Notes under the pieces: generated by a model
Told to the model about the DNA's origin: nothing
The model's input: the letters and a program-made list of their open reading frames with translations, nothing else
Database searches by the model: none
Part shown: piece after piece, positions 1-64,000 of the stretch
Numbering within the stretch: the first letter of the stretch is position 1
Layout: each line of letters begins with the position of its first letter
Position numbers and translations under genes: made by a program
NCBI GenBank assembly: GCA_963971425.1
Contig: OZ020525.1
Location: 20,404,187 to 20,468,186, forward strand
Direction: 5' to 3'
Length of the DNA stretch: 64,000 nucleotides
Origin: Bryoerythrophyllum caledonicum
Taxonomy: Eukaryota; Streptophyta; Bryopsida; Pottiales; Pottiaceae

Positions 1-2165
1 GTGATAATAAGTTGGAAAACACACGTGATTCTTACCCATGTTGGATTTCTCTTGTTTGTACAAACTTCCTTGTTTGTAAGTCTTTTTTTCCCTACCGGAG
101 TGGCCTCCAGTAACATCCTCTCCGGTCTTGAGAAAAAGTCTCCCGATGGACTCTATCTAGACCATATATGTCCTAGATTGTGACTTCTTATACGTGTGAG
201 CCTACGTTGATGTCCTATCATTTGTTTTCTATTGTCTTAGCCTTGTGGCAAGTCTTTCTTTTAGGTTTTCTCCATCCTCCTATCCTCTCTAGGTCTTGCC
301 CAAATTTTTTATCATTTTTCTTATCTTTCCGGTCCACCGGGAAACCCTCTTCCAACTTCTTGTTTCCCAAGTCACCTCTTCAAAGTGGTCAATTGTGATG
401 TTGTTTCATTTGTCGTGTTACTAGATTTGTGCGATATCTACATCCACGTTGGTCTAGTAAAGTTTTCCAGAGAAAGTAGACCAGTTGTCCGGTATACTTA
501 TGCTTTTCGGGTCGGATCAGAGATTGTGATGAGTTGATAGTGACAGTGGTGTAAATACAAAGCACATCCGGGAGTAACTCCATCCTGGACAACATGTTTC
601 CACCGATAACACGGACGCTTTCCAAGATTTAGGCCTAAACTAGTGGGAACGGATTGCAAAAGGAGAATACTTTGAGGAAGGTGATTGAGTTTTTAAACTC
701 AATCTTCCGGTTAATCCTTCCATGGATCTACCGGGAGATAATTCCACTCTTCCGGATAGGTCTTCTGGTTGAGCCTTTATTATATGTTATGTGTTATTAT
801 TGATTTATTCCACCGATTGATAGGATGTTGTTAAAGTTGCTAGATTTTAACACTAGAGTGAGAGTAGTGATGTCGATAGGGCCCCATTGTGCACCCGGTC
901 GCTACCACTTGAGTGGTTTCTCCGGCTACTTACTTTTGTTAGGGAATGGTTCACCGGTCCCGGACCGGGAGTCTTCCGATTCATTGATCCATCGGTAATC
1001 CACCAGTGACTAGGCTATCCTAGATTTTAGAATCTAAATGCCATTTTGTCCTTTTGTTGATCTACTTTTAGAGGGTAGCTATTGACTTTAGTGCACTCTA
1101 TAAAATGCCAATTGCACCGTTTAGGGAACTAGTTTTGGAGGGTAGCTAGTAGTCTTTGTATACTTAAGAAACCTTGGGATCTTGTGTTAAGTACTCTTCT
1201 CTTTGTTGATTTACTCGTGTCTTGCCTTGATTGCTTGTGTCTAGAGTCTTTGTTGAGTTTGTGTGAGTAGACTGGGAGAGAGTTGAGTCCTTCTAGTCTG
1301 TCTTTGCTAGGTGTACAAGGTTGTGACTTGTCATGTGTTATGTGATTGAGTGTGAGTAGAGACTTCCCGAGGGTGTAAGATATCCAGGTTAGATAGGTGG
1401 AGTAAAATCCGGGATCTATACTCCAGACCCTTCAGCCGTGGAACCGGGAAGAGTTGTTTTATCGGATGGGATCTGGGAAGCCCATGGGTATTCATGATAG
1501 CCTCCCTTAAGTAGGAAGTATTTGGATTGGTAGAGAGGAGGGGTGATATCTCCCTCTTGGTACTTCGGGAGAGATCCCGGCTAAGCCTGAGTCCGGAGTA
1601 TTCCGGAATCTCTACCCTTACAATGGATGAGTTTCGACGAGCCCCGTGGATAGTTGTCTTGCTTATGTGATTTGCTTAGCATTTGATTGTTGTGATTTTT
1701 GTATCTTCTTTGTTTGATTCATTAGGTGTGGTTGTAGTTGGAACCCGGGCTTGCGTAGCCGATTTACCGGGACAAATTTCCGGTAGATTGTGAAGACTGG
1801 TGAACTAGCTGGAACCTTTTTAACTCTTTCAAGGTGTAGAGTTAGATTGTGGATATTGTGGCCTCTGGACTGCGAGAACGGAGGGCAGTGACTTTTTGGG
1901 CACTGTAAAAATTTACCGGAAAACTACCCCGACGCTCAACAGAGTTTAAACTAAACACTTGTCGTTACTTGTTACCGGTTACTAAGGTACCGGGGAAGCC
2001 ATCCTCCGAGATGTGCTGAGGTATTAAAGTGTGAAGTGTTGTTAAGATTTAGAGAGTTTAACGCACGATAAAAATCCCTAGAAACGATCTCGTCAAGTGG
2101 GCTTGCTAAAGGTTAATTTCGGTTAATTTTGAGAATTACAAACCACTAGACTACGACAACAATGA
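1..2165 (+). repeat. Dispersed repeat, copy 1 (unclassified, retroelement-like)
   Basis: No intact gene is visible. The stretch from about 1920 to 2165 reappears in inverted orientation at about 24835-25090 with roughly 80% identity by eye, including shared motifs such as ATCCTCNNNGAT and GGTTAATTTCGGTTAA. The rest of the block is rich in CCGGA/CCGGT and resembles the composition of 25100-26280. The two blocks are probably copies of one retroelement (LTR or untranslated region), but I found no reverse transcriptase, primer-binding site or clear LTR ends here. Confidence 0.4.
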
Positions 2166-5100
2166 TAGGAGAGACTAACATTGTTTAAAAAGACTTGTTG
2201 AATTGGCCAGAATTTAGACGAGTATCTCCATTCATTAAGAGCTTTCTTGTCAAGAAAAGTACTCGACATGTGTACCACAATATTTGAATCGCCAAGAGGA
2301 TGAGAAGAACCTAGAATTGCACTGAACCTGACATTGCAAACCAACCCGTCTACAAAGCGCACATCCGAGTCATCGTGAAGTGAAATAGTCACCCCGATCC
2401 AGAGGCAGCAAGGAATAATATCAAACTTAGGAAGGTTAGGGTTCACGGGAGCGTCAACATGACTTCGTTCTCCTCCGAGGAAGACATCTTGGACTGCAAT
2501 AAGAAAAATATCATATCACACTTCATAACAATGTGGGTGAATACCCTGAACAAATGAAAATCAATGCTGAAGCAAATGAAGTGGGTAATTTAGCTCGAGT
2601 TGAGGTAAAAACACCATATTCATTCAAATGAGACAAATTGTGAATTTTGAGACTAAAAGCCTACTATTTTGGAACTATAAACAATGTGAATAGTTGTTGC
2701 AAACTAAAAGATACAATAAACAACATAAGGAAAAACATCACCAATCCGTCACCTCAACTTTGTAAGTGCAACATTTCAAATTATTAACTCAGAACAAATG
2801 ATAAATTTCAGAATTTGGGCCTATTATCAACAAGTTAGGCAGTGCATAGATTGAAAGGCAGTTCTCAGAGAGTATCCACTTGTGCATTATATTTCAATTA
2901 AAAACTAAAGACTACAAGTCTATGTTTAATTCAAAGTGGTATGACATGATAGACCTATCTTTGCCACAACCATCAAGCAACAACCATCCACCAAAACTTA
3001 GAACTCATGAATAATGGTAGTATATAGTTGAAAATTACAAATGATGAAACAAGGGTGTTAGCGTGCAAAAATGGCAAAAGCAATATGAGCCTGCAATGGT
3101 TCCGGCCACTAATTATCAATAGATGACCACATGATGTATGCTCAACACCATACATAAATACATGCATTTTAGAATTATATGCACAAACATAATGTATGGT
3201 TTAGAATAGTTTATTTATAAAATCCAAACAATTCACTGCTGGCTATATAAGGAGAAAACTCCAGCAATAGATTCTATAATCAACCCTAACTTATAGAATC
3301 ATCATATGATATTATGTACTGATACTATCTACTAGATACATTTTAATTAAGTCCTAGGGCCTTCAAACGCAAAGCCTCTTGCACTTTAAATTTTGCATAA
3401 TCAATCATGATTTCCTTTCTCCGAGAATAAGGTTCAAAACAACAATCCAAGTCAACCATCCGCGTACTCTCAGAAAGAGACGACAAAGGACGCACACCAA
3501 TATCAGCTCTACAACCATGACGAACTCGAGACGGAACAGACTTCTCTCGATTATTTAACGGTCCAAAACTCCGAAGCCTCGGCTGTAAACCCGCACATTG
3601 AGTTTGACACCCCACTGATCAAATAGGTCAAGCTATGACCTTCATTGCACCTTGAAAACGTGAAGCAGAATACCGGCTTTGCTTAGCGGGCGGTTGTCTA
3701 CGATCAAAAGAATTTGGCATATCCTCTTTCTCTATATTCAGATCAACAACATTATTTGGGTAGAGCTTCCGTTGAGGAGTTCAATCAGTTCTAGCTTAAA
3801 CAACACCAAACATCCGCTTGAGAGGTGAAGGGGATGCAATAGGCACTATCCCTGCCTTCCGCTCAAGAGGGCTATCCACAACACCATCATCCACCTTTTG
3901 CTTGGAGAAGTCCATCATAGCAGAGACAACATCAGTTGCAGTGCACATAAGATACGGTTTTGATTATTGTGGATGGGAGGTGTCACCACCATAAGACCCA
4001 GAGTACTCAGGAATGACGCTAACATCCAAAGGCAACATACTACCATTATTTATGCATGCGGTAGGATCAACACTAGACTTTGAAACTTAAAATCCATCGA
4101 TATAAAACAAGGAATGAGAAAATGATAAGAACACAAAGAAGGCAATGAAATTATGGTTGACCCGAAGATAAGTTTTTGATGTCATAAGAGGTGACAGACA
4201 CCACAAATATGTAGAAAGAGAAAACAAACAGTTGATATTTATTTACAGCTGTCAAAATATATACAAAATTTACAAATACGTTTTAGCTACAAGTATGTCA
4301 CAAAATGTATCCCGCGTACTAACCCTACATTGAAAACCCCTACAGTTGTAAAGTTCCCCTATATCTTGAGTAAAAGTCACTCCTACAACTATTTAGAAAT
4401 TGATTTAAAAACATTGGGAATCTCGTACGTAGTACCTATGTTCCTTGTGGAGAGCGCCATTCCATCAATGATATGCTTCATTAAAGGACTATTAGGCACC
4501 AAAGGAGGTGCCCCTATACGATTACTATCAACATAATTCTTCAACTATCGGAGAGGACATTCACAATGCAAGCGGAAAAGCCACGAAACAAGAGTCCTGG
4601 TAAGGACATTATCATTCGTATCTCCGCATCTCCATGGAGGCAAGAAGATGGCATTTCCGGTAAAATTACAAACACTCTTCTCCGGGTTGTCGTCTATAAG
4701 AAGAGTGTTGTCAAGGTTAAAGACTACCGAATCATGTCAAAGGCTAAATAACGTTTTTGACAAGGTTTTCTAAAACATTGGCTTGTGCAAATTATCCAAA
4801 GCCATGAGCTACACATTCCGCGATGTTTTAATCTGTAAACATTATTCTTGACCTAAAACAAGATCTGGAGCCCCCACACCCTTGAAGAGACAAGCCGCGA
4901 TTGCCTTGACCGTGAATTTCTTCATAGAGCTCTAGATGATGACAAAGTTCAGAAAGTTTCTGATGACCGTTAAAAACTCACGAACACCCGGACGAAAGTA
5001 AACCGCCTTTTACAGACCGGTGGAGCGGAACTCCGTCCGAAACCTCGCTCCTCTACCGGTGTTGCGAACCGGTGGTGATGCTCTAATAGATGGAGGATGC

Positions 5101-5500
5101 AATTGGCATGTGTTCCTTTCTTTTTCTTACAGGATGATGGTGCAGTACAACATGTTTCTCCACCTTCATTCATGAGTGATGCATCGATACTTCTGAAGTA
5201 TAGTGACAACCAAAGCAGGATGTTAAAATGGATATTAGAAGGATGTTATTGTAGAGAATCAATTTTAACCTTTCAACGCTTGAGTGGACTACAAGGCTGG
5301 AAAAATCTACAAGTGTGATAGATTATGCAAAACATCATCTACACGGTGGCTACCTTCCATTGCAACCCCACTTCTTGAAAATCATTGTAGTTTGTCAGAT
5401 AGATGTGTTGGAAAGCTCTCTTGGAGCTCCAAATGCGTTCTAAGTACCGCAATGACAACGGGAAATTGTGGTGAAAGTAACAACACAAAAAGCAAAAAAA
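2166..5500. other. Gene-free interval, no recognisable feature
   Basis: AT-rich DNA with only short open frames that show no protein family I recognise. The frames at 2123-2446 and 3343-3615 on the minus strand are short and lack splice or promoter support. Around 5350-5400 a short segment matches the interior of the TTAA-type repeat seen at 45880-45920. No RNA gene was seen. Confidence 0.4.
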
Positions 5501-5527
5501 TCGACCATGTCAGGGCCTTGCAAGCAT

Positions 5528-6466
5528 TAACCCTTTAGTGTTGAAGTGGTCATTTTTGGATAAATTCTAGTGCTTCATTGGGTATAGCTCTTTACGGTGT
5601 AAGTTAGATGCACTTTCTTTTTGTTGGAAATGTATCTAGCACTACATTGATCTTGGTATGTAGTGTTACACTACATTTAATGTTATAACCCCTCATTACC
5701 ACATAACTCTAATGTAGTGTAACACTAAATACCAAGATCAATGTAGTGTAACACTAAATACACTACATTGATCTTGGTATTTAGTGTTACACTACACCAC
5801 ATAACTCTAATAATGTTTCTCTAGAAAAGTAGGGTTACACTTCAACCACAAGAGTCCTTTCATCACTTTTTGTACACTTTGTATGGCTACCCGTTACATA
5901 GTGTCTACCCTCGATAGGGGGGAGTAGTTCCAACTTACTAATTCCTTGTCCGGTGGGCATGGTCTTAGTAGTGGAACGAACAAACACTTTATTCACGCCG
6001 GTACCCTTCGGGTACCGGCGTTCTTCTTCTTCTGTACACTTTGTAATATTTTTTTTTATTTCTTAATTTTCTACAAATGATTTCTTCATTAATAACACTA
6101 AATGTAAAGGTAGTTAAACTCCAAAATAACATTTCTCTGCATTTAGTGTTCATTATTGACATTTTGTGTTGTAACATTATTGACATATAGTATTAGGGTT
6201 TCTAATTAGTGTACGGTACACTAAATCAAAATTAGTGTAGTTTATACATTTCAAATGGAATAATTTCCGAGTGCATTGGTGCAAGCATCTGAGAGCTACA
6301 ATGATGTTTGTAAAGTGGGGTCGCTGTGAAATGCACCCTATGTGTAGATGTTGTTGTGCATTATCTACCAATTGTTGTGCATGATCAAGGAATTTATCTA
6401 CCAGCTGATTACACTCATGAACTCTTCCAAGCCTTGTGAAAACCTCCAGCATTAAAGGGTTAAAAG
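5528..6466. repeat. TTAA-bounded inverted-repeat element (MITE-like) carrying a nested LINE end
   Basis: The left edge reads TTAACCCTTTAGTG and the right edge is TAAAGGGTTAA, giving short inverted ends with TTAA at both borders. Inside, 5640-5810 contains three copies, two in opposite orientation, of a segment built on CATTGATCTTGGTA and TAGTGTTACACTAC, so it is strongly palindromic. A short LINE 3' end is inserted at 5884. The right interior (6250-6430) is similar to 16480-16620 and 59040-59190, showing that this is a dispersed family. No transposase is present. Confidence 0.5.
5884..6032 (+). mobile_element. 5'-truncated LINE 3' end (149 bp) with 13-bp target duplication
   Basis: The insert is flanked by an exact 13-bp repeat, TGTACACTTTGTA, at 5871-5883 and 6033-6045. 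Its 3' end is a perfect 11-bp stem (arms 5996-6006 and 6010-6020, loop TTC) followed by a TTC-repeat tail. The same 3' region, including ACATAGTGTCTAC and GTAGTTCCA, occurs at 54500-54640 directly after LINE coding remnants, which identifies this insert as a truncated copy of that family. Confidence 0.75.
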
Positions 6467-7960
6467 ATCAAACTAAATCAAAGTACTTGTGATGTACCTT
6501 AATATCACATTTCAGTGATAATTGAAATGGTGATATAAAAAGGTTAGAGGGTACGCCAAGACCCATTTCAAACCAACACCCACACAATATAAGGTAAGCC
6601 TCTCTATATCCAACAAAAACCCATAGCCAACGCCTATGAAATTGTGGTAGATCCAACCCTCTTCCATCCCATTACCACCAACTGAGCTCCAAATGGAGGT
6701 TTGCTACTAGTCAAGACCCTTACTTTTGATCATTGGTTACGGGGGGTACCTACTGCTAGCCACCCACTAAACATGACTGCAGAGTTTGAAAATTCATAAC
6801 TAATTCAATTTTCATCGAAAAAATATGAAATAACTTGGGTTGTAATTCTATTGGCTATCACTGAAATATAATAGTACGATTATCTCCTCTCTCCATATAT
6901 GCACATTCCTTAACTTGTCGGTTATAGGGGGGCTTACCTTAGGTCTTTACGACTGTGGTAGATTCAGCGGACCATCATCTAGGTTTCCGCAATCATCTGA
7001 AGCAACGGGAAACCCGCAACCGCAGTCTCGATCGTATCCGTCGTTTTCAGGCAACCAATGTACGCCTCCGATCGCGCGGTTCCTGATCCTCCACATAATT
7101 CCAACTCAGATCCAAGTGTACCACCACATCACTCTCGTGACAAGCATGTTGCTAATCCTGTGGGCCCACCCCCCCCAGCTCTCTCAAAATACACAGCTCA
7201 TCACTGCAGCCACATCAATCACAAAAAATCCAGAGTGGAACTTATCTGTGTGATACTGGTCCGATACCACTCCGTTACCCTGAGACACCCGGATCAGACA
7301 GCACCCTGCTGGTACCGAGGTGATAACTGGTTGATACTGAGGCGCTTCGGTTGGGAAAGCATGTTCTGACGTGTCGCAAATCATGTGGGCCCCACCTCAC
7401 CCCAAGCTCTCTTATCGCCCACCACAGAAAATACACATCGCCTCAGTGCAGCCACCTCAATATACCCTAAGCTATGGTCGGTTTCGTACATAATTAATTC
7501 AAAATGGGAAATCGTCCAAAATTCTGGAAAATATAGAATATTTGTCTAAGGTGATACCCACGTAATGCCAAGGTCGTACCCTTGTAATATCTAGGAAATA
7601 CTCCTGTAATAACTAGGTGATGCCATTGTGTCCGAAACACTCTGTTAAAAACAAATAATTGGGTCGTATATGGGTGTCCGAAACTGACCGTAGCGTACGG
7701 TACACAAGAAATCCATTACTTATCTGTGCGATACTGGTTCGATACCAGCCCGTTATCCTGGGATACCCGTCTTCTACCTAGACAGCACGCTGTTGGTACT
7801 GATGTGATACTCGGTTGGTACTGAGGTGCTTATGTTGAGAAACACAAGGAAAACAACAACGTTGTAAACATGTGAAGTGCATGTGATCTCAATCACGAAC
7901 GACAAACCTCGGGAATGCTGCCCTCTTCTTCCGCCTTTGTTCCAAGTTTGTGGCGTAGTC
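6467..7960. repeat. Intergenic region with a 100-200 bp duplicated block
   Basis: No gene is seen. The segment at about 7238-7350 (TATCTGTGTGATACTGG, then GGTACCGAGGTGATA) is repeated at about 7721-7840 with many substitutions, and 7155-7225 resembles 7385-7465. These are diverged local duplications without coding content. Confidence 0.5.
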
Positions 7961-8450
7961 TTGGTGTGTTTTTTTGTCACCTTCTGATCGAGATCGAGCT
8001 CCGCTTGTTGCTGTTATCTCGTGAACTATCTCATCGCTAATTAGCTCACGATCAAGGTGAGGTGGGGCTCTGGCCGGCATGTAAGTTGTTTTTGGGGGTT
8101 TCGAGTTTGCTGATCTGGGTCTGTGTTCATTTTCATCGTGGTTTTGCCGTTCTTCTTTCGTTCCAGTGTGTTTTATGTCACCTTTTGATCGAGCCCACTT
8201 GTGAACAATCTCATCGCTTAGCTCACGATCAAGGTGAGGTAGGACTCTGGTCGGCATGTTGTTTAGGGGGTTTTAAGTTGGCTGATTTGGGTGTTTTAAG
8301 TTAGCTGATTTGGGTGTGTGTCCATTATCATCCTGGGTTTGCCCTTTTTGTGGCAGAGTGTGTTCGTGTGTTTTATGTGACCTTTTGATCGAGCCCACTT
8401 GTTGTTTTTTTGCTTGTGAGCAATCTCATCTCAGGGTGAGGTGCCGTTGG
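7960..8450 (+). repeat. Three-fold tandem duplication upstream of ETHE1
   Basis: A block of roughly 200 bp beginning near CTTTTGATCGAG and containing CTCACGATCAAGGTGAGGT occurs three times (about 7980-8070, 8180-8250 and 8380-8445), the last copy shortened. It lies 400-900 bp upstream of the ETHE1 start and may overlap its promoter or 5' untranslated region. The repeat has no coding content of its own. Confidence 0.6.
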
Positions 8451-8863
8451 TTTTGTGACAAATTTTTGGAGATCAGATTGGTTGTGTTTGTTGATCACGG
8501 TTGTGACCTGGATCACCCTCATCTTCCATTTTTTTAGTGTAGTTTGTAATCTATATCATGGCCCACCTTTCAACTTTCTATCGTGTCCCAACTTTGATGC
8601 GTAGTTTAGATTTCAACTTCGCTTGCTTCGTTTGACAGTTTGGTGGGTTTCAGGGCATTTTGGGTTCCCCTTGGATACATCGAAGCGTGTCAGAAGCGGA
8701 GATTGAGCATCACCGGTGCGTGGGCTCTTCTGTTCCTTGCTGGCACTCAATTTCTGGAACATGCAGGTGTTGGAATGAAAGTGTTTTAGGGTATATGGCC
8801 ATTAACGGTAGTGATGTGTATCTCGGTGTTTTCAACTTTGAACAGGGAGAGGTCACGATTTTC

Positions 8864-11052
8864 ATGCAAGCGCTTGGAGGAGCTCGGCTGGTGAATCCCG
8901 TGTCGTTGAGAGCGTGCTGCGGAAGCATGACGATACCCACGACGGTGAAGCCCACTCTGCTGTTCCGGCAGCTGTTTGAGAAAGAGTCGTCGACTTACAC
9001 GTACTTGTTGGCCGATGTTGCGCATCCTGATCGACCTGCCGTGGTAATTAACCTACTTCCGCAACTCTCATCACTCTTCTGTAGTTGTGGAGCTGTCTAC
9101 TTGTGTAATCCTCATCGCTCTGTTATCTCTTTGGACCTGTTTGTGGATGCATGGACTTGCCGCGGTAATCAACCTTCTTCACTGATTTGTTATCTCTTTG
9201 GACATTGCAGCTGGTGGATCCGGTGGACAAGACCATGGAGAGGGATGTCGCGCTTGTGGAGCAGTTGGGGTTGAAGCTGTTGTACGTGATGAACACCCAT
9301 GTGCACGCCGACCACGTCACTGGAACCGGCCTTCTCAAAGTACGCCCTTCAACTGATGAGAACTCTTGCAAATTTTTTCTCACTCCATGGCAAATGTCGC
9401 CAGAGTTATGATATGCAGCACGTCTTGGTCGACCACAAAACTCGCTTTACTTCGTTTCTGGGACAGGACCTGATGTCCAAATGACAGTAACCATCATGTG
9501 GCTTCTGCAGAAAAAGATACCAGGAGTTAAGTCGGCCATATCAAGAGCAAGCGATGCAAAAGCGGATGTGCACCTGGACGCCGGCGAGAAAATCTACTTC
9601 GGCAACTTATGTCTGGAGGTACCATTGCTTTCCCATGGTGCACCACCGGCCATTAAGTGGAGTCGGTGCGTGAGTGGACGATTTGTTAAGTTAAAATTCC
9701 TGCCCAAATTTAGCATCTGGAGGTCACCTGCGAGGTTCTTGGCCTCCACGTTAGACCGGCCGTCCTAGCTCAGTTGGTAGAGCGCAAGGCTCTTAACCTT
9801 GTGGTCCAGGGTTCGAGCCCCTGGGGTGGCGTTTTCTCTTTTGTTCAGGAGGCTTCATTGTCATTCTTTTCAGCGTTACCGAGCTAACGACTCAGAGTTT
9901 TGTGTGTATGCAACGCAGGTGAGACCGACTCCTGGACACACTAAGGGCTGCGTGACGTACGTCACTGGAGAGGGTTCAGAGCAACCTCGGCCTCGGATGG
10001 CGTTCACAGGAGATGCTCTTCTCATTCGAGGCTGTGGTCGCACTGATTTTCAGGTAAGGTGTTTTTTTTTGTGAATCCTCTGTCATTGATTCAGAAGATG
10101 GCGTGATGAATTCGGATGACCTGGTGTTTCAGTTCCTCCGCCAGTAAAGTGTGTGCATAAGAAGATGTTAATGAAGCGGTGAATCTTGTTTCTTATTGAC
10201 ATATTTTACGGAACTGTCATGTGATTATTTCTGCAAATTTTTGGAATCTAAGTTGCTTTTCTCTGTGAAATCTGAATTTTCATGTTGCATTCATAAGGGA
10301 GGAGATGCAAGCCAGCTGTACAGATCTGTGCACTCGCAGGTATTTTTATTCTTCGAATGCCACTCCTGAGCATGAAATTTCCTTAAGATTATATTTGAGT
10401 ATAATTTTAGTTCAGGAACAGAATGAGATGGTTAAAGTCTCCTGTATGTGGTGGCAGATTTTTTCATTGTCGGAGGACACACTTCTTTACCCAGCACATG
10501 ACTACAAAGGACACACAGTGAGTTTATGAACCTCTTTAGATGGACATCGAATTTCGAAGAGCAACAGAGAGACAGTCTTGCAAATATGACATCAGTAAAT
10601 CTGGCTAATAAACTTGGTCCTTGTTCCAACAGGTGACAACTGTTGGTGAGGAGCTTCTTCTTAATTCCAGGCTCACGAAAGATGAGGTACGTAATCGTGG
10701 GCACGGACAGTGTACCTGTCATTCTGTGTTTTTCCTTGAAGAAGCTCGGCATACTTTGACTCTTCTTTTTCTGAAAGTCTTGTTTGAACCTGTTTGCAGA
10801 AGGAATTCAAGCATATCATGCAGAGTGCGTCTCTTTCTCGCTCTCTCTCACTTAACCGTCTTTGGCTATCAATTAGGTCTACTGTTGACCTTTTCAAGTT
10901 GTAATGAAGGTTGCTCCTTGCTCGCTTAGCACTGATTTCTTCAATCTTACTATTTCTGCTGTTCAGATTTAGGGTTGCCATACCCGAAGTTGATGGATGT
11001 TGCAGTCCCTGCCAACATGGTGTGCGGCATCCAAGACCCAGTGGCAATATGA
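8864..11052 (+). CDS. ETHE1: Persulfide dioxygenase ETHE1-like, mitochondrial (9 exons)
   Basis: Exons are 8864-9043, 9211-9339, 9511-9618, 9919-10053, 10298-10339, 10458-10517, 10633-10686, 10800-10824 and 10967-11052. All introns are GT-AG and all phases join, giving 272 residues. The protein has the metallo-beta-lactamase fold of ETHE1: THVHADH at about residues 89-95, metal ligand His in TPGH (146), Asp in FTGD (171) and His in YPAHDYKG (212), plus the family signature [12 protein letters not shown]1 is a mitochondrial iron enzyme that oxidises glutathione persulfide to sulfite during sulfide and cysteine breakdown. I chose the ATG at 8864 because it opens a basic, acid-free leader of about 36 residues before LLFRQLFE, as expected of a mitochondrial presequence. 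An in-frame ATG at 8660 is also open. Intron 3 holds a tRNA gene, and the last three exons are duplicated downstream. Confidence 0.93.
9759..9831 (+). tRNA. trnK-CUU: tRNA-Lys (anticodon CUU), inside an ETHE1 intron
   Basis: The 73-nt sequence folds as a full cloverleaf. The 7-bp acceptor GCCGTCC/GGGTGGC includes two G-U pairs. There is a D arm GCTC/GAGC, an anticodon stem CAAGG/CCTTG around loop CTCTTAA (anticodon CTT), and a T arm CAGGG/CCCTG with loop TTCGAGC. Discriminator G is at 9831, followed by TTTT, a Pol III stop. It lies in intron 3 of ETHE1 (9619-9918), on the same strand. Confidence 0.95.
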
Positions 11053-11561
11053 GGAGTTTAAAAGTGAATTCTGTTCTGCCAGCTGAGGTGATAACCTGCT
11101 TAACATGATATTAAATTACTGACTATTCTGAATGTATATATAGTACTAGCCTCAAGTAGGGTGCGTCAACATATTGCAGTACTAGAGAAATTCTATTATA
11201 TTAGTAACAGTAGCTCAAAACCAACGAAGATATTGTTAGATCCTGTACCAGAGAAGTTAGGACTCTGCACCTGTGAATCTCCCACTTCGTTTTGCAACTT
11301 GGACAATATTGTCACTGAAGTGTACGCTCCATCCTTTGACTGACCTCTTTGCTGCAGTTAGAATATTTGATTTTGTAACCAGATTGGTCTCATTCTCAGA
11401 CACATTTTTCTATCTGAAATTACATTCGACACACATTGTGGCCCACACGTGGAAGAAGCCTAGGAGGTTCAACTTTTGATGTCTGTGCAGAACTTTCGCC
11501 CAATCCGAATCCATCCATGTTATCTCGCCACCGGTGTCTGGAGTTCGGTCTCATTTGGATG
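11053..11561 (+). other. ETHE1 3' flank, duplicated downstream
   Basis: Non-coding sequence after the ETHE1 stop. It matches the flank of the pseudogene copy (13137-13545) closely, for example GGACAATATTGTCACTG and AGCCTAGGAGGTTCAAC in both. The duplication therefore included the 3' untranslated region and extended toward the tRNA-Ser. Confidence 0.7.
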
Positions 11562-11595
11562 GTCGCATTGGCCGAGTGGTTAAGTCGTGTGCCTG
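11562..11595 (+). pseudogene. tRNA-Ser stump, broken at the anticodon
   Basis: These 34 nt match the first 34 nt of the intact tRNA-Ser(GCU) at 13839 with two differences. They include the acceptor 5' strand and the D arm (TGGCCGAGTGGTTAA), and the match stops at CCTG just before the anticodon. The remaining tRNA is replaced by unrelated sequence. It sits after ETHE1 as the intact tRNA sits after the duplicated exons, so it is most simply a disrupted duplicate. Confidence 0.75.
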
Positions 11596-12711
11596 AGCAC
11601 GCTCCACGCTGTTTAGCTCGTGTTGGCCGTGACACTCGGAGCCCGGAGCATGAGATCCACATTTTCAGGATCAGCGATTTTTCGAGTTTTTGAGTGATTT
11701 GTGAGCGATTCGTCCACGCTTCGACTTGTATCGTGCTAGCATTGCGATCTACATACCTCGGGGAGTAGATTGCGCTTTGTCTCATCCGATTTGGGATAGT
11801 ATGGAGAGATACACAGCAACTAGTCGGATCGCTGAGCAAGGCTCTGGAGCAAGATCACAGGTTGGAAGAAGTACCGGTAGCAGCGTCACCACACAGCTGG
11901 GATCAGCGCCGACACAACCCGGAGATGGAGAATGAGCGCCGCAACTAGGAGCAGCTTCAGCACCAACCGGTCAAGACAAGGACCACTCCAACAGCCGCGA
12001 AACCTTTGTAAGTTCTAAAACCCCTCGCTCAACTCAACCGCAACAGGATGGGCAAGATATGGCTGCAACGGTAGCTGCCACTACCTCAGCCGAACTGTCA
12101 GACCGACCTGTAGCCGAGAAGGAGAAGACCCTTCCCCAATCTCTACCCTCGGAGGCAATCCTATTCTCCGCGATCTTTGAAATGCTTCAGCAGCAGGTGA
12201 TTTTGAAGCGGACTGCTGCGAACGAGATACTGCAACAGTACCCCCATCTCAACCTCACTCACCAACATACGGAGTACGAGGAAGTATCCAAACTGGTACA
12301 GAGGGTATCCACTGGACTAGAGAAGTACCTTCTGACCGCATACCCTATGGAACCATCGATCACGACACCTACACCAGCGACTGCGCAAGAGCTCCACCAA
12401 AGTCCAGAACCACCCACGGAGGGAAGGCAAATCCATTACGGTGGAACTCTCTTCCGCCACACTTGCGGAAATCAGAGTTCGGATAAAACATCTTCTAGAG
12501 ACCCACGCAGTCGTTTGCAAGATCCCGGAGTCCGCCAACTACTCTCATGGGCCAGATCTACGCTTCCCCGATCCTATCTACAACCACTATCCAAGGCAAA
12601 TAAGTACTTTGAAGTAGAGTTTAGTGACAGGAAACTCTACACAAATTCTACAAATTAAAGTACCACAAAATATGAATTTTTCCTTGGACCCCATACTACG
12701 ATGTCGATGGC
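11596..12711 (+). other. Insertion between the ETHE1 duplicates, with a 199-aa frame of unknown function
   Basis: Sequence of more even base composition than its surroundings separates the broken tRNA from the duplicated exons. It contains an open frame at 12059-12658 (199 residues, Ala/Thr/Pro-rich start, then a predicted helical segment around residues 35-95 with EMLQQQVILK and SKLVQRVSTGLEKY). I do not recognise the family. The position suggests a retroelement gag-like remnant, but no protease, reverse transcriptase or LTRs are visible. Confidence 0.35.
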
Positions 12712-13136
12712 ACCTACTACTGAGGAGCTTCATTTCAATTCCAGGCTCATGAACGATGAGGTACGTAATTGTGGGCACGGACAGTGTACTTGTCATTCTG
12801 TGCTCTTCCTTTAAGAAGCTCGGCGTACTTCGACTTTTTTTTTTCTGAAAGTCCTGTTTGAACTTGTTCGCAGAAGGAATTCAAGCATATCATGCAGAGT
12901 GCGTTTCTTACTCCCTCTCTCTCACAATCCTTTGATGCTGTTAACTCTGTACCATCTTTGGTAATCAACTAGGTCGATTGTGGACTTTTATTAGTTGCTC
13001 CTTGCTCGGTTAGCACTGATTTCTTCAATCTTACTACCTGTGCTGTTCAGATTTAGGGTTGCCACACCCAAGATGATAGATGTTGCCAGTCCCTGCCAAC
13101 ATGGTGTGCGGCATCCAAGACCCAGTGGCAATATGA
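12712..13136 (+). pseudogene. Duplicated ETHE1 exons 7-9 (pseudogene)
   Basis: Counterparts of ETHE1 exon 7 (about 12712-12760), exon 8 (12874-12898, identical to 10800-10824) and exon 9 (13051-13136) are present with their introns. Exon 9 lost one base and gained another a few codons later. In the inherited frame it reads LGLPHPR and then a TGA stop, so the C-terminal residues cannot be made. Exon 7 is also altered (Asn for Lys in the TKDE region), and no upstream exons exist. It is a truncated tandem duplicate, not a second gene. Confidence 0.85.
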
Positions 13137-13838
13137 GGAGTTTAAAAGTGAATTCTGTTCTGCCAGCTGAGGTGATAACCTGATATTACATTGCCGACTT
13201 CATTCTGAATGTATATATATTCAGGTGCGTTTTACATTTTGCAGTACAAGAGAATTCTGTTATTTTCAGTAGCACTAGCCGAAAACCAACGAAGTTAATC
13301 TTAGGTCCTGTGCCAGTGAAGTTGGACTCTGCACCTGTGAATTTCCGCACTTCGTTTGCAACTTGGACAATATTGTCACTGCATCTTGTGACTGACCTCT
13401 TTGCTGCAATTGGAAAATTTGATTTTGTAACCAGATGAGTCTTATTCTCAGACGCCCTTTTTCAACTGAAAATTACATTCGTCAGCATTATGGCGCACAC
13501 GTGAACGAAGCCTAGGAGGTTCAACTCTCGATGTATGTGCAGAACTTGCCTGAATTTCCCCACCCATTCTTGGTATCTCACCACGACTATGTTACATCAT
13601 TTATACCCGTGTCCAAGTTCACTACACACGAAACGGTTTAAGGATTTGAGCGTTCCGAACCTGCTAGAGGATGATAGTCATGCTGGTGATCAGTAGATGT
13701 GCTGTGGAGACACTGACTGAGGTTGAATATTGATTGTGCGGGTGTTGTGTAGGAGACCGGTACTACCTCTAACTGTTAAGTCTAACCATCTAGGTCATCG
13801 GGTCCTGGCTTCTCTTGGAGTCAGGCCTTTCCGGGATA

Positions 13839-13920
13839 GTCGCTTTGGCCGAGTGGTTAAGGCGTGTGCCTGCTAAGTACATGGGGTTTCCCCGCAAGAG
13901 TTCGAATCTCTTAGGCGACG
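13839..13920 (+). tRNA. trnS-GCU: tRNA-Ser (anticodon GCU)
   Basis: The 82-nt tRNA has acceptor strands GTCGCTT/AGGCGAC, a D arm with GGCCGAGTGGTTAAGGC, anticodon loop TGCTAAG-type with anticodon GCT, a long variable arm (GGGG/CCCC), a T arm AGAG/CTCT with TTCGAAT, and discriminator G. It closely resembles plant nuclear tRNA-Ser(GCU). No intron is present. Confidence 0.95.
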
Positions 13921-14267
13921 GATCTGAAAGATATCATCGTAGCGACACTGTCCCCTTTTGCTCGTTATATATGGAATTGAAGTAGCCGTTTCCATGCAGA
14001 ATTTGAAAGTAAACTTTGACACGTTCCTTTAGATGGTAAACTAAGCGACTTCCTAAGGTGACAATTTCGAAGTCACAATTATAATGAATTCTAGGTGGCC
14101 AATCTGGGAGAACAATCAGCAACAATCATAATGAGTTTTAGATGGACAATTTGGAAGAACAGTACTCGTGCAATCAACATGATTACACTTCTTAGTGACA
14201 CACAATTCTAACTTCCTCTTTAATCCTTTAGTGCTCAGGAGACCTAAACTGGGACTTTGCAGGTGTC

Positions 14268-15569
14268 AAAAATCAATTTGCGTGAAATCCATGAGGAATT
14301 AGGTTGTGAAATGTGAAGTTCAGATTTGTGCACAAAATCAATTTGCGTGAAATCCATGAGGAATTAGGTTGTGAAATGTGAAGTTCAGATTTGTGCACAA
14401 AATCAATTTGCGTGAAATCCATGAGGAATTAGGTTGTGAAATGTGAAGTTCAGATTTGTGCACAAAATCAATTTGCGTGAAATCCATGAGGAATTAGGTT
14501 GTGAAATGTGAAGTTCAGATTTGTGCACAAAATCAATTTGCGTGAAATCCATGAGGAATTAGGTTGTGAAATGTGAAGTTCAGATTTGTGCACAAAATCA
14601 ATTTGCGTGAAATCCATGAGGAATTAGGTTGTGAAATGTGAAGTTCAGATTTGTGCACAAAATCAATTTGCGTGAAATCCATGAGGAATTAGGTTGTGAA
14701 ATGTGAAGTTCAGATTTGTGCACAAAATCAATTTGCGTGAAATCCATGAGGAATTAGGTTGTGAAATGTGAAGTTCAGATTTGTGCACAAAATCAATTTG
14801 CGTGAAATCCATGAGGAATTAGGTTGTGAAATGTGAAGTTCAGATTTGTGCACAAAATCAATTTGCGTGAAATCCATGAGGAATTAGGTTGTGAAATGTG
14901 AAGTTCAGATTTGTGCACAAAATCAATTTGCGTGAAATCCATGAGGAATTAGGTTGTGAAATGTGAAGTTCAGATTTGTGCACAAAATCAATTTGCGTGA
15001 AATCCATGAGGAATTAGGTTGTGAAATGTGAAGTTCAGATTTGTGCACAAAATCAATTTGCGTGAAATCCATGAGGAATTAGGTTGTGAAATGTGAAGTT
15101 CAGATTTGTGCACAAAATCAATTTGCGTGAAATCCATGAGGAATTAGGTTGTGAAATGTGAAGTTCAGATTTGTGCACAAAATCAATTTGCGTGAAATCC
15201 ATGAGGAATTAGGTTGTGAAATGTGAAGTTCAGATTTGTGCACAAAATCAATTTGCGTGAAATCCATGAGGAATTAGGTTGTGAAATGTGAAGTTCAGAT
15301 TTGTGCACAAAATCAATTTGCGTGAAATCCATGAGGAATTAGGTTGTGAAATGTGAAGTTCAGATTTGTGCACAAAATCAATTTGCGTGAAATCCATGAG
15401 GAATTAGGTTGTGAAATGTGAAGTTCAGATTTGTGCACAAAATCAATTTGCGTGAAATCCATGAGGAATTAGGTTGTGAAATGTGAAGTTCAGATTTGTG
15501 CACAAAATCAATTTGCGTGAAATCCATGAGGAATTAGGTTGTGAAATGTGAAGTTCAGATTTGTGCACA
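14268..15569 (+). repeat. 65-bp satellite, 20 copies, essentially identical
   Basis: The phrase CGTGAAATCC recurs exactly every 65 bp from 14281 to 15516, giving about 20 copies over 1.3 kb. I saw no differences between internal units. The unit begins near AAAATCAATTTG and ends GATTTGTGCAC. Sixty-five is not a multiple of three and no reading frame runs through the array, so it is non-coding. Confidence 0.95.
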
Positions 15570-17030
15570 TAATACAGGAAGGAACACTCTTTAGAAATCA
15601 AATCATGGTTTGGAGTTAAAAGTTGGGAATACAACACAATATACATCAAATTCACTAAAATATAGTGAATACCATGCCGCATACTATGTTGTATTTCATG
15701 CACATGCAAAATGATTTTGGTATTTAATTTTGGTTGAAATTTGTCTTTTAGAGATTCTTCATTGTTTTGTGGTTGTCAATCTCTCTCATTGCATACAAAA
15801 CTTCGGATTCAATTCCTATAAGTTTGGAACATTTTTGTATACAATCAAGTAGACAATAGTGAAAAAACCATTAATAATCATGTATAAATTTTTTCTCCAC
15901 ATATAATATGTCAATGGGAAGCTATTGACCTAGTGCACATGCAAACCTCTTCTATTCAAAGTTCAAAAATTCTTGCAAGAATCTGTTGATGGATAAAGTA
16001 GTATACCCTCCAAAGTTCACAATTTTTTTTATCTATATACGGTAACTTTGAACACAATAATCTAATTTATCAACCGTTGGATGTTGTGCAAATTTTCCCC
16101 AAAGTTCAGATCATGGTTTGAGTTAAAATTTGTAAGGTTGGATACTAAAATTAGGCATTATATTTCCATCAAAGTTAGTTCAAAGAAAAAAAAATCATCA
16201 CATTTCTTGGCTTAGAGAAACATGACGTGGGCCCTAAAGGATTAAGGGAAATCAGCAAGGAGCACATGATAAATATACACTACACCCTATTCCACTTCCA
16301 CAAAGCCATGATGACTTAATCCTTTAATGACCAAGGGACCAAAAAGTGGTTGATGAGACCGATTTTCTGGGAGACACCGCTGATTGAACCGTTGGATTAA
16401 TTTGCAGTGGTCACAGCAGCAATGTGCATTGCTTTCCTACATCTAACCCATCTACCCGATCTCCTATTGGTTGAGGTAGTAACGAACTACAATGATTTCT
16501 ATGAAAAAGGTCACAATGAAATGTACACTCCGTGAAGATGTTGTTCACATTTTTTTTTTTGCAACCCATCTTTTAAGTTCGTTGATTTTCTAAAATCCCA
16601 TGCAAGGCCTCGCCGTTAAAGGGTTAAGATGCCATCCTTGGAATTCCGGTAAGTTCACCATCCCCAACCCCACCACCATGACCTGCACCTCCGTGCCCTG
16701 CTCTACCGCCTTCGCCAAACACCTTGACGTTTTTGACCAGTAGCTGTCGTCCCTCTCCTCCGAGCCTGCCATCACCGCCACCGCATCTCCCTTTGCATGC
16801 TACATGGCCCGGCATCGCACGGCACCTACCCTTCAACCCTCATCATGCAGTATATATCAGATTCATACTAGCTCTCTCTATTCTCCTACTGAGCTTTTCT
16901 GCCTCCTACTAGTGTCCTCACTGGTGTCACAGCCAACTACTTTTTCAGCACCGATAGAGTTTTCTCATGCCGGCGTTGTTGGTACGTCTCTTCGAGCACT
17001 GGGTTTCATTGCGCTTGAATCTTCTGTGTA
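15570..17030. other. Gene-free interval with repeat fragments
   Basis: AT-rich sequence without genes. About 16235-16330 and 16320-16630 look like pieces of TTAA-type repeats (CTTAATCCTTTAATGACC near 16315; GCCGTTAAAGGGTTAA ending at about 16626). The interior at 16480-16560 resembles 6290-6370 and 59070-59130. From 16640 onward base composition rises toward the histidine-phosphatase gene and probably holds its promoter and 5' untranslated region. Confidence 0.4.
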
Positions 17031-17073
17031 AGCAGTGCTCCCAAACTGGGTGAGTGGTCGGACAATCGCAGCC

Positions 17074-18760
17074 ATGGCTACCACAACCAGCGATGAGAAA
17101 ACTCAGCCAGCTCTAGGGGGTCAAGTCGCAGAATGTGGGAACAAATCATCATGTGTGGAGGTTATTTCTGTGCAGAGACCCAAGGCGGCCGAAGAAGCGC
17201 CCTGCGATGTGAGCTCGGACCCATTCGTGCAGAACCTGTTCGTCCTGTGCCACGGAGAGCACGTCGAGTACAGCCGGGATCATGCCGGGGTGAAAAACAC
17301 GGTTGCAGCATCTGGACTAGCGCTGCAGCGCCCCTGGGATCCTCCATTGACGGACCGGAGCAAGCTGCAGGCATGGCGCGTGGGGCGCACCATCCGCCTC
17401 GAGGACTGGAACGTGACGCGCGTGATGGTGTCGCCCTTCCTGCGCTGTGTGCAAACCGCGGCCGAAGTGATCGCCGGCCTCTGCTTGATGCCCTCCAGTG
17501 TCACCATTGCTGCAGCTGCTGCTCAAGGAGAGAGTCATCCTATTTCTCCCAGCACTAACGACTCTCCTTCCATCAAGGTGTGCTATAACAATATTATTAT
17601 CCTGTTACTAAACCTTCACACTATCCATGACTCCATGACCATACATAGCAGGTCAGTTTCATATTGTGTCACCATGCATACTATCATCTGCCTTGGTGTT
17701 TGTGATTATAGGGTGTTTGCAACGTCCAGTTCATCCTTTTTTCTTTTCTTTTTTAAGGTTTCCATCGAGTGTGGGTTGGCGGAGAAGATGAGGAGAGCAG
17801 TGACGTACCCGTCAGATCAAGGCGCTGCAAATAAGGATCCGCTGCAGCCATGGACGTGGGACTTGCCTGAGCTCTACTCCATGCTGCCGCCTGAGGTGCA
17901 GGATCCGAACTTTCGACCCATTCGCCAAAAGGTACAGCCCCCTTATCTCACCAAATTCCTAATCCATCCCTACTTTAAATCCCCAGCTCCTCATGTCCAT
18001 GACAATTGTACCATTAAAACTATAGCTCATCGGCGTGTCAGATCTCGAGTCTGCAACTGTGACATAAAAGACGATCGAGTCTACAAGATAATATCATGGC
18101 AAGCCTAACTCCACTCCCAGAGTTCTGTTACTAGCATTCTGATACCCCTAGAAAGACTCGGCAATGGTGAAGGAAAAATTTGCTCCACCATCCCTACGGG
18201 CCCTTTTATTGAAAGGAAGGTTATCTCCTTTTTTATAGAGCTAGTAGAGGATGAGTTGTTTCCCATTTTCTAACCTCCTGACTCGTTTGATGCAGTTGCC
18301 TTCAAGCAGAGAAACTGCAGCAGAAGTGCAGCACCGATACACCTCCACATTCCAGATGATCGCCAACAGATACCCCTACGAGAACATCCTCTGCATTACA
18401 CACGGTATTACTTCACCCTCTCACCTTCTCCTACTCTGGAAAATGGAAGTGATTCACCCTGGAATCAGCTGATTGGATTAGGTGCATTGATAGGACATCA
18501 CTGCAGGTGCTAAAATTCCTCCAACTTAATTGATTGGTCGATGTTGCATTGCAGGTGAGGGAGTGAGGCAGTCGGTATCCATGATGTGGCCTCGAGTGGA
18601 GGTGTGGAGTTGCGATTTGTACAGTGCGTTTACGCACGGCCAACGGCCCAACTTCGGGTCTGAAGATGGAACTTGCATCATGCATGGCGACTGGGAACTC
18701 CTCACGGAGTCGGGGCCAGCCTCAGGTGTTTATTTTAGCCCTTCCAATTCGCACCCGTGA
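17074..18760 (+). CDS. Histidine phosphatase (phosphoglycerate mutase-like) with altered RHG motif
   Basis: Four exons (17074-17577, 17758-17931, 18296-18404, 18555-18760) join in phase with GT-AG introns to give 330 residues. The ATG at 17074 has a good context (GCAGCCATGG). The protein matches the plant phosphoglycerate-mutase-like family: an LCHGEH motif at residues 58-63, RPWDPPLT, then SPFLRCVQTA, and near the C-terminus ITHGEG and SYSAFT-like SCDLYSAFTHG. In this superfamily the first motif is RHG. The Arg that binds phosphate is Cys here (TGC, codon at 17248), although His60 and the second Arg and His are kept. Activity may be reduced or lost. Substrate is unknown. A basal N-terminal extension of about 50 residues precedes the domain. 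Confidence 0.88.
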
Positions 18761-19379
18761 TATGTAGTAGTACAGTTAGGAAAGATCTGCGTCATGTCAG
18801 TTACACATACATTTCACAGAAATATACATCCCACATCAAGATTATCGTACCTAGTAGCTCGCAAATGCATAAATTAGCTCTGATCATTGAAAACCCTGCA
18901 TGGCCTGCTGCAATTATTCATCTTTCTGCAATATGTATGAAGAGATTCTGCTAGCTCCCAGATCAAGAGCTCTTCTGCATGATAGCAGTAGTGAACTAAT
19001 TCTGTGTGTCCTTACTTTCACGTACGTGTACGTAAAATACTAGTGTCCAAAATTATGCATGTATTTGAAGCGATTCCTGAAGGTACGAGTAAAACTTCAC
19101 TACTTCGGTCGATCATTTCATCACTGTAGAAGCGCACTGACACAGGATAATACCGGTGCGCCTACTCCGAGGCACGCAGCTGCCTGGATGGCACCAACTC
19201 CAAGGCATGCAGCGTGGCAGGCAGATATTCTGGAATAGGGATTTACCTTGTGGAAGGGCGGCACAATGGAGCATGCACTGACAATTGTAACTTAATCGGC
19301 CACTGGGAATCTTGGGTGCTTTTACTGTAGAAGTGGTACAAAGGAAGTCTTGAATAAGCTTGCTTTGCTGGCATGCTAC
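18761..19379. other. Gene-free 3' flank
   Basis: Non-coding sequence following the histidine-phosphatase stop. A 140-residue minus-strand frame at 19113-19535 runs into a dispersed repeat and is Cys/Ser/His-rich without family resemblance. I do not call it a gene. Confidence 0.4.
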
Positions 19380-21480
19380 ATGACATCTTAATGACCCCAT
19401 GCAGTTTGCATGTAGTGGAATCGTGCTCTTTCTATGCATTGAAATGGCACTCTTGTCATGCCACATAATCCCTGGCACCATTCTACAATAGTTGAAAGAC
19501 TTCTTGTCAGATGTGCATGAAATCATCCATGGCAAATGACGCTTTCATAATTAACATGGCCATGTTGTAAGGGCCTCCTTACACTTGGAGGCACCTGCAG
19601 ATTGCCATATGTTTTATGTGGACGCTCCTATATATTGCCATATGTTTTATGTGGAGGCACTTGTAGATTGCCATCTGTTTTATGTGGAGGCACCTACATA
19701 TTGTCATATGTTTTATGTGGAGGCACCTACAGATTGCCATATGTTTTATGTGGAGGCACCTATATATTGCCACAGTGTTTTATGTAAAGGCACCTATATA
19801 TTGCCATATGTTTTATGTGGAGGCACTTACATATTGCCATATGTTTTATGTGGAGGCACTTGCAGATTGCCATCTGTTTTATGTGGAGGCACCTATATAT
19901 TGCCATATGTTTTATGTGGAGGCACCTACATATTGTCATATGTTTTATGTGGAGGCATCTATATATTGCCATAGTGTTTTATGTGGAGGCACCTATATAT
20001 TGTCATATGTTTTATGTGGAGGCACCTATATATTGCCATAGTGTTTTATGTGGAGGCACCTATATATTGCCATATGTTTCATGTGGAGGCACTTGCAGAT
20101 TGCCATCTATTTTATGTGGAGGCACCTATATATTGCCATATGTTTTATGTGGAGGCACCTATATATTGCCACAGTGTTTTATGTGGAGGCACCTATATAT
20201 TGCCATGTGTTTTATGTGGAGGCACCTACATATTGCCATGTGTTTTATGTGGAGGCACCTACATATTGCCATATGTTTTATGTGGAGGCACCTATATATT
20301 GCCATATGTTTTATGTGGAGGCACCTACATATTGCCATATGTTTTATGTGGAGGCACCTATATATTGCCATAGTGTTTTATGTGGAGGCACCTATATATT
20401 GCCATGTGTTTTATGTGGAGGCATCAACAGATTGCCATATGTTTTACATGGAGGCACCTACATATTGCCATTATTATGTTTTATGTGGAGGCACCAACAA
20501 ATTGTCATATGTTTTATGTAGAGACACCTAGAGATTGCCATATGTTGTATGTGGAGGCACCAACAGATTGCCATATGTTTTATGTGGAGACACCAACAGA
20601 TTGCCATATGTTTTATATGGAGGCACCTACGGATTGCCATATGTTTTATGTGAAGGCACCTATATATTGCCATATGTTTTATATGGAGGCACCTACGGAT
20701 TGCCATATGTTTTATGTGAAGGCGCCTATATATTGCCATATGTTTTATATGGAGGCACCTAGGGACTATCATATGTTTTATGTGGAGGCACCAACAGATT
20801 GCCATATGTTTTATATGGAGGCACCTACGGATTGCCATATGTTTTATATGGAGGTACCTACAGATTGCCATATGTTTTATGTGGAGGCACCTATATATTG
20901 CCATATGTTTTATGTGGAGGCACCTACAGATTGCCATATGTTTTATGTGGAGGCACCTACAGATTGCGATATGTTTTATATGGAAGCACCTACAAATTTC
21001 CATTTGTTTTATGTAGAGGCACTTGCAAATTGACATATGTTTTTTGTCGTATGGATAAATCCATGCACACTATAACGGTGGTAAGACAATAGAGTTCTCT
21101 AGAACAACCTTCTTAAAGAGGAAAGAAATGAAAAAGACATGGTGAGATTTAAATATGAAAAGAAAGAGAGTATCGAGAATTTCATGATTTTTTTTGTGTC
21201 AAATTAATGCGCCATGGCAATCAATGCTCTTGGGCCCTATCCAATGCACACTAAAGTTCCTCCATAGTACTGTAAAAGAATATTATTGAGTTGAAAGAGT
21301 TAAACAATAGTGCCTTGCACCTTTTGCAAACCAAATAACAGTTTCATGTGGTCCCAATCATTATCATAAGACCATAAAATACGGGTGACATATAAGGTGA
21401 CCAAATTTTACTTTCTAAGAAATTCTATCATTTTGGAAGTGGGTATATAGCAAGTCAACAATAAGATTGGTCAGTTCAAA
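19380..21480. repeat. Dispersed repeat A, copy with expanded minisatellite
   Basis: The left part (about 19380-19560, with GCATGTAGTGGAATC and CATTCTACAATAGT) and the right part (21050-21270, with GGTAAGACAATAGAGTT and AATGCTCTTGGGCCCTAT) both recur in the next copy at 21490-22450. The right part also recurs at 35030-35200. Between them lies the 33-bp minisatellite. No transposase or clear terminal repeats were identified. Confidence 0.65.
19584..21050. repeat. 33-34 bp minisatellite, about 43 units
   Basis: The unit contains TTTTATGTGGAGGCACC, then TATATATTGCCATATG. Variants carry CTACAGATT or CTACATATT, and a CATAGTG form is one base longer. Because 33 is divisible by three, most frames on both strands stay open for 60-240 codons (for example MWRHLYIAICF repeated). 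These frames are repeat artefacts: they shift at every 34-bp unit and lack start or splice context. Confidence 0.95.
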
Positions 21481-21489
21481 GTTGGAACG

Positions 21490-22450
21490 CTAGACATCTA
21501 AATGATCTCATGTAGTGCACATGTAGTGGAATCACACTCTTTCTATACCACACAATCTCTCGCATCATTCTACAATAGTCGAGAGATTGTTTGTCAGAAC
21601 CATATGGAATCCTCAAAACCCAGATAAATATGGGCTATTTCCAAAGTTTAGGGATAGACAAAAGACGCTTTTCATAATTATCATAGTGAGGTTATACACA
21701 CATGGGAGCCATGCAATCTTGTAAGCCGCGAGTAAAAACAAATATGACAAAAATCATTATTATGTACTTTTCCTTGAAAAGTATGATAGTGTTACCTATT
21801 ACTAAACCATAAAATCTAAAATATACACCCTTAATCCTTAACCCTTAATCCTTAATCCTTAACTCTAAACACTTAACATAAACCCTAAACCTTTAAATAT
21901 GAACCCTAAATTCAGTTGCTCAATGCTCACCGCTCACCATTTACAGCTCACAAGATAGCAATCCTTACATATGTGATTAGGGCCACCTAACACCTAGAGG
22001 CATTTGCAGGTTGTCATATGTTCTCTAGGGTATGCGTAAGTGCAAACAAACCAAAATAGTGGTAAAACAATAGAGTTTTCTTGAAAATCCTTGAAGAGAA
22101 AATAAATGAAAAAACACCATATTTGTTATATTGGGAGATTTCCATGAATTTGAAGGTATATGCTCTTTAAAATATTGATTTTTAAAGACATTAGCAATTG
22201 CAAAGCATAAAGACAATGCACCCAAAATACTATATTTCATTCTATAGAAGGACCAAATAAGCCAAATGTCACAAAATTTGTAACGGGAATAAAAACATAT
22301 TCTATTAATCCATGCTTTTAAAACTTCAAGAAAGAAAATCACTTACAACACTCATTTGCGCCTAGGCAAAACACAATTGTATTATCACTAATAAAATCGC
22401 CTAGGGAGTTCCCCCATAAGCCTTTATATGCAACTTCAAAAAAGCCCTTT
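21490..22450. repeat. Dispersed repeat A, second copy with a single minisatellite unit
   Basis: Shares TGTAGTGGAATC, CATTCTACAATAGTCGA (about 21530-21600), TTTTCATAATTATCAT (21668) and GGTAAAACAATAGAGTTTTC (about 22060) with the previous copy. At about 21990-22025 there is just one unit-like sequence (GAGGCATTTGCAGGTTGTCATATGTT). At 21830-21910 it contains a run of CCTTAAT/CCCTTAAT and CCCTAAA motifs resembling degenerate plant telomere repeats. Confidence 0.6.
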
Positions 22451-24830
22451 GATGTTGACGAGTCCCCATTGCATCATTCTCTTACACCAGTGGGTTGTCT
22501 AGAAGACGCAACCACCCCCCCGCCCACGCACCTCATCAACGTTTAATTTGGGCAGCGAGTGGCGGCGGATACAATTTGAAGGAGACAATTTGTTTCCAAC
22601 AGGATTCTCCGAGAGAATGCGAGGGCGGAGATGTTTTTTGGAGGATACTTGTACAACAGGTGCTAATACAGTCTAGACAAATACATGTTTTACGTCAAAT
22701 AGTGCTACAAGGCACATATAAAGTCAAAAACATTAAGATCTAGCCAAGTGCACTTTAGGTCAAATGCTCAAGGGTACATTTAAAATGATGCAATGGGGAC
22801 TCGTCAACATCAAAGGGCTAAAATGCTCAAGGGTACATTTAAAATGGAGCTAAAATGCTCAAGGGTACATTTAAAATGCACATTTATCATCCATCTAAAT
22901 AAAAATTAGCTTGAATGAAGCTAAACTATATGAGTGCAATGCCGCTCAACAATGAACATCGATCAAAACTGCTTAGGCAATGAACAACTCAACAGTGCAT
23001 AAGGAGGTGAACAAATATAAGCACCGTCAGCGAGTGTGAGTAAAGAGCATCCCTCAAACCATCGTATAGAATGCACTTTGCAGGAGTACAATTCTCCAAA
23101 TTCAAACGTAGAGACTTGGGAACTGAACAAGGCCAAAGTGGAGAAGGGGAGTTGACCCTATCTAGAATTGGCTCCCGAGCAACATGGCTTTCAATAACTC
23201 CTTCGTCCATTGCCATTGTTAAACAATCCATGGTTGATTGAGTTGTTGCAGCAGAGTGCAATAGAAATGCTTTATTCAAAAGGGAAGAGCGTACTCCTCC
23301 GGATCCAGCAAGGAATCCACCGAAGCCCGACAATCATAGTCTTGTAGTATTTGAACAAAAATGACGACTACACGCTGTCAAAACAATAGATGATAAATCA
23401 AATCATTTAAAATTGTTGCACATTCCATCAGCAGCATAATTCTACTCCGCAAAATTAAAAGAAAGTGGCAAAACATCTCTATATCATACTACTAAAATCA
23501 TAATCTAAGCAGTGAACCACGCAGCGATCAACCACGCAGTGAACCGTGCAGTGAACCATGCAGTGAACTATAGAAACGTTGCAGTCAACTGCATAGTCAA
23601 CCGTGCAATGAGTTATGTTATTTTATTTTATTTTTATAGTTTGTAATATTAAAACTACATTAAAATAATTGGACTAATGTGTTGCAAAGCAAGCGCCGAT
23701 TGCTAGTGTATTATAAAAAATTAATTATTTACATGATGCACAAAGAATGATACAACAATCATTACAAAATTAAGTTGCAGTCCAACCGATACACTTTAGA
23801 TCTATCCAATCCAAACTATGGTAGAGATCTAAGCATTTCCAATGGCAATATGAGCAGAGATTCTTAGAGGCTTCAATTGCGTTTGAGAAAACGGTGAATT
23901 GACCACATGTCTTTTGATCATTATAGAACATCTCTCGACCTGAGGGATGTTCACACCAATATTGTGCTAGACTGCCCCCAAATAGATAATGGTCAGAGAT
24001 ATGGCATCAGTTCCTCCACTCAAATCGAATCCTCATCGGCATCATTATGATCGTGCGACCAAGTTGGAAGAAAAAGGACGTTCTTTGGCAAATTAAGCAT
24101 GTGCTTAATCGGGCTGTTGTTAATGACAAGAATAATTGATGGAGTATATTCGCCACCCAACCTATTGAAAAATGGTTCGTCAACATCTTCAAGAAGATGT
24201 CCTTCTGAGTTCCAAGTTCTTTCATGTAGATTGATTTGGAATCAACTCTACGCTCGGAAATCCTATTGCAATTTTCTAAACCTAAGATCTTGATAGGATA
24301 CGTGGGACAATGCTAAAAAAGATATTTGCATATCTTTGAGGTTGTAGATGCCATCATTGAACTCCAAATCGTGATGATGGCAAACTTAGACAACCTCATG
24401 AGAAATTTGGAACACCCACAGCGCACCCTGACAAGTTTATGGCCTACTTTAGCCGGCAGCGTAGGCGAGTGCTTAGAGAAGTTAGTGTTCACGAACCCTC
24501 TGGCGTGCCATGTAGGTTTACACGCCTATAGAATTCCATTGAGGTTGAGCACAACATTCAACCACCTACCCTAGGAATTTGGTGGGACTCTACATATTTC
24601 TTCTACATTACTGGCACCACTCTCTAATGCAATGCAGACTTGGTTAGAAAATACTAAGGGTATGAACGACATTACTATGGTTCTACAAGCATCGTTTGTT
24701 CAATAAAATACACAATGCAATATGCAAAATGAAGGGGGGAGATGAAGTGTAAGCTATGCAGGAATAAATACCTTAAGAATGTCATCGTTTTGGTGGGTTT
24801 CTTTCCAAACCCGCATAGACCCCAAAAAGT
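22451..24830. other. Gene-free interval with short tandem motifs
   Basis: A 22-26 bp motif (GCTCAAGGGTACATTTAAAATG) occurs three times at about 22767-22880. At 23510-23610 an irregular 10-12 bp array based on GCAGTGAACCA is present. A 114-residue minus-strand frame at 22989-23333 is unsupported by any family or by splice signals. No RNA gene was seen. Confidence 0.45.
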
Positions 24831-24834
24831 CCTG

Positions 24835-26280
24835 GACATTGTTAAAGTTGTCGTAGTCTAGTAGTTTGTAGTTCTCAATGTTAACCGAAATTAACCTTAA
24901 GCGAGCCCACCTACCCAGATCGTTTCCAGGGATTTTATCGTGTGTCAAATTTTCTAAATCTAAGGACAATTCATACTCAATACCTTAGCCTATCCGAGAG
25001 GATGGCTTCCCCGATATCTTAATACTCGGTAACAAGTAACCACAATTGTTTAGTTTAAACTATGTTGAACGTCAGAGTAGTTTTCCGGTAAGTTCTTACA
25101 ATGCCCGGAGAGCCACTACCCTTCGTTTTCACTTTCCAGAGGCCAAAATCTCCACAACCTAACTCTACACCATGAAAGAGTTAAAAGGTTGCAGCTAATT
25201 CACCGGCCTTCACAATCTACCTATGTATCAGATTCCGGAGACCTTATAATAGCTTCCGGAACTAATTTCCGGAGAGCTAAGAGGGATTTGATTTATCTCT
25301 GTTGCTCCTCAGAGAGTCTTCCGGACGGTTTAAATGAGTGACCGGAAGGCCACTGATCCTATTTTGTGTAAGTGGCCGGATTCCCCACTATATTGTGACT
25401 TAAAGTGGCTAGACACCCACTGCCTTGTAACTTAAAATGGTTAGACACCCACTCTCTCTAACCTGCTAACCGGTGGACGTTTGTTGTTGTCGGATCCACA
25501 CTCTCACAACATCCGAATGGCCATTCGGACGCGGTCACGCACAGGTAATTCCGGACTACAACGACATTCCGGTTGATACTATAGTGGTTCTACTGAGTGA
25601 ATTTTACAGCTTGTAAGTGAACCTCCTTCTAGACATACACATTGGGCTTTTTCCCTATTTTAGAGGGAGATTCCGGCCTCAACCAAAATATTCGCACGAA
25701 TATTCTGTGCCATAGAGACTACCAAGAACACCTCTGCAATACGTCTCTTCCCCTCCTGGCTGCTTCCGGACCCTGAAGAATGTCAGGTCTCTCCCTAACC
25801 TCTTCTCCAACTTTTTCGGGCGATCTTCCAATGCAAGCTCCAACCCGTGATTTCAAATACAAAGATTTTAACACTCAACACACTAGACCTACATCACCAT
25901 ACTCCATCCGCAATGGATCCGCTTCCTCACAAGAAAACACTCAATCATCACAAGTTCAGAAAGTGTGATAGATGGAAAACGTTCTCAGCGAGAGAAAAAC
26001 ATGATGATGAGTTTTCTAAAACTCATCTATTAAGTACTAACTAAATTCCTAAACTAGTATCTACCTTATCCGCGAGAAATCCGGAAAATCCTATCCTAAG
26101 AGCAAAAAGGTTTTATTCCTAAAAATCCGGAAATCTGATTTCAGATTCAAAAAATTATGGATCTCAGATCCAGATTTTCTGCTCGTAAAGAAGTTTATGG
26201 ACTTGGTTAACCTAAGGTTTGGCAGCCGGGTGCAATCATGAGCCCCATCGTTTAATCGCTACAAAACCTAAACAACTAAC
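24835..26280 (-). repeat. Dispersed retroelement-like repeat, inverted copy of the 1-2165 block
   Basis: Read on the minus strand, about 25090 to 24835 matches 1920-2165 at roughly 80%. The remainder is rich in CCGGA/CCGGT like the first block. A 71-residue frame at 24754-24969 lies on its far side and could be a gag or leader remnant, but I cannot assign it. Confidence 0.4.
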
Positions 26281-26289
26281 AATTCCTAA

Positions 26290-26999
26290 CCTCAAGTTAC
26301 CAGGGGACCCAATTCATTAACGAGGCAATCGAATACCTTGTGGATCATTTCCTGCTTCAACATAGGACATCCACTACATACTATCTCCAACGTAATGGCC
26401 AGGCGAAAAGCATGAACAAGATGATTGGGCAGATTTTGACCAAGCTCGTAAACGATGAGCGAACTCATTGGAATGAGCACCTTCCGACCGTGTTGTTCTC
26501 CTACCGGACTGCGTACAAGGTCTCTACAGAGCACACTTCGTTCCAACTGGTGTACGGGTTGCACCCACTTATGCCCACGGAGTACATCGTGCCCACGAAG
26601 ACGGCAAAGGGCCAGACGGACTACAACCCAACCAGGGTCTTGACAGCCCGGAGAGCCAACTTGGAGTAGGTGGACAGTTACCGATCTTCAGCCCAAGACC
26701 GGGACGGATTGAAGCAATGGGACCGGGCGTTATGGAATCAGAAGCACTATAAGCAAAAGGACTACTAGTTGGGCGATCACGTGCTTTGGTATCCTAAAGG
26801 CCATAAGAACCTTGCCAAAAAGTTTAAGAGCCGGTGATTTGGGCTTTACCATATACAATACCGGTTACCCGACAACACGGCGTTCCTCGTCACGGTGGAT
26901 GACTTCGAGACCAACCCCATCCTCATTAACATCAACAAATTGAAGCAATATTGGTTCTATGAGAAGGACCAGCTCGTCACTATGAGCCTGGATGAGTGA
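26290..26999 (+). pseudogene. Ty3/gypsy-type integrase remnant
   Basis: The frame at 26340-26669 encodes the second half of a Ty3/gypsy integrase core. It has the conserved NGQA..MN segment, then HWNEHLP, FSYRTA and the LVYG motif with following PTEYIVPT. After a stop near 26667 the same protein continues with HVLWYPKG and then a chromodomain-like/GPF-region remnant (FLVTVDDF, NPILININKLKQYW) up to the TGA at 26997. In-frame stops make it non-functional. No upstream protease or reverse transcriptase is visible, so this is a fragment. Confidence 0.8.
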
Positions 27000-27777
27000 C
27001 GAGTCAACCCGGGGGCTAGTTGAGCAGCAGAAAGGGGATGGTAGAGCGGCTAGCCCAAACTGCACAGTAGAGAGCGGGAGTGCCAGAGAGCAAGATCTCC
27101 AAGACCTCTGGACCTCGGAACCCAAACACCACACGACAGCCGGTGAGATTAGTAACAACTTGGGAGAAGAACGGGAGATGGAAGAATCAAGTTGGAGTTT
27201 TACCTTCGCTTGTAGTGTTGTGGAAGTGATTTGGGAGCCGGAACCGGAAACCAAGAGTTTGTTGTATATCCAGGGAGAAGGCCTTGGACAAGAACCAGTC
27301 TACGGAGCAGATCTTGGAGAGGAGCGGGATCAGAGGACAGATCTCAGTTCAACGTCAAGGTTGGAAGTAAGTCGAGACCGGGAGCCAGATCAAGATTGTG
27401 GAATGGGACAACGGCCAAGGTTTAGCATCGAACCAAAACCTGGGCGGGAGCCACAAGGTAACTCGGGTACAATCCGGCTTGATCACAGAGAGGCAGAGCT
27501 GGACGAGGAGGCACGAGATGGCCAAAAGCGGGATGATCAACAGACATATAAGTTAGAAGGAAAAACACAAAATAAAGTAGTAGGCAAGGAGGATAGAAGG
27601 ATTAGCAGGGTAGCCAGCCAAAAGAGAAACTTGAGGAAAAAGAAAGAGAAACTTAAGGAAAAAGAAATAGAAAAAATCGCAGAAAAAAAAAGGAAAAGGC
27701 AGCAGAAAAAGAAAAAATTGCAAAAAAAAAAAAAAAAAATAGCAGCAGAAATTGCAGGAATGGAAAACCGAGGATGA
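26992..27777 (+). CDS. Charged 261-aa open frame following the integrase remnant
   Basis: The ATG overlaps the stop of the integrase frame by 8 nt. The product is very rich in Glu, Arg, Gln and Lys. Residues about 200-255 are a Lys/Glu run (RKKKEKLKEKE and similar) partly encoded by a poly-A stretch at 27721-27740. A hydrophobic segment WSFTFACSVVEVIW sits near residue 70. I recognise no family. It could be an extra 3' ORF of the element or chance openness in purine-rich DNA. Confidence 0.3.
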   Translation: MSDESTRGLVEQQKGDGRAASPNCTVESGSAREQDLQDLWTSEPKHHTTAGEISNNLGEEREMEESSWSFTFACSVVEVIWEPEPETKSLLYIQGEGLGQEPVYGADLGEERDQRTDLSSTSRLEVSRDREPDQDCGMGQRPRFSIEPKPGREPQGNSGTIRLDHREAELDEEARDGQKRDDQQTYKLEGKTQNKVVGKEDRRISRVASQKRNLRKKKEKLKEKEIEKIAEKKRKRQQKKKKLQKKKKKIAAEIAGMENRG

Positions 27778-27779
27778 AA

Positions 27780-30700
27780 GTTTCAATTTTTCATCCAACT
27801 TGGATGGATGTCATTCAACTACGATGAAATCCCAAGACCAACTTCAGAGAGTGTCCACTCCCTTTGTGCGGTGTTTTTGATGAAGAGGCAAGCTGGAGCT
27901 TTGGCTATGGCGGAAGTGTGCTAAATTTAGGGGCTTTAGGGTTCCAAGAGTTGGGTGTTGGAAAGGAGGTTTTTTGAGAAGAGGATAGGAGGAGCGAGTT
28001 AAAGCTAGGAGAAGATAGAAGTAAGGGAGGTCATGGCTATGGCCAAGGTTTCAAGCATGGCTATGGCGAAGGGAGCCACAAGGTGAGTTTAGAGTTAGTT
28101 CTCTCGAACTGCGAGAGGTACATCCCGAGCTACCGACTGCTGCCGAAGCAGTACCCGCGCTGAGGGTCCGAGGAAGACGAGGCGTCAAGCGATGCCGACG
28201 AGGAGGACGAGTAGAACCTCGGCAGCAACCTGCCAGCCGGACGAGAAGTGTAGCCGCCAAGCAGGCGTAGAAGACGAGGCCGACGGAGGGCAACACCGAC
28301 AGGGCGCTCAAGCCCGAGGCTGCATTGCTGACTATGGCGGAGGCAAACTGGGCGACGCCAAAAAAGCCCGTGGTGGAGGTCGAAGAGCAGCGGCCCGCCG
28401 TGAAATTCATGGCCCGACCAACGGTTGCGGAGAAGAGTAAGATCCCAACTCCGAAGGAGCCCGAGGTAGAGGCGACGCTGGAGGAGCTAGCAGCTAAGGA
28501 GCACGCGGTAGCCCCCTCACAGGCGGTGGCAGCAGCTGCGGATGCGTGTGTGGGGGTGCGCCGACATATGCAGGCAGCGAGGCTGAACAAATCCATGGTG
28601 AAGGACGACGAGGTGCACGCGCCCGTGGCAACGACGCAAGAAGACGGCGGGGACATCAACATTGAGAACGATGGAGACGAAGAGGTAAACCTTGACGATA
28701 ACCAGCTGTTGCGGGCCCGGCCACAAAGGGTGCCGCTCGTGAGTTTTGGTTTTGGAAGAGGCAACGGGGGCGAGAGCGAGGTACTGACGGCGAGGGAGAG
28801 CAAGCAGGCGACGATCAGTAGCGCAACTCGGAAGGGCAAGACGGTGGCAAAAGATACGGACTTTGGAAGAAAACGGGAGTAACGAGCAGCCTTGACAGCG
28901 ATCATAAGTTCTCCAGCAAGGCTCTTTATCGGCAACTACAAGGCACGAGTTCCAGCCCAAACGTGGAGAAGCAACACTACTCGGAGGAAGACTCGAAAAT
29001 CTTAGGTCAGCTCTTTGATTTTCCCCAAATTTTGATAAGCCTTAAGGGAGATTGGAGAGAACACACTGGCCTAGTAATTAAGGATGATGAAATTTTCAAT
29101 TCCAAACCAAATTAGGGTTTTTAGTGTTAGTCGGGATGAACAACCGGTTAAGGAACTCCAAGATCCTGGACTGCTTGGGTTGTGGGAAACCAGTCTTACA
29201 TCTCAAGGTAACTTGCCTTAGAGAGGAGGATCAACTGTATCACTCGGCTGGCCTGGAAACATAGGAACACCGGCCAAGTAAGCCGACACTAACTCTCCAG
29301 GACTGGATGGAAGATTCTAACCGTGAAAATGCGGCATTTTATAGGCCCAGACCTAGGAAGTACGGGACCAGGCTAGAGTTTGGGTTGATGGCGACGACAA
29401 AAGCTACGGGGGAGACACCCCCACTGTCGGACAACTGTCTCCGGGAACCAGTAATTCAATCACTCCAAAGGAGCCCAGCCACAGCTCGGCTGGAGTCTTT
29501 AGATGTTCTTGCACCCGGGCGGGACGCACCACCAGAACTGATCACACCATCCAGTGGACCATCGGCTTTTCAGCCCGGAGGTATTATCCTCGTCTCCCAG
29601 ACTGATGGCAGCACCGCGGATAGCAAGGCCAAAGGGTTTTAGGTGATGTGCCACCGGCGAGTGACGAGGCAAACTCCAGTCCGAGCCATTCAGTTGTCCT
29701 CACCAGAGGCTGCAACACCTACTAGACCCAGACACCAAGCCTGTGTGGCAACTTCAAGCACAACGGAGGAATCTACACCAACGTAAAAGAGGTTTGCCAA
29801 GAAGTATAGTCGGGATTACACATAGGGAGCACGGATAGTAGGATACTTGCCACGGAGGAGCCAACTATCCATTGGACCTTCACACCATGGGCTCACTAGG
29901 AGCCCTGGATGCAGAATAGGGATGACAAGTGGGCTAGAGATGTTGAGTTGGGGGTCTTGTATGTATACTTGGCCGGAACCCCGCCCGGACTTGGTGCAGG
30001 AGTTTATTGTTGGGATGCTCCCGCCGGAGAGCAAGTTAATAGGAGCTCTAGTTCCTATTCGGGCCAGAATGAGAGGGCAGGAGGTGGTGTTATCTTCGGA
30101 GGTCATCTAGGAGGTGTTTGGGTTGACAGGTTCCCAACGGCTCAAGGCCTACAAGAAAGATGGGGAGCAGAAGTCCAACTTTGCGCAGAGGTTCTCCCTG
30201 GTTGACGAAGATTTCCGGATGGATGGAGTCCGAGTATCCGGGTTTTGGGAGCATTAATAGCCACGGGTCACGGCACTCCTAGAGGTCCTCTGCTTGAAGA
30301 AGTCCACTACGCATGCTAGCTTAAACTTGGTCCATTATTTGTATGAGGTAGCCCAGGCCAAGCAACATGCCTTAGACTGGATACGGTTGCTACTCAGTGG
30401 TCTACGAAGGATGTTGGGCCAGGCACGCAAAGGAATGAAGGAGATTCCAGGTGCACCATTCATGGAGGCCATCCTCCGGCCATGATTCCCGATAGATGGA
30501 GAACCCTCTTGCACTGGAGTCGGACCTTCCCGAGTACTTTCCGAGTCTGGTAACAACCAGGAGTGGAGGATGGGAGTCGGGAAACGCATATGGAGACTCT
30601 AGCATCCACGGAGCGGCTGCTTACGAGTACCTCTCTTAGTCAAAGTGACTCTAAGGATTGGAGGGTGACGGAGACAGAGGTAGTTTCGGGGACGGCAAGC

Positions 30701-31600
30701 TCTACGCCAATCCCTTCAGTTACCTGGAAGCACCCCCAGCCCGAGCAGGACCTGGAGGTCATCCTGGAGCCGATAGCTGCTGGGCACGTCTAGGTTGGAC
30801 CCTCCCCGGAGTTGCGCCATCTCATTGGAATTATTCCATATTCTGGGCGAGGAATTTTTACCTTCCCCGGCATCGACTTCAAAGTGGACCAATCCACTCT
30901 CTTGCCCAACTTCACCTCCACATGAACACCCCGCGCAATGAAGAGATTTAGTTCGTTGCGTTTGACGAATGGGACGTCATACGACACTTGGTAAACTTCG
31001 ATGCATCGGTTTTTAAACGCCTCGTCGACGCAATGTTTCAAGTTTGCCTTGTGGAAGCACCGGTGATAGTTATGTCGCTCCTCTGGGAAAGCCTTGTCGA
31101 TGTGGCACCACTCGATGTAGTTCGCGCAATCATCAAAACTCCATGGCTCCACTACGTCCTCCCAACCTCGAAAAGCCAACTTCTCGGGATTACGAAGAAC
31201 GTGCAACCGCTTCCGATGGGCGTTCCCCACTCGTGCACAGGTCTTGTCTCGCTCCTCCTTGGCCAATTGTCCGGGTGAAGACATGGTGTGTACGTGTTCT
31301 CGCAAAATTCTGGCGTGGATGGATGAATGAGACCTCGCACGACGCCAACATCCAGCTCAATGAAGAGATGGTGGATAGGAGTATGCGAGGCCGGGACAGA
31401 TGAGGAGTGCCCCCATTAAAATAGTAATCCGGTAGGGGCGGAGACGTCTCCGCCCCTACTGAGGCAAGGCGGGGACGTCTCCGCCCCACTAGGGCAGGGG
31501 CGGGGACGTTTGCTTGTAAATTTTGGGGGGGGTTCGTCTCCACAAAACTCATGAAGGAGGCGTTTGAGGCCATTCTTGCTCAAAAATTAAACGGGCAAGG
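27780..31600. other. Degraded retroelement territory, no intact gene assigned
   Basis: Composition is higher in GC than the neighbours, especially at 28100-28900. Overlapping open frames exist on both strands (plus 28325-28882; minus 28051-28935), typical of GC-rich DNA. The plus frame is Ala/Glu-rich with no domain I know. 29300-30800 holds several 60-110 residue frames broken by stops, consistent with decayed coding DNA. At 31434-31457 is a perfect 24-bp palindrome centred on GACGTC, with a second imperfect copy at about 31468-31490. Confidence 0.4.
30790..31305 (-). CDS. Hypothetical 171-aa protein (possible element-encoded)
   Basis: An intact minus-strand frame with a balanced composition, including four Cys/His-containing stretches (FDDCANYIEWCHIDKAF, HNYHRCFHKANLKHC). 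It ends in a basic Pro-containing tail (KVKIPRPEYG). It lies in retroelement-derived DNA next to another minus frame at 31190-31573. I do not recognise it. It may be a remnant of a transposon protein. Confidence 0.3.
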   Translation of the reverse strand: MREHVHTMSSPGQLAKEERDKTCARVGNAHRKRLHVLRNPEKLAFRGWEDVVEPWSFDDCANYIEWCHIDKAFPEERHNYHRCFHKANLKHCVDEAFKNRCIEVYQVSYDVPFVKRNELNLFIARGVHVEVKLGKRVDWSTLKSMPGKVKIPRPEYGIIPMRWRNSGEGPT

Positions 31601-32127
31601 TACCAAAAACAAAAACGTCTTACCACATAAAACTTAGAGATTTTAACTTTTTATACTTTTGATTTTTTCCACAACAATATGTGGTGTAGACCTTCATATT
31701 GATCGTTTGGATCATCAATCTAAAACATATCAAGTATCTAAAAACTAAAACGTTAATTGCCCATTTTTGAGCTTCCACTATTAGCATAGTTGACTTGAAT
31801 AAGCTACACCCTTTTTCTACCTCTAACAATTGGTGTATAAGGAACTAACATCATCCTAAACTACCATTAGTAATGGATTTAGGCCTTATCTAGTGCAAAA
31901 ATTTGATACCAAGTAGTGAATAGCATGGGAGCTATGCAAGCCTTTCAATCCGTGTGGTTAAAATTTATGAAATTTTGTGGGGACATTAACAAAGAAGTAT
32001 TTATTGAGATCCCACGGTTAGATGTAGAAATAAAAAGGTTTTGTCTCCCTTCTTAGGCATTATACTATAGCCTTGCAGTTTTGAAGTGTTTTTGGTGCAA
32101 AAATGCCTTGGTCCTTTAGGGATTAAA
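31600..32127. repeat. Truncated TTAA-type repeat
   Basis: The interior (CATAAAACTTAGAGATTTTAA, ACAACAATATGTGG, GATACCAAGTAGTGAA) matches 36900-37210 and, inverted, 42000-42300. The right edge GGTCCTTTAGGGATTAA at about 32111-32127 equals the terminal inverted repeat of the family. The left end is missing. Confidence 0.6.
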
Positions 32128-32376
32128 AATGTTTGGAGGTTTAAAATTTGGTCCACACCATTTTTGTTTATACAAACGCACAAATCCTTATGAGGCTTAA
32201 GTACATCCATAATCACACGAATTCACACCACTATTATCAAGTAGAATGTAGACGCTACTTTTCATATTTTTTTAGTATCCATAATGTAGTACGAAAATGG
32301 GAAAATACATTAAACGCTAAAAGATAAAGCATTGTAAGAAAAATGTCTCTTGGTACGGCAAAAACAAAAAATACAC

Positions 32377-32877
32377 CTAGTCAATATTCATCGGGCTATT
32401 AGTAGTGCCACTCGCCCTTGCCTCGTTGTCGTGTGCCCCTACGTGCATAGGGAGGTCTTCATCTGAGCCCAATACAAGTCTACGAGACGCCGATTGTGTT
32501 CTCCTTGTTGGTCCATCTTCATCCAACAAGGCCCTTAGGATTTGGGATTGCATGAGCTGATCGAGCGCTTGCCGTGTCCTTGGACTGTGTACATCGAGCA
32601 AGAAGTCCATTCCGTCATTTGGGAAAATTTCTTTCCACTCTGATTCCAATAATTGTCTTAGTTCTTGCGGGTCCGGTTGGTCAACGTCGTGAGAAATGCG
32701 ATCCACGTTGTCATCTGTGATGCAAACTCCGTCAACGGCCCACAACCATTGCCGTGGATGAGGTCCGAAACGAAATTGCTCCCCGTTCTCGTCCCAATGG
32801 CCATTAAAGCATTGGTAGAAGAAATTTCGTTTTCCTTGACCGTATTTGTCTTTTAACGGGATCAAATTCTTGCACAC
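32377..32877 (-). CDS. Hypothetical 166-aa protein, acidic
   Basis: A minus-strand frame with ordinary composition. The N-terminal half carries CFNGHWDENGEQFRFGPHP and WLWAVDGVCITDD, the middle is helical (LRQLLESEWKEIFPNDGMDF), and the C-terminal half is Arg/Ser/Asp-rich. No family is recognised and no confident partner exons were found. The TE-rich surroundings make an element-derived frame likely. Confidence 0.3.
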   Translation of the reverse strand: MCKNLIPLKDKYGQGKRNFFYQCFNGHWDENGEQFRFGPHPRQWLWAVDGVCITDDNVDRISHDVDQPDPQELRQLLESEWKEIFPNDGMDFLLDVHSPRTRQALDQLMQSQILRALLDEDGPTRRTQSASRRLVLGSDEDLPMHVGAHDNEARASGTTNSPMNID

Positions 32878-32879
32878 CC

Positions 32880-35800
32880 GGACAATCTGCTCCGGGTCCT
32901 CTCACCACTCCAACGACTCTCAATTAAAGATGTAAAGCCTCTCACAACTAAATAAAGCACTTATAACTAAAGCTTAATTTTGTGACCCATTTGGTAACTC
33001 ATCATTTCCTACTCTTTCACAAACTCTCTGAATGTAAAAGCGGCAAGAAATTAGAATAAGAATGGAGGTCTTTGTCAAGTGAATAACTAGTAAATCACAA
33101 GAGTAGACAAGCGTCTTGCACTCCACAAAAGGAGAATCAATGAGTGCAAGTAATATAAGAGAATGTAGAGCCTTTATAAATGATAAACAATCACTTACAA
33201 GCAAAGATAATTACTAAATAATCTCTAACTCACTCACAAAGCTTGACTTGACAAAGATGTCAAGTCAAGGACGTGTGCGGCTTTGTACGCATAGACACAC
33301 AATCCTAAGTGGATGCAAATCATCTACGAATGAATGCAATGCGCCGCAGTACGTCCCTAAACTCGTAGATTAGTAACAAACTAATCTACACTAACATACT
33401 ACGATACGAAGAGGCCCTCAATGCCACGCCCCGTGACAAACACTCTAGCTCGAGTCGAGCTACAGTGTAGGGATAAAAAAGGATTAAGTTACTACTCCAT
33501 TGACCTTTTTGGTTCCTGATCAGCTACTAGCTCTACTTTAGCTCAAGTGGAGCTAAAGTGTGGCCAAAGACGTACTAAGTCGATACACTTTAGCTTGAGT
33601 CGAGCTAAAGTGTATTGTCCTAGCGCGGCTTTAGCCACACTTGAGCTCGACTTGAGCAATACTAGAGCCATCAGCGAGAGCTCTTGGTCACACTTTAGCT
33701 TGAGTAGAGCTAACTTGTGGTGACGGAATTGTAGATTTCATCCAAATTATGTTCAATTTCTCATTCATACATATAGGGTTCAAGGCTTAGGATTTAGGGC
33801 TGAGTGACAAAAGTATTGAGTTTACCTCTAATCCATTTCTAATGAACCTTAACTTCAATTATTTCAAGCTGGAACTTGGTGTCTTGCAATAAGAATAACA
33901 TTCCAACTAGTAGCAACATAACATGTTTATAAACGATATCACAAACTCAATCAAATAATCAATCATGAAGACAAACAATATTACATGAAAGAAACACACG
34001 CAACATCAACACACACACACACTCAACGAAACCATAACACCAAACCATAACACCAAATCATAACACCAAACCATAAGACACACAATCAACACACATTGAG
34101 CACAAAAAAAGAAGAAACAACATGCACGCACAATGTGTTGCAACATAAACACAAAAAAGTAATACACACACAAACACAAAGCAACACATCAAAATTTATA
34201 AAAAAAACACGCACGCACAACTTATTCCAATACAAACAAAAACAAAATTAATGGCCACTCTACCACATTTACCAAAAAAAATGACACATACGAAACTGAC
34301 ATCAACACGCCCACAGAAAACAATACTATTTCTAGAAAACCACACAAACATGAACAAATAATACACACATAATAAAACTAAAGATACACAAACTTGTCTA
34401 AAACACATAAAAAGCTCTGAATGAAATTTAAAAAAGAACCAATCTCAACTCATAAGCATGAATAGTAGATAACATTCTTCACACAAACTATACAAAATAA
34501 GCAAAAACCAAACGTCCAGAACGCTACAAAATTAGCCATTCAAACAGAATTACAAATTGAAACAAAGCCATCATTGCAAAAACAATACATATATAGAAAG
34601 CAATGAAAAACAATGCTTTGAAACGTCAATGTGTGCACATAACTCAACTGTTGGAATTCTGGACTCCTCAATTGCACGTCTTGCTCCTAGTTGCACGTTC
34701 ACATCGCCCCTCCTTGCATAGTAAACAACCCTGAACGAAGTCGCTTGTAATTCTAAGCGCTACAAATCCTACGCGCTAATAACCTCACGCAACCTAAATC
34801 CCAGTCGCTTCAAACCCTGTGCGCTGGAAACCAAAGTGTTGCAAATAAAACATGGAACAAACCCTAAACAAAAGAGGTACAACAAACACAAAACTCAGCA
34901 AACCCTAGAACAAAAAACACAAACACAACAACAACAAGACAAATACAGACAACACTTTCATATCCCTCCAAAATATAGAATTTAGATGTGCACTTTAGCT
35001 CTAAACCACAGCGTGTATTATTTTGGGAGACCTTTTGTCTTCCAATTTAACGAATATGGTGTTAAAAAGGCAGGGTAGGATTTCAATACAGAAAGAAAGA
35101 GAGCATGAATACTTCCATTTTTTTTCTACACCAATTAAATGGAGGGCAATCAATGCTCTTGGGCCCTATCCAGTGCATGTAAAAGCTACTCTATAGTACC
35201 TTAACCCTTACACGTCAGAAGGTGTCATTAGTGGCGATAATATTCTACAAGTATTGTTCTGATTTTGAACATGATATGGTTTTGATATTGAAATGATTAC
35301 CATATGAAATAAGTTAGCTGAAGACTCCTTAATCCAAAGGTGTAAGTCTTGCTAAACTTCAATACATTTATGTATTTTACATGATAAAATACTTGCATGT
35401 ATATATAATTCCGGACTCACATTTAAAGGTTAAGTTTACAAATAATTGACCAATAGTTTCTCCACACCCTTCCAAACCAAGTCATTGTTTCCATGTGGTC
35501 CTAATTACTAACATAATACCAAAACCCTTGAACACCAGAGCAGCCAAAAAGTAGCTTCTTGGATGACATTTTGAGGGTGATTGTCGTTGGAAACAATTGT
35601 TTTCCATCTAATTATTTTTGTGGAGAGTTCATTGAATGTGTAAGTATTAGATGATGACAAAGCTTGCTTCACTAAGGTAATTATGTTATATCTTTAAAAG
35701 AAGAAAATGTTTGTGATATGGATCTCAATGTAGTGAGTTTTAGAAACTTCTTGTTGTTGCTCTACATTTGAATTCAAGTCATTAAAATGATGTTTTTTGA

Positions 35801-36380
35801 TTTTGAGTCCAACTATAGAAATGAATTTTATGAAGTCTAGTTTCCATTCCAATTTGCAATTTTGAAATAGACATAAATGATCAAATTGAATAAGTTTGGA
35901 GTTTGAACTTTGGGCCTATTACCATGGTTGATCATTTTTCTAATTTTAGATAAACACGGAAGTTTTATTTACACCAGTTTTGTCTCCATAATGTACCCCT
36001 CTAGTGAAATTTTCAGAATTTTTTAGCATACTTTGTATTTGATCTAGCATACTCTTCACTTTTTCTTCCAAAAATCACAATTTTTTTTTTAAAATTGTGA
36101 TTTTTATGACAAACACAAAGCATGTGATCTCATCTTTGAAAAATGAAACAAAAAATTTCCACTTATATTTAATGAAAAATTAGAGCACATAGTAGCATGG
36201 AATTTGCAATTGATGCCATGGTCATAGGCTTCGTTCTTGAAGGGATAAAGTACAAGTGACATGCAAGGTGATCGAGTTTTACTTATAGAAAATATCTATT
36301 ATTGTAGAAGTGATATATTGTACTCAGTGGTTGCTTTAAGTTACACATCATTGTCAAAGGAATTATTTTTCTTTGACGCA
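32880..36380. other. Gene-free interval: palindromic and low-complexity DNA
   Basis: At 33450-33720, imperfect palindromes built on ACTTTAGCT/AGCTAAAGT recur at least five times. The best has arms at 33584-33595 and 33603-33614. 33960-34960 is A/C-rich low complexity with many ACACACAAACA runs. 35030-35200 is another copy of repeat A sequence. 35200-36380 is AT-rich with nothing recognised. Confidence 0.5.
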
Positions 36381-36535
36381 GTGATTTGGACACAATGGAT
36401 ATCACCTAAGTATTACATGGGTATCACCTTGACAAAAAAAATTTCTCATATAGGTAGCGCCTTGACATTACATGGATAATCACCTAGACAAAAAAATTAT
36501 ATTTTCCAAAATATTGAACAATTCTCCATATTGAA

Positions 36536-37354
36536 TTATCCCCTACAGGCTCATTCAACCTTGGGGGAACGTTTTTCATTTTAGGCAGGTTTCTAAAATT
36601 TGAAAAATATATTTTCTTTTTGAAATTTTTTTACTAGATTGTCCATGATAAGAGCATTGTACTTATTTTTATTATTTGTTTGAATTCATGGTTTGAAGTT
36701 AGTACCACTCAGAGTTAGAAAGGGGCCCGAAACTCCAGCCAGCTCCAAAATTTTGTTAAAAGTTTCTATTGACATTAAAAAATTTCATTCATATAATGAA
36801 TATTGCCTTCTTTGAAGATGTCCAAAAAATTCATGTCTTTATTGTAAAAAGCATTTTAACCCAAGTTAAACATTTTTACACATTTTGGAGAAGCGAGGAC
36901 AAAAACTTCATCTTTTCTACATAAAACCTAGAGATCTTCATATTTTTCACTTTTTATGTTTTTAACAACAATATGTGTTGGAGACCTTCTTATTGATTGT
37001 TTTGATTATCATTCTAAAACATATTAAGTTCACAAAGAAATAAACGTGAATTGGCAATTTTTGAACCTCCACTCCTTGCACACTTGTATTGAATATGCTA
37101 CACCCCTTTCCTACCTCGAAAAATTGGTGTACAAGGAACTAACATCATGCTTAACACAATGGTAAAAGATTTAGACCTTGTGTAGTGCAAAGATTTGATA
37201 CCAAGTGTGTTGATCCAGTGATTGCAGGGAAGAAAATTAACCATTTGCCTGACTTCAAACACTAGAATCTTTCAATCCATGCGGTCAAAGCTTTTGAAAT
37301 TTTGTGAGTATACTACTTAGTAAGTCTTATTTACAACGCTCCTGAAGGGGTTAA
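36536..37354. mobile_element. TTAA-flanked MITE-like element (about 810 bp)
   Basis: The left edge is TTAT-CCCCTACAGG and the right edge CCTGAAGGGG-TTAA, giving short inverted ends. The insert interrupts a second repeat whose uninterrupted copies lie at 47280-47330 (CTCCATTGCGAAGTAATTATGTATG) and 54990-55015 (CTCCATCTTGAAATAATTATG). The host repeat resumes at once after the right TTAA (TTATGTATGAAAG). No transposase is encoded. Confidence 0.65.
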
Positions 37355-37429
37355 TTATGTATGAAAGCGACGAGGGCGTAGGGTATTAAAAGTCTTGTGA
37401 ATGTGAGAACAATAGCTGTTGCAGCATCT

Positions 37430-37840
37430 TTAGTTTCATGCCGGCGTTGTTAGCGCCAGACAAGACGACTACCGCGCCTCAGCAATAGCAACCACAGGAA
37501 CCCGCTACACTAAACATCGCATTTAGTGTCGTCTACACTAAATACGAACCCTTACACTAAAAGGAAGAATTACAATTAGTGTGACAACACAACATTACAC
37601 TAAATGTGAAACATTACACTATATGTAAAAGTGGGTGGTTTTTTTTTTTACTTGTGTTCAATTAGTGTAGTAGCTATATAAGCTTGCCACAGTGAATAAA
37701 ATCACTACTAGTATATGATAAAGCTTGCCGCAACTACCACTAATTGTGAACAAGTTCGCAAATGGTGTAGTAGGGTAATTACACTATTTGTGTGACTACA
37801 CTAAATGCGATGTTTAGTGTAGTTTCCAACAACCATGGGA
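37430..37840. repeat. ACACTAAATG-rich palindromic repeat
   Basis: The block contains many inverted copies of ACACTAAATG/CATTTAGTGT. Its right part (GCAAATGGTGTAGTAGGGTAATTACACTATTTG) recurs at 42715-42780 and, inverted, at 40860-40930. This is a non-coding MITE-like family. A small direct repeat (GGGAAATGGGAA) follows at about 37840-37890. Confidence 0.55.
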
Positions 37841-38130
37841 AATGGGAAGTGGGAAATTTCCAACAACCATGGGAAATGGGAAATGGGAAGTTCTGGCTTA
37901 AATTGAAATTCAAGTTACAATTGAACTGCTCAAGCTGAGCGATGTTTACAGAAAAGTAGGTTCCTGGTGTGAATCACAAGCTAAATTGATGACATGATTT
38001 CTCGAGGTTGAAATGATGTCTGTCCACTAAATAAGTACACTACCCCTCTACTTCATGGTGAGAGTGCATTGGGAGTCACAATCTCGTCCTTGGTTAACTG
38101 TACAGACGCCAGAATGTGGACATTCCCTTG

Positions 38131-39487
38131 TCAGTTAATGACGACCACATTCTCGTCGTTGGTGACGACTAGGTTGGCCTTCTGGTTGCCTTTCCCGCCG
38201 TTGGTCTGTTGCTGCTGAGGCCAGAAGGCGGAGCGCTTCTTGATCTTCTGGAGACGCTTCAGAAGTCTCTCCGGAGCGATGGAACTGGTCACCGTCACCT
38301 TCTGACCCCACTGGTCACAGGTAACTCGTTGCACATCTGCACATATAATAGTGATCCTCAGCTTTGTTAGCGTTTGCTTCTCAAGAAAAGACACAAATTT
38401 CACACTGTTTCAAGTGCTAATCGTTGAGCTTCTGGATATGTCTCATTCTCAATCTAAGGGTAGGAAAACTGACAGCCAACCAAGTCACCAACAACGAGTG
38501 CTAGAAGGGTTCTCGACTTACCATCGAGATCCAGAAGCTGCTCTTTCACCCGGCTCTCACACTTCTCGCAACACAAAGGCACCATGAAATGCACCGTCTG
38601 TTCATCACAAAAGCATCCAAAAAGCAGTAAGTAAGAGCGACATAAGATCAGAAGTCTAACCTATCGTTAACTACCATGAACTAAGTATCAAAATTGCTGT
38701 CAAATTTGCTACAAGCTGCGGCATGAATTGATTCTAACCTGCACGTTAACGACGTTCCGTGGTTGCAAGACAGGTCGAGCCGGGCTCTGGACATGCTTCG
38801 CGGGGCTCTGCATCTCCGCCACCTGATTGATCGGTGCCATGGCCACATTGACTGCACCATTGTTGGGCCCATGATGATTCCCTGCCCCCTGAACGAAGTA
38901 CTGCGTCTGGTAAGGGTACATCATTCCCTGAGGAACTGGCCTGTAAGGCCCTCCCTCCGGAGGCGTCGCCACGGTGTATGGCACCGCGTTCCGCTGCCAT
39001 ACATGCGGATTGCGTCGGTACGTGTACGCCTCGTCGGTGTAGATGGCGTAAGGGTTCGCGTAGCAGCTCTCGATCGGGCGCTTGTTACCGGGGTGGTACT
39101 GCGGGTGCACTATCCATGTCGGCTCCACTGGCCCGTAAAACAGCTGCACTCAATCAAAACAAAGTCAGAATGCCAGCCAAACAACCGCATCTCGAGATAC
39201 TCAACATCAGGAAATCTGCAAAACCAATGCCAGAAACATCAACGTAGTGCTCAGCAAGAAATCATGGGAGCTCGACTGAAATAACAGCCCGTAAAACAGC
39301 TGCACTCAATCGAAACAAAGTCAAAAGCCAACCAAGCAACGGCTCGAGATATCATGGTCAACATGAGTATTCAGAAAGTCTGCAAAACCTATGGACACTG
39401 AATGCCAGAGTCACAAATATAGCGCTCAGAAGGATTCATGAATAAACAAACCATGGACGAGCATACCTCAGTCATGGTGTTCATCAT
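38131..39487 (-). CDS. Heavy-metal-associated (HMA) domain protein, plant type
   Basis: Exons on the minus strand are 39487-39467, 39143-38739, 38597-38522 and 38336-38131, all GT-AG and in phase, encoding 235 residues. Residues 8-142 form a Tyr/Pro/Asn-rich, probably disordered leader (YGPVEPTW, then Pro-rich repeats of SPA). Residues 143-215 form an HMA fold: beta strand VHFMVPL, metal-site Cys in LCCEKC (Cys152 and Cys155), helix SRVKEQLL, then VTCDQWGQKVTVTSS and ERLLKRLQKIKKR. Plant HMA proteins bind copper, zinc or cadmium or act in defence. The C-terminus ends NVVVIN with no CaaX box, so it is an HPP rather than an isoprenylated HIPP. A TATA-like sequence lies at about 39651-39658. Intron 1 contains a duplicated copy of the exon 2 acceptor. 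Confidence 0.87.
39144..39466 (-). repeat. 157-bp tandem duplication copying a splice acceptor in intron 1 of the HMA gene
   Basis: CCCGTAAAACAGCTGCACTC occurs at 39131 and again at 39288, and the following sequence is similar for about 150 bp. On the gene strand both copies read GAGTGCAG followed by CTGTTTTACGGG, the real exon 2 acceptor and first codons. The upstream copy is therefore a decoy acceptor. Confidence 0.75.
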
Positions 39488-39699
39488 CTCGGCAGAGAAC
39501 GAAAGTGGGAGCACAGGTCAAGAGAGATAGAAATGGAATGAGAACCAACTGGATGATGGTACACTGGAGTGAGGATTGAGGAAGAGAATTATTCAAATGA
39601 GAGGGATATTGTGCACAGATTGTGAGTTTGAGATGAGGAAAGAGCATGCATATATAATAGCGAAGGCAAGTGTGTGGAGGCAACGGTAGTGTGAGTAGC

Positions 39700-40445
39700 G
39701 GTCACTTGCAACGGACATGGCCGGACATCCCCCCAACGGAATAGTGGACTGCCAGAGTGGACTCGTCCAACGGCTGACTGTACTGCGGCTGATGTGGACG
39801 CGATGGCATCTCTGCCGTCTAAGGCGATTTCACTTTTGCAGGGATTTTGTAGTATCCAAGATCTAGGAAATCACAAGCGATGAAGGACATCCACTTCCTT
39901 GAAGGGAGATGAAACATGCAGAAAGTCCCTTGAACGAATCTCTGTCCAATGTATCATCCACAGAGGTCTCTTGAGCTCCATTCCAGCCCGTCCGCTCAGA
40001 CTTGGAGTCCAACTTATTCCCGCTCTCACTCTCTCCTTCCTTCACAACTCTCTCTCTCTCCTACGGACCTCTCCATCTACGGACCTCTCTCCTTCACTCA
40101 TCCCTCTCGTGCGTGTACAACTCTTTTCTTATCTCCTCCACTCCAAACCTCCTTCGCAAGCTCTTTTGCACTCACCTTTGCACAAGTCCTTCGCTCACCT
40201 CCTGTTTGTTGGCTCTACTGTAACGATTATTTCGTTGGTATCCTTCTTGGTTGTGTCTTTATTCTGTTGTTGACTTGGAATTCTTGTTCGTGTGTTTGCT
40301 ATTTGTTTTTTACTTGGTGTGTTTGTGTGTCTGCTAGAGAGAAAGCACTATCGTCTTAATTTAGGTGCTGATTCGCTTGTGTAGGACAGAATGTGTCTGC
40401 GTCCTGTGACCCATGTAAGAAAGTTCTAGGGGTATAACCTGGAAG
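39700..40445. other. Gene-free interval, CT-rich
   Basis: Upstream flank of the HMA gene. 40020-40200 is strongly CT-rich and leaves several open frames that I consider compositional. No RNA gene was seen. Confidence 0.4.
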
Positions 40446-40450
40446 ATACG

Positions 40451-40549
40451 CGGCGACAAGGGCTCGGTGCAGATGGGGCACTCCAGAGTGTGGACGTCTA
40501 GACCATCAACACTCTGGAGTGCCCCATCGGCACTGAGCCCTTCTCGCCG
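40451..40549. ncRNA. Candidate miRNA-like foldback derived from a SINA-type RING coding segment
   Basis: Arms 40451-40491 and 40509-40549 are complementary over 41 nt with three mismatches, separated by a 17-nt loop. Each arm, read from the loop outward, encodes the start of a SINA-like RING finger: TLECPICTEPLSP on the minus strand and TLECPIGTEPFSP on the plus strand. The minus copy continues to RIFQ followed by a splice-donor-like GTTATA. SINA proteins are E3 ubiquitin ligases, but no complete SINA gene is here. Stem length and loop size fit a plant miRNA or hairpin precursor. Expression is unknown. Confidence 0.5.
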
Positions 40550-41754
40550 GTTGGCGGTGTTGACGGCAATCTGGACTTTGGACGACGACCTCACCTGAAG
40601 AGAACTTCCACTCATCAACTCTTTGGCAAGGCGCTGATCTTGAGATAAAACTTGGTCGTGTGATCTCATCTCTTGCTTGCATAAATGCCATATCTGGTTG
40701 ATACCTAGACAAATGAATATGTTGGAGTCTCAGTGCAGCGTGCGTTCAACCGCACTGCCTCGCTCAGCAGCTGCGCCTGCCGCCTGCCTCGTTTGTTCTT
40801 GCTCTTCTCCGCTCCTTTGCCACTACTCTAAAAATGCTGTTTTAGCTTATCCACACTACACTAATCATCGCATTTAGTGTTGTCACGCAAATAGTGTAAT
40901 TACCCTAGTACACTATTTGCGAACAAATTTATGATTAGTGGTTGCCACCAACATCATTATTGATTTTCTATCAACCGTCTGGTAGCCGTCATGTCTTTAT
41001 TATCTATGTTCACTTTCCCACCTCTCTACCCCCAATCAATGGCCTACCGGTTGTCATGCCTATCCCTAAGTCTTTTCTTAACATCATCAAAATCTTTGAA
41101 TGCCTATAACTTACTCAAATTTTTTTCAAATCAAACATTTAAGATGTTTTTTGACGTTTACAGAAAAGGTAAATGTTCAAAAACATCTCATAAGTGTAAT
41201 TCTGATTTTTTTTGAGTGACTTATGCTCTTCTTAACAGTGTTGTTTTTCACTTATACTAATTATGCATAAGTAAAAAAAAAAAATCCAATTTTTACTGCC
41301 ATTCACAAATAGTACAATGTTTCACATTTAGTGTATTGTTATGTTATTATACTAATTGTGATTCTTACATTTAGTGTAACGGTTTGTGTCAAGTGTAGAC
41401 TACACTAAATGTGATGTTTAGTGTAGTGTATGAAAAGCTTGCTGAGGTGAATGAAAAACAATGTTGTTCAGAGGAACATAAGCCATTCAAAAAAAATCGG
41501 AATTACACTTATGAGATGTTTTTTGACATCTACGTTTTCTGTAGATGTCAAAAAACATCTCATATGTTTAATTTGAAGAAAATTTGAGTAAACTATGGGC
41601 ATTCAAAGATTCTGATGATGTAAAGGAAGATAGACTTACGGAAAGGCATGACGGTTGGTAGGTAATTGATTGGGGGTAGGGAAGGTGAGAAATAGGAAAA
41701 GTCAACATAGAGAATAAAGACATGACGACTAGTAGGCGGTTGATTGAGGCATCA
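40550..41754. repeat. Repeat-derived interval with the empty-site copy for the adjacent element
   Basis: 40855-41000 contains an ACACTAAATG-type repeat and the sequence CCAACATCATTATTG (about 40948), the uninterrupted counterpart of the flanks of the element at 41755. 41160-41580 holds inverted copies of AAAAACATCTCATA around a palindromic stretch. There is no gene. Confidence 0.5.
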
Positions 41755-42679
41755 TTAACCCCTAAAGGACCTCAACCACTTTCGCCTTAAAACCAGTCCA
41801 AAACTTTCACTGCCAAAAAAAGACATGAAAATCACATTTCAAAGTGACTTTCGGATTTTCAACCATAAGATCTTAAAATAGACTTCTATATAAACATGCC
41901 ATTAAATTTTGGCTGCAATCCACTACACAGATTTATAGATTTTAGTGTTTAAAGTCAAAACAATGGTTCATTTTCTTCCCTGTATTGAGTAGATCAATTT
42001 GACTTCACTTTGTATCAAATTTTTGCATTGTACAAGGTCTAAATCTTTTATCATTGTCTTAAGCATGATGTTATTTCCCAACACACCAATTTTTAGAGGT
42101 AAAAAAAGGTGTGTAGCATATTCAAAACAAGTGTGCAAGGAGTGGAGGTTCAAAAATTGCCATTTCACGTTTTATTTTTTTGTGAACTACGTATGTATTC
42201 AAATGATAATCCAAAAGGTCAATAAGAAGGTTTTCACCACATATTGTTGTTGAAAAAATAAAAAGTGAAAAATAAGATCTCTAGGTTTTATGTAGAAAAG
42301 ATGAATTTTTTTTCCCCGGTTGCCCGACAATGTGTGAAAATGTTTGACTTGGAATAAAATGCCTTCTACACTAAAGACAAGATTTTTTTCTCAAAATTCC
42401 CAAAGAAGGAAATATTCTTTATATGTGTGAAAAATCTCAATGTCAATAGAAACTTTTGTCAAATTTTTTGGAGGTGCCCGAAGTCCCCACTTTTGGCTTT
42501 TAGTGGTACTAACTTTCAAACCACAAATCCAAAAAATAAAATAAAAATATGTCCACGAAGCTCTTATTAGAGGCAATCTAGAATAACAATTTCAGAGAAA
42601 AAGAATTTTTTTCCGAATTTTAGGAACCTGTGCAAAATCAGAAATCCCCCCGAAGGAGATTTGGTCTTTTAGGGGTTAA
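41755..42679. mobile_element. TTAA-flanked inverted-repeat element, 917 bp (piggyBac/Kolobok-like target)
   Basis: TTAA is present at both borders (41755-41758 and 42676-42679). The ends are CCCCTAAAGGACC and GGTCTTTTAGGGG, an inverted repeat with one mismatch. The interior is AT-rich without a transposase and matches 36600-37340 and 46090-46680 in inverted or partial form. The flanks (CCAACATCA on one side, TGATGCC on the other) correspond to a continuous sequence at about 40948. TTAA duplication with a CCC-start terminus is known for piggyBac and Kolobok DNA transposons. Confidence 0.7.
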
Positions 42680-42699
42680 TGATGTTGGCGGCTAACACT

Positions 42700-43016
42700 A
42701 ATCGTGAACTTGTTTGCAAATAGTGTAGTAGGGTAATTACACTATTTGCGTGACTACACTAAATGTGATGTTAAGTGTTCTTGTGCACAAGTTAAAAAAT
42801 AATCCAATTTTTACTGCCATTCACATGTAGTGTAATGTTTCACATTTAGTGTATTGTTATGTCATTACACTAATTGTGATTCTTACATTTAGTGTAAGGG
42901 TGTGTATTTAGTGAAGACTAGACAAAATGTGATGTTTAGAGTACTGTGATTGACTTATGAATGCAATAAAATCTTTCATCTTGATGAATGTTTTTTACCA
43001 ACTACTATATGCATTG
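42700..43016. repeat. ACACTAAATG-type dispersed repeat
   Basis: The stretch GTTTGCAAATAGTGTAGTAGG, then ATTACACTATTTGCGTGAC, equals the right part of the repeat at 37740-37830. It continues with CATTTAGTGTATTG as at 41335. No coding content. Confidence 0.5.
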
Positions 43017-43027
43017 GTCTAGTTTGG

Positions 43028-43306
43028 CGATTTGACAGGACATCCCCCACGCTTGGACTTACCGGGTGGGGGATGAGGTGGTGGGGCCAAAACCTGGCCC
43101 CTATTTTGTTTTTGAATGGGGGCCTAAATTTAGCCAAAGGAGGACCTGTAGACTAAATTGGGGCCGTAGGCCCCAACTTTGTAAAAAAAAAAGCCAAAAA
43201 AATCCTCTGACCCCCCCAAAATGGGAGGGCCAGAAAAATGAACCCATGCAATTAAGACGGGCCCACCTCGGGTAAGTCCGAGCATGGGGGACGTCCTGTC
43301 TGCGCC
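43028..43306. mobile_element. 279-bp MITE with about 33-bp inverted ends and 7-9 bp target duplication
   Basis: The left end (GACAGGACATCCCCCA, then GCTTGGACTTACC) and the right end are inverted copies with few differences. CTAGTTTGG occurs on both sides (43019-43027 and 43307-43315), giving a target duplication of 7 to 9 bp depending on where the inverted end begins. The size fits Mutator-like or hAT-type non-autonomous elements. No transposase is encoded. Confidence 0.7.
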
Positions 43307-43319
43307 CTAGTTTGGACAC

Positions 43320-43916
43320 CCCCTATATGAACCAATTTTTTTTTAACACAATGGTTTTGGACACAATGGATATCACCTAGGTATTACATAAGTATTATCT
43401 TTGTTACAATTGGCCCTCTATACATGTTATTGGTCGGAAGTGGAAAAACCCTAACACTTGTAAATTATAACAATTTTCATTTTTCATTCAATTTTCCAAC
43501 TAGATATCATCCAAATTTTTCATTTGATAAGCTAGTTTTCAACCCAAACATTCACCCCAAACCCTGGACTGTGTTCTATGTGACCACTTTTACTGCCCCT
43601 GCTCCTACCATATCTACTACCCATAGTTTTTGTAGTTTTTCCAACTTTAACACTTGTAGAAATAAAATCAATGAAGTAGGGAGCAACACATGTCATAACA
43701 CTTAACAGATAGCACTTAATCAAACTGTGGAGAAGACATGACAAGATGAGGCTTTTAAGTGAAATAACAAAATTCATGGACATGAACAGATCGTAACAGT
43801 TTTAACATTATGACTGCAAACTGAAGTCTACAAGTAGCGTGCCTGTAAAGTGACGCACACTGCTAAAATTTACAGAGCAATATTGTGCAGATTAGGGATT
43901 GAATGGACAGTGGCAT
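43320..43916. other. Gene-free interval
   Basis: Starts with a short copy of the GGATATCACCTAGGTATTACA repeat also seen at 36390, 47210 and 54880. The rest is AT-rich 3' flank of the membrane-protein gene. Confidence 0.4.
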
Positions 43917-45555
43917 CTACGATGGCTCGATAGTGTTGAACTTTGGTAACATTTCTGGCATTCTTTCTAGAAAGTAACCCAGAGCACCAGCAAAGCCAAA
44001 AATGCACAGAAACATCAGAAGCACCTTCATCAGGTATTCAGGGGTACATTCTTGTTTCCCACCCTCAGGCAACACTCCTCCAGGGTAAAACTCCTCCCAA
44101 TCCTGGACAAATATCAAGAGCATGGGTAAGTGAACTACAAACGTTTAAGCTCTTCTTAAAAGAGCTGCTTTGACATCAACTACAATCTTGAACAGAAAAG
44201 CATGTAGACGATGTTATTGATAAATCAGAGTAAAAAAAGACAACTTCATATGCAAGGCCAGAAATATGGCCGGGCTGCGCGTATATACACAAAATTACAA
44301 ATAGGAATAGTAGAGTACTTACCCTTGTCACAGGTATTGTATCACCATCTGTTGGAGCCGTTTTGTCCAATAGCGTCTTGGCTACATCTGTGGGTTCACA
44401 ATAAAGTCAACACAAGTGTCATTCTTTAACCACCACACTCAAAGCACCAGATAAACAACTCTCAGTGAATCGCAAACTGAAATAGAATTTCCAGATTCGA
44501 AAGAACAGATATTAACATAAAGGACATTTAACATCTTGTATTGACATGAATTGTTCAAGCAGCTTGCCTTCATTGATCTCCCAAGGGGCCTGACTAGAAG
44601 CGCTCCACTTATAGAGCTCCTTCTCAACTGTTTGAGTCTGAATGGTTTCTGGCTCTGCCTCCACATAGTTGTCAGGAATGGGAAACACATCTGCAAACAA
44701 CCAAGATCTGTCAATAACAAATCATACAGTTGCTAGTCTATAATAATTATTTTTCCTGTTTGTTTAGAATTAACAGCATAGAGTGAGTTACTTCAGGTGC
44801 TTTACGTTAACCTCGTGCACGAGCACACAGGTCACTTCTTAGCACTTTGTTCCCCAGTCCTGTTCTTCCGACGAGGTTTCCCTGTTACACAACTTTGTTA
44901 TGAGTGGCTTATGTGAAAAGAATCCATTATTCAAGATGGTAACATTTTCACCCTGATGAATTTAGGAAAACAGATAGGAAACTGATGAGCTTACATTCTG
45001 AGACGGATTGCAGAACCCACGCCTTGTCATAGAGAACGAGCTCCACATCAGGCCCGAACTCGATGGGCTCCTCGCCTTCCTTGCACGCCTGGATGCAGAC
45101 GACAGGCTTGGAATCATTAGGAATCAGCTTGTTGAACCTCTCTACGGCGAAGCCTGCTCGTGTCCCGCTCGCAAATCTCTTCTTCTTCCCATCCGGTCCT
45201 ATCACTTCCACGAACTGCAAAAAGGTTAATCAAAGGTAAATCTAACCCACCTCTTCCAACTAGATTCAGAGCAAGTCTCTTACATCAAAATCCTCGTTGG
45301 AACACATCTAGCAGGAACATTCACCGACACAACCTCCGAAAGTCTCTTGATTCGGATAACCCAATTCAATCCAGCTAGCTTTCACATCATCACCAGATCT
45401 TCTAACCCTAAAACCACTACACCCCATGATATGTGACGATCGATGGATGGAGATGTGGGGAGATGCGAGGGAGGTGGGGAGCGGCGTGAGGAGGGTGGGA
45501 AGAGGTGCGAGGTGGGACTTACAGGCAACTTGGCGGGGGCAAGGTCGTGGTCCAT
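43917..45555 (-). CDS. Small single-pass membrane protein of unknown function, 5 exons
   Basis: Minus-strand exons are 45555-45523 (or longer), 45214-44995, 44690-44568, 44387-44323 and 44102-43917. Phases join to give about 208 residues. Exon 2 encodes a compact conserved-looking domain (EVIGPDGKKKRF, TRAGFAVERFNKLIP, GEEPIEFGPDVELVLYDKAW). A linker rich in acidic residues follows (PIPDNYVEAEPE), and one membrane segment, VLLMFLCIFGFAGALGYFL, lies 19 residues from the C-terminus. I do not recognise the family. The domain may be soluble and anchored to a plastid or endomembrane. The start is uncertain: the ATG at 45555 is the only in-frame one close by, but the frame stays open upstream beyond 45700. 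Intron 3 uses a GC donor (GAAG followed by GCAAGC). Confidence 0.65.
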
Positions 45556-45810
45556 CGATCTCCGTCGCCAAAGCTTCACGCTTGTGCTCTGCGACGAAAC
45601 CTTCAAGTGCACTCCGCGAAAACACTCGTGCTTCTCTCTGTGAAGATGGTTATCTCCCTGTTCGTAGGGTGTACATTCTTGCGGAAATTCGTGGATATTT
45701 GGGGCTCTGGGAATCTCGGGGCCGGAGTATTTTGGGAATTTGTATGCCCTGAGAACATGCAGAAAACCATCCTCACATACAGAACAATGAATATCGTTGT
45801 TTTAATCCCT

Positions 45811-46697
45811 AAAGGCCGATGAGCTTTTTTAGCCTGCGAGAGTCTAGGACTTTTATTGATCCTCTATACTTCATTGTAACCCCACTTCATGAAAATCACT
45901 GTAGCTCGCCAATGCCTGCTCCGATCTTTGTGGCGTCGGTCCCAATAGATGCCCATCTTCCTTCACCTTTTTCTCATAGTTTAAGTCTTTCATGGAGGTG
46001 GCATGTTGTAGTTGGTATCCAGATTATTGTGCCCAAACGACCTAAAATGGATCGCTTGTCTTTAATCTCTAAAGGACCAAGTGTCTCCTGGGGTGATGAT
46101 TTTTATTTTGGGCAGGTTTCTAAAATTTGAAAAAAATATTTATTTATTTTTTAAATTTACACTAAATTGTCCATGATAAGAGCTTTGTAGAGGTATTTTT
46201 ATAACTTTTTTTGGATTCATGGTCTAAAAGTTAGTACCACTCAAAGTTAGAAATGGGGACTCCGGGCAACTCCAAAATTTTGCTAGGGTTAAAATGTTTT
46301 TTACACTAAAGGCAAGAATTCTGCTAGCAATTTTGCTAAAATATAATTTTGCTTGAATTTTACTAGAATATTACCTTCCTTGTGTAGTGCAAAGATTTAG
46401 ACCTTGTGTAGTGCAAAAATTTGATACCTAGTGAAGTCAAAGTCTACTGATCTAGTGCAACCACGGAAGAAATTTAACCATTTTCTTGACTTCAAACACT
46501 ACAATCTTTCAATTCGTGCGGTCAAACTTTATAAAATTTTGCGAGTATGTTACTTATTAAGTCAAAATTGAGATCCTAGGGTCAAATCTACAAATATCAG
46601 TTTTTGTTTCATTCCTTACTCATTGCACTAGAATCAACAATTTTGAAGTGTTTTTGCTATGTAATTATCACGGTCCTTTAGGGGTTAAAGGGTTAAG
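45811..46697. mobile_element. Nested TTAA-flanked repeats
   Basis: An outer repeat begins TTAATCCCTAAAGG (about 45811) and ends AAAGGGTTAA (about 46695). Inside it, an inner element runs from TTAATCTCTAAAGGACC (46062) to GGTCCTTTAGGGGTTAA (46688) with matching inverted ends. The outer interior (CCCCACTTCATGAAAATCACTGTAG) recurs near 5360 and, inverted, near 59070. The inner interior equals the family at 36536 and 41755. No coding capacity is seen. Confidence 0.6.
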
Positions 46698-48099
46698 AGA
46701 CAAAGTTTTTTGTGTGTTCTTTGGTTAAATTTGTATTTGTAATGGATTAACTCCTTAGTTAGTGGTGGTCACTTTATTTGTGAACATAATTATTTCCATT
46801 AAAAAATAAAAAATAATAAAAAGACTTTATAAAATAATAAAAAGCTGATACTAATTTAGAAGTGCTACAATATATTTTTCTATAAAAAAAATTCTAAATA
46901 ATTGAAACTCATATTTTATGTAATTAATACTCAAAACCTCACTCTAAAATTAAAGCAGGATTGGTCAGGCTGTGTTCTTGTTTTAGTTTTTCCCAAGAGT
47001 TAAAGCCAAGTTTGACTTTTGTTGAACATCTTATGGAAAGAAGTGCACTATTTCTTATGCTTCACATCTACTTGTGGTTGTTTGTTACTGAAGACAATGT
47101 TTTATACTAAAGGACTGATTGCTACTATATCATATGCAACGGTCACTTTCAACACCTACCTGCCAAAGTAATTATTTTTCCAAATTGCAATAGTTCGGGC
47201 ACAATGTGTATTACATGGGTATCACCAAGTTGGCATTACGCAAGTATCACCTAGGCCAATCTTTTGAATTTTTCAAAAATTTGGACATTCTCCATTGCGA
47301 AGTAATTATGTATGAAAGTGACCATTGCATAGGGTAGTGCCAAGGCTTGGAAAATCCTCGGTATCACATTTGTATTATTTGGTTTCTCAGCTTTTGAATG
47401 AAAGAGAGAAGAGTTTCAATTGATGCCCATGTCAAAAACGACTCTCTATATTAGGCTCCATACACATACACTCCTAGCGATCTTGTCGTTTCTCACTCTA
47501 TAAGGGTCGTCCTTCACTCATTGAAAATCCGGAAAAGCTTTCGGTTTCTTGTTTTCTGTGACCATACTGATTCACCGGTTCAAATATACTGAAAATAGCA
47601 AGTGAAAACAACAGGTTTGCTAGTAGAGAAAATGCAGTAAGTAGAGAAAATAACAGTAGTAGAGAAAATGCAGATAAAAACTTCAGATAATGATAGGGAC
47701 CACTGGAGCAACCATTCAAAAGTCACGTGCAGAGTCATGAATAATCCAGCTTCCTCATCTTACATAAAAGTGCGAACTCGGCAAATGAACAAAGCACAGT
47801 GTACCAAATTAATATTCATGCCCACCCAGGATCTCTAGGGAATTCAAAGCTCTCAGCGCCTCTTACTGAACCAAGCCATTCGAAAACTAACCACAAATGC
47901 TCAAACCAACTGGCTCAGCTTGCGTTATTCAGCATCAACAAGGTCCTAGGCTACGCTTCTAGAATCCTTATTATAAGTTCTAGTAACTTGTACTATTTCA
48001 GCAACCACCGGCCTGAGCACACAACAAGCAAACCATTCAGCTGAACTCTCAAGTGCACATCACGATTGCGTTGAATGCAGAAAAATTGGCTCACCGATG
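46698..48099. other. Gene-free interval with one host-repeat copy
   Basis: 47190-47345 is an uninterrupted copy of the repeat that hosts the insertion at 36536. The remainder is AT-rich. 47800-48090 probably includes the 3' untranslated region of the wall-protein gene. No RNA gene was seen. Confidence 0.4.
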
Positions 48100-48744
48100 T
48101 CAATAGGCGCCGGTCATTGGAAGAGGCACAGGTGCTCGTCCCGGTGCAGGCGCATGGTGCCGTGGAGGAGGGGGCACGTGATGATGGCGGTGGGGAGAAG
48201 GCGCAGGGGAGTGATCGTGGTGAGGAGAAGGTGCAGGAGAGTGATGGTGGTGAGGAGAAGGTGCAGGAGAGTGATGATGGCGAGGAGAAGGCGCAGGGGA
48301 GTGATGGTGGTGAGGCGAAGGTGCAGGGGAGTGATCGTGGTGAGGCGAAGGTGCAGGAGAGTGATGGTTGTGAGGGGAAGGTGCAGGAGAGTGATGGTTG
48401 TGAGGAGAAGGTGCAGGAGAGTGATGGTTGTGAGGAGAAGGTGCAGGAGAGTGATGGTTGTGAGGAGAAGGTGCAGGAGAGTGATGGTTGTGAGGAGAAG
48501 GCGCAGGGGAGTGATGGTGGTGAGGAGAAGGTGCGGGGGAGTGATGGTGGTGAGGAGAAGGTGCGGGGGAGTGATGGTGGTGAGGAGAAGGTGCGGGGGA
48601 GTGATGGTGGTGAGGAGAAGGTGCAGGGGGATAGTGGTAATGGTGAGAAGGTGGAGGAGCGTCTGCCACTGCAGCAGACGCCGGAGTGAGAGCTGCCAGG
48701 GCGAGCATAAGAGGAAACAGAACAAAAGGTGTGGTGCTCATCAT
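48100..48744 (-). CDS. Secreted His-rich arabinogalactan/extensin-like protein
   Basis: A single-exon frame of 214 residues starting MMSTTPF. Residues 1-25 are a signal peptide (hydrophobic core VLFPLMLALAAL, cleavage after ASA). The mature part is about 15 repeats of a 10-residue unit, PHHHHSPAPS, with His replaced by Asn, Asp or Arg in some units. SPAPSP and APAP are hydroxyproline/arabinogalactan glycosylation motifs, so this is a cell-wall glycoprotein. The His clusters could bind metals. There is no GPI-anchor tail; it ends PLPMTGAY. An ATATAAAG TATA box lies on the minus strand at 48802-48810. The 30-bp DNA repeats leave open frames in other phases, which I disregard. Confidence 0.88.
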   Translation of the reverse strand: MMSTTPFVLFPLMLALAALTPASAAVADAPPPSHHYHYPPAPSPHHHHSPAPSPHHHHSPAPSPHHHHSPAPSPHHHHSPAPSPHNHHSPAPSPHNHHSPAPSPHNHHSPAPSPHNHHSPAPSPHNHHSPAPSPHHDHSPAPSPHHHHSPAPSPRHHHSPAPSPHHHHSPAPSPHHDHSPAPSPHRHHHVPPPPRHHAPAPGRAPVPLPMTGAY

Positions 48745-48810
48745 GTTGGCTGCGATGTTGGAGCGTGAGGGAAAACTGTGAGGAGGATGTGAGAGGAGGC
48801 TTCTTTATAT

Positions 48811-50062
48811 TGCAGTGGAGAGGTTAACCAGCTCCAATCCATCAAGCATTGCAGCTTGCAGTACATGCACTCAGATGTAAGATGCCCTAATTTGTCAAAG
48901 CTCGTTTGCTGCGACTTCGTTAGTTGATAATTGTGGTTACACTACGATGGTGTTGTGTTGCATGCAGACATGGGTTTACGTTTTAGAAGCTGATCACAAG
49001 CGGAATGATCTGTAGATTAAACATGTTTTTCCTTGGGAAAGGCTTTGGAGTTCCATCTTGGTATTTGAGCAAGGTCTGTTGGGTGGCTGCCAAACTTATG
49101 CCTTTAGTACATCGGCTAAGGGTTTTCTAGTGGCAGTCAAATTTTTCTTAAGGTGAAAGGTATGGGATGATTCCAGATGCGGTGAGTGTTGCAGCTGTTA
49201 CTAGTACGTCGGCAAATGTGCAGGTGAACCAAACGTCAACAATCGAGGTAATCCATGATGAGACCTGGGGGCTGTTACAGAACATGAAAGTGGACTATCA
49301 AAAAAAAGTTAGTAACCTTCCAGTGGCAAGCGACATGGCAAGCAGCACCGCTGCACATACTGAATCTACTTAGTGGTTATCATGAGAGCCAGCTTATTTT
49401 CGAATCACTATCGAGCGGATCAACCTGTCCCCGGTTGTACAAACACGACAGCACTATCACACCAGCAACTGTAACTCCAGCTGACCGGTCGATTTTCCAT
49501 ACTTGCAACATTCATCACAACAACTTAGTTGATTTAAACGTTGCTTCAATCTCACTCTAAACACTTATCTATTATCACTTTCTCGACGACAAACGTAGCC
49601 ACAGACACAGAGACATTTCGAAACAACCTAGTCGTATCAGAAAAAAATTGACGACCATTTCATATGTCTGGTTCATTGTGAAAAACGTTTTAACCTTCAT
49701 ATAAACGCTCAATAAGTCTTAAAATTTCAACAGAATGAAGTCCTCAACTTCCTTGTTTTTTCTATATTAAACATTCAGCAAGTATCAAATGTGCTCAACA
49801 TTGTGCTCTCTGCAGATGTTAAGAGAAAAGTCTCCGGCTCCTGATCTGTAACAGCGAAAATCCCTGATTCTCTTGAACATTTACATCAGTGTTCTCGTCC
49901 TCTCATTTTTGAACCAAGCTAGACAGTAATGCGAAAGGGGAGAAAAAGAAGACGTGACTCTCGACGGAATTATCCCAGATACCAACCAAAAAGTAACCGC
50001 GGAAAAGAGGAATACCAGGAAAATTTATTTTGAAGTTTTAAAACATCGATTATAATGTGAAG
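48811..50062. other. Gene-free interval
   Basis: Promoter side of the wall-protein gene, then the 3' flank of FtsZ1. A 68-residue plus-strand frame at 49167-49373 (Thr/Ser/Val-rich) has no recognised family. Nothing else is supported. Confidence 0.4.
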
Positions 50063-52290
50063 CTACAAAATACCCTTGCCACCAAGCCCCTGGCGAAATC
50101 TTGATAGGATGGGCGTTGGTTGCTTCCGAGGAGACTCAGATGTAGCTTCTTGTACGGGCTCTGACCTAGCAGCTCTTGGATCCACTAATGACTTCTGAAA
50201 ATTATGAGAAAACCCAGTGGCAATAATTGTTACATGAACTTCGCCTGTATATTTGTCATCCACTACTGCTCCGAAAATTATGTTCGCTGATGGATCTGCT
50301 AAACCTGTTACTATCTGCATCAACAGGACGTGATGTTTAGTACATGCCACAGATCAAAATAACAGTGAAGCGAAGAAGGAAAAAATGAGCATAAAGAATC
50401 AAGTGGCTAATATACTTACACCAATGTCCCCTGTAGGTTAACATCTACCCATTCCTACGATAATGCCAGGAAAATTTGCATGAGATTTTTTATTTGCTTC
50501 AAGGCAATCCAAGATAGCGAGGACATGATGCAAACCTCAGAAACAGTGTTGACTTCTTGGAGTGTAAGGTCGGAGCCACCAGTAATATTGTACACAATGC
50601 CCGTTGCTTGTTCAATAGAGCGTTCAATTAGGGGCGCTGAGGCAGCTTGAACTGCAGCTTCCTCGGCACGATTCTTTCCACTCGATGAGCCAACACCAAG
50701 CATAGCTGTGCCCGAGTTACTCATGATAGCTCGAACATCTGCAAAATCAACGTTCACTAGACCTGGCGTCTGGAGCCGCCAGAAACAGAATCTCAGAGCA
50801 TAACAAAAAGTTTATGAGCAACACTGGCAGGAAAGCTTTTGCTGGTGGACAAAAAGCCAAATCTGAGCATATACCGTGATGATGTCTGAAATGCCTTGTA
50901 CTCCCTGTCGTAGCACGTCATCAGCCAGCGAGAACGCTTCCTGAAGAGGAGTTTTGTCTCCAGAAACGTCAAGTAGACGGTCGTTGGGGATGACGATGAG
51001 ACTGTCAACAGACTTCTGTAGCTGCTCTATTGCATCCACTGCCTGCAAGAATCAATCATCAACCCTCATTCGTGAACAAGGAACTAACAAAAACAAGACA
51101 ATCTCTTTCATAATCCACACTAAGTCCCTCCAAACAGTACCTGTTGGCTTCTCCGACGCCCCTCGAATGTAAACGGATAGGTGACGACACCGACAGTGAG
51201 TTGCCCGGCCTCTTTTGCCACACGCGCTACGACAGGGGCAGCGCCAGACCCCGTCCCACCACCCATGCCTGCGGTAATGAACACCAGATCAGCGTCCACC
51301 ACTGCCTCTGCAATGATCTCTATCGACTCCTCGGCCGCCTGCTCTCCGAGAAAAGGCTTTCCACCAGTACCTGCCAGAACCTCATCTCATCAGAAACCTG
51401 GAAGAACAGTTCTCATCTCAACCCTCACATACGGTACATCAGAATATGATTGTAAAATCACCACAAGCTCAAGTCAGGAGAGTCACCAAGTCCTCGCGTC
51501 AAAGCTTCCCCAATCTGAATGCGATGCTCAGCTTGGGATTTTTGCAATGCTTGCACATCTGTGTTGATAGCCCAAAAATCAACACCCTGCACAATCATAT
51601 CACGAGGTTTCGTTAGATTACCAGGAAGAACCCTGAAGGACATATTCCCATGAAAGAACAGGTTACTGGGGTCGATAAACCCACAAGAGTCTTAGAAATT
51701 TAGTCTACTAATGACTGTAATCACGAATAATTTCAAACCCCAAGCCTTGCGTCTGGAACTCTAGATAAAAGAAATACATAATCGTCCATCACGTGGCACT
51801 GAAACCCTAAAGTCTGTCTCGAGAGAATCAGAATGTGGCTCAAACGCCCGCTTCTGATCAACACCATCTACAATTGCCTTCTGACCCACAAGTTTCCATG
51901 CCACGATCGCAAACATTCTTCCAGCCCGGAACAGTCCCGAGTCTTGGCAAAAATCAAGAGAAACCAGAAGAGAAGCTGGGGGTTTCTAGAATTGCCTGTG
52001 CTCCCAGCCAAATGAGTTCACCAGACCTGAATGCCGCTCCCAATCATGCGGTTCACCGCATTGTTGCCCCCACCGCCCACGCCAATGACCTTGATTTTGG
52101 CGCCACTGGCGACCACCGCAGCCCGACGCGTCCGAATCCACCCCCGCTGCTGCTGCTGCTGCTGCTGCAACACCACCCTCCCATTCCCCAGAAACTGACC
52201 CTTCTCCAGCTTACGCCTGGCCGTCGAGCCCACCAGGTTCATCGAGTGGGGACCCGCAACCGAGGCGCTCAGCCTCGCCATCGACCCCAT
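50063..52290 (-). CDS. FTSZ1: Plastid division protein FtsZ1
   Basis: Six minus-strand exons (52290-52027, 51586-51487, 51370-51141, 51042-50875, 50769-50536, 50314-50063) join in phase to give 415 residues. This tubulin-like GTPase forms the stromal Z ring that divides chloroplasts. Visible features: a basic plastid transit region (residues 1-62) containing a Gln run at 42-48; nucleotide-binding [10 protein letters not shown] near 71-80; tubulin signature GGGTGSG at 158-164; VIPNDRLLD; the T7 loop [10 protein letters not shown] with Asp near 262; and [18 protein letters not shown]-type [16 protein letters not shown] and FEGRRRS favour FtsZ1. The C-terminal IPEF-type motif of FtsZ2 is absent; the tail reads [13 protein letters not shown]. 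All catalytic residues are present and it appears intact. Confidence 0.95.
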
Positions 52291-53100
52291 CTCAGATCAC
52301 TCTCACCCCAGCTCCCAAACCGACGACAGCGAACTCACAGATAAGGTGCTCCGACTCACGACGTCGTCGAGGCTGCCATCCCTCTCTTCCGCGACATGCT
52401 TGGTGCTGCGAATTGAAAACAGTAAAGAATCGATGGAGCAGAAGCACACTTCATGAAGCACATACCCGCTTCCTTCGTCCGGATATATGTCTCCGGGTAT
52501 ATTTTCCGGTTATCTAGACAGGGTATCTTTGCCGGTATCATTTTCGGGTATCTGTTTCGGGTATATGAATCGGGTATCGGGGCCCAGATAGGCGGGTATA
52601 TGAGTCGGTTATAAAAGGGAGGGGGTACATTACATACAGAGAGCTCAACCAACCACGCCAGAGAAGTGATTGAAGTATGATTGAAATTTATCGTTGACGG
52701 ATTCTCCATTGTTTTAGGGATACTAACCTCCCTAGACACATATAAAATTATAATGTGATTCATATAAGCTTTGGAACATCTTCATATATAGTCAAACAGG
52801 CAGTCTATGAGAATTCATCAAAAATCATGCATAAATGTAAATTTCACGTATTGTGTGTCGATGCAAAACTATCAACATATTTTCAACCCAAAATTAGATG
52901 CAAAGTTATCCAAAGTGCACATCAAATTTTCCATGTTCACTTACTTAATGAATTTTTTTGTGAGATCCTATTGATTGGTAAAGTAATATGCCCTCCAAAC
53001 GTTATTACCTATATACGTTGACCTCAAACATAATAATCTATGACATCAACCATTGGATGTTGTGCAATTTTTACTTCGGTGTAGATTCATGGATTAAGAT
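52291..53100 (-). promoter_or_regulatory. FtsZ1 upstream region with clustered GGGTAT motifs
   Basis: Between 52475 and 52615 the motif CGGGTAT or a near variant (CCGGATAT, CGGTTAT) occurs about ten times, spaced 9-20 bp. It lies 190-320 bp upstream of the FtsZ1 start. Related ATACCCG motifs occur upstream of eL37 (62380-62425). Function is unknown. 52650-53100 is AT-rich with nothing recognised. Confidence 0.35.
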
Positions 53101-53111
53101 CATGGGTTAAA

Positions 53112-53175
53112 GAAGAAGAAGAACTCCGGTCTCCGAAAGAGACCGGCGTGAATATAGTGTTTGTTCATTCTTTGC
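53112..53175 (-). mobile_element. LINE 3' end (64 bp) with 13-bp target duplication
   Basis: Flanked by exact copies of ATCATGGGTTAAA at 53099-53111 and 53176-53188. On the minus strand it ends in the hairpin CCGGTCTC/GAGACCGG and a TTC-repeat tail, the same 3' architecture as the insert at 5884. It is an extremely 5'-truncated copy. Confidence 0.75.
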
Positions 53176-53199
53176 ATCATGGGTTAAATATATAAGAAG

Positions 53200-53640
53200 C
53201 AACTCAAAGAAAAGAAAAAAAAACAATGGAAATCTTGAGGGAACTTGTGAAAAATAATGGAAATCTTGAAGAAAACAATGGAAATCTTGAAGAAAACAAT
53301 GGAAATCTTGAAGGAACCTTATCACTAAAATTGTGTACAAGGAATTGACAAATTGACTTTTTGTTAACCCTTTAGTGACAATGAATTCCTTGTCACTAAA
53401 GGAATAACAATAAGTCAATGTGTCAATTCCTTGTACACTTCTTTTTTTTGAGGTTGAGAAGGGATGTAGCATATTCAAAACAATTAAGCAAGGAATAGAG
53501 GTTCAAAAAGTGCCAATTCATGTTTTACTTTTTTTGTGCACTTAGAAGGTTTTAGAATGATAATCCAAACCGCCAATAAGGAGATTTACACCACATATTG
53601 TTTTGGAAAAATAAAGGTAAAAAATATGAAGATCTCTAAG
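53200..53640. repeat. Repeat fragments
   Basis: 53215-53310 contains a 23-24 bp tandem (AATGGAAATCTTGA). 53363-53405 is a short palindrome, AACCCTTTAGTGAC against GTCACTAAAGG. 53460-53640 matches the interior of the TTAA-type family. No gene. Confidence 0.5.
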
Positions 53641-54640
53641 TTTTGACCCAATTCTTCTTTGGAATAGAAAGATTCCCATCCATAACATGCCCCATATGCA
53701 CCTCCACAGACCCGGACACATGGCTACAAGTACTCCTTAAATGCCAAAACCATCACATACATCTCATGATCGTCAAAAGACACAACAAAGCAGTATGGGA
53801 AATCCGGAAACTAATTTATCCTGAAACAAATCCCGATGCTTTATACTTATGAACACCAGAACCTTTTACAATAATCTACAAGAAAACACAGTCCCCCATG
53901 GCCACTTCTATGCACATGTGGAACCCAAAGATGTCATTCCAATGCCAAATTTAAACCAAACATGCTATGCATTAGAGGACTACCATATATAGCCCCCCTA
54001 CCGGACCACATTAACACAAACATCACTATACAATTTATCAAATTCAAATACTGCAATGACAGATTCTCTCCAGAAGCAATCGAAAATAAAATTAACAAAT
54101 ACCAACCACTTATTAATGACATTACAGATGTTGGATGAAAGTTGACCCCCTTATTGTCATCGCTGCTGGAGCTAGAACTACCATCTATATCCCATCTATG
54201 AAAAGCCTTGGAAAAACATTCAAGATCTCTTCAATCAAATTAAAAAGACATTCACAAAAATTAACACCATTGCTATCCAACAAGCGATGTCCATTCTCCT
54301 TCACAAGCAAAAAATTGGAGATAACCAACCTCTCTCCAAACCAAATGATACCCCCTAACCCCCCCCACCAAAAAAAAAAAAAAAAAAACACACACGCACA
54401 CACACACACTTAACCCCCACATTTCATCTCTTCAAAGCATGCCATTTGAATCTAATTTGGTCCTCAGACCTTGGTTATTGGTTATTGGTCACTGGTCTTT
54501 AGTTACATAGTGTCTACTCTTGAGAGGGGAAAGTAGTTCCATACTGCTAAACCTTGGTCCGGGGGACATTGATTTTGCAGTGGAACAAATAGACATTTTT
54601 TTCACTCTGGTCCGTTTTCATGGATCGGAGTTCTTCTTGA
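53641..54640 (+). pseudogene. LINE 3' portion (RNase H-side C-terminus and 3' end), decayed
   Basis: Plus-strand frames encode CPICTSTDPDTWLQVLLKC and IVKRHNKAVWEIRKLIYP, then after several stops VDPLIVIAAGART and a further basic tail. The same motifs occur on the minus strand at 62916-63560. The coding remnant is followed by an A-rich run (54370-54390) and the family 3' end: ACATAGTGTCTAC, GTAGTTCCA, then a 9-bp hairpin at about 54603-54628 and TTCTTC. Multiple stops and frameshifts make it dead. Confidence 0.7.
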
Positions 54641-55447
54641 TCTTTATAAATGTATTCCAAGAATTTCAATGCCACAATTGTAAACTTAATATATGAATAA
54701 AATTCATTACCAAAGATCTAAGAAATAGTGACATTTTATTAGTCAGCCTTTGAATTTCTTATATCTCATGCCATCTCACTTCTCTATTTGGACACCTATT
54801 GTACGCATCGGTCGGGTTTAGACATTCAGTGCCAAATTAATTATTTTTCCAATGCACAGTGGTTCAGACACAACGGATATCACCTATGTATTACACGAGT
54901 ATTGCCTAGATATTACACGGGTATGACATTGGCATTACATGGGTATCACCTTAGGCAAATCCCTCATATTTTTCAAAAGTTTTGGACAGTCTCCATCTTG
55001 AAATAATTATGTACAAATCCGACCAACGCCTCGGGTAACTTGAATACACAATACTCACTGTTACGGTTTCATTTCCGCCACTTCTTCCTCAATGATCTTC
55101 ATCCTTGCTCAACAGCTCACATTTTCTTCGAACCAGGCACTTCACTACAAATCTTCTTCACAAGAGTTCCCCCAAATTTTCCAGATTTTTACACAACCTG
55201 GAAAACCTAAAAAGGTCCAACAACATGAGGAAGGAATCCATGTTGAGCCGATGAACCACCATGCTGCAGTCGATGATGCCTCAAACACTATAATCACAAC
55301 AAAACATGGCGTATGTGACAACATATTTATATTGTATATTGTATACTCACATAAACTCATGAAGGAAGAAGAGTACCATTCTCTGGTACTACTTCTATCC
55401 ACTAATGACAGCAAAAAACAGCAATCGACTCTCCACCACAAAGTCAT
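54641..55447. other. Gene-free interval with one host-repeat copy
   Basis: 54830-55020 is an uninterrupted copy of the repeat that carries the insertion at 36536. The remainder has no supported gene. 55090-55440 is probably the 3' untranslated region of the Yae1 gene. Confidence 0.4.
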
Positions 55448-56020
55448 TCACCAATCGCCTCTTTGAACAGTAAGAAAATTTACAATCTTGACAGACGCCG
55501 CCTCAAGCTCACTTCGCACGCTCCTCTCCAACTCTTCCAGCTCTCGAAACTGCTCTCCAGTTGCAGCACTGCCTGCTTCCCAGACTCCAACGCTCTGGGT
55601 CTCCGGCAACCGATTCAACCCCGCCATGGAAGCAACCGTGTCTTGAGCTAGACTGACATCCTTCTGATAGAAGACCTTCTGGGCGTCCGTGGAGGAATAG
55701 CTGCGGATCGAGGCTTCCAGTGCCTCCAAGCACGCTCTGGCGTCTTCGCCGCCGACGAGATTCTCCCTGGTTGGACCTGGGAGTGCTGCGAATGCGACGG
55801 TGAGGCCGCGGGAGAGGCCCCAGTTGAAGCCCGCGACGGTGGCCTCGGCATAGCCTAGGTTGAAGCCCTCCTGCACGGAGGCGTTCTTCCCGGCCTCGAC
55901 TCCGTCCCTGTAGCCTAACGTGTGGAACTGGTTCTGGCGAGCCTGCCACTCTTGGTCTAGCTCGGATGCGCCGCGGCGGTCGCCTTCGTTGTCTGAGCCC
56001 CAGAAGTCGTCATCAAGCAT
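55448..56020 (-). CDS. YAE1: Yae1-domain protein (Fe-S protein assembly adaptor)
   Basis: A single-exon 190-residue protein starting MLDDDFWGS. Residues 36-72 carry the deca-GX3 pattern that defines the Yae1/Lto1 N-terminal domain: Gly at 36, 40, 44, 52, 56, 64, 68 and 72 (GYRDGVEAG, GFNLGYAEA, GFNWGLSRG). In yeast and humans Yae1-Lto1 links the cytosolic Fe-S targeting complex to the ribosome recycling factor ABCE1/Rli1. The C-terminal half is helical (EQFRELEELERSVRSELEAASVKIV). It lies head to head with RRP42, with starts 0.9 kb apart, so the two may share a promoter region. Whether it is the Yae1 or Lto1 paralogue cannot be settled by eye. Confidence 0.85.
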   Translation of the reverse strand: MLDDDFWGSDNEGDRRGASELDQEWQARQNQFHTLGYRDGVEAGKNASVQEGFNLGYAEATVAGFNWGLSRGLTVAFAALPGPTRENLVGGEDARACLEALEASIRSYSSTDAQKVFYQKDVSLAQDTVASMAGLNRLPETQSVGVWEAGSAATGEQFRELEELERSVRSELEAASVKIVNFLTVQRGDW

Positions 56021-56575
56021 GATGGAATAGCAAAATCTGGAACCCTAGAAAAACTGATCCAAGCAAATTTGAATCCCTTCAATTGAAAAGTTGACACGCA
56101 AAGGGACATCAACGACGAGCAGGAGCACAAGGTTGAGCACAAGTGATGGAGATGATGGTGATGATTTTCACTGTTTGATGGTAATGACAAGGAGAGTTGT
56201 AAACGATGATGTCTCTCGATATTGTTTAGAGTATATACCTTCTTATGTTGGTTTGTAGGAGAACATACGTTACTAGAGAAGAGAGAAAAAAGACACATTT
56301 CCGGCGCCTGTTTGCCCATACCCGGCACAATAGCGCCCGGATTCAATCCCTCGTCTCTCCTCTTGCGCGCGCTAAGTCATATTCTGGAGGGAACATTTTT
56401 ACAGGTCCTTCGCCACAGCTTCTCCGATTCTCTTTAACTTTTGGCCTCGGATTGCGTCCTGTACTGCAGGTGTGTACAATGATTTTGTGGGTTTCGCGTA
56501 ACAGGATTCGATTCTCGTGAGGCAAAGTTTTTTAGTGCTGGACTGGCGATTGCAGTTGGCTGTGCGAAAAGTAGG

Positions 56576-56838
56576 CCCTTAAACTCCAAACCCTGAACCC
56601 TGAACTCTGATTGTTGGAGAAACTAAGAATCCACTTCGGTAGCCTCTCAATGTCAGCATTCGCTCTCAATTGATTGCTCAGGGATTGTGAGGAGCGCGAA
56701 GTCGCCAAAGGATCAGGGCTTTAGGATTTTGTTGCAGAGCAGACCCTTAAACCCTAAACCCTGAACCTTGATTGTTGGAGAAACTAGGAACCCACTTCGA
56801 TAGCCTCTCAATTGATTGATCAGGGATTGTGAGGATCA
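56576..56838. promoter_or_regulatory. Divergent promoter region with tandem duplication and telo-boxes
   Basis: A 95-125 bp segment (GATTGTTGGAGAAACTA, then CTCAATTGATTG and CAGGGATTGTGAGGA) occurs twice, at about 56576-56701 and 56742-56836. Each copy begins with CCTTAAAC and AACCCTGAACC, and the second contains AAACCCTAAACCC, a plant telo-box typical of translation and RNA-processing genes. Confidence 0.55.
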
Positions 56839-56918
56839 AAGAACTAGGGCTCTAGGGCTGCATTGTTTGGACCTCATGTGTTGGCACTTGTTGAGGGTTT
56901 GAATAGGGGAGTGAGAGC

Positions 56919-58798
56919 ATGGGCGCGTTATCGGCGGCGGAGGTGAGCTACATCGAGGGTGGGATTGCACAGAACCTGCGTTCCGATGGGCGCGGTCGCC
57001 TGGACTTCCGTAACATCTCCATCGTCACCGGCGTCATCCCCCAGGTCTCCCTCTTCGCATTCTTAGGGTTTCGCACTCTCTCATCATCTGTGGTTTGGCT
57101 TAAATTGTTATGTTGGGTGCAGGCTAGCGGATCTGCACGCTGCAAAGTGGGAGGCACTGATGTGATGGTCAGTGTGAAGGTAATGGACTTAGGGTTTAGG
57201 GCTCAAGGTTGAATTATGTGATGTTCAGTGTGAAGGTAGTGGGTTTAAGGTTGAATCATGTGCTGGTCATGCGAAGGTAATGGACTCAGGGTCTAGGGTT
57301 TAAGGTTGAATTATGTGATGGTCAGTGTGAAGATATAAGGGACTTTGAGTTTAGGGTTCAAGGTTGAGTTTTGTGATTGTCAGTGTGAAGGTAGTGGGTT
57401 CAAGGTTTTCAAGGTTGATTTATGTGAAGGTACTGGTCAGGGTTCAGGGTTCAGGGTTTACGAGTGAATCATGTCAAGTTAGTTGTTGTAGGAATGAGAA
57501 TCTTCTTTCTCTTCGGCAATGAGTAGTTTGGTGATTATTTTGGTTTTCTTGCTTCGTTCAAGAGACATAGGTTGTATGCATTATTTTGGTTATTAAATGT
57601 GGGACATGACAGGCAGAGCTGGGAACCCCTCCCAAAGGCAGGCCCACACATGGTGGAATGATGATCAAGATTGAATGTTCTCCAACTGCCGCTCCCGAAT
57701 TCGAGGTATAGCTTATGGCAATGACATTCATAAACTCTTTCATTTCCAACTAATCTCTTGTCTAATTTTTCAGTAATTTTTCTTCACATCTTGAAGGGAA
57801 GAGGAGGAGAGGAGCTTTCGCTGGAGCTCACAAGGGGATTGGAGCGGAGTTTTTTAGGCGGCCCCAACGGCTCTGGTAAGTATTCAACACACTAACAATA
57901 GGCATCAACCTGACACTAACAGAAATCCGTGTTAGTTACACTATTGCTGGTGCAAATTGTAGTGTTACTAGCTCTATATCACGGTAACCTTCTCTTAAAG
58001 TGTCTACCTAAATCAGTAAATGCCATATTCGACGTTGATCTTGACTAGATATGGAGAACACTAACAATCTCATGTGCAGGTGCTGCGATTGATTTATCTT
58101 CTCTCCGGATTGTGGACGGCAAGACATGCTGGGTGTTGTGCATCGATGGGCTTGTGCTAAGCTCCGACGGCAACTTGTTGGACGCCCTGTCCATTGCTAT
58201 CAAGGTATTCTCGTGACAGAAAGTGTATCCAAACTACTGATGGGTGCATAATTTAACTCATGCTTTGTGCTGCTCCTTCAGGCCGCGTTGACCAACACCG
58301 GCCTACCCAAAGTAGAAGTCGTGGCTGGCGAAACTGGCGACGAGGATCCGGAGTTTGAAGTGGATGATGAGGAGTCCTCTCAGTTAGATACATCAAATGT
58401 GCCCACTATCATAACTCTCACAAAGGTGAGGCTGAAAAAATGGTAAAACCTGTGTGTGGTACATTATATTCTTCTTCAAATTAAGTATCCAACAGGTGAG
58501 TTGAATTGGATAACCTTGAATTCTCCTGGGATTTTGATGTTTTTTCTTGGTTGTGAAGGTGGGGAAACACTATTTTGTGGACGCCACTGCAGAGGAGGAA
58601 TCACAGATGAGGTCGGCGGTGTCAGTGGCAGTGAACAGGAAAGGAGTTGTATGCGGAGTGACCAAGAGAGGCGGCGACGGCCTGGACCCCGGCGTCATCA
58701 TCGACATGATATCCGTGGCCCAGCAGATCGCACTCACTTACATCCTTGCGCTGGACCTCCAAATAGCCGCCGCCGAGAGCGTGGATCCTGATACATAA
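56919..58798 (+). CDS. RRP42: Exosome complex subunit RRP42 (EXOSC7-type RNase PH-like)
   Basis: Seven exons (56919-57044, 57123-57179, 57613-57705, 57797-57875, 58080-58204, 58282-58425, 58559-58798) join in phase to give 287 residues, the normal family length. Motifs: LRSDGRGRLDFR near residue 21; GVIPQASGSARCKVGGTDV; ECSPTAAPEFEGRGGEEL; IVDGKTCWVLCIDGLVLSSDGN, then NLLDALSIA; and a C-terminal KRGGDGLDPGVI. This is one of the six RNase PH-like ring proteins of the 3'-5' RNA exosome, which trims rRNA and degrades mRNA. In plants the subunit is structural. Intron 2 is made of repeated copies of the exon 2 end and its donor site. Confidence 0.95.
57158..57440 (+). repeat. Tandem copies of an exon end and splice donor within RRP42 intron 2
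   Basis: The exon 2 end GTGATGGTCAGTGTGAAG followed by GTAATGG is echoed in the intron by TATGTGATGTTCAGTGTGAAGG (donor-like GT at 57236), GCGAAGGTAATGG (57277), GTGATGGTCAGTGTGAAGAT (57332, GT lost), GTGATTGTCAGTGTGAAGGT (57391) and GTGAAGGTACTGG (57430). Spacings alternate between about 40 and 56 bp. TTAGGGTTTAGGG-like text lies between units. Confidence 0.8.
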
Positions 58799-59620
58799 CA
58801 AGGGTAGGTGTTGAATTGGGAGTTTACTTCATTGAAGCTTCTATAGATGTTGATAGAACCAATGCTAGAGCGGCCTCTTGGGTTTGGGAATCATTGTGAT
58901 TGATTTCTTTTCTAATGAGTCATGTGCACTTCTTCACTGAGACGCTTCAGTCCTATGGGAGATTCGATTTTAGTGTTCTGGGTGTTGTGACCTTTCCCTT
59001 TGGCCATTGTTGGTATTTGCGTTAGCTTTCCAACGCATCTCCTTGATCTCCAATCTATGTAGGCATTGGCGAGCTACAGTGATTTCCATGATGTGGGGTC
59101 GTGAGGAAATGTATTCGTTGTGTAGATGATTTTTTGCATGTTCTATTACGCTTGTAATTTCTTCCAGGCCTTGTGGTCTACTTAGGCGTTAAAGGGGTAA
59201 GTTCTTCCCTTGGATGGCATCTTCCCTTTGATGGCATCTTCCCTTTGATGGCATCTTCCCTTTGATGGCCACTTGCTTTATTTTTGTTAACCTCTTTTTC
59301 TTTGGTTTTCATGGTTTCTACAAGATTTAAGAATTTTGGCCCCCCAATATTGGTTCTAGATTGTTCCATGAGTGTTGTGTGATCTTTACTATACTAGGAC
59401 CAACACATGACATTGTTGTGTGATCTGTCACGTCTGAAGGCTACACCTTGGTGCCACAACCCTTGTTCATGTGTAAAGTTTTATTACTATTTAATTTGAA
59501 CTAGGCTTCACGTATGTGATTGAGCACATCCTGGGAGCAGCTACATAAGACATTTAATATGATTTGTTTGTTCTAAGAACTTTAAATCAATCTTCTAACA
59601 TAATATTAAAAACATCTCTA
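58799..59620. other. Gene-free interval
   Basis: Contains the 3' flank of RRP42. 59030-59200 is an inverted-orientation copy of the TTAA-type outer repeat (GGCGTTAAAGGGGTAA at the right edge). A 16-bp motif, GATGGCATCTTCCCTTT, is repeated four times at 59213-59265. No gene. Confidence 0.45.
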
Positions 59621-59649
59621 TATCCCTCCGGTTCAATAGGGTATATGGC

Positions 59650-60440
59650 AATCATCGGGCCAGGGTGGTTGGGACTTACCACCAGGCCAGGGTGGTTGGG
59701 ACTTACCGCCAGGCTAGGGTGGCTGGGATGAAACAAACTGCTAGGCTAGGCTGGCTGGGATGGACCGCCGGGCCAAGGTGGCTGGGATGGACCGCCAGGC
59801 TAGGGTGGTTGGGATGGACCGCCAGGCCAGGGTGGCTGAGACGGGACAAACTGCTAGTCTAGGGTGGCTGGGACGGACGTTAAACCAAGGTCGTTGGGAC
59901 GGACGTTAAACCAAGGTCGTTGGGACGGACGTTAAACCAAGGTCGTTGAGACGGACGTTAAACCAAGGTCGTTGGGACGGACGTTAAACCAAGGTCGTTG
60001 GGACGGACGTTAAACCAAGGTCGTTGGGACGGACGTTAAACCAAGGTCGTTGGGACGGACGTTAAACCAAGGTCGTTGGGACGGACGTTAAACCAAGGTC
60101 GTTGGGACGGACGTTAAACCAAGGTCGTTGGAACCAACTGCTAGTCTAGGGTGGCTGGGACGGACGTTAAACCAAGGTCGTTGGAACCAACTGCTAGTCT
60201 AGGGTGGCTGGGACGGACGTTAAACCAAGGTCGTTGGAACCAACTGCTAGTCTAGGGTGGCTGGGACGGACGTTAAACCAAGGTGGTTGGGACCAACCGC
60301 TAGTCTAGGGTGGCTGGGACGAACGTTAAACCAAGGTGGTTGGGACCAACCGCTAGTCTAGGGTGGCTGGGACGGATGTTAAACCAAGGTGGTTGGGACC
60401 AACCGCTAGTCTAGGGTGGCTGGGACGGATCGCCAGGCTA
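59650..60440. repeat. 26-bp minisatellite with several unit types
   Basis: The central part (59870-60130) repeats GGACGGACGTTAAACCAAGG plus TCGTTG, 26 bp, about ten times almost without change. The flanks use related units with GGATGGACCGCCAGGC and AACTGCTAGTCTAGGGTGGCTG, arranged as higher-order pairs at 60130-60420. Not coding. Confidence 0.9.
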
Positions 60441-60960
60441 GAATGCTCACCAAATACTCATCGAGATAGAGGTGGGATGCTCACTCATCTACACTTGATT
60501 GATCAAGGACATGGTGGTTTTTGCTATGCATTCTAGCCTGGCATACTGGAAGTGAGAATAGGGATAGAACCAAAATTAGGAATAAGTGGAAGTAAGAATA
60601 GGAGTAAGAGTGGATATGGGAATAAGAATGAGTGGATATGGGAATAAGAATGAGTGGAAACTGAAGCAAGAATGCGAGTGGAAACTGAAGCAAGAATGGG
60701 AATGGAAACTGAAATAAGAAAGGGAGTGAAGAAGAGGTGCTTGTCTTCGAAGACATGTTCCAATGCACCATCATTGGTACAAGGATCTATCTTTTACTTG
60801 TGAGTCAATAAGCACACCAAAGGGTGTTTATTACATGTCATGAACACAAGTACTGAAATCAGTATTCCCTGTCCCAAAATTATACACCTGCTTGACTCTT
60901 AGACATGGATTTACAAAAATATATATATAGATATATTATGGCATAGATAAAGTCGGAAAA
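60441..60960. other. Gene-free interval, GA-rich tandem
   Basis: 60540-60730 consists of GGAATAAGAATGAGTGGA-type units of 12-24 bp and leaves compositional open frames on the minus strand. Nothing else is recognised. Confidence 0.5.
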
Positions 60961-60967
60961 GGACACG

Positions 60968-61040
60968 TGGAGAAGAGGGGCATCGATCCCCTTACCTCCT
61001 GAATGCGAATCAGGCGCTCTACCATTTGAGCTACTCCCCC
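60968..61040 (-). tRNA. trnA-CGC: tRNA-Ala (anticodon CGC)
   Basis: On the minus strand a 73-nt cloverleaf: acceptor GGGGGAG/CTTCTCC with the alanine identity pair G3-U70, D arm GCTC/GAGC, anticodon stem CCTGA/TCAGG around TTCGCAT (anticodon CGC), T arm AGGGG/CCCCT with loop ATCGATG as in plant tRNA-Ala, and discriminator A. TTTT follows within about 12 bases. Confidence 0.95.
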
Positions 61041-61423
61041 GAGGTCCCGAAGAAGTGGACGAGATCCCTATCTAACAGATGATCAGCAGTGAAACATATT
61101 GGAATATATTGTTTCCTTAAAAACACGGGACCCACAATAGAAAACGTCGAATGTTAAAGGAGCTTAATTTACTCAACATCTAGTGAGCCATACCAACCAA
61201 TCAAACTGTCTTCGAAAAAACAGAGAGTCGCAAATCAGAAGCTAACATAATAACATAAAAACGGCAAAAGTAACCATAACAAATCTTTAAGTATGAACTG
61301 CTTGATCAGCATTCATTCCTTTACTCAAATCATGCTCACATGAATCACAGAGAAGCCCATGGACATACTGAAGTAAAATAGTGTCACTAAATTGCCTCAT
61401 CATGTACCTAAACTTGGTTCCAT

Positions 61424-62255
<832 letters not shown>

Positions 62256-62689
62256 GGCGAGCGACGGCTATGAAACTCGCAAAGCAGCAGAACCGACAGC
62301 AGCGCCGGGAAAGAGCTCCCTTCCTCGCAGAACAAGGGTTTTGTGTATCTCCCTCTAGCCCTAATTTTCCAATATCCGGGTAGAAAACCGCCTAAATACC
62401 CGCGGACGTATACCCGGTAGGAACCAGAAGCCCGATCCGCCCTTGAGCATTCATCGTCGACGGTTTAGGGTGACCCAATACCGTTCCCTTCTATATTTTT
62501 CCTAGATTTCAAGGAGCTTATGTAGCTTTTCATCACATCACTTATAAATTCACACTAAACAATGTATGTGCTTTGGACTAGACCTACCCTACGCAGTCGT
62601 TTGTTTTGTAAGTAATCTAGTGTAAAAGAAATATCGATAACTACAACAGATTGAGAGTCCTAACCAACATAAAATAAACAATAGCAAGA

Positions 62690-64000
62690 ACTTCAGCTTC
62701 AAAGGGAGGCCGGCGTGAAAAGAGTATTTGTTTGTTCCCGTCACTCTTTCTTTGCCCACATGACAAGGAAAAGTGTAAAGGAAACTATTGCCCCCTTTCG
62801 GAGGTAGATACTATGGAACTAGTAGTCAGTAACCAATAATCAATGAGAGAGAGTAGAATTACTTCTAGTGGTTGTATAGTAGGTTTAATTGCTTAATTTA
62901 GGTTGAGTTGTGTATTTATGGTATGGGTTGGTTGTTCTCTAGTCGCCTTCTGTGTAGTACAATGGACATGGCATGGTGTATGGCAATCGTATTGATGTTT
63001 TTGAAGGTGCTCTGAATGGAGGAGATAGAGATTTTGAATTTGTTTGCAAGTTCTGTCATTGCTGGTATGTGTGTTTTGGCTCTAGCACCGGCGGTGATAA
63101 TGATGATTGGGTCAACTTTCCAACCTTGATTTTTAATGTTGTCAATTAATGGTTGGTATATGTTGGTTTTGTTTGTTATTGTTTGGGTTGAAAATTTGTC
63201 ATTACAGTGTGCAATTTCAATGAACTGGATGGTAATGTTGGAGTTAATTATGTTTAGGAGGGTGGCTTTGTGTTGTATTCCATGGACACAGAGTATGTTC
63301 GGTTTAAATCTAGCGTTACATTGGCATTGTTGCATATTGCACGTACAAGGTAGTAGTCAACTTGGAACTATATTTTCCTGTGGGTAATTGTTGAATGTTC
63401 CAGCATCCATGAGAGTGTAACATCTAGAGTAGCTAGAGGAGACTAGCGTTTTTCTTATTTCCCATACAACTTTGTTATGTCGTTTGGTAATTAGTGGGTG
63501 TATGTGTGGGTTGGCATTTTAGTAGGACGTGGAGCCATGTGTCAGAATTGGTTGAGTCACATATTGGGCATGAGATGTTGGGGAATCTTTTGAGTCCAAA
63601 GAATAGTTGTTTTTGGTAGAAGTGGGGTGTGGGATGGGCATGTTTGTGTGGTTTAGAGGCTTTTTTGTGTGTTTTGTTGCTTCCTTCTTTGGCTAGTTTG
63701 TTTGCTTGTTCATTTCCTTGGAATGTTGGCGTGGGCTTTGACTTTTAATAATGTGGTGGATTGCGTTCTTTGGAGTAATAAGTTTATTATTGAAGAGGGG
63801 ATGATGCGGTCCGGGTAGTTATTATGGGTCGTTAGGTGTTTTATGTGTGTCTTTATGAGTATAGGATGTTATGGCAATCAGTAAATATATAGGCAGGTTT
63901 GTTTGGGAATTGTTTGGTGATGATTTTAAAAGTTTTACATATAGCCATCATTTCTGCTTGTAGGATATTTTGTGGTGCATTTAATCTTTTTGATATGTTT
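62690..64000 (-). mobile_element. LINE with RNase H domain, 3' part, continuing beyond the window
   Basis: Reading the minus strand from 64000 down, the frame encodes ILQAEMMAICKTFKII and AYIFTDCHNILYS, the Glu and Asp motifs of a LINE-type RNase H. Then come PTSHAQYV-type and CPIC-like zinc motif remnants (about 63570), and a better preserved C-terminal frame at 62916-63335 (139 residues: FKPNILCVHGIQHKATLL, HCNDKFSTQT, KVDPIIIITAGARAKTHIP, IAIHHAMSIVLHRRRLE). Several stops interrupt the upper part. The 3' end near 62690-62840 shares GTAGTTCCATAGTATCTACC-type text with the copies at 5884 and 54500. Confidence 0.75.

Follow-up and report, generated by a model that had tools for sequence, protein, structure and literature searches.

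In the 64-kb window (the whole stretch of DNA analysed, 64,000 nt), a hairpin at positions 40451-40549 is probably a young inverted duplication of a RING-encoding exon fragment, with the SINA-like family as the probable donor. The geometry described in the sequence-only reading, two 41-nt arms with three mismatches across a 17-nt loop, is borne out by an alignment of 40451-40491 against 40509-40549: 38 of the 41 arm positions are identical between the opposed copies. The left arm (40451-40491) reads (H)TLECPICTEPLSP on the minus strand and the right arm (40509-40549) reads TLECPIGTEPFSP on the plus strand, where the second Cys has become Gly; the loop takes up 40492-40508. A repeat finder draws the inverted arms slightly longer (40451-40494 and 40506-40549, 44 nt, 91% complementary), which leaves a spacer of 11 nt. 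As plus-strand RNA the stem has two mismatches, since the remaining arm difference becomes a G-U pair.

The hairpin is not a chance product. Folded together with its flanks, as had been proposed as a check, the stretch 40440-40560 reaches -83.1 kcal/mol against -44.3 +/- 3.5 kcal/mol for its shuffles (z -11.2, with 0 of 200 as good), and alignment and fold together confirm the near-perfect pairing that had been claimed. A survey of the plus strand, in which one 99-nt stretch was folded every 33 nt of the window, gives the lowest energy among 1937 stretches to the one starting at 40459 (-74.6), followed by those at 31417 (-61.7) and 5710 (-61.5). We also ran a census of hairpins in the window (40-nt arms, at most 4 mismatches, loops up to about 60 nt). 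It returns 4 calls at 3 loci, and the hairpin at 40451-40549 is among these with 37 of 40 positions paired. Of 15 dinucleotide shuffles of the whole window, one reaches 26 pairs at best and another 27, the remaining 13 staying below the reporting floor of 26. An assembly artefact or foldback chimera is an unlikely source because the arms differ. The G-U pair was for a time considered as a sign of plus-strand preference and then dropped: the bare hairpin folds slightly better on the minus strand (-85.5 against -81.4 on the plus), whereas the 401-nt stretch 40300-40700, which includes the flanks, folds better on the plus strand (-160.8 against -143.8).

Both arms resemble the opening of a RING finger. 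The peptides that had been assigned to them are indeed encoded there, HTLECPICTEPLSP by the minus strand of the left arm and NTLECPIGTEPFSP by the plus strand of the right arm. The narrower claim of a SINA-type opening fares less evenly: the coding likeness to a RING opening stands on both arms, but the assignment to the SINA family is suggestive, with a Pfam match below the cut-off. This match is to Sina_RING (PF21362). When the outward flank is included, the minus-strand peptide hits no other Pfam family; with 25 residues it reaches an E-value of 0.0075 and 16.8 bits, short of the curated cut-off of 29.3. Other forms of the peptide give E-values of 0.0099 (30 residues), 0.026 (54 residues) and 0.15 (the whole 122-residue frame). 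In every form the alignment covers model positions 1-14 of 35 and stays below 29.3 bits. The match requires the 12 nt beside the left arm (40439-40450, minus strand), which encode RIFQ and have no counterpart beside the right arm; Pfam reports no family for the left-arm peptide once RIFQ is removed, and none for the right-arm peptide. Part of the evidence for SINA therefore lies outside the hairpin, in sequence that the earlier reading had not used. Plant SINA-like proteins presumably read approximately L(D/E)CP(V/I)C.EPL...PIFQC at the corresponding place, a form that the hairpin peptide fits.

Shuffle controls help to place the Sina_RING match. Of 50 peptides in which LECPIC is left in place and everything else is shuffled, none matches Sina_RING, which puts the real peptide at 1 of 51. 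Among the matches listed for the shuffled peptides most are to zinc-finger families, including Zn_ribbon_InsA (0.0045) and Zn-C2H2_12 (0.007). Since shuffled peptides reach equal or better E-values with other families, the Sina_RING E-value alone is not significant and only the family is specific; we consider that E-value weak, and the weight of the match comes from its agreement with a family named in advance. In PDB, phmmer lists 17 chains with weak scores (E no better than 0.1); RING and zinc-finger proteins make up most of them, and none carries the name SINA or SIAH. Across all six frames of the window the pattern [LF][DE]CP[IVL]C occurs once, at the hairpin, and a pattern search of the same frames finds no C..GH..C..C, the second half of a RING. 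Likewise, 10 window peptides give no Pfam match to the C-terminal SINA domain, and a rough pattern for that domain also finds nothing. Compared with the SINA/SIAH RING finger, then, the likeness concerns the minus-strand peptide over model positions 1-14 of 35, while the match is sub-threshold, truncated and without the second half, and the right copy is without the second Cys. Both arms fall short of a complete RING: the minus copy has an incomplete zinc-ligand set, and for the plus arm it is reasonable to argue, as the earlier reading did, that the change of Cys to Gly excludes a RING function. On the minus strand the RING-like reading ends at a donor-like CCAG/GTTATA (40433-40442), a pattern match that would fit a possible exon end. 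Overall, the arms are suggestive of a SINA-like donor.

The small divergence between the arms is in line with the earlier view of an early-stage, young duplication, and the two opposed, RING-like arms support an inverted copy of a gene fragment. Three differences in 41 positions correspond to a K of 0.077. Assuming neutral substitution at 1.3e-8 or 6.5e-9 per site per year, the copies would be 3.0 or 5.9 million years old, with a 95% range of 0.6-19 million years across the two rates, so that the duplication is probably young. Two of the three differences change an amino acid, and the arms appear to carry no sign of coding constraint, although three sites prove little. Should RIFQ be a true part of the likeness, the left copy would extend some 12 nt past the right one. 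The outer flanks of the two arms have no inverted similarity (local score 8.0 against a shuffle mean of 10.6 and maximum of 17.5, n = 200), and no convincing target-site duplication is seen at the hairpin, the best being 5 nt and offset. A longer left copy, unlike outer flanks and the want of such a duplication fit a snap-back. In our picture, a snap-back or template switch may have given rise to the second copy no more than a few million years ago. Transcribed from either strand, the hairpin would fold, and a Dicer-like enzyme would cut it into RNAs of 21-22 nt. In a plus-strand transcript the 5' arm would carry the antisense of the RING opening, and the small RNAs cut from that arm would be complementary to the donor family's mRNAs. 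The hairpin would then be an early 'proto-MIRNA' foldback that has most likely only entered the inverted-duplication route, at its first stage and still undifferentiated, and would have no established regulatory role yet.

Some of the same observations bear on two other explanations for the hairpin. It might be argued that it is a MITE or another transposable-element hairpin whose RING likeness is accidental, given that the window holds two more near-perfect, AT-rich hairpins and that elements with terminal inverted repeats start about 290 nt downstream (40840-41440). The hairpin lies between a minus-strand reading (38709-39149) and the cluster of these elements from about 40840 and overlaps neither. 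However, it is GC-rich beside AT-rich elements, blastn finds it only once in the 64-kb window, the target-site duplication that would speak for insertion is not convincing, and the coding likeness runs 12 nt past one arm only. We regard a transposable-element origin as very improbable. The other explanation, which is a version of our main reading, is that the copy arose in place: the minus strand would be the relic of a SINA-like first exon whose own RING opening snapped back in reverse, in frame. The minus frame 40361-40729 is open through the hairpin and has a donor-like end at 40440, and of three donor-like minus-strand sites in 40300-40800 one falls exactly where the RING-like reading stops. 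Furthermore, there is a weak alignment of the minus-strand flank at 40550-40640 to the loop plus right arm, with 15 identities, 2 mismatches and one gap of 3 nt over 20 columns and a score of 17. This score, however, is matched by 126 of 2000 shuffles in a comparison made post hoc and is not significant; for that reason we do not count the right flank as a third copy. The same flank also scores 17 against the left copy, equalled in 190 of 2000 shuffles, another stretch nearby scores 22 in a 3-kb search, and the pattern search described above finds no second RING half in the window. An origin in place is in our judgement unlikely.

The other inverted structures in the window deserve a short description of their own. 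The hairpin at 5637-5799 gives two overlapping calls in the census (37 and 38 of 40 paired; GC 0.32 in the stretch printed) and the one at 53333-53438 a single call with 36 of 40 (GC 0.30 in the stretch printed). Both are MITE-like by look only and are also possible sources of small RNAs. The elements at 40840-41440, 41452-41747, 42677-42947 and 37505-37823 are related to each other, occur in several copies of differing orientation and share TIR-like ends (ACACTACACTAA...TTTAGTGTAGTGT). They perhaps belong to a MITE or CACTA-like family.

Returning to the hairpin as an inverted duplication of a RING-encoding fragment, its stem was compared with what is required of a plant miRNA precursor. Each of its 21 duplexes of 21 nt and 20 duplexes of 22 nt has 1 or 2 mismatches, and the stem therefore has the structure that the plant miRNA criteria call for. 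A working miRNA at this locus is possible. That the locus is already a functioning young MIRNA or hairpin-siRNA gene, in which a plus-strand transcript gives a discrete 21-22-nt guide that silences SINA-like mRNAs, we consider unlikely. The length of the stem and its few mispairs speak for such a gene, as do two 21-mers with a 5' U (40464-40484 and 40468-40488, 2 of 21 in the 5' arm), which have one duplex mismatch each and are candidate guides. Upstream on the plus strand lies a pyrimidine-rich stretch (39981-40340, 63-77% C+T per 60 nt) that is possibly a transcribed leader, although this is a guess; by eye, no convincing plant promoter is seen for the plus strand. On the other side, Rfam at gathering level reports only three tRNAs in the window and nothing at 40451-40549, and seven arm words of 13-14 nt, five of which were also spelt as DNA, are absent from the literature searched. 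The most far-reaching account would be a newborn silencing locus, a few million years old, in which a RING exon snapped back in place and now supplies small RNAs that tune the donor family of SINA-like E3 ligases; we hold this to be decidedly improbable.

MIRNA loci with arms similar to genes are the subject of an Arabidopsis study that we take to be by Fahlgren and colleagues. Passages of this study (PMC1790633) describe 16 MIRNA loci whose foldback arms resemble protein-coding genes, state that perfectly paired dsRNA is a poor substrate for DCL1, which may make mispairs necessary, and name drift and death as perhaps the commonest fate of young MIRNA loci, a point that weighs against a functioning gene at our hairpin. 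Its MIR163, MIR161, MIR824 and MIR846 share with the hairpin the similarity of the arms to a protein-coding family and the strong self-pairing, but the young loci of Arabidopsis are backed by sequenced small RNAs and by the validation of some targets, whereas the hairpin is known from DNA alone. For rice, a passage of PMC3237417 classes 93 of 290 miRNA genes as generated by inverted duplication. The proposed route of origin is the same for the inverted-duplication and pseudogene-related miRNA genes described there; the hairpin differs in being a predicted locus and does not overlap the neighbouring TIR elements. By analogy with these cases, the hairpin locus fits the first stage of the inverted-duplication road to a MIRNA gene.

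A pairing of a miRNA with a SINA-like gene appears in a passage of one wheat paper (PMC13074741), where a novel miRNA is said to target a SINA-like 7 gene. This is a point in favour of a silencing gene, but the passage gives neither the basis of the test nor the sequence of the miRNA and so supports no link to the hairpin locus. No such pairing appears in the passages of PMC7564825, PMC13032165, PMC11277444 and PMC6118397, and the term 'sina' is found in none of PMC6213654, PMC9332412, PMC6192625 and PMC4714501. A literature search with the letters of the RING/SINA motif has a BRCA1 paper among the matches listed. An 18-mer of the arm and a degenerate RING pattern give no match in a set of viral contigs, which is uninformative as that collection holds no plants. 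If the hairpin is transcribed, it would be a well-preserved early case of MIRNA birth in which the donor sequence can still be read on both arms. The longer remnant on one side would then allow the order of events to be worked out, and a ubiquitin-ligase family would join the gene families from which new silencing loci have sprung. If it is silent, it would be an ordinary relic of duplication.

The surroundings of the hairpin resemble a plant nuclear genome: the window contains three tRNA genes, two Pfam-supported readings and repeat elements with inverted ends. The two readings, a histidine phosphatase (17032-18108) and a Yae1 reading (55448-56044), are both above the Pfam cut-off. Several tandem repeats were observed as well. 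The one at 14269-15573 has 20 copies of a 65-nt unit with 99% matches and is apparently very young, and the one at 19586-21047 (44 copies of 33 nt) is open in several frames on both strands. The GC-rich stretch 31384-31515, where the second-lowest folding energy of the survey was sampled (31417), lies over a short tandem repeat, GGCGGGGACGTCTCCGCC... Finally, the minus-strand open frame at 48100-48804 contains a 30-nt repeat, in about 15 copies, that encodes SPAPSPHHHH-type units; the frame has no Pfam match, and its product resembles a cell-wall proline-rich protein.
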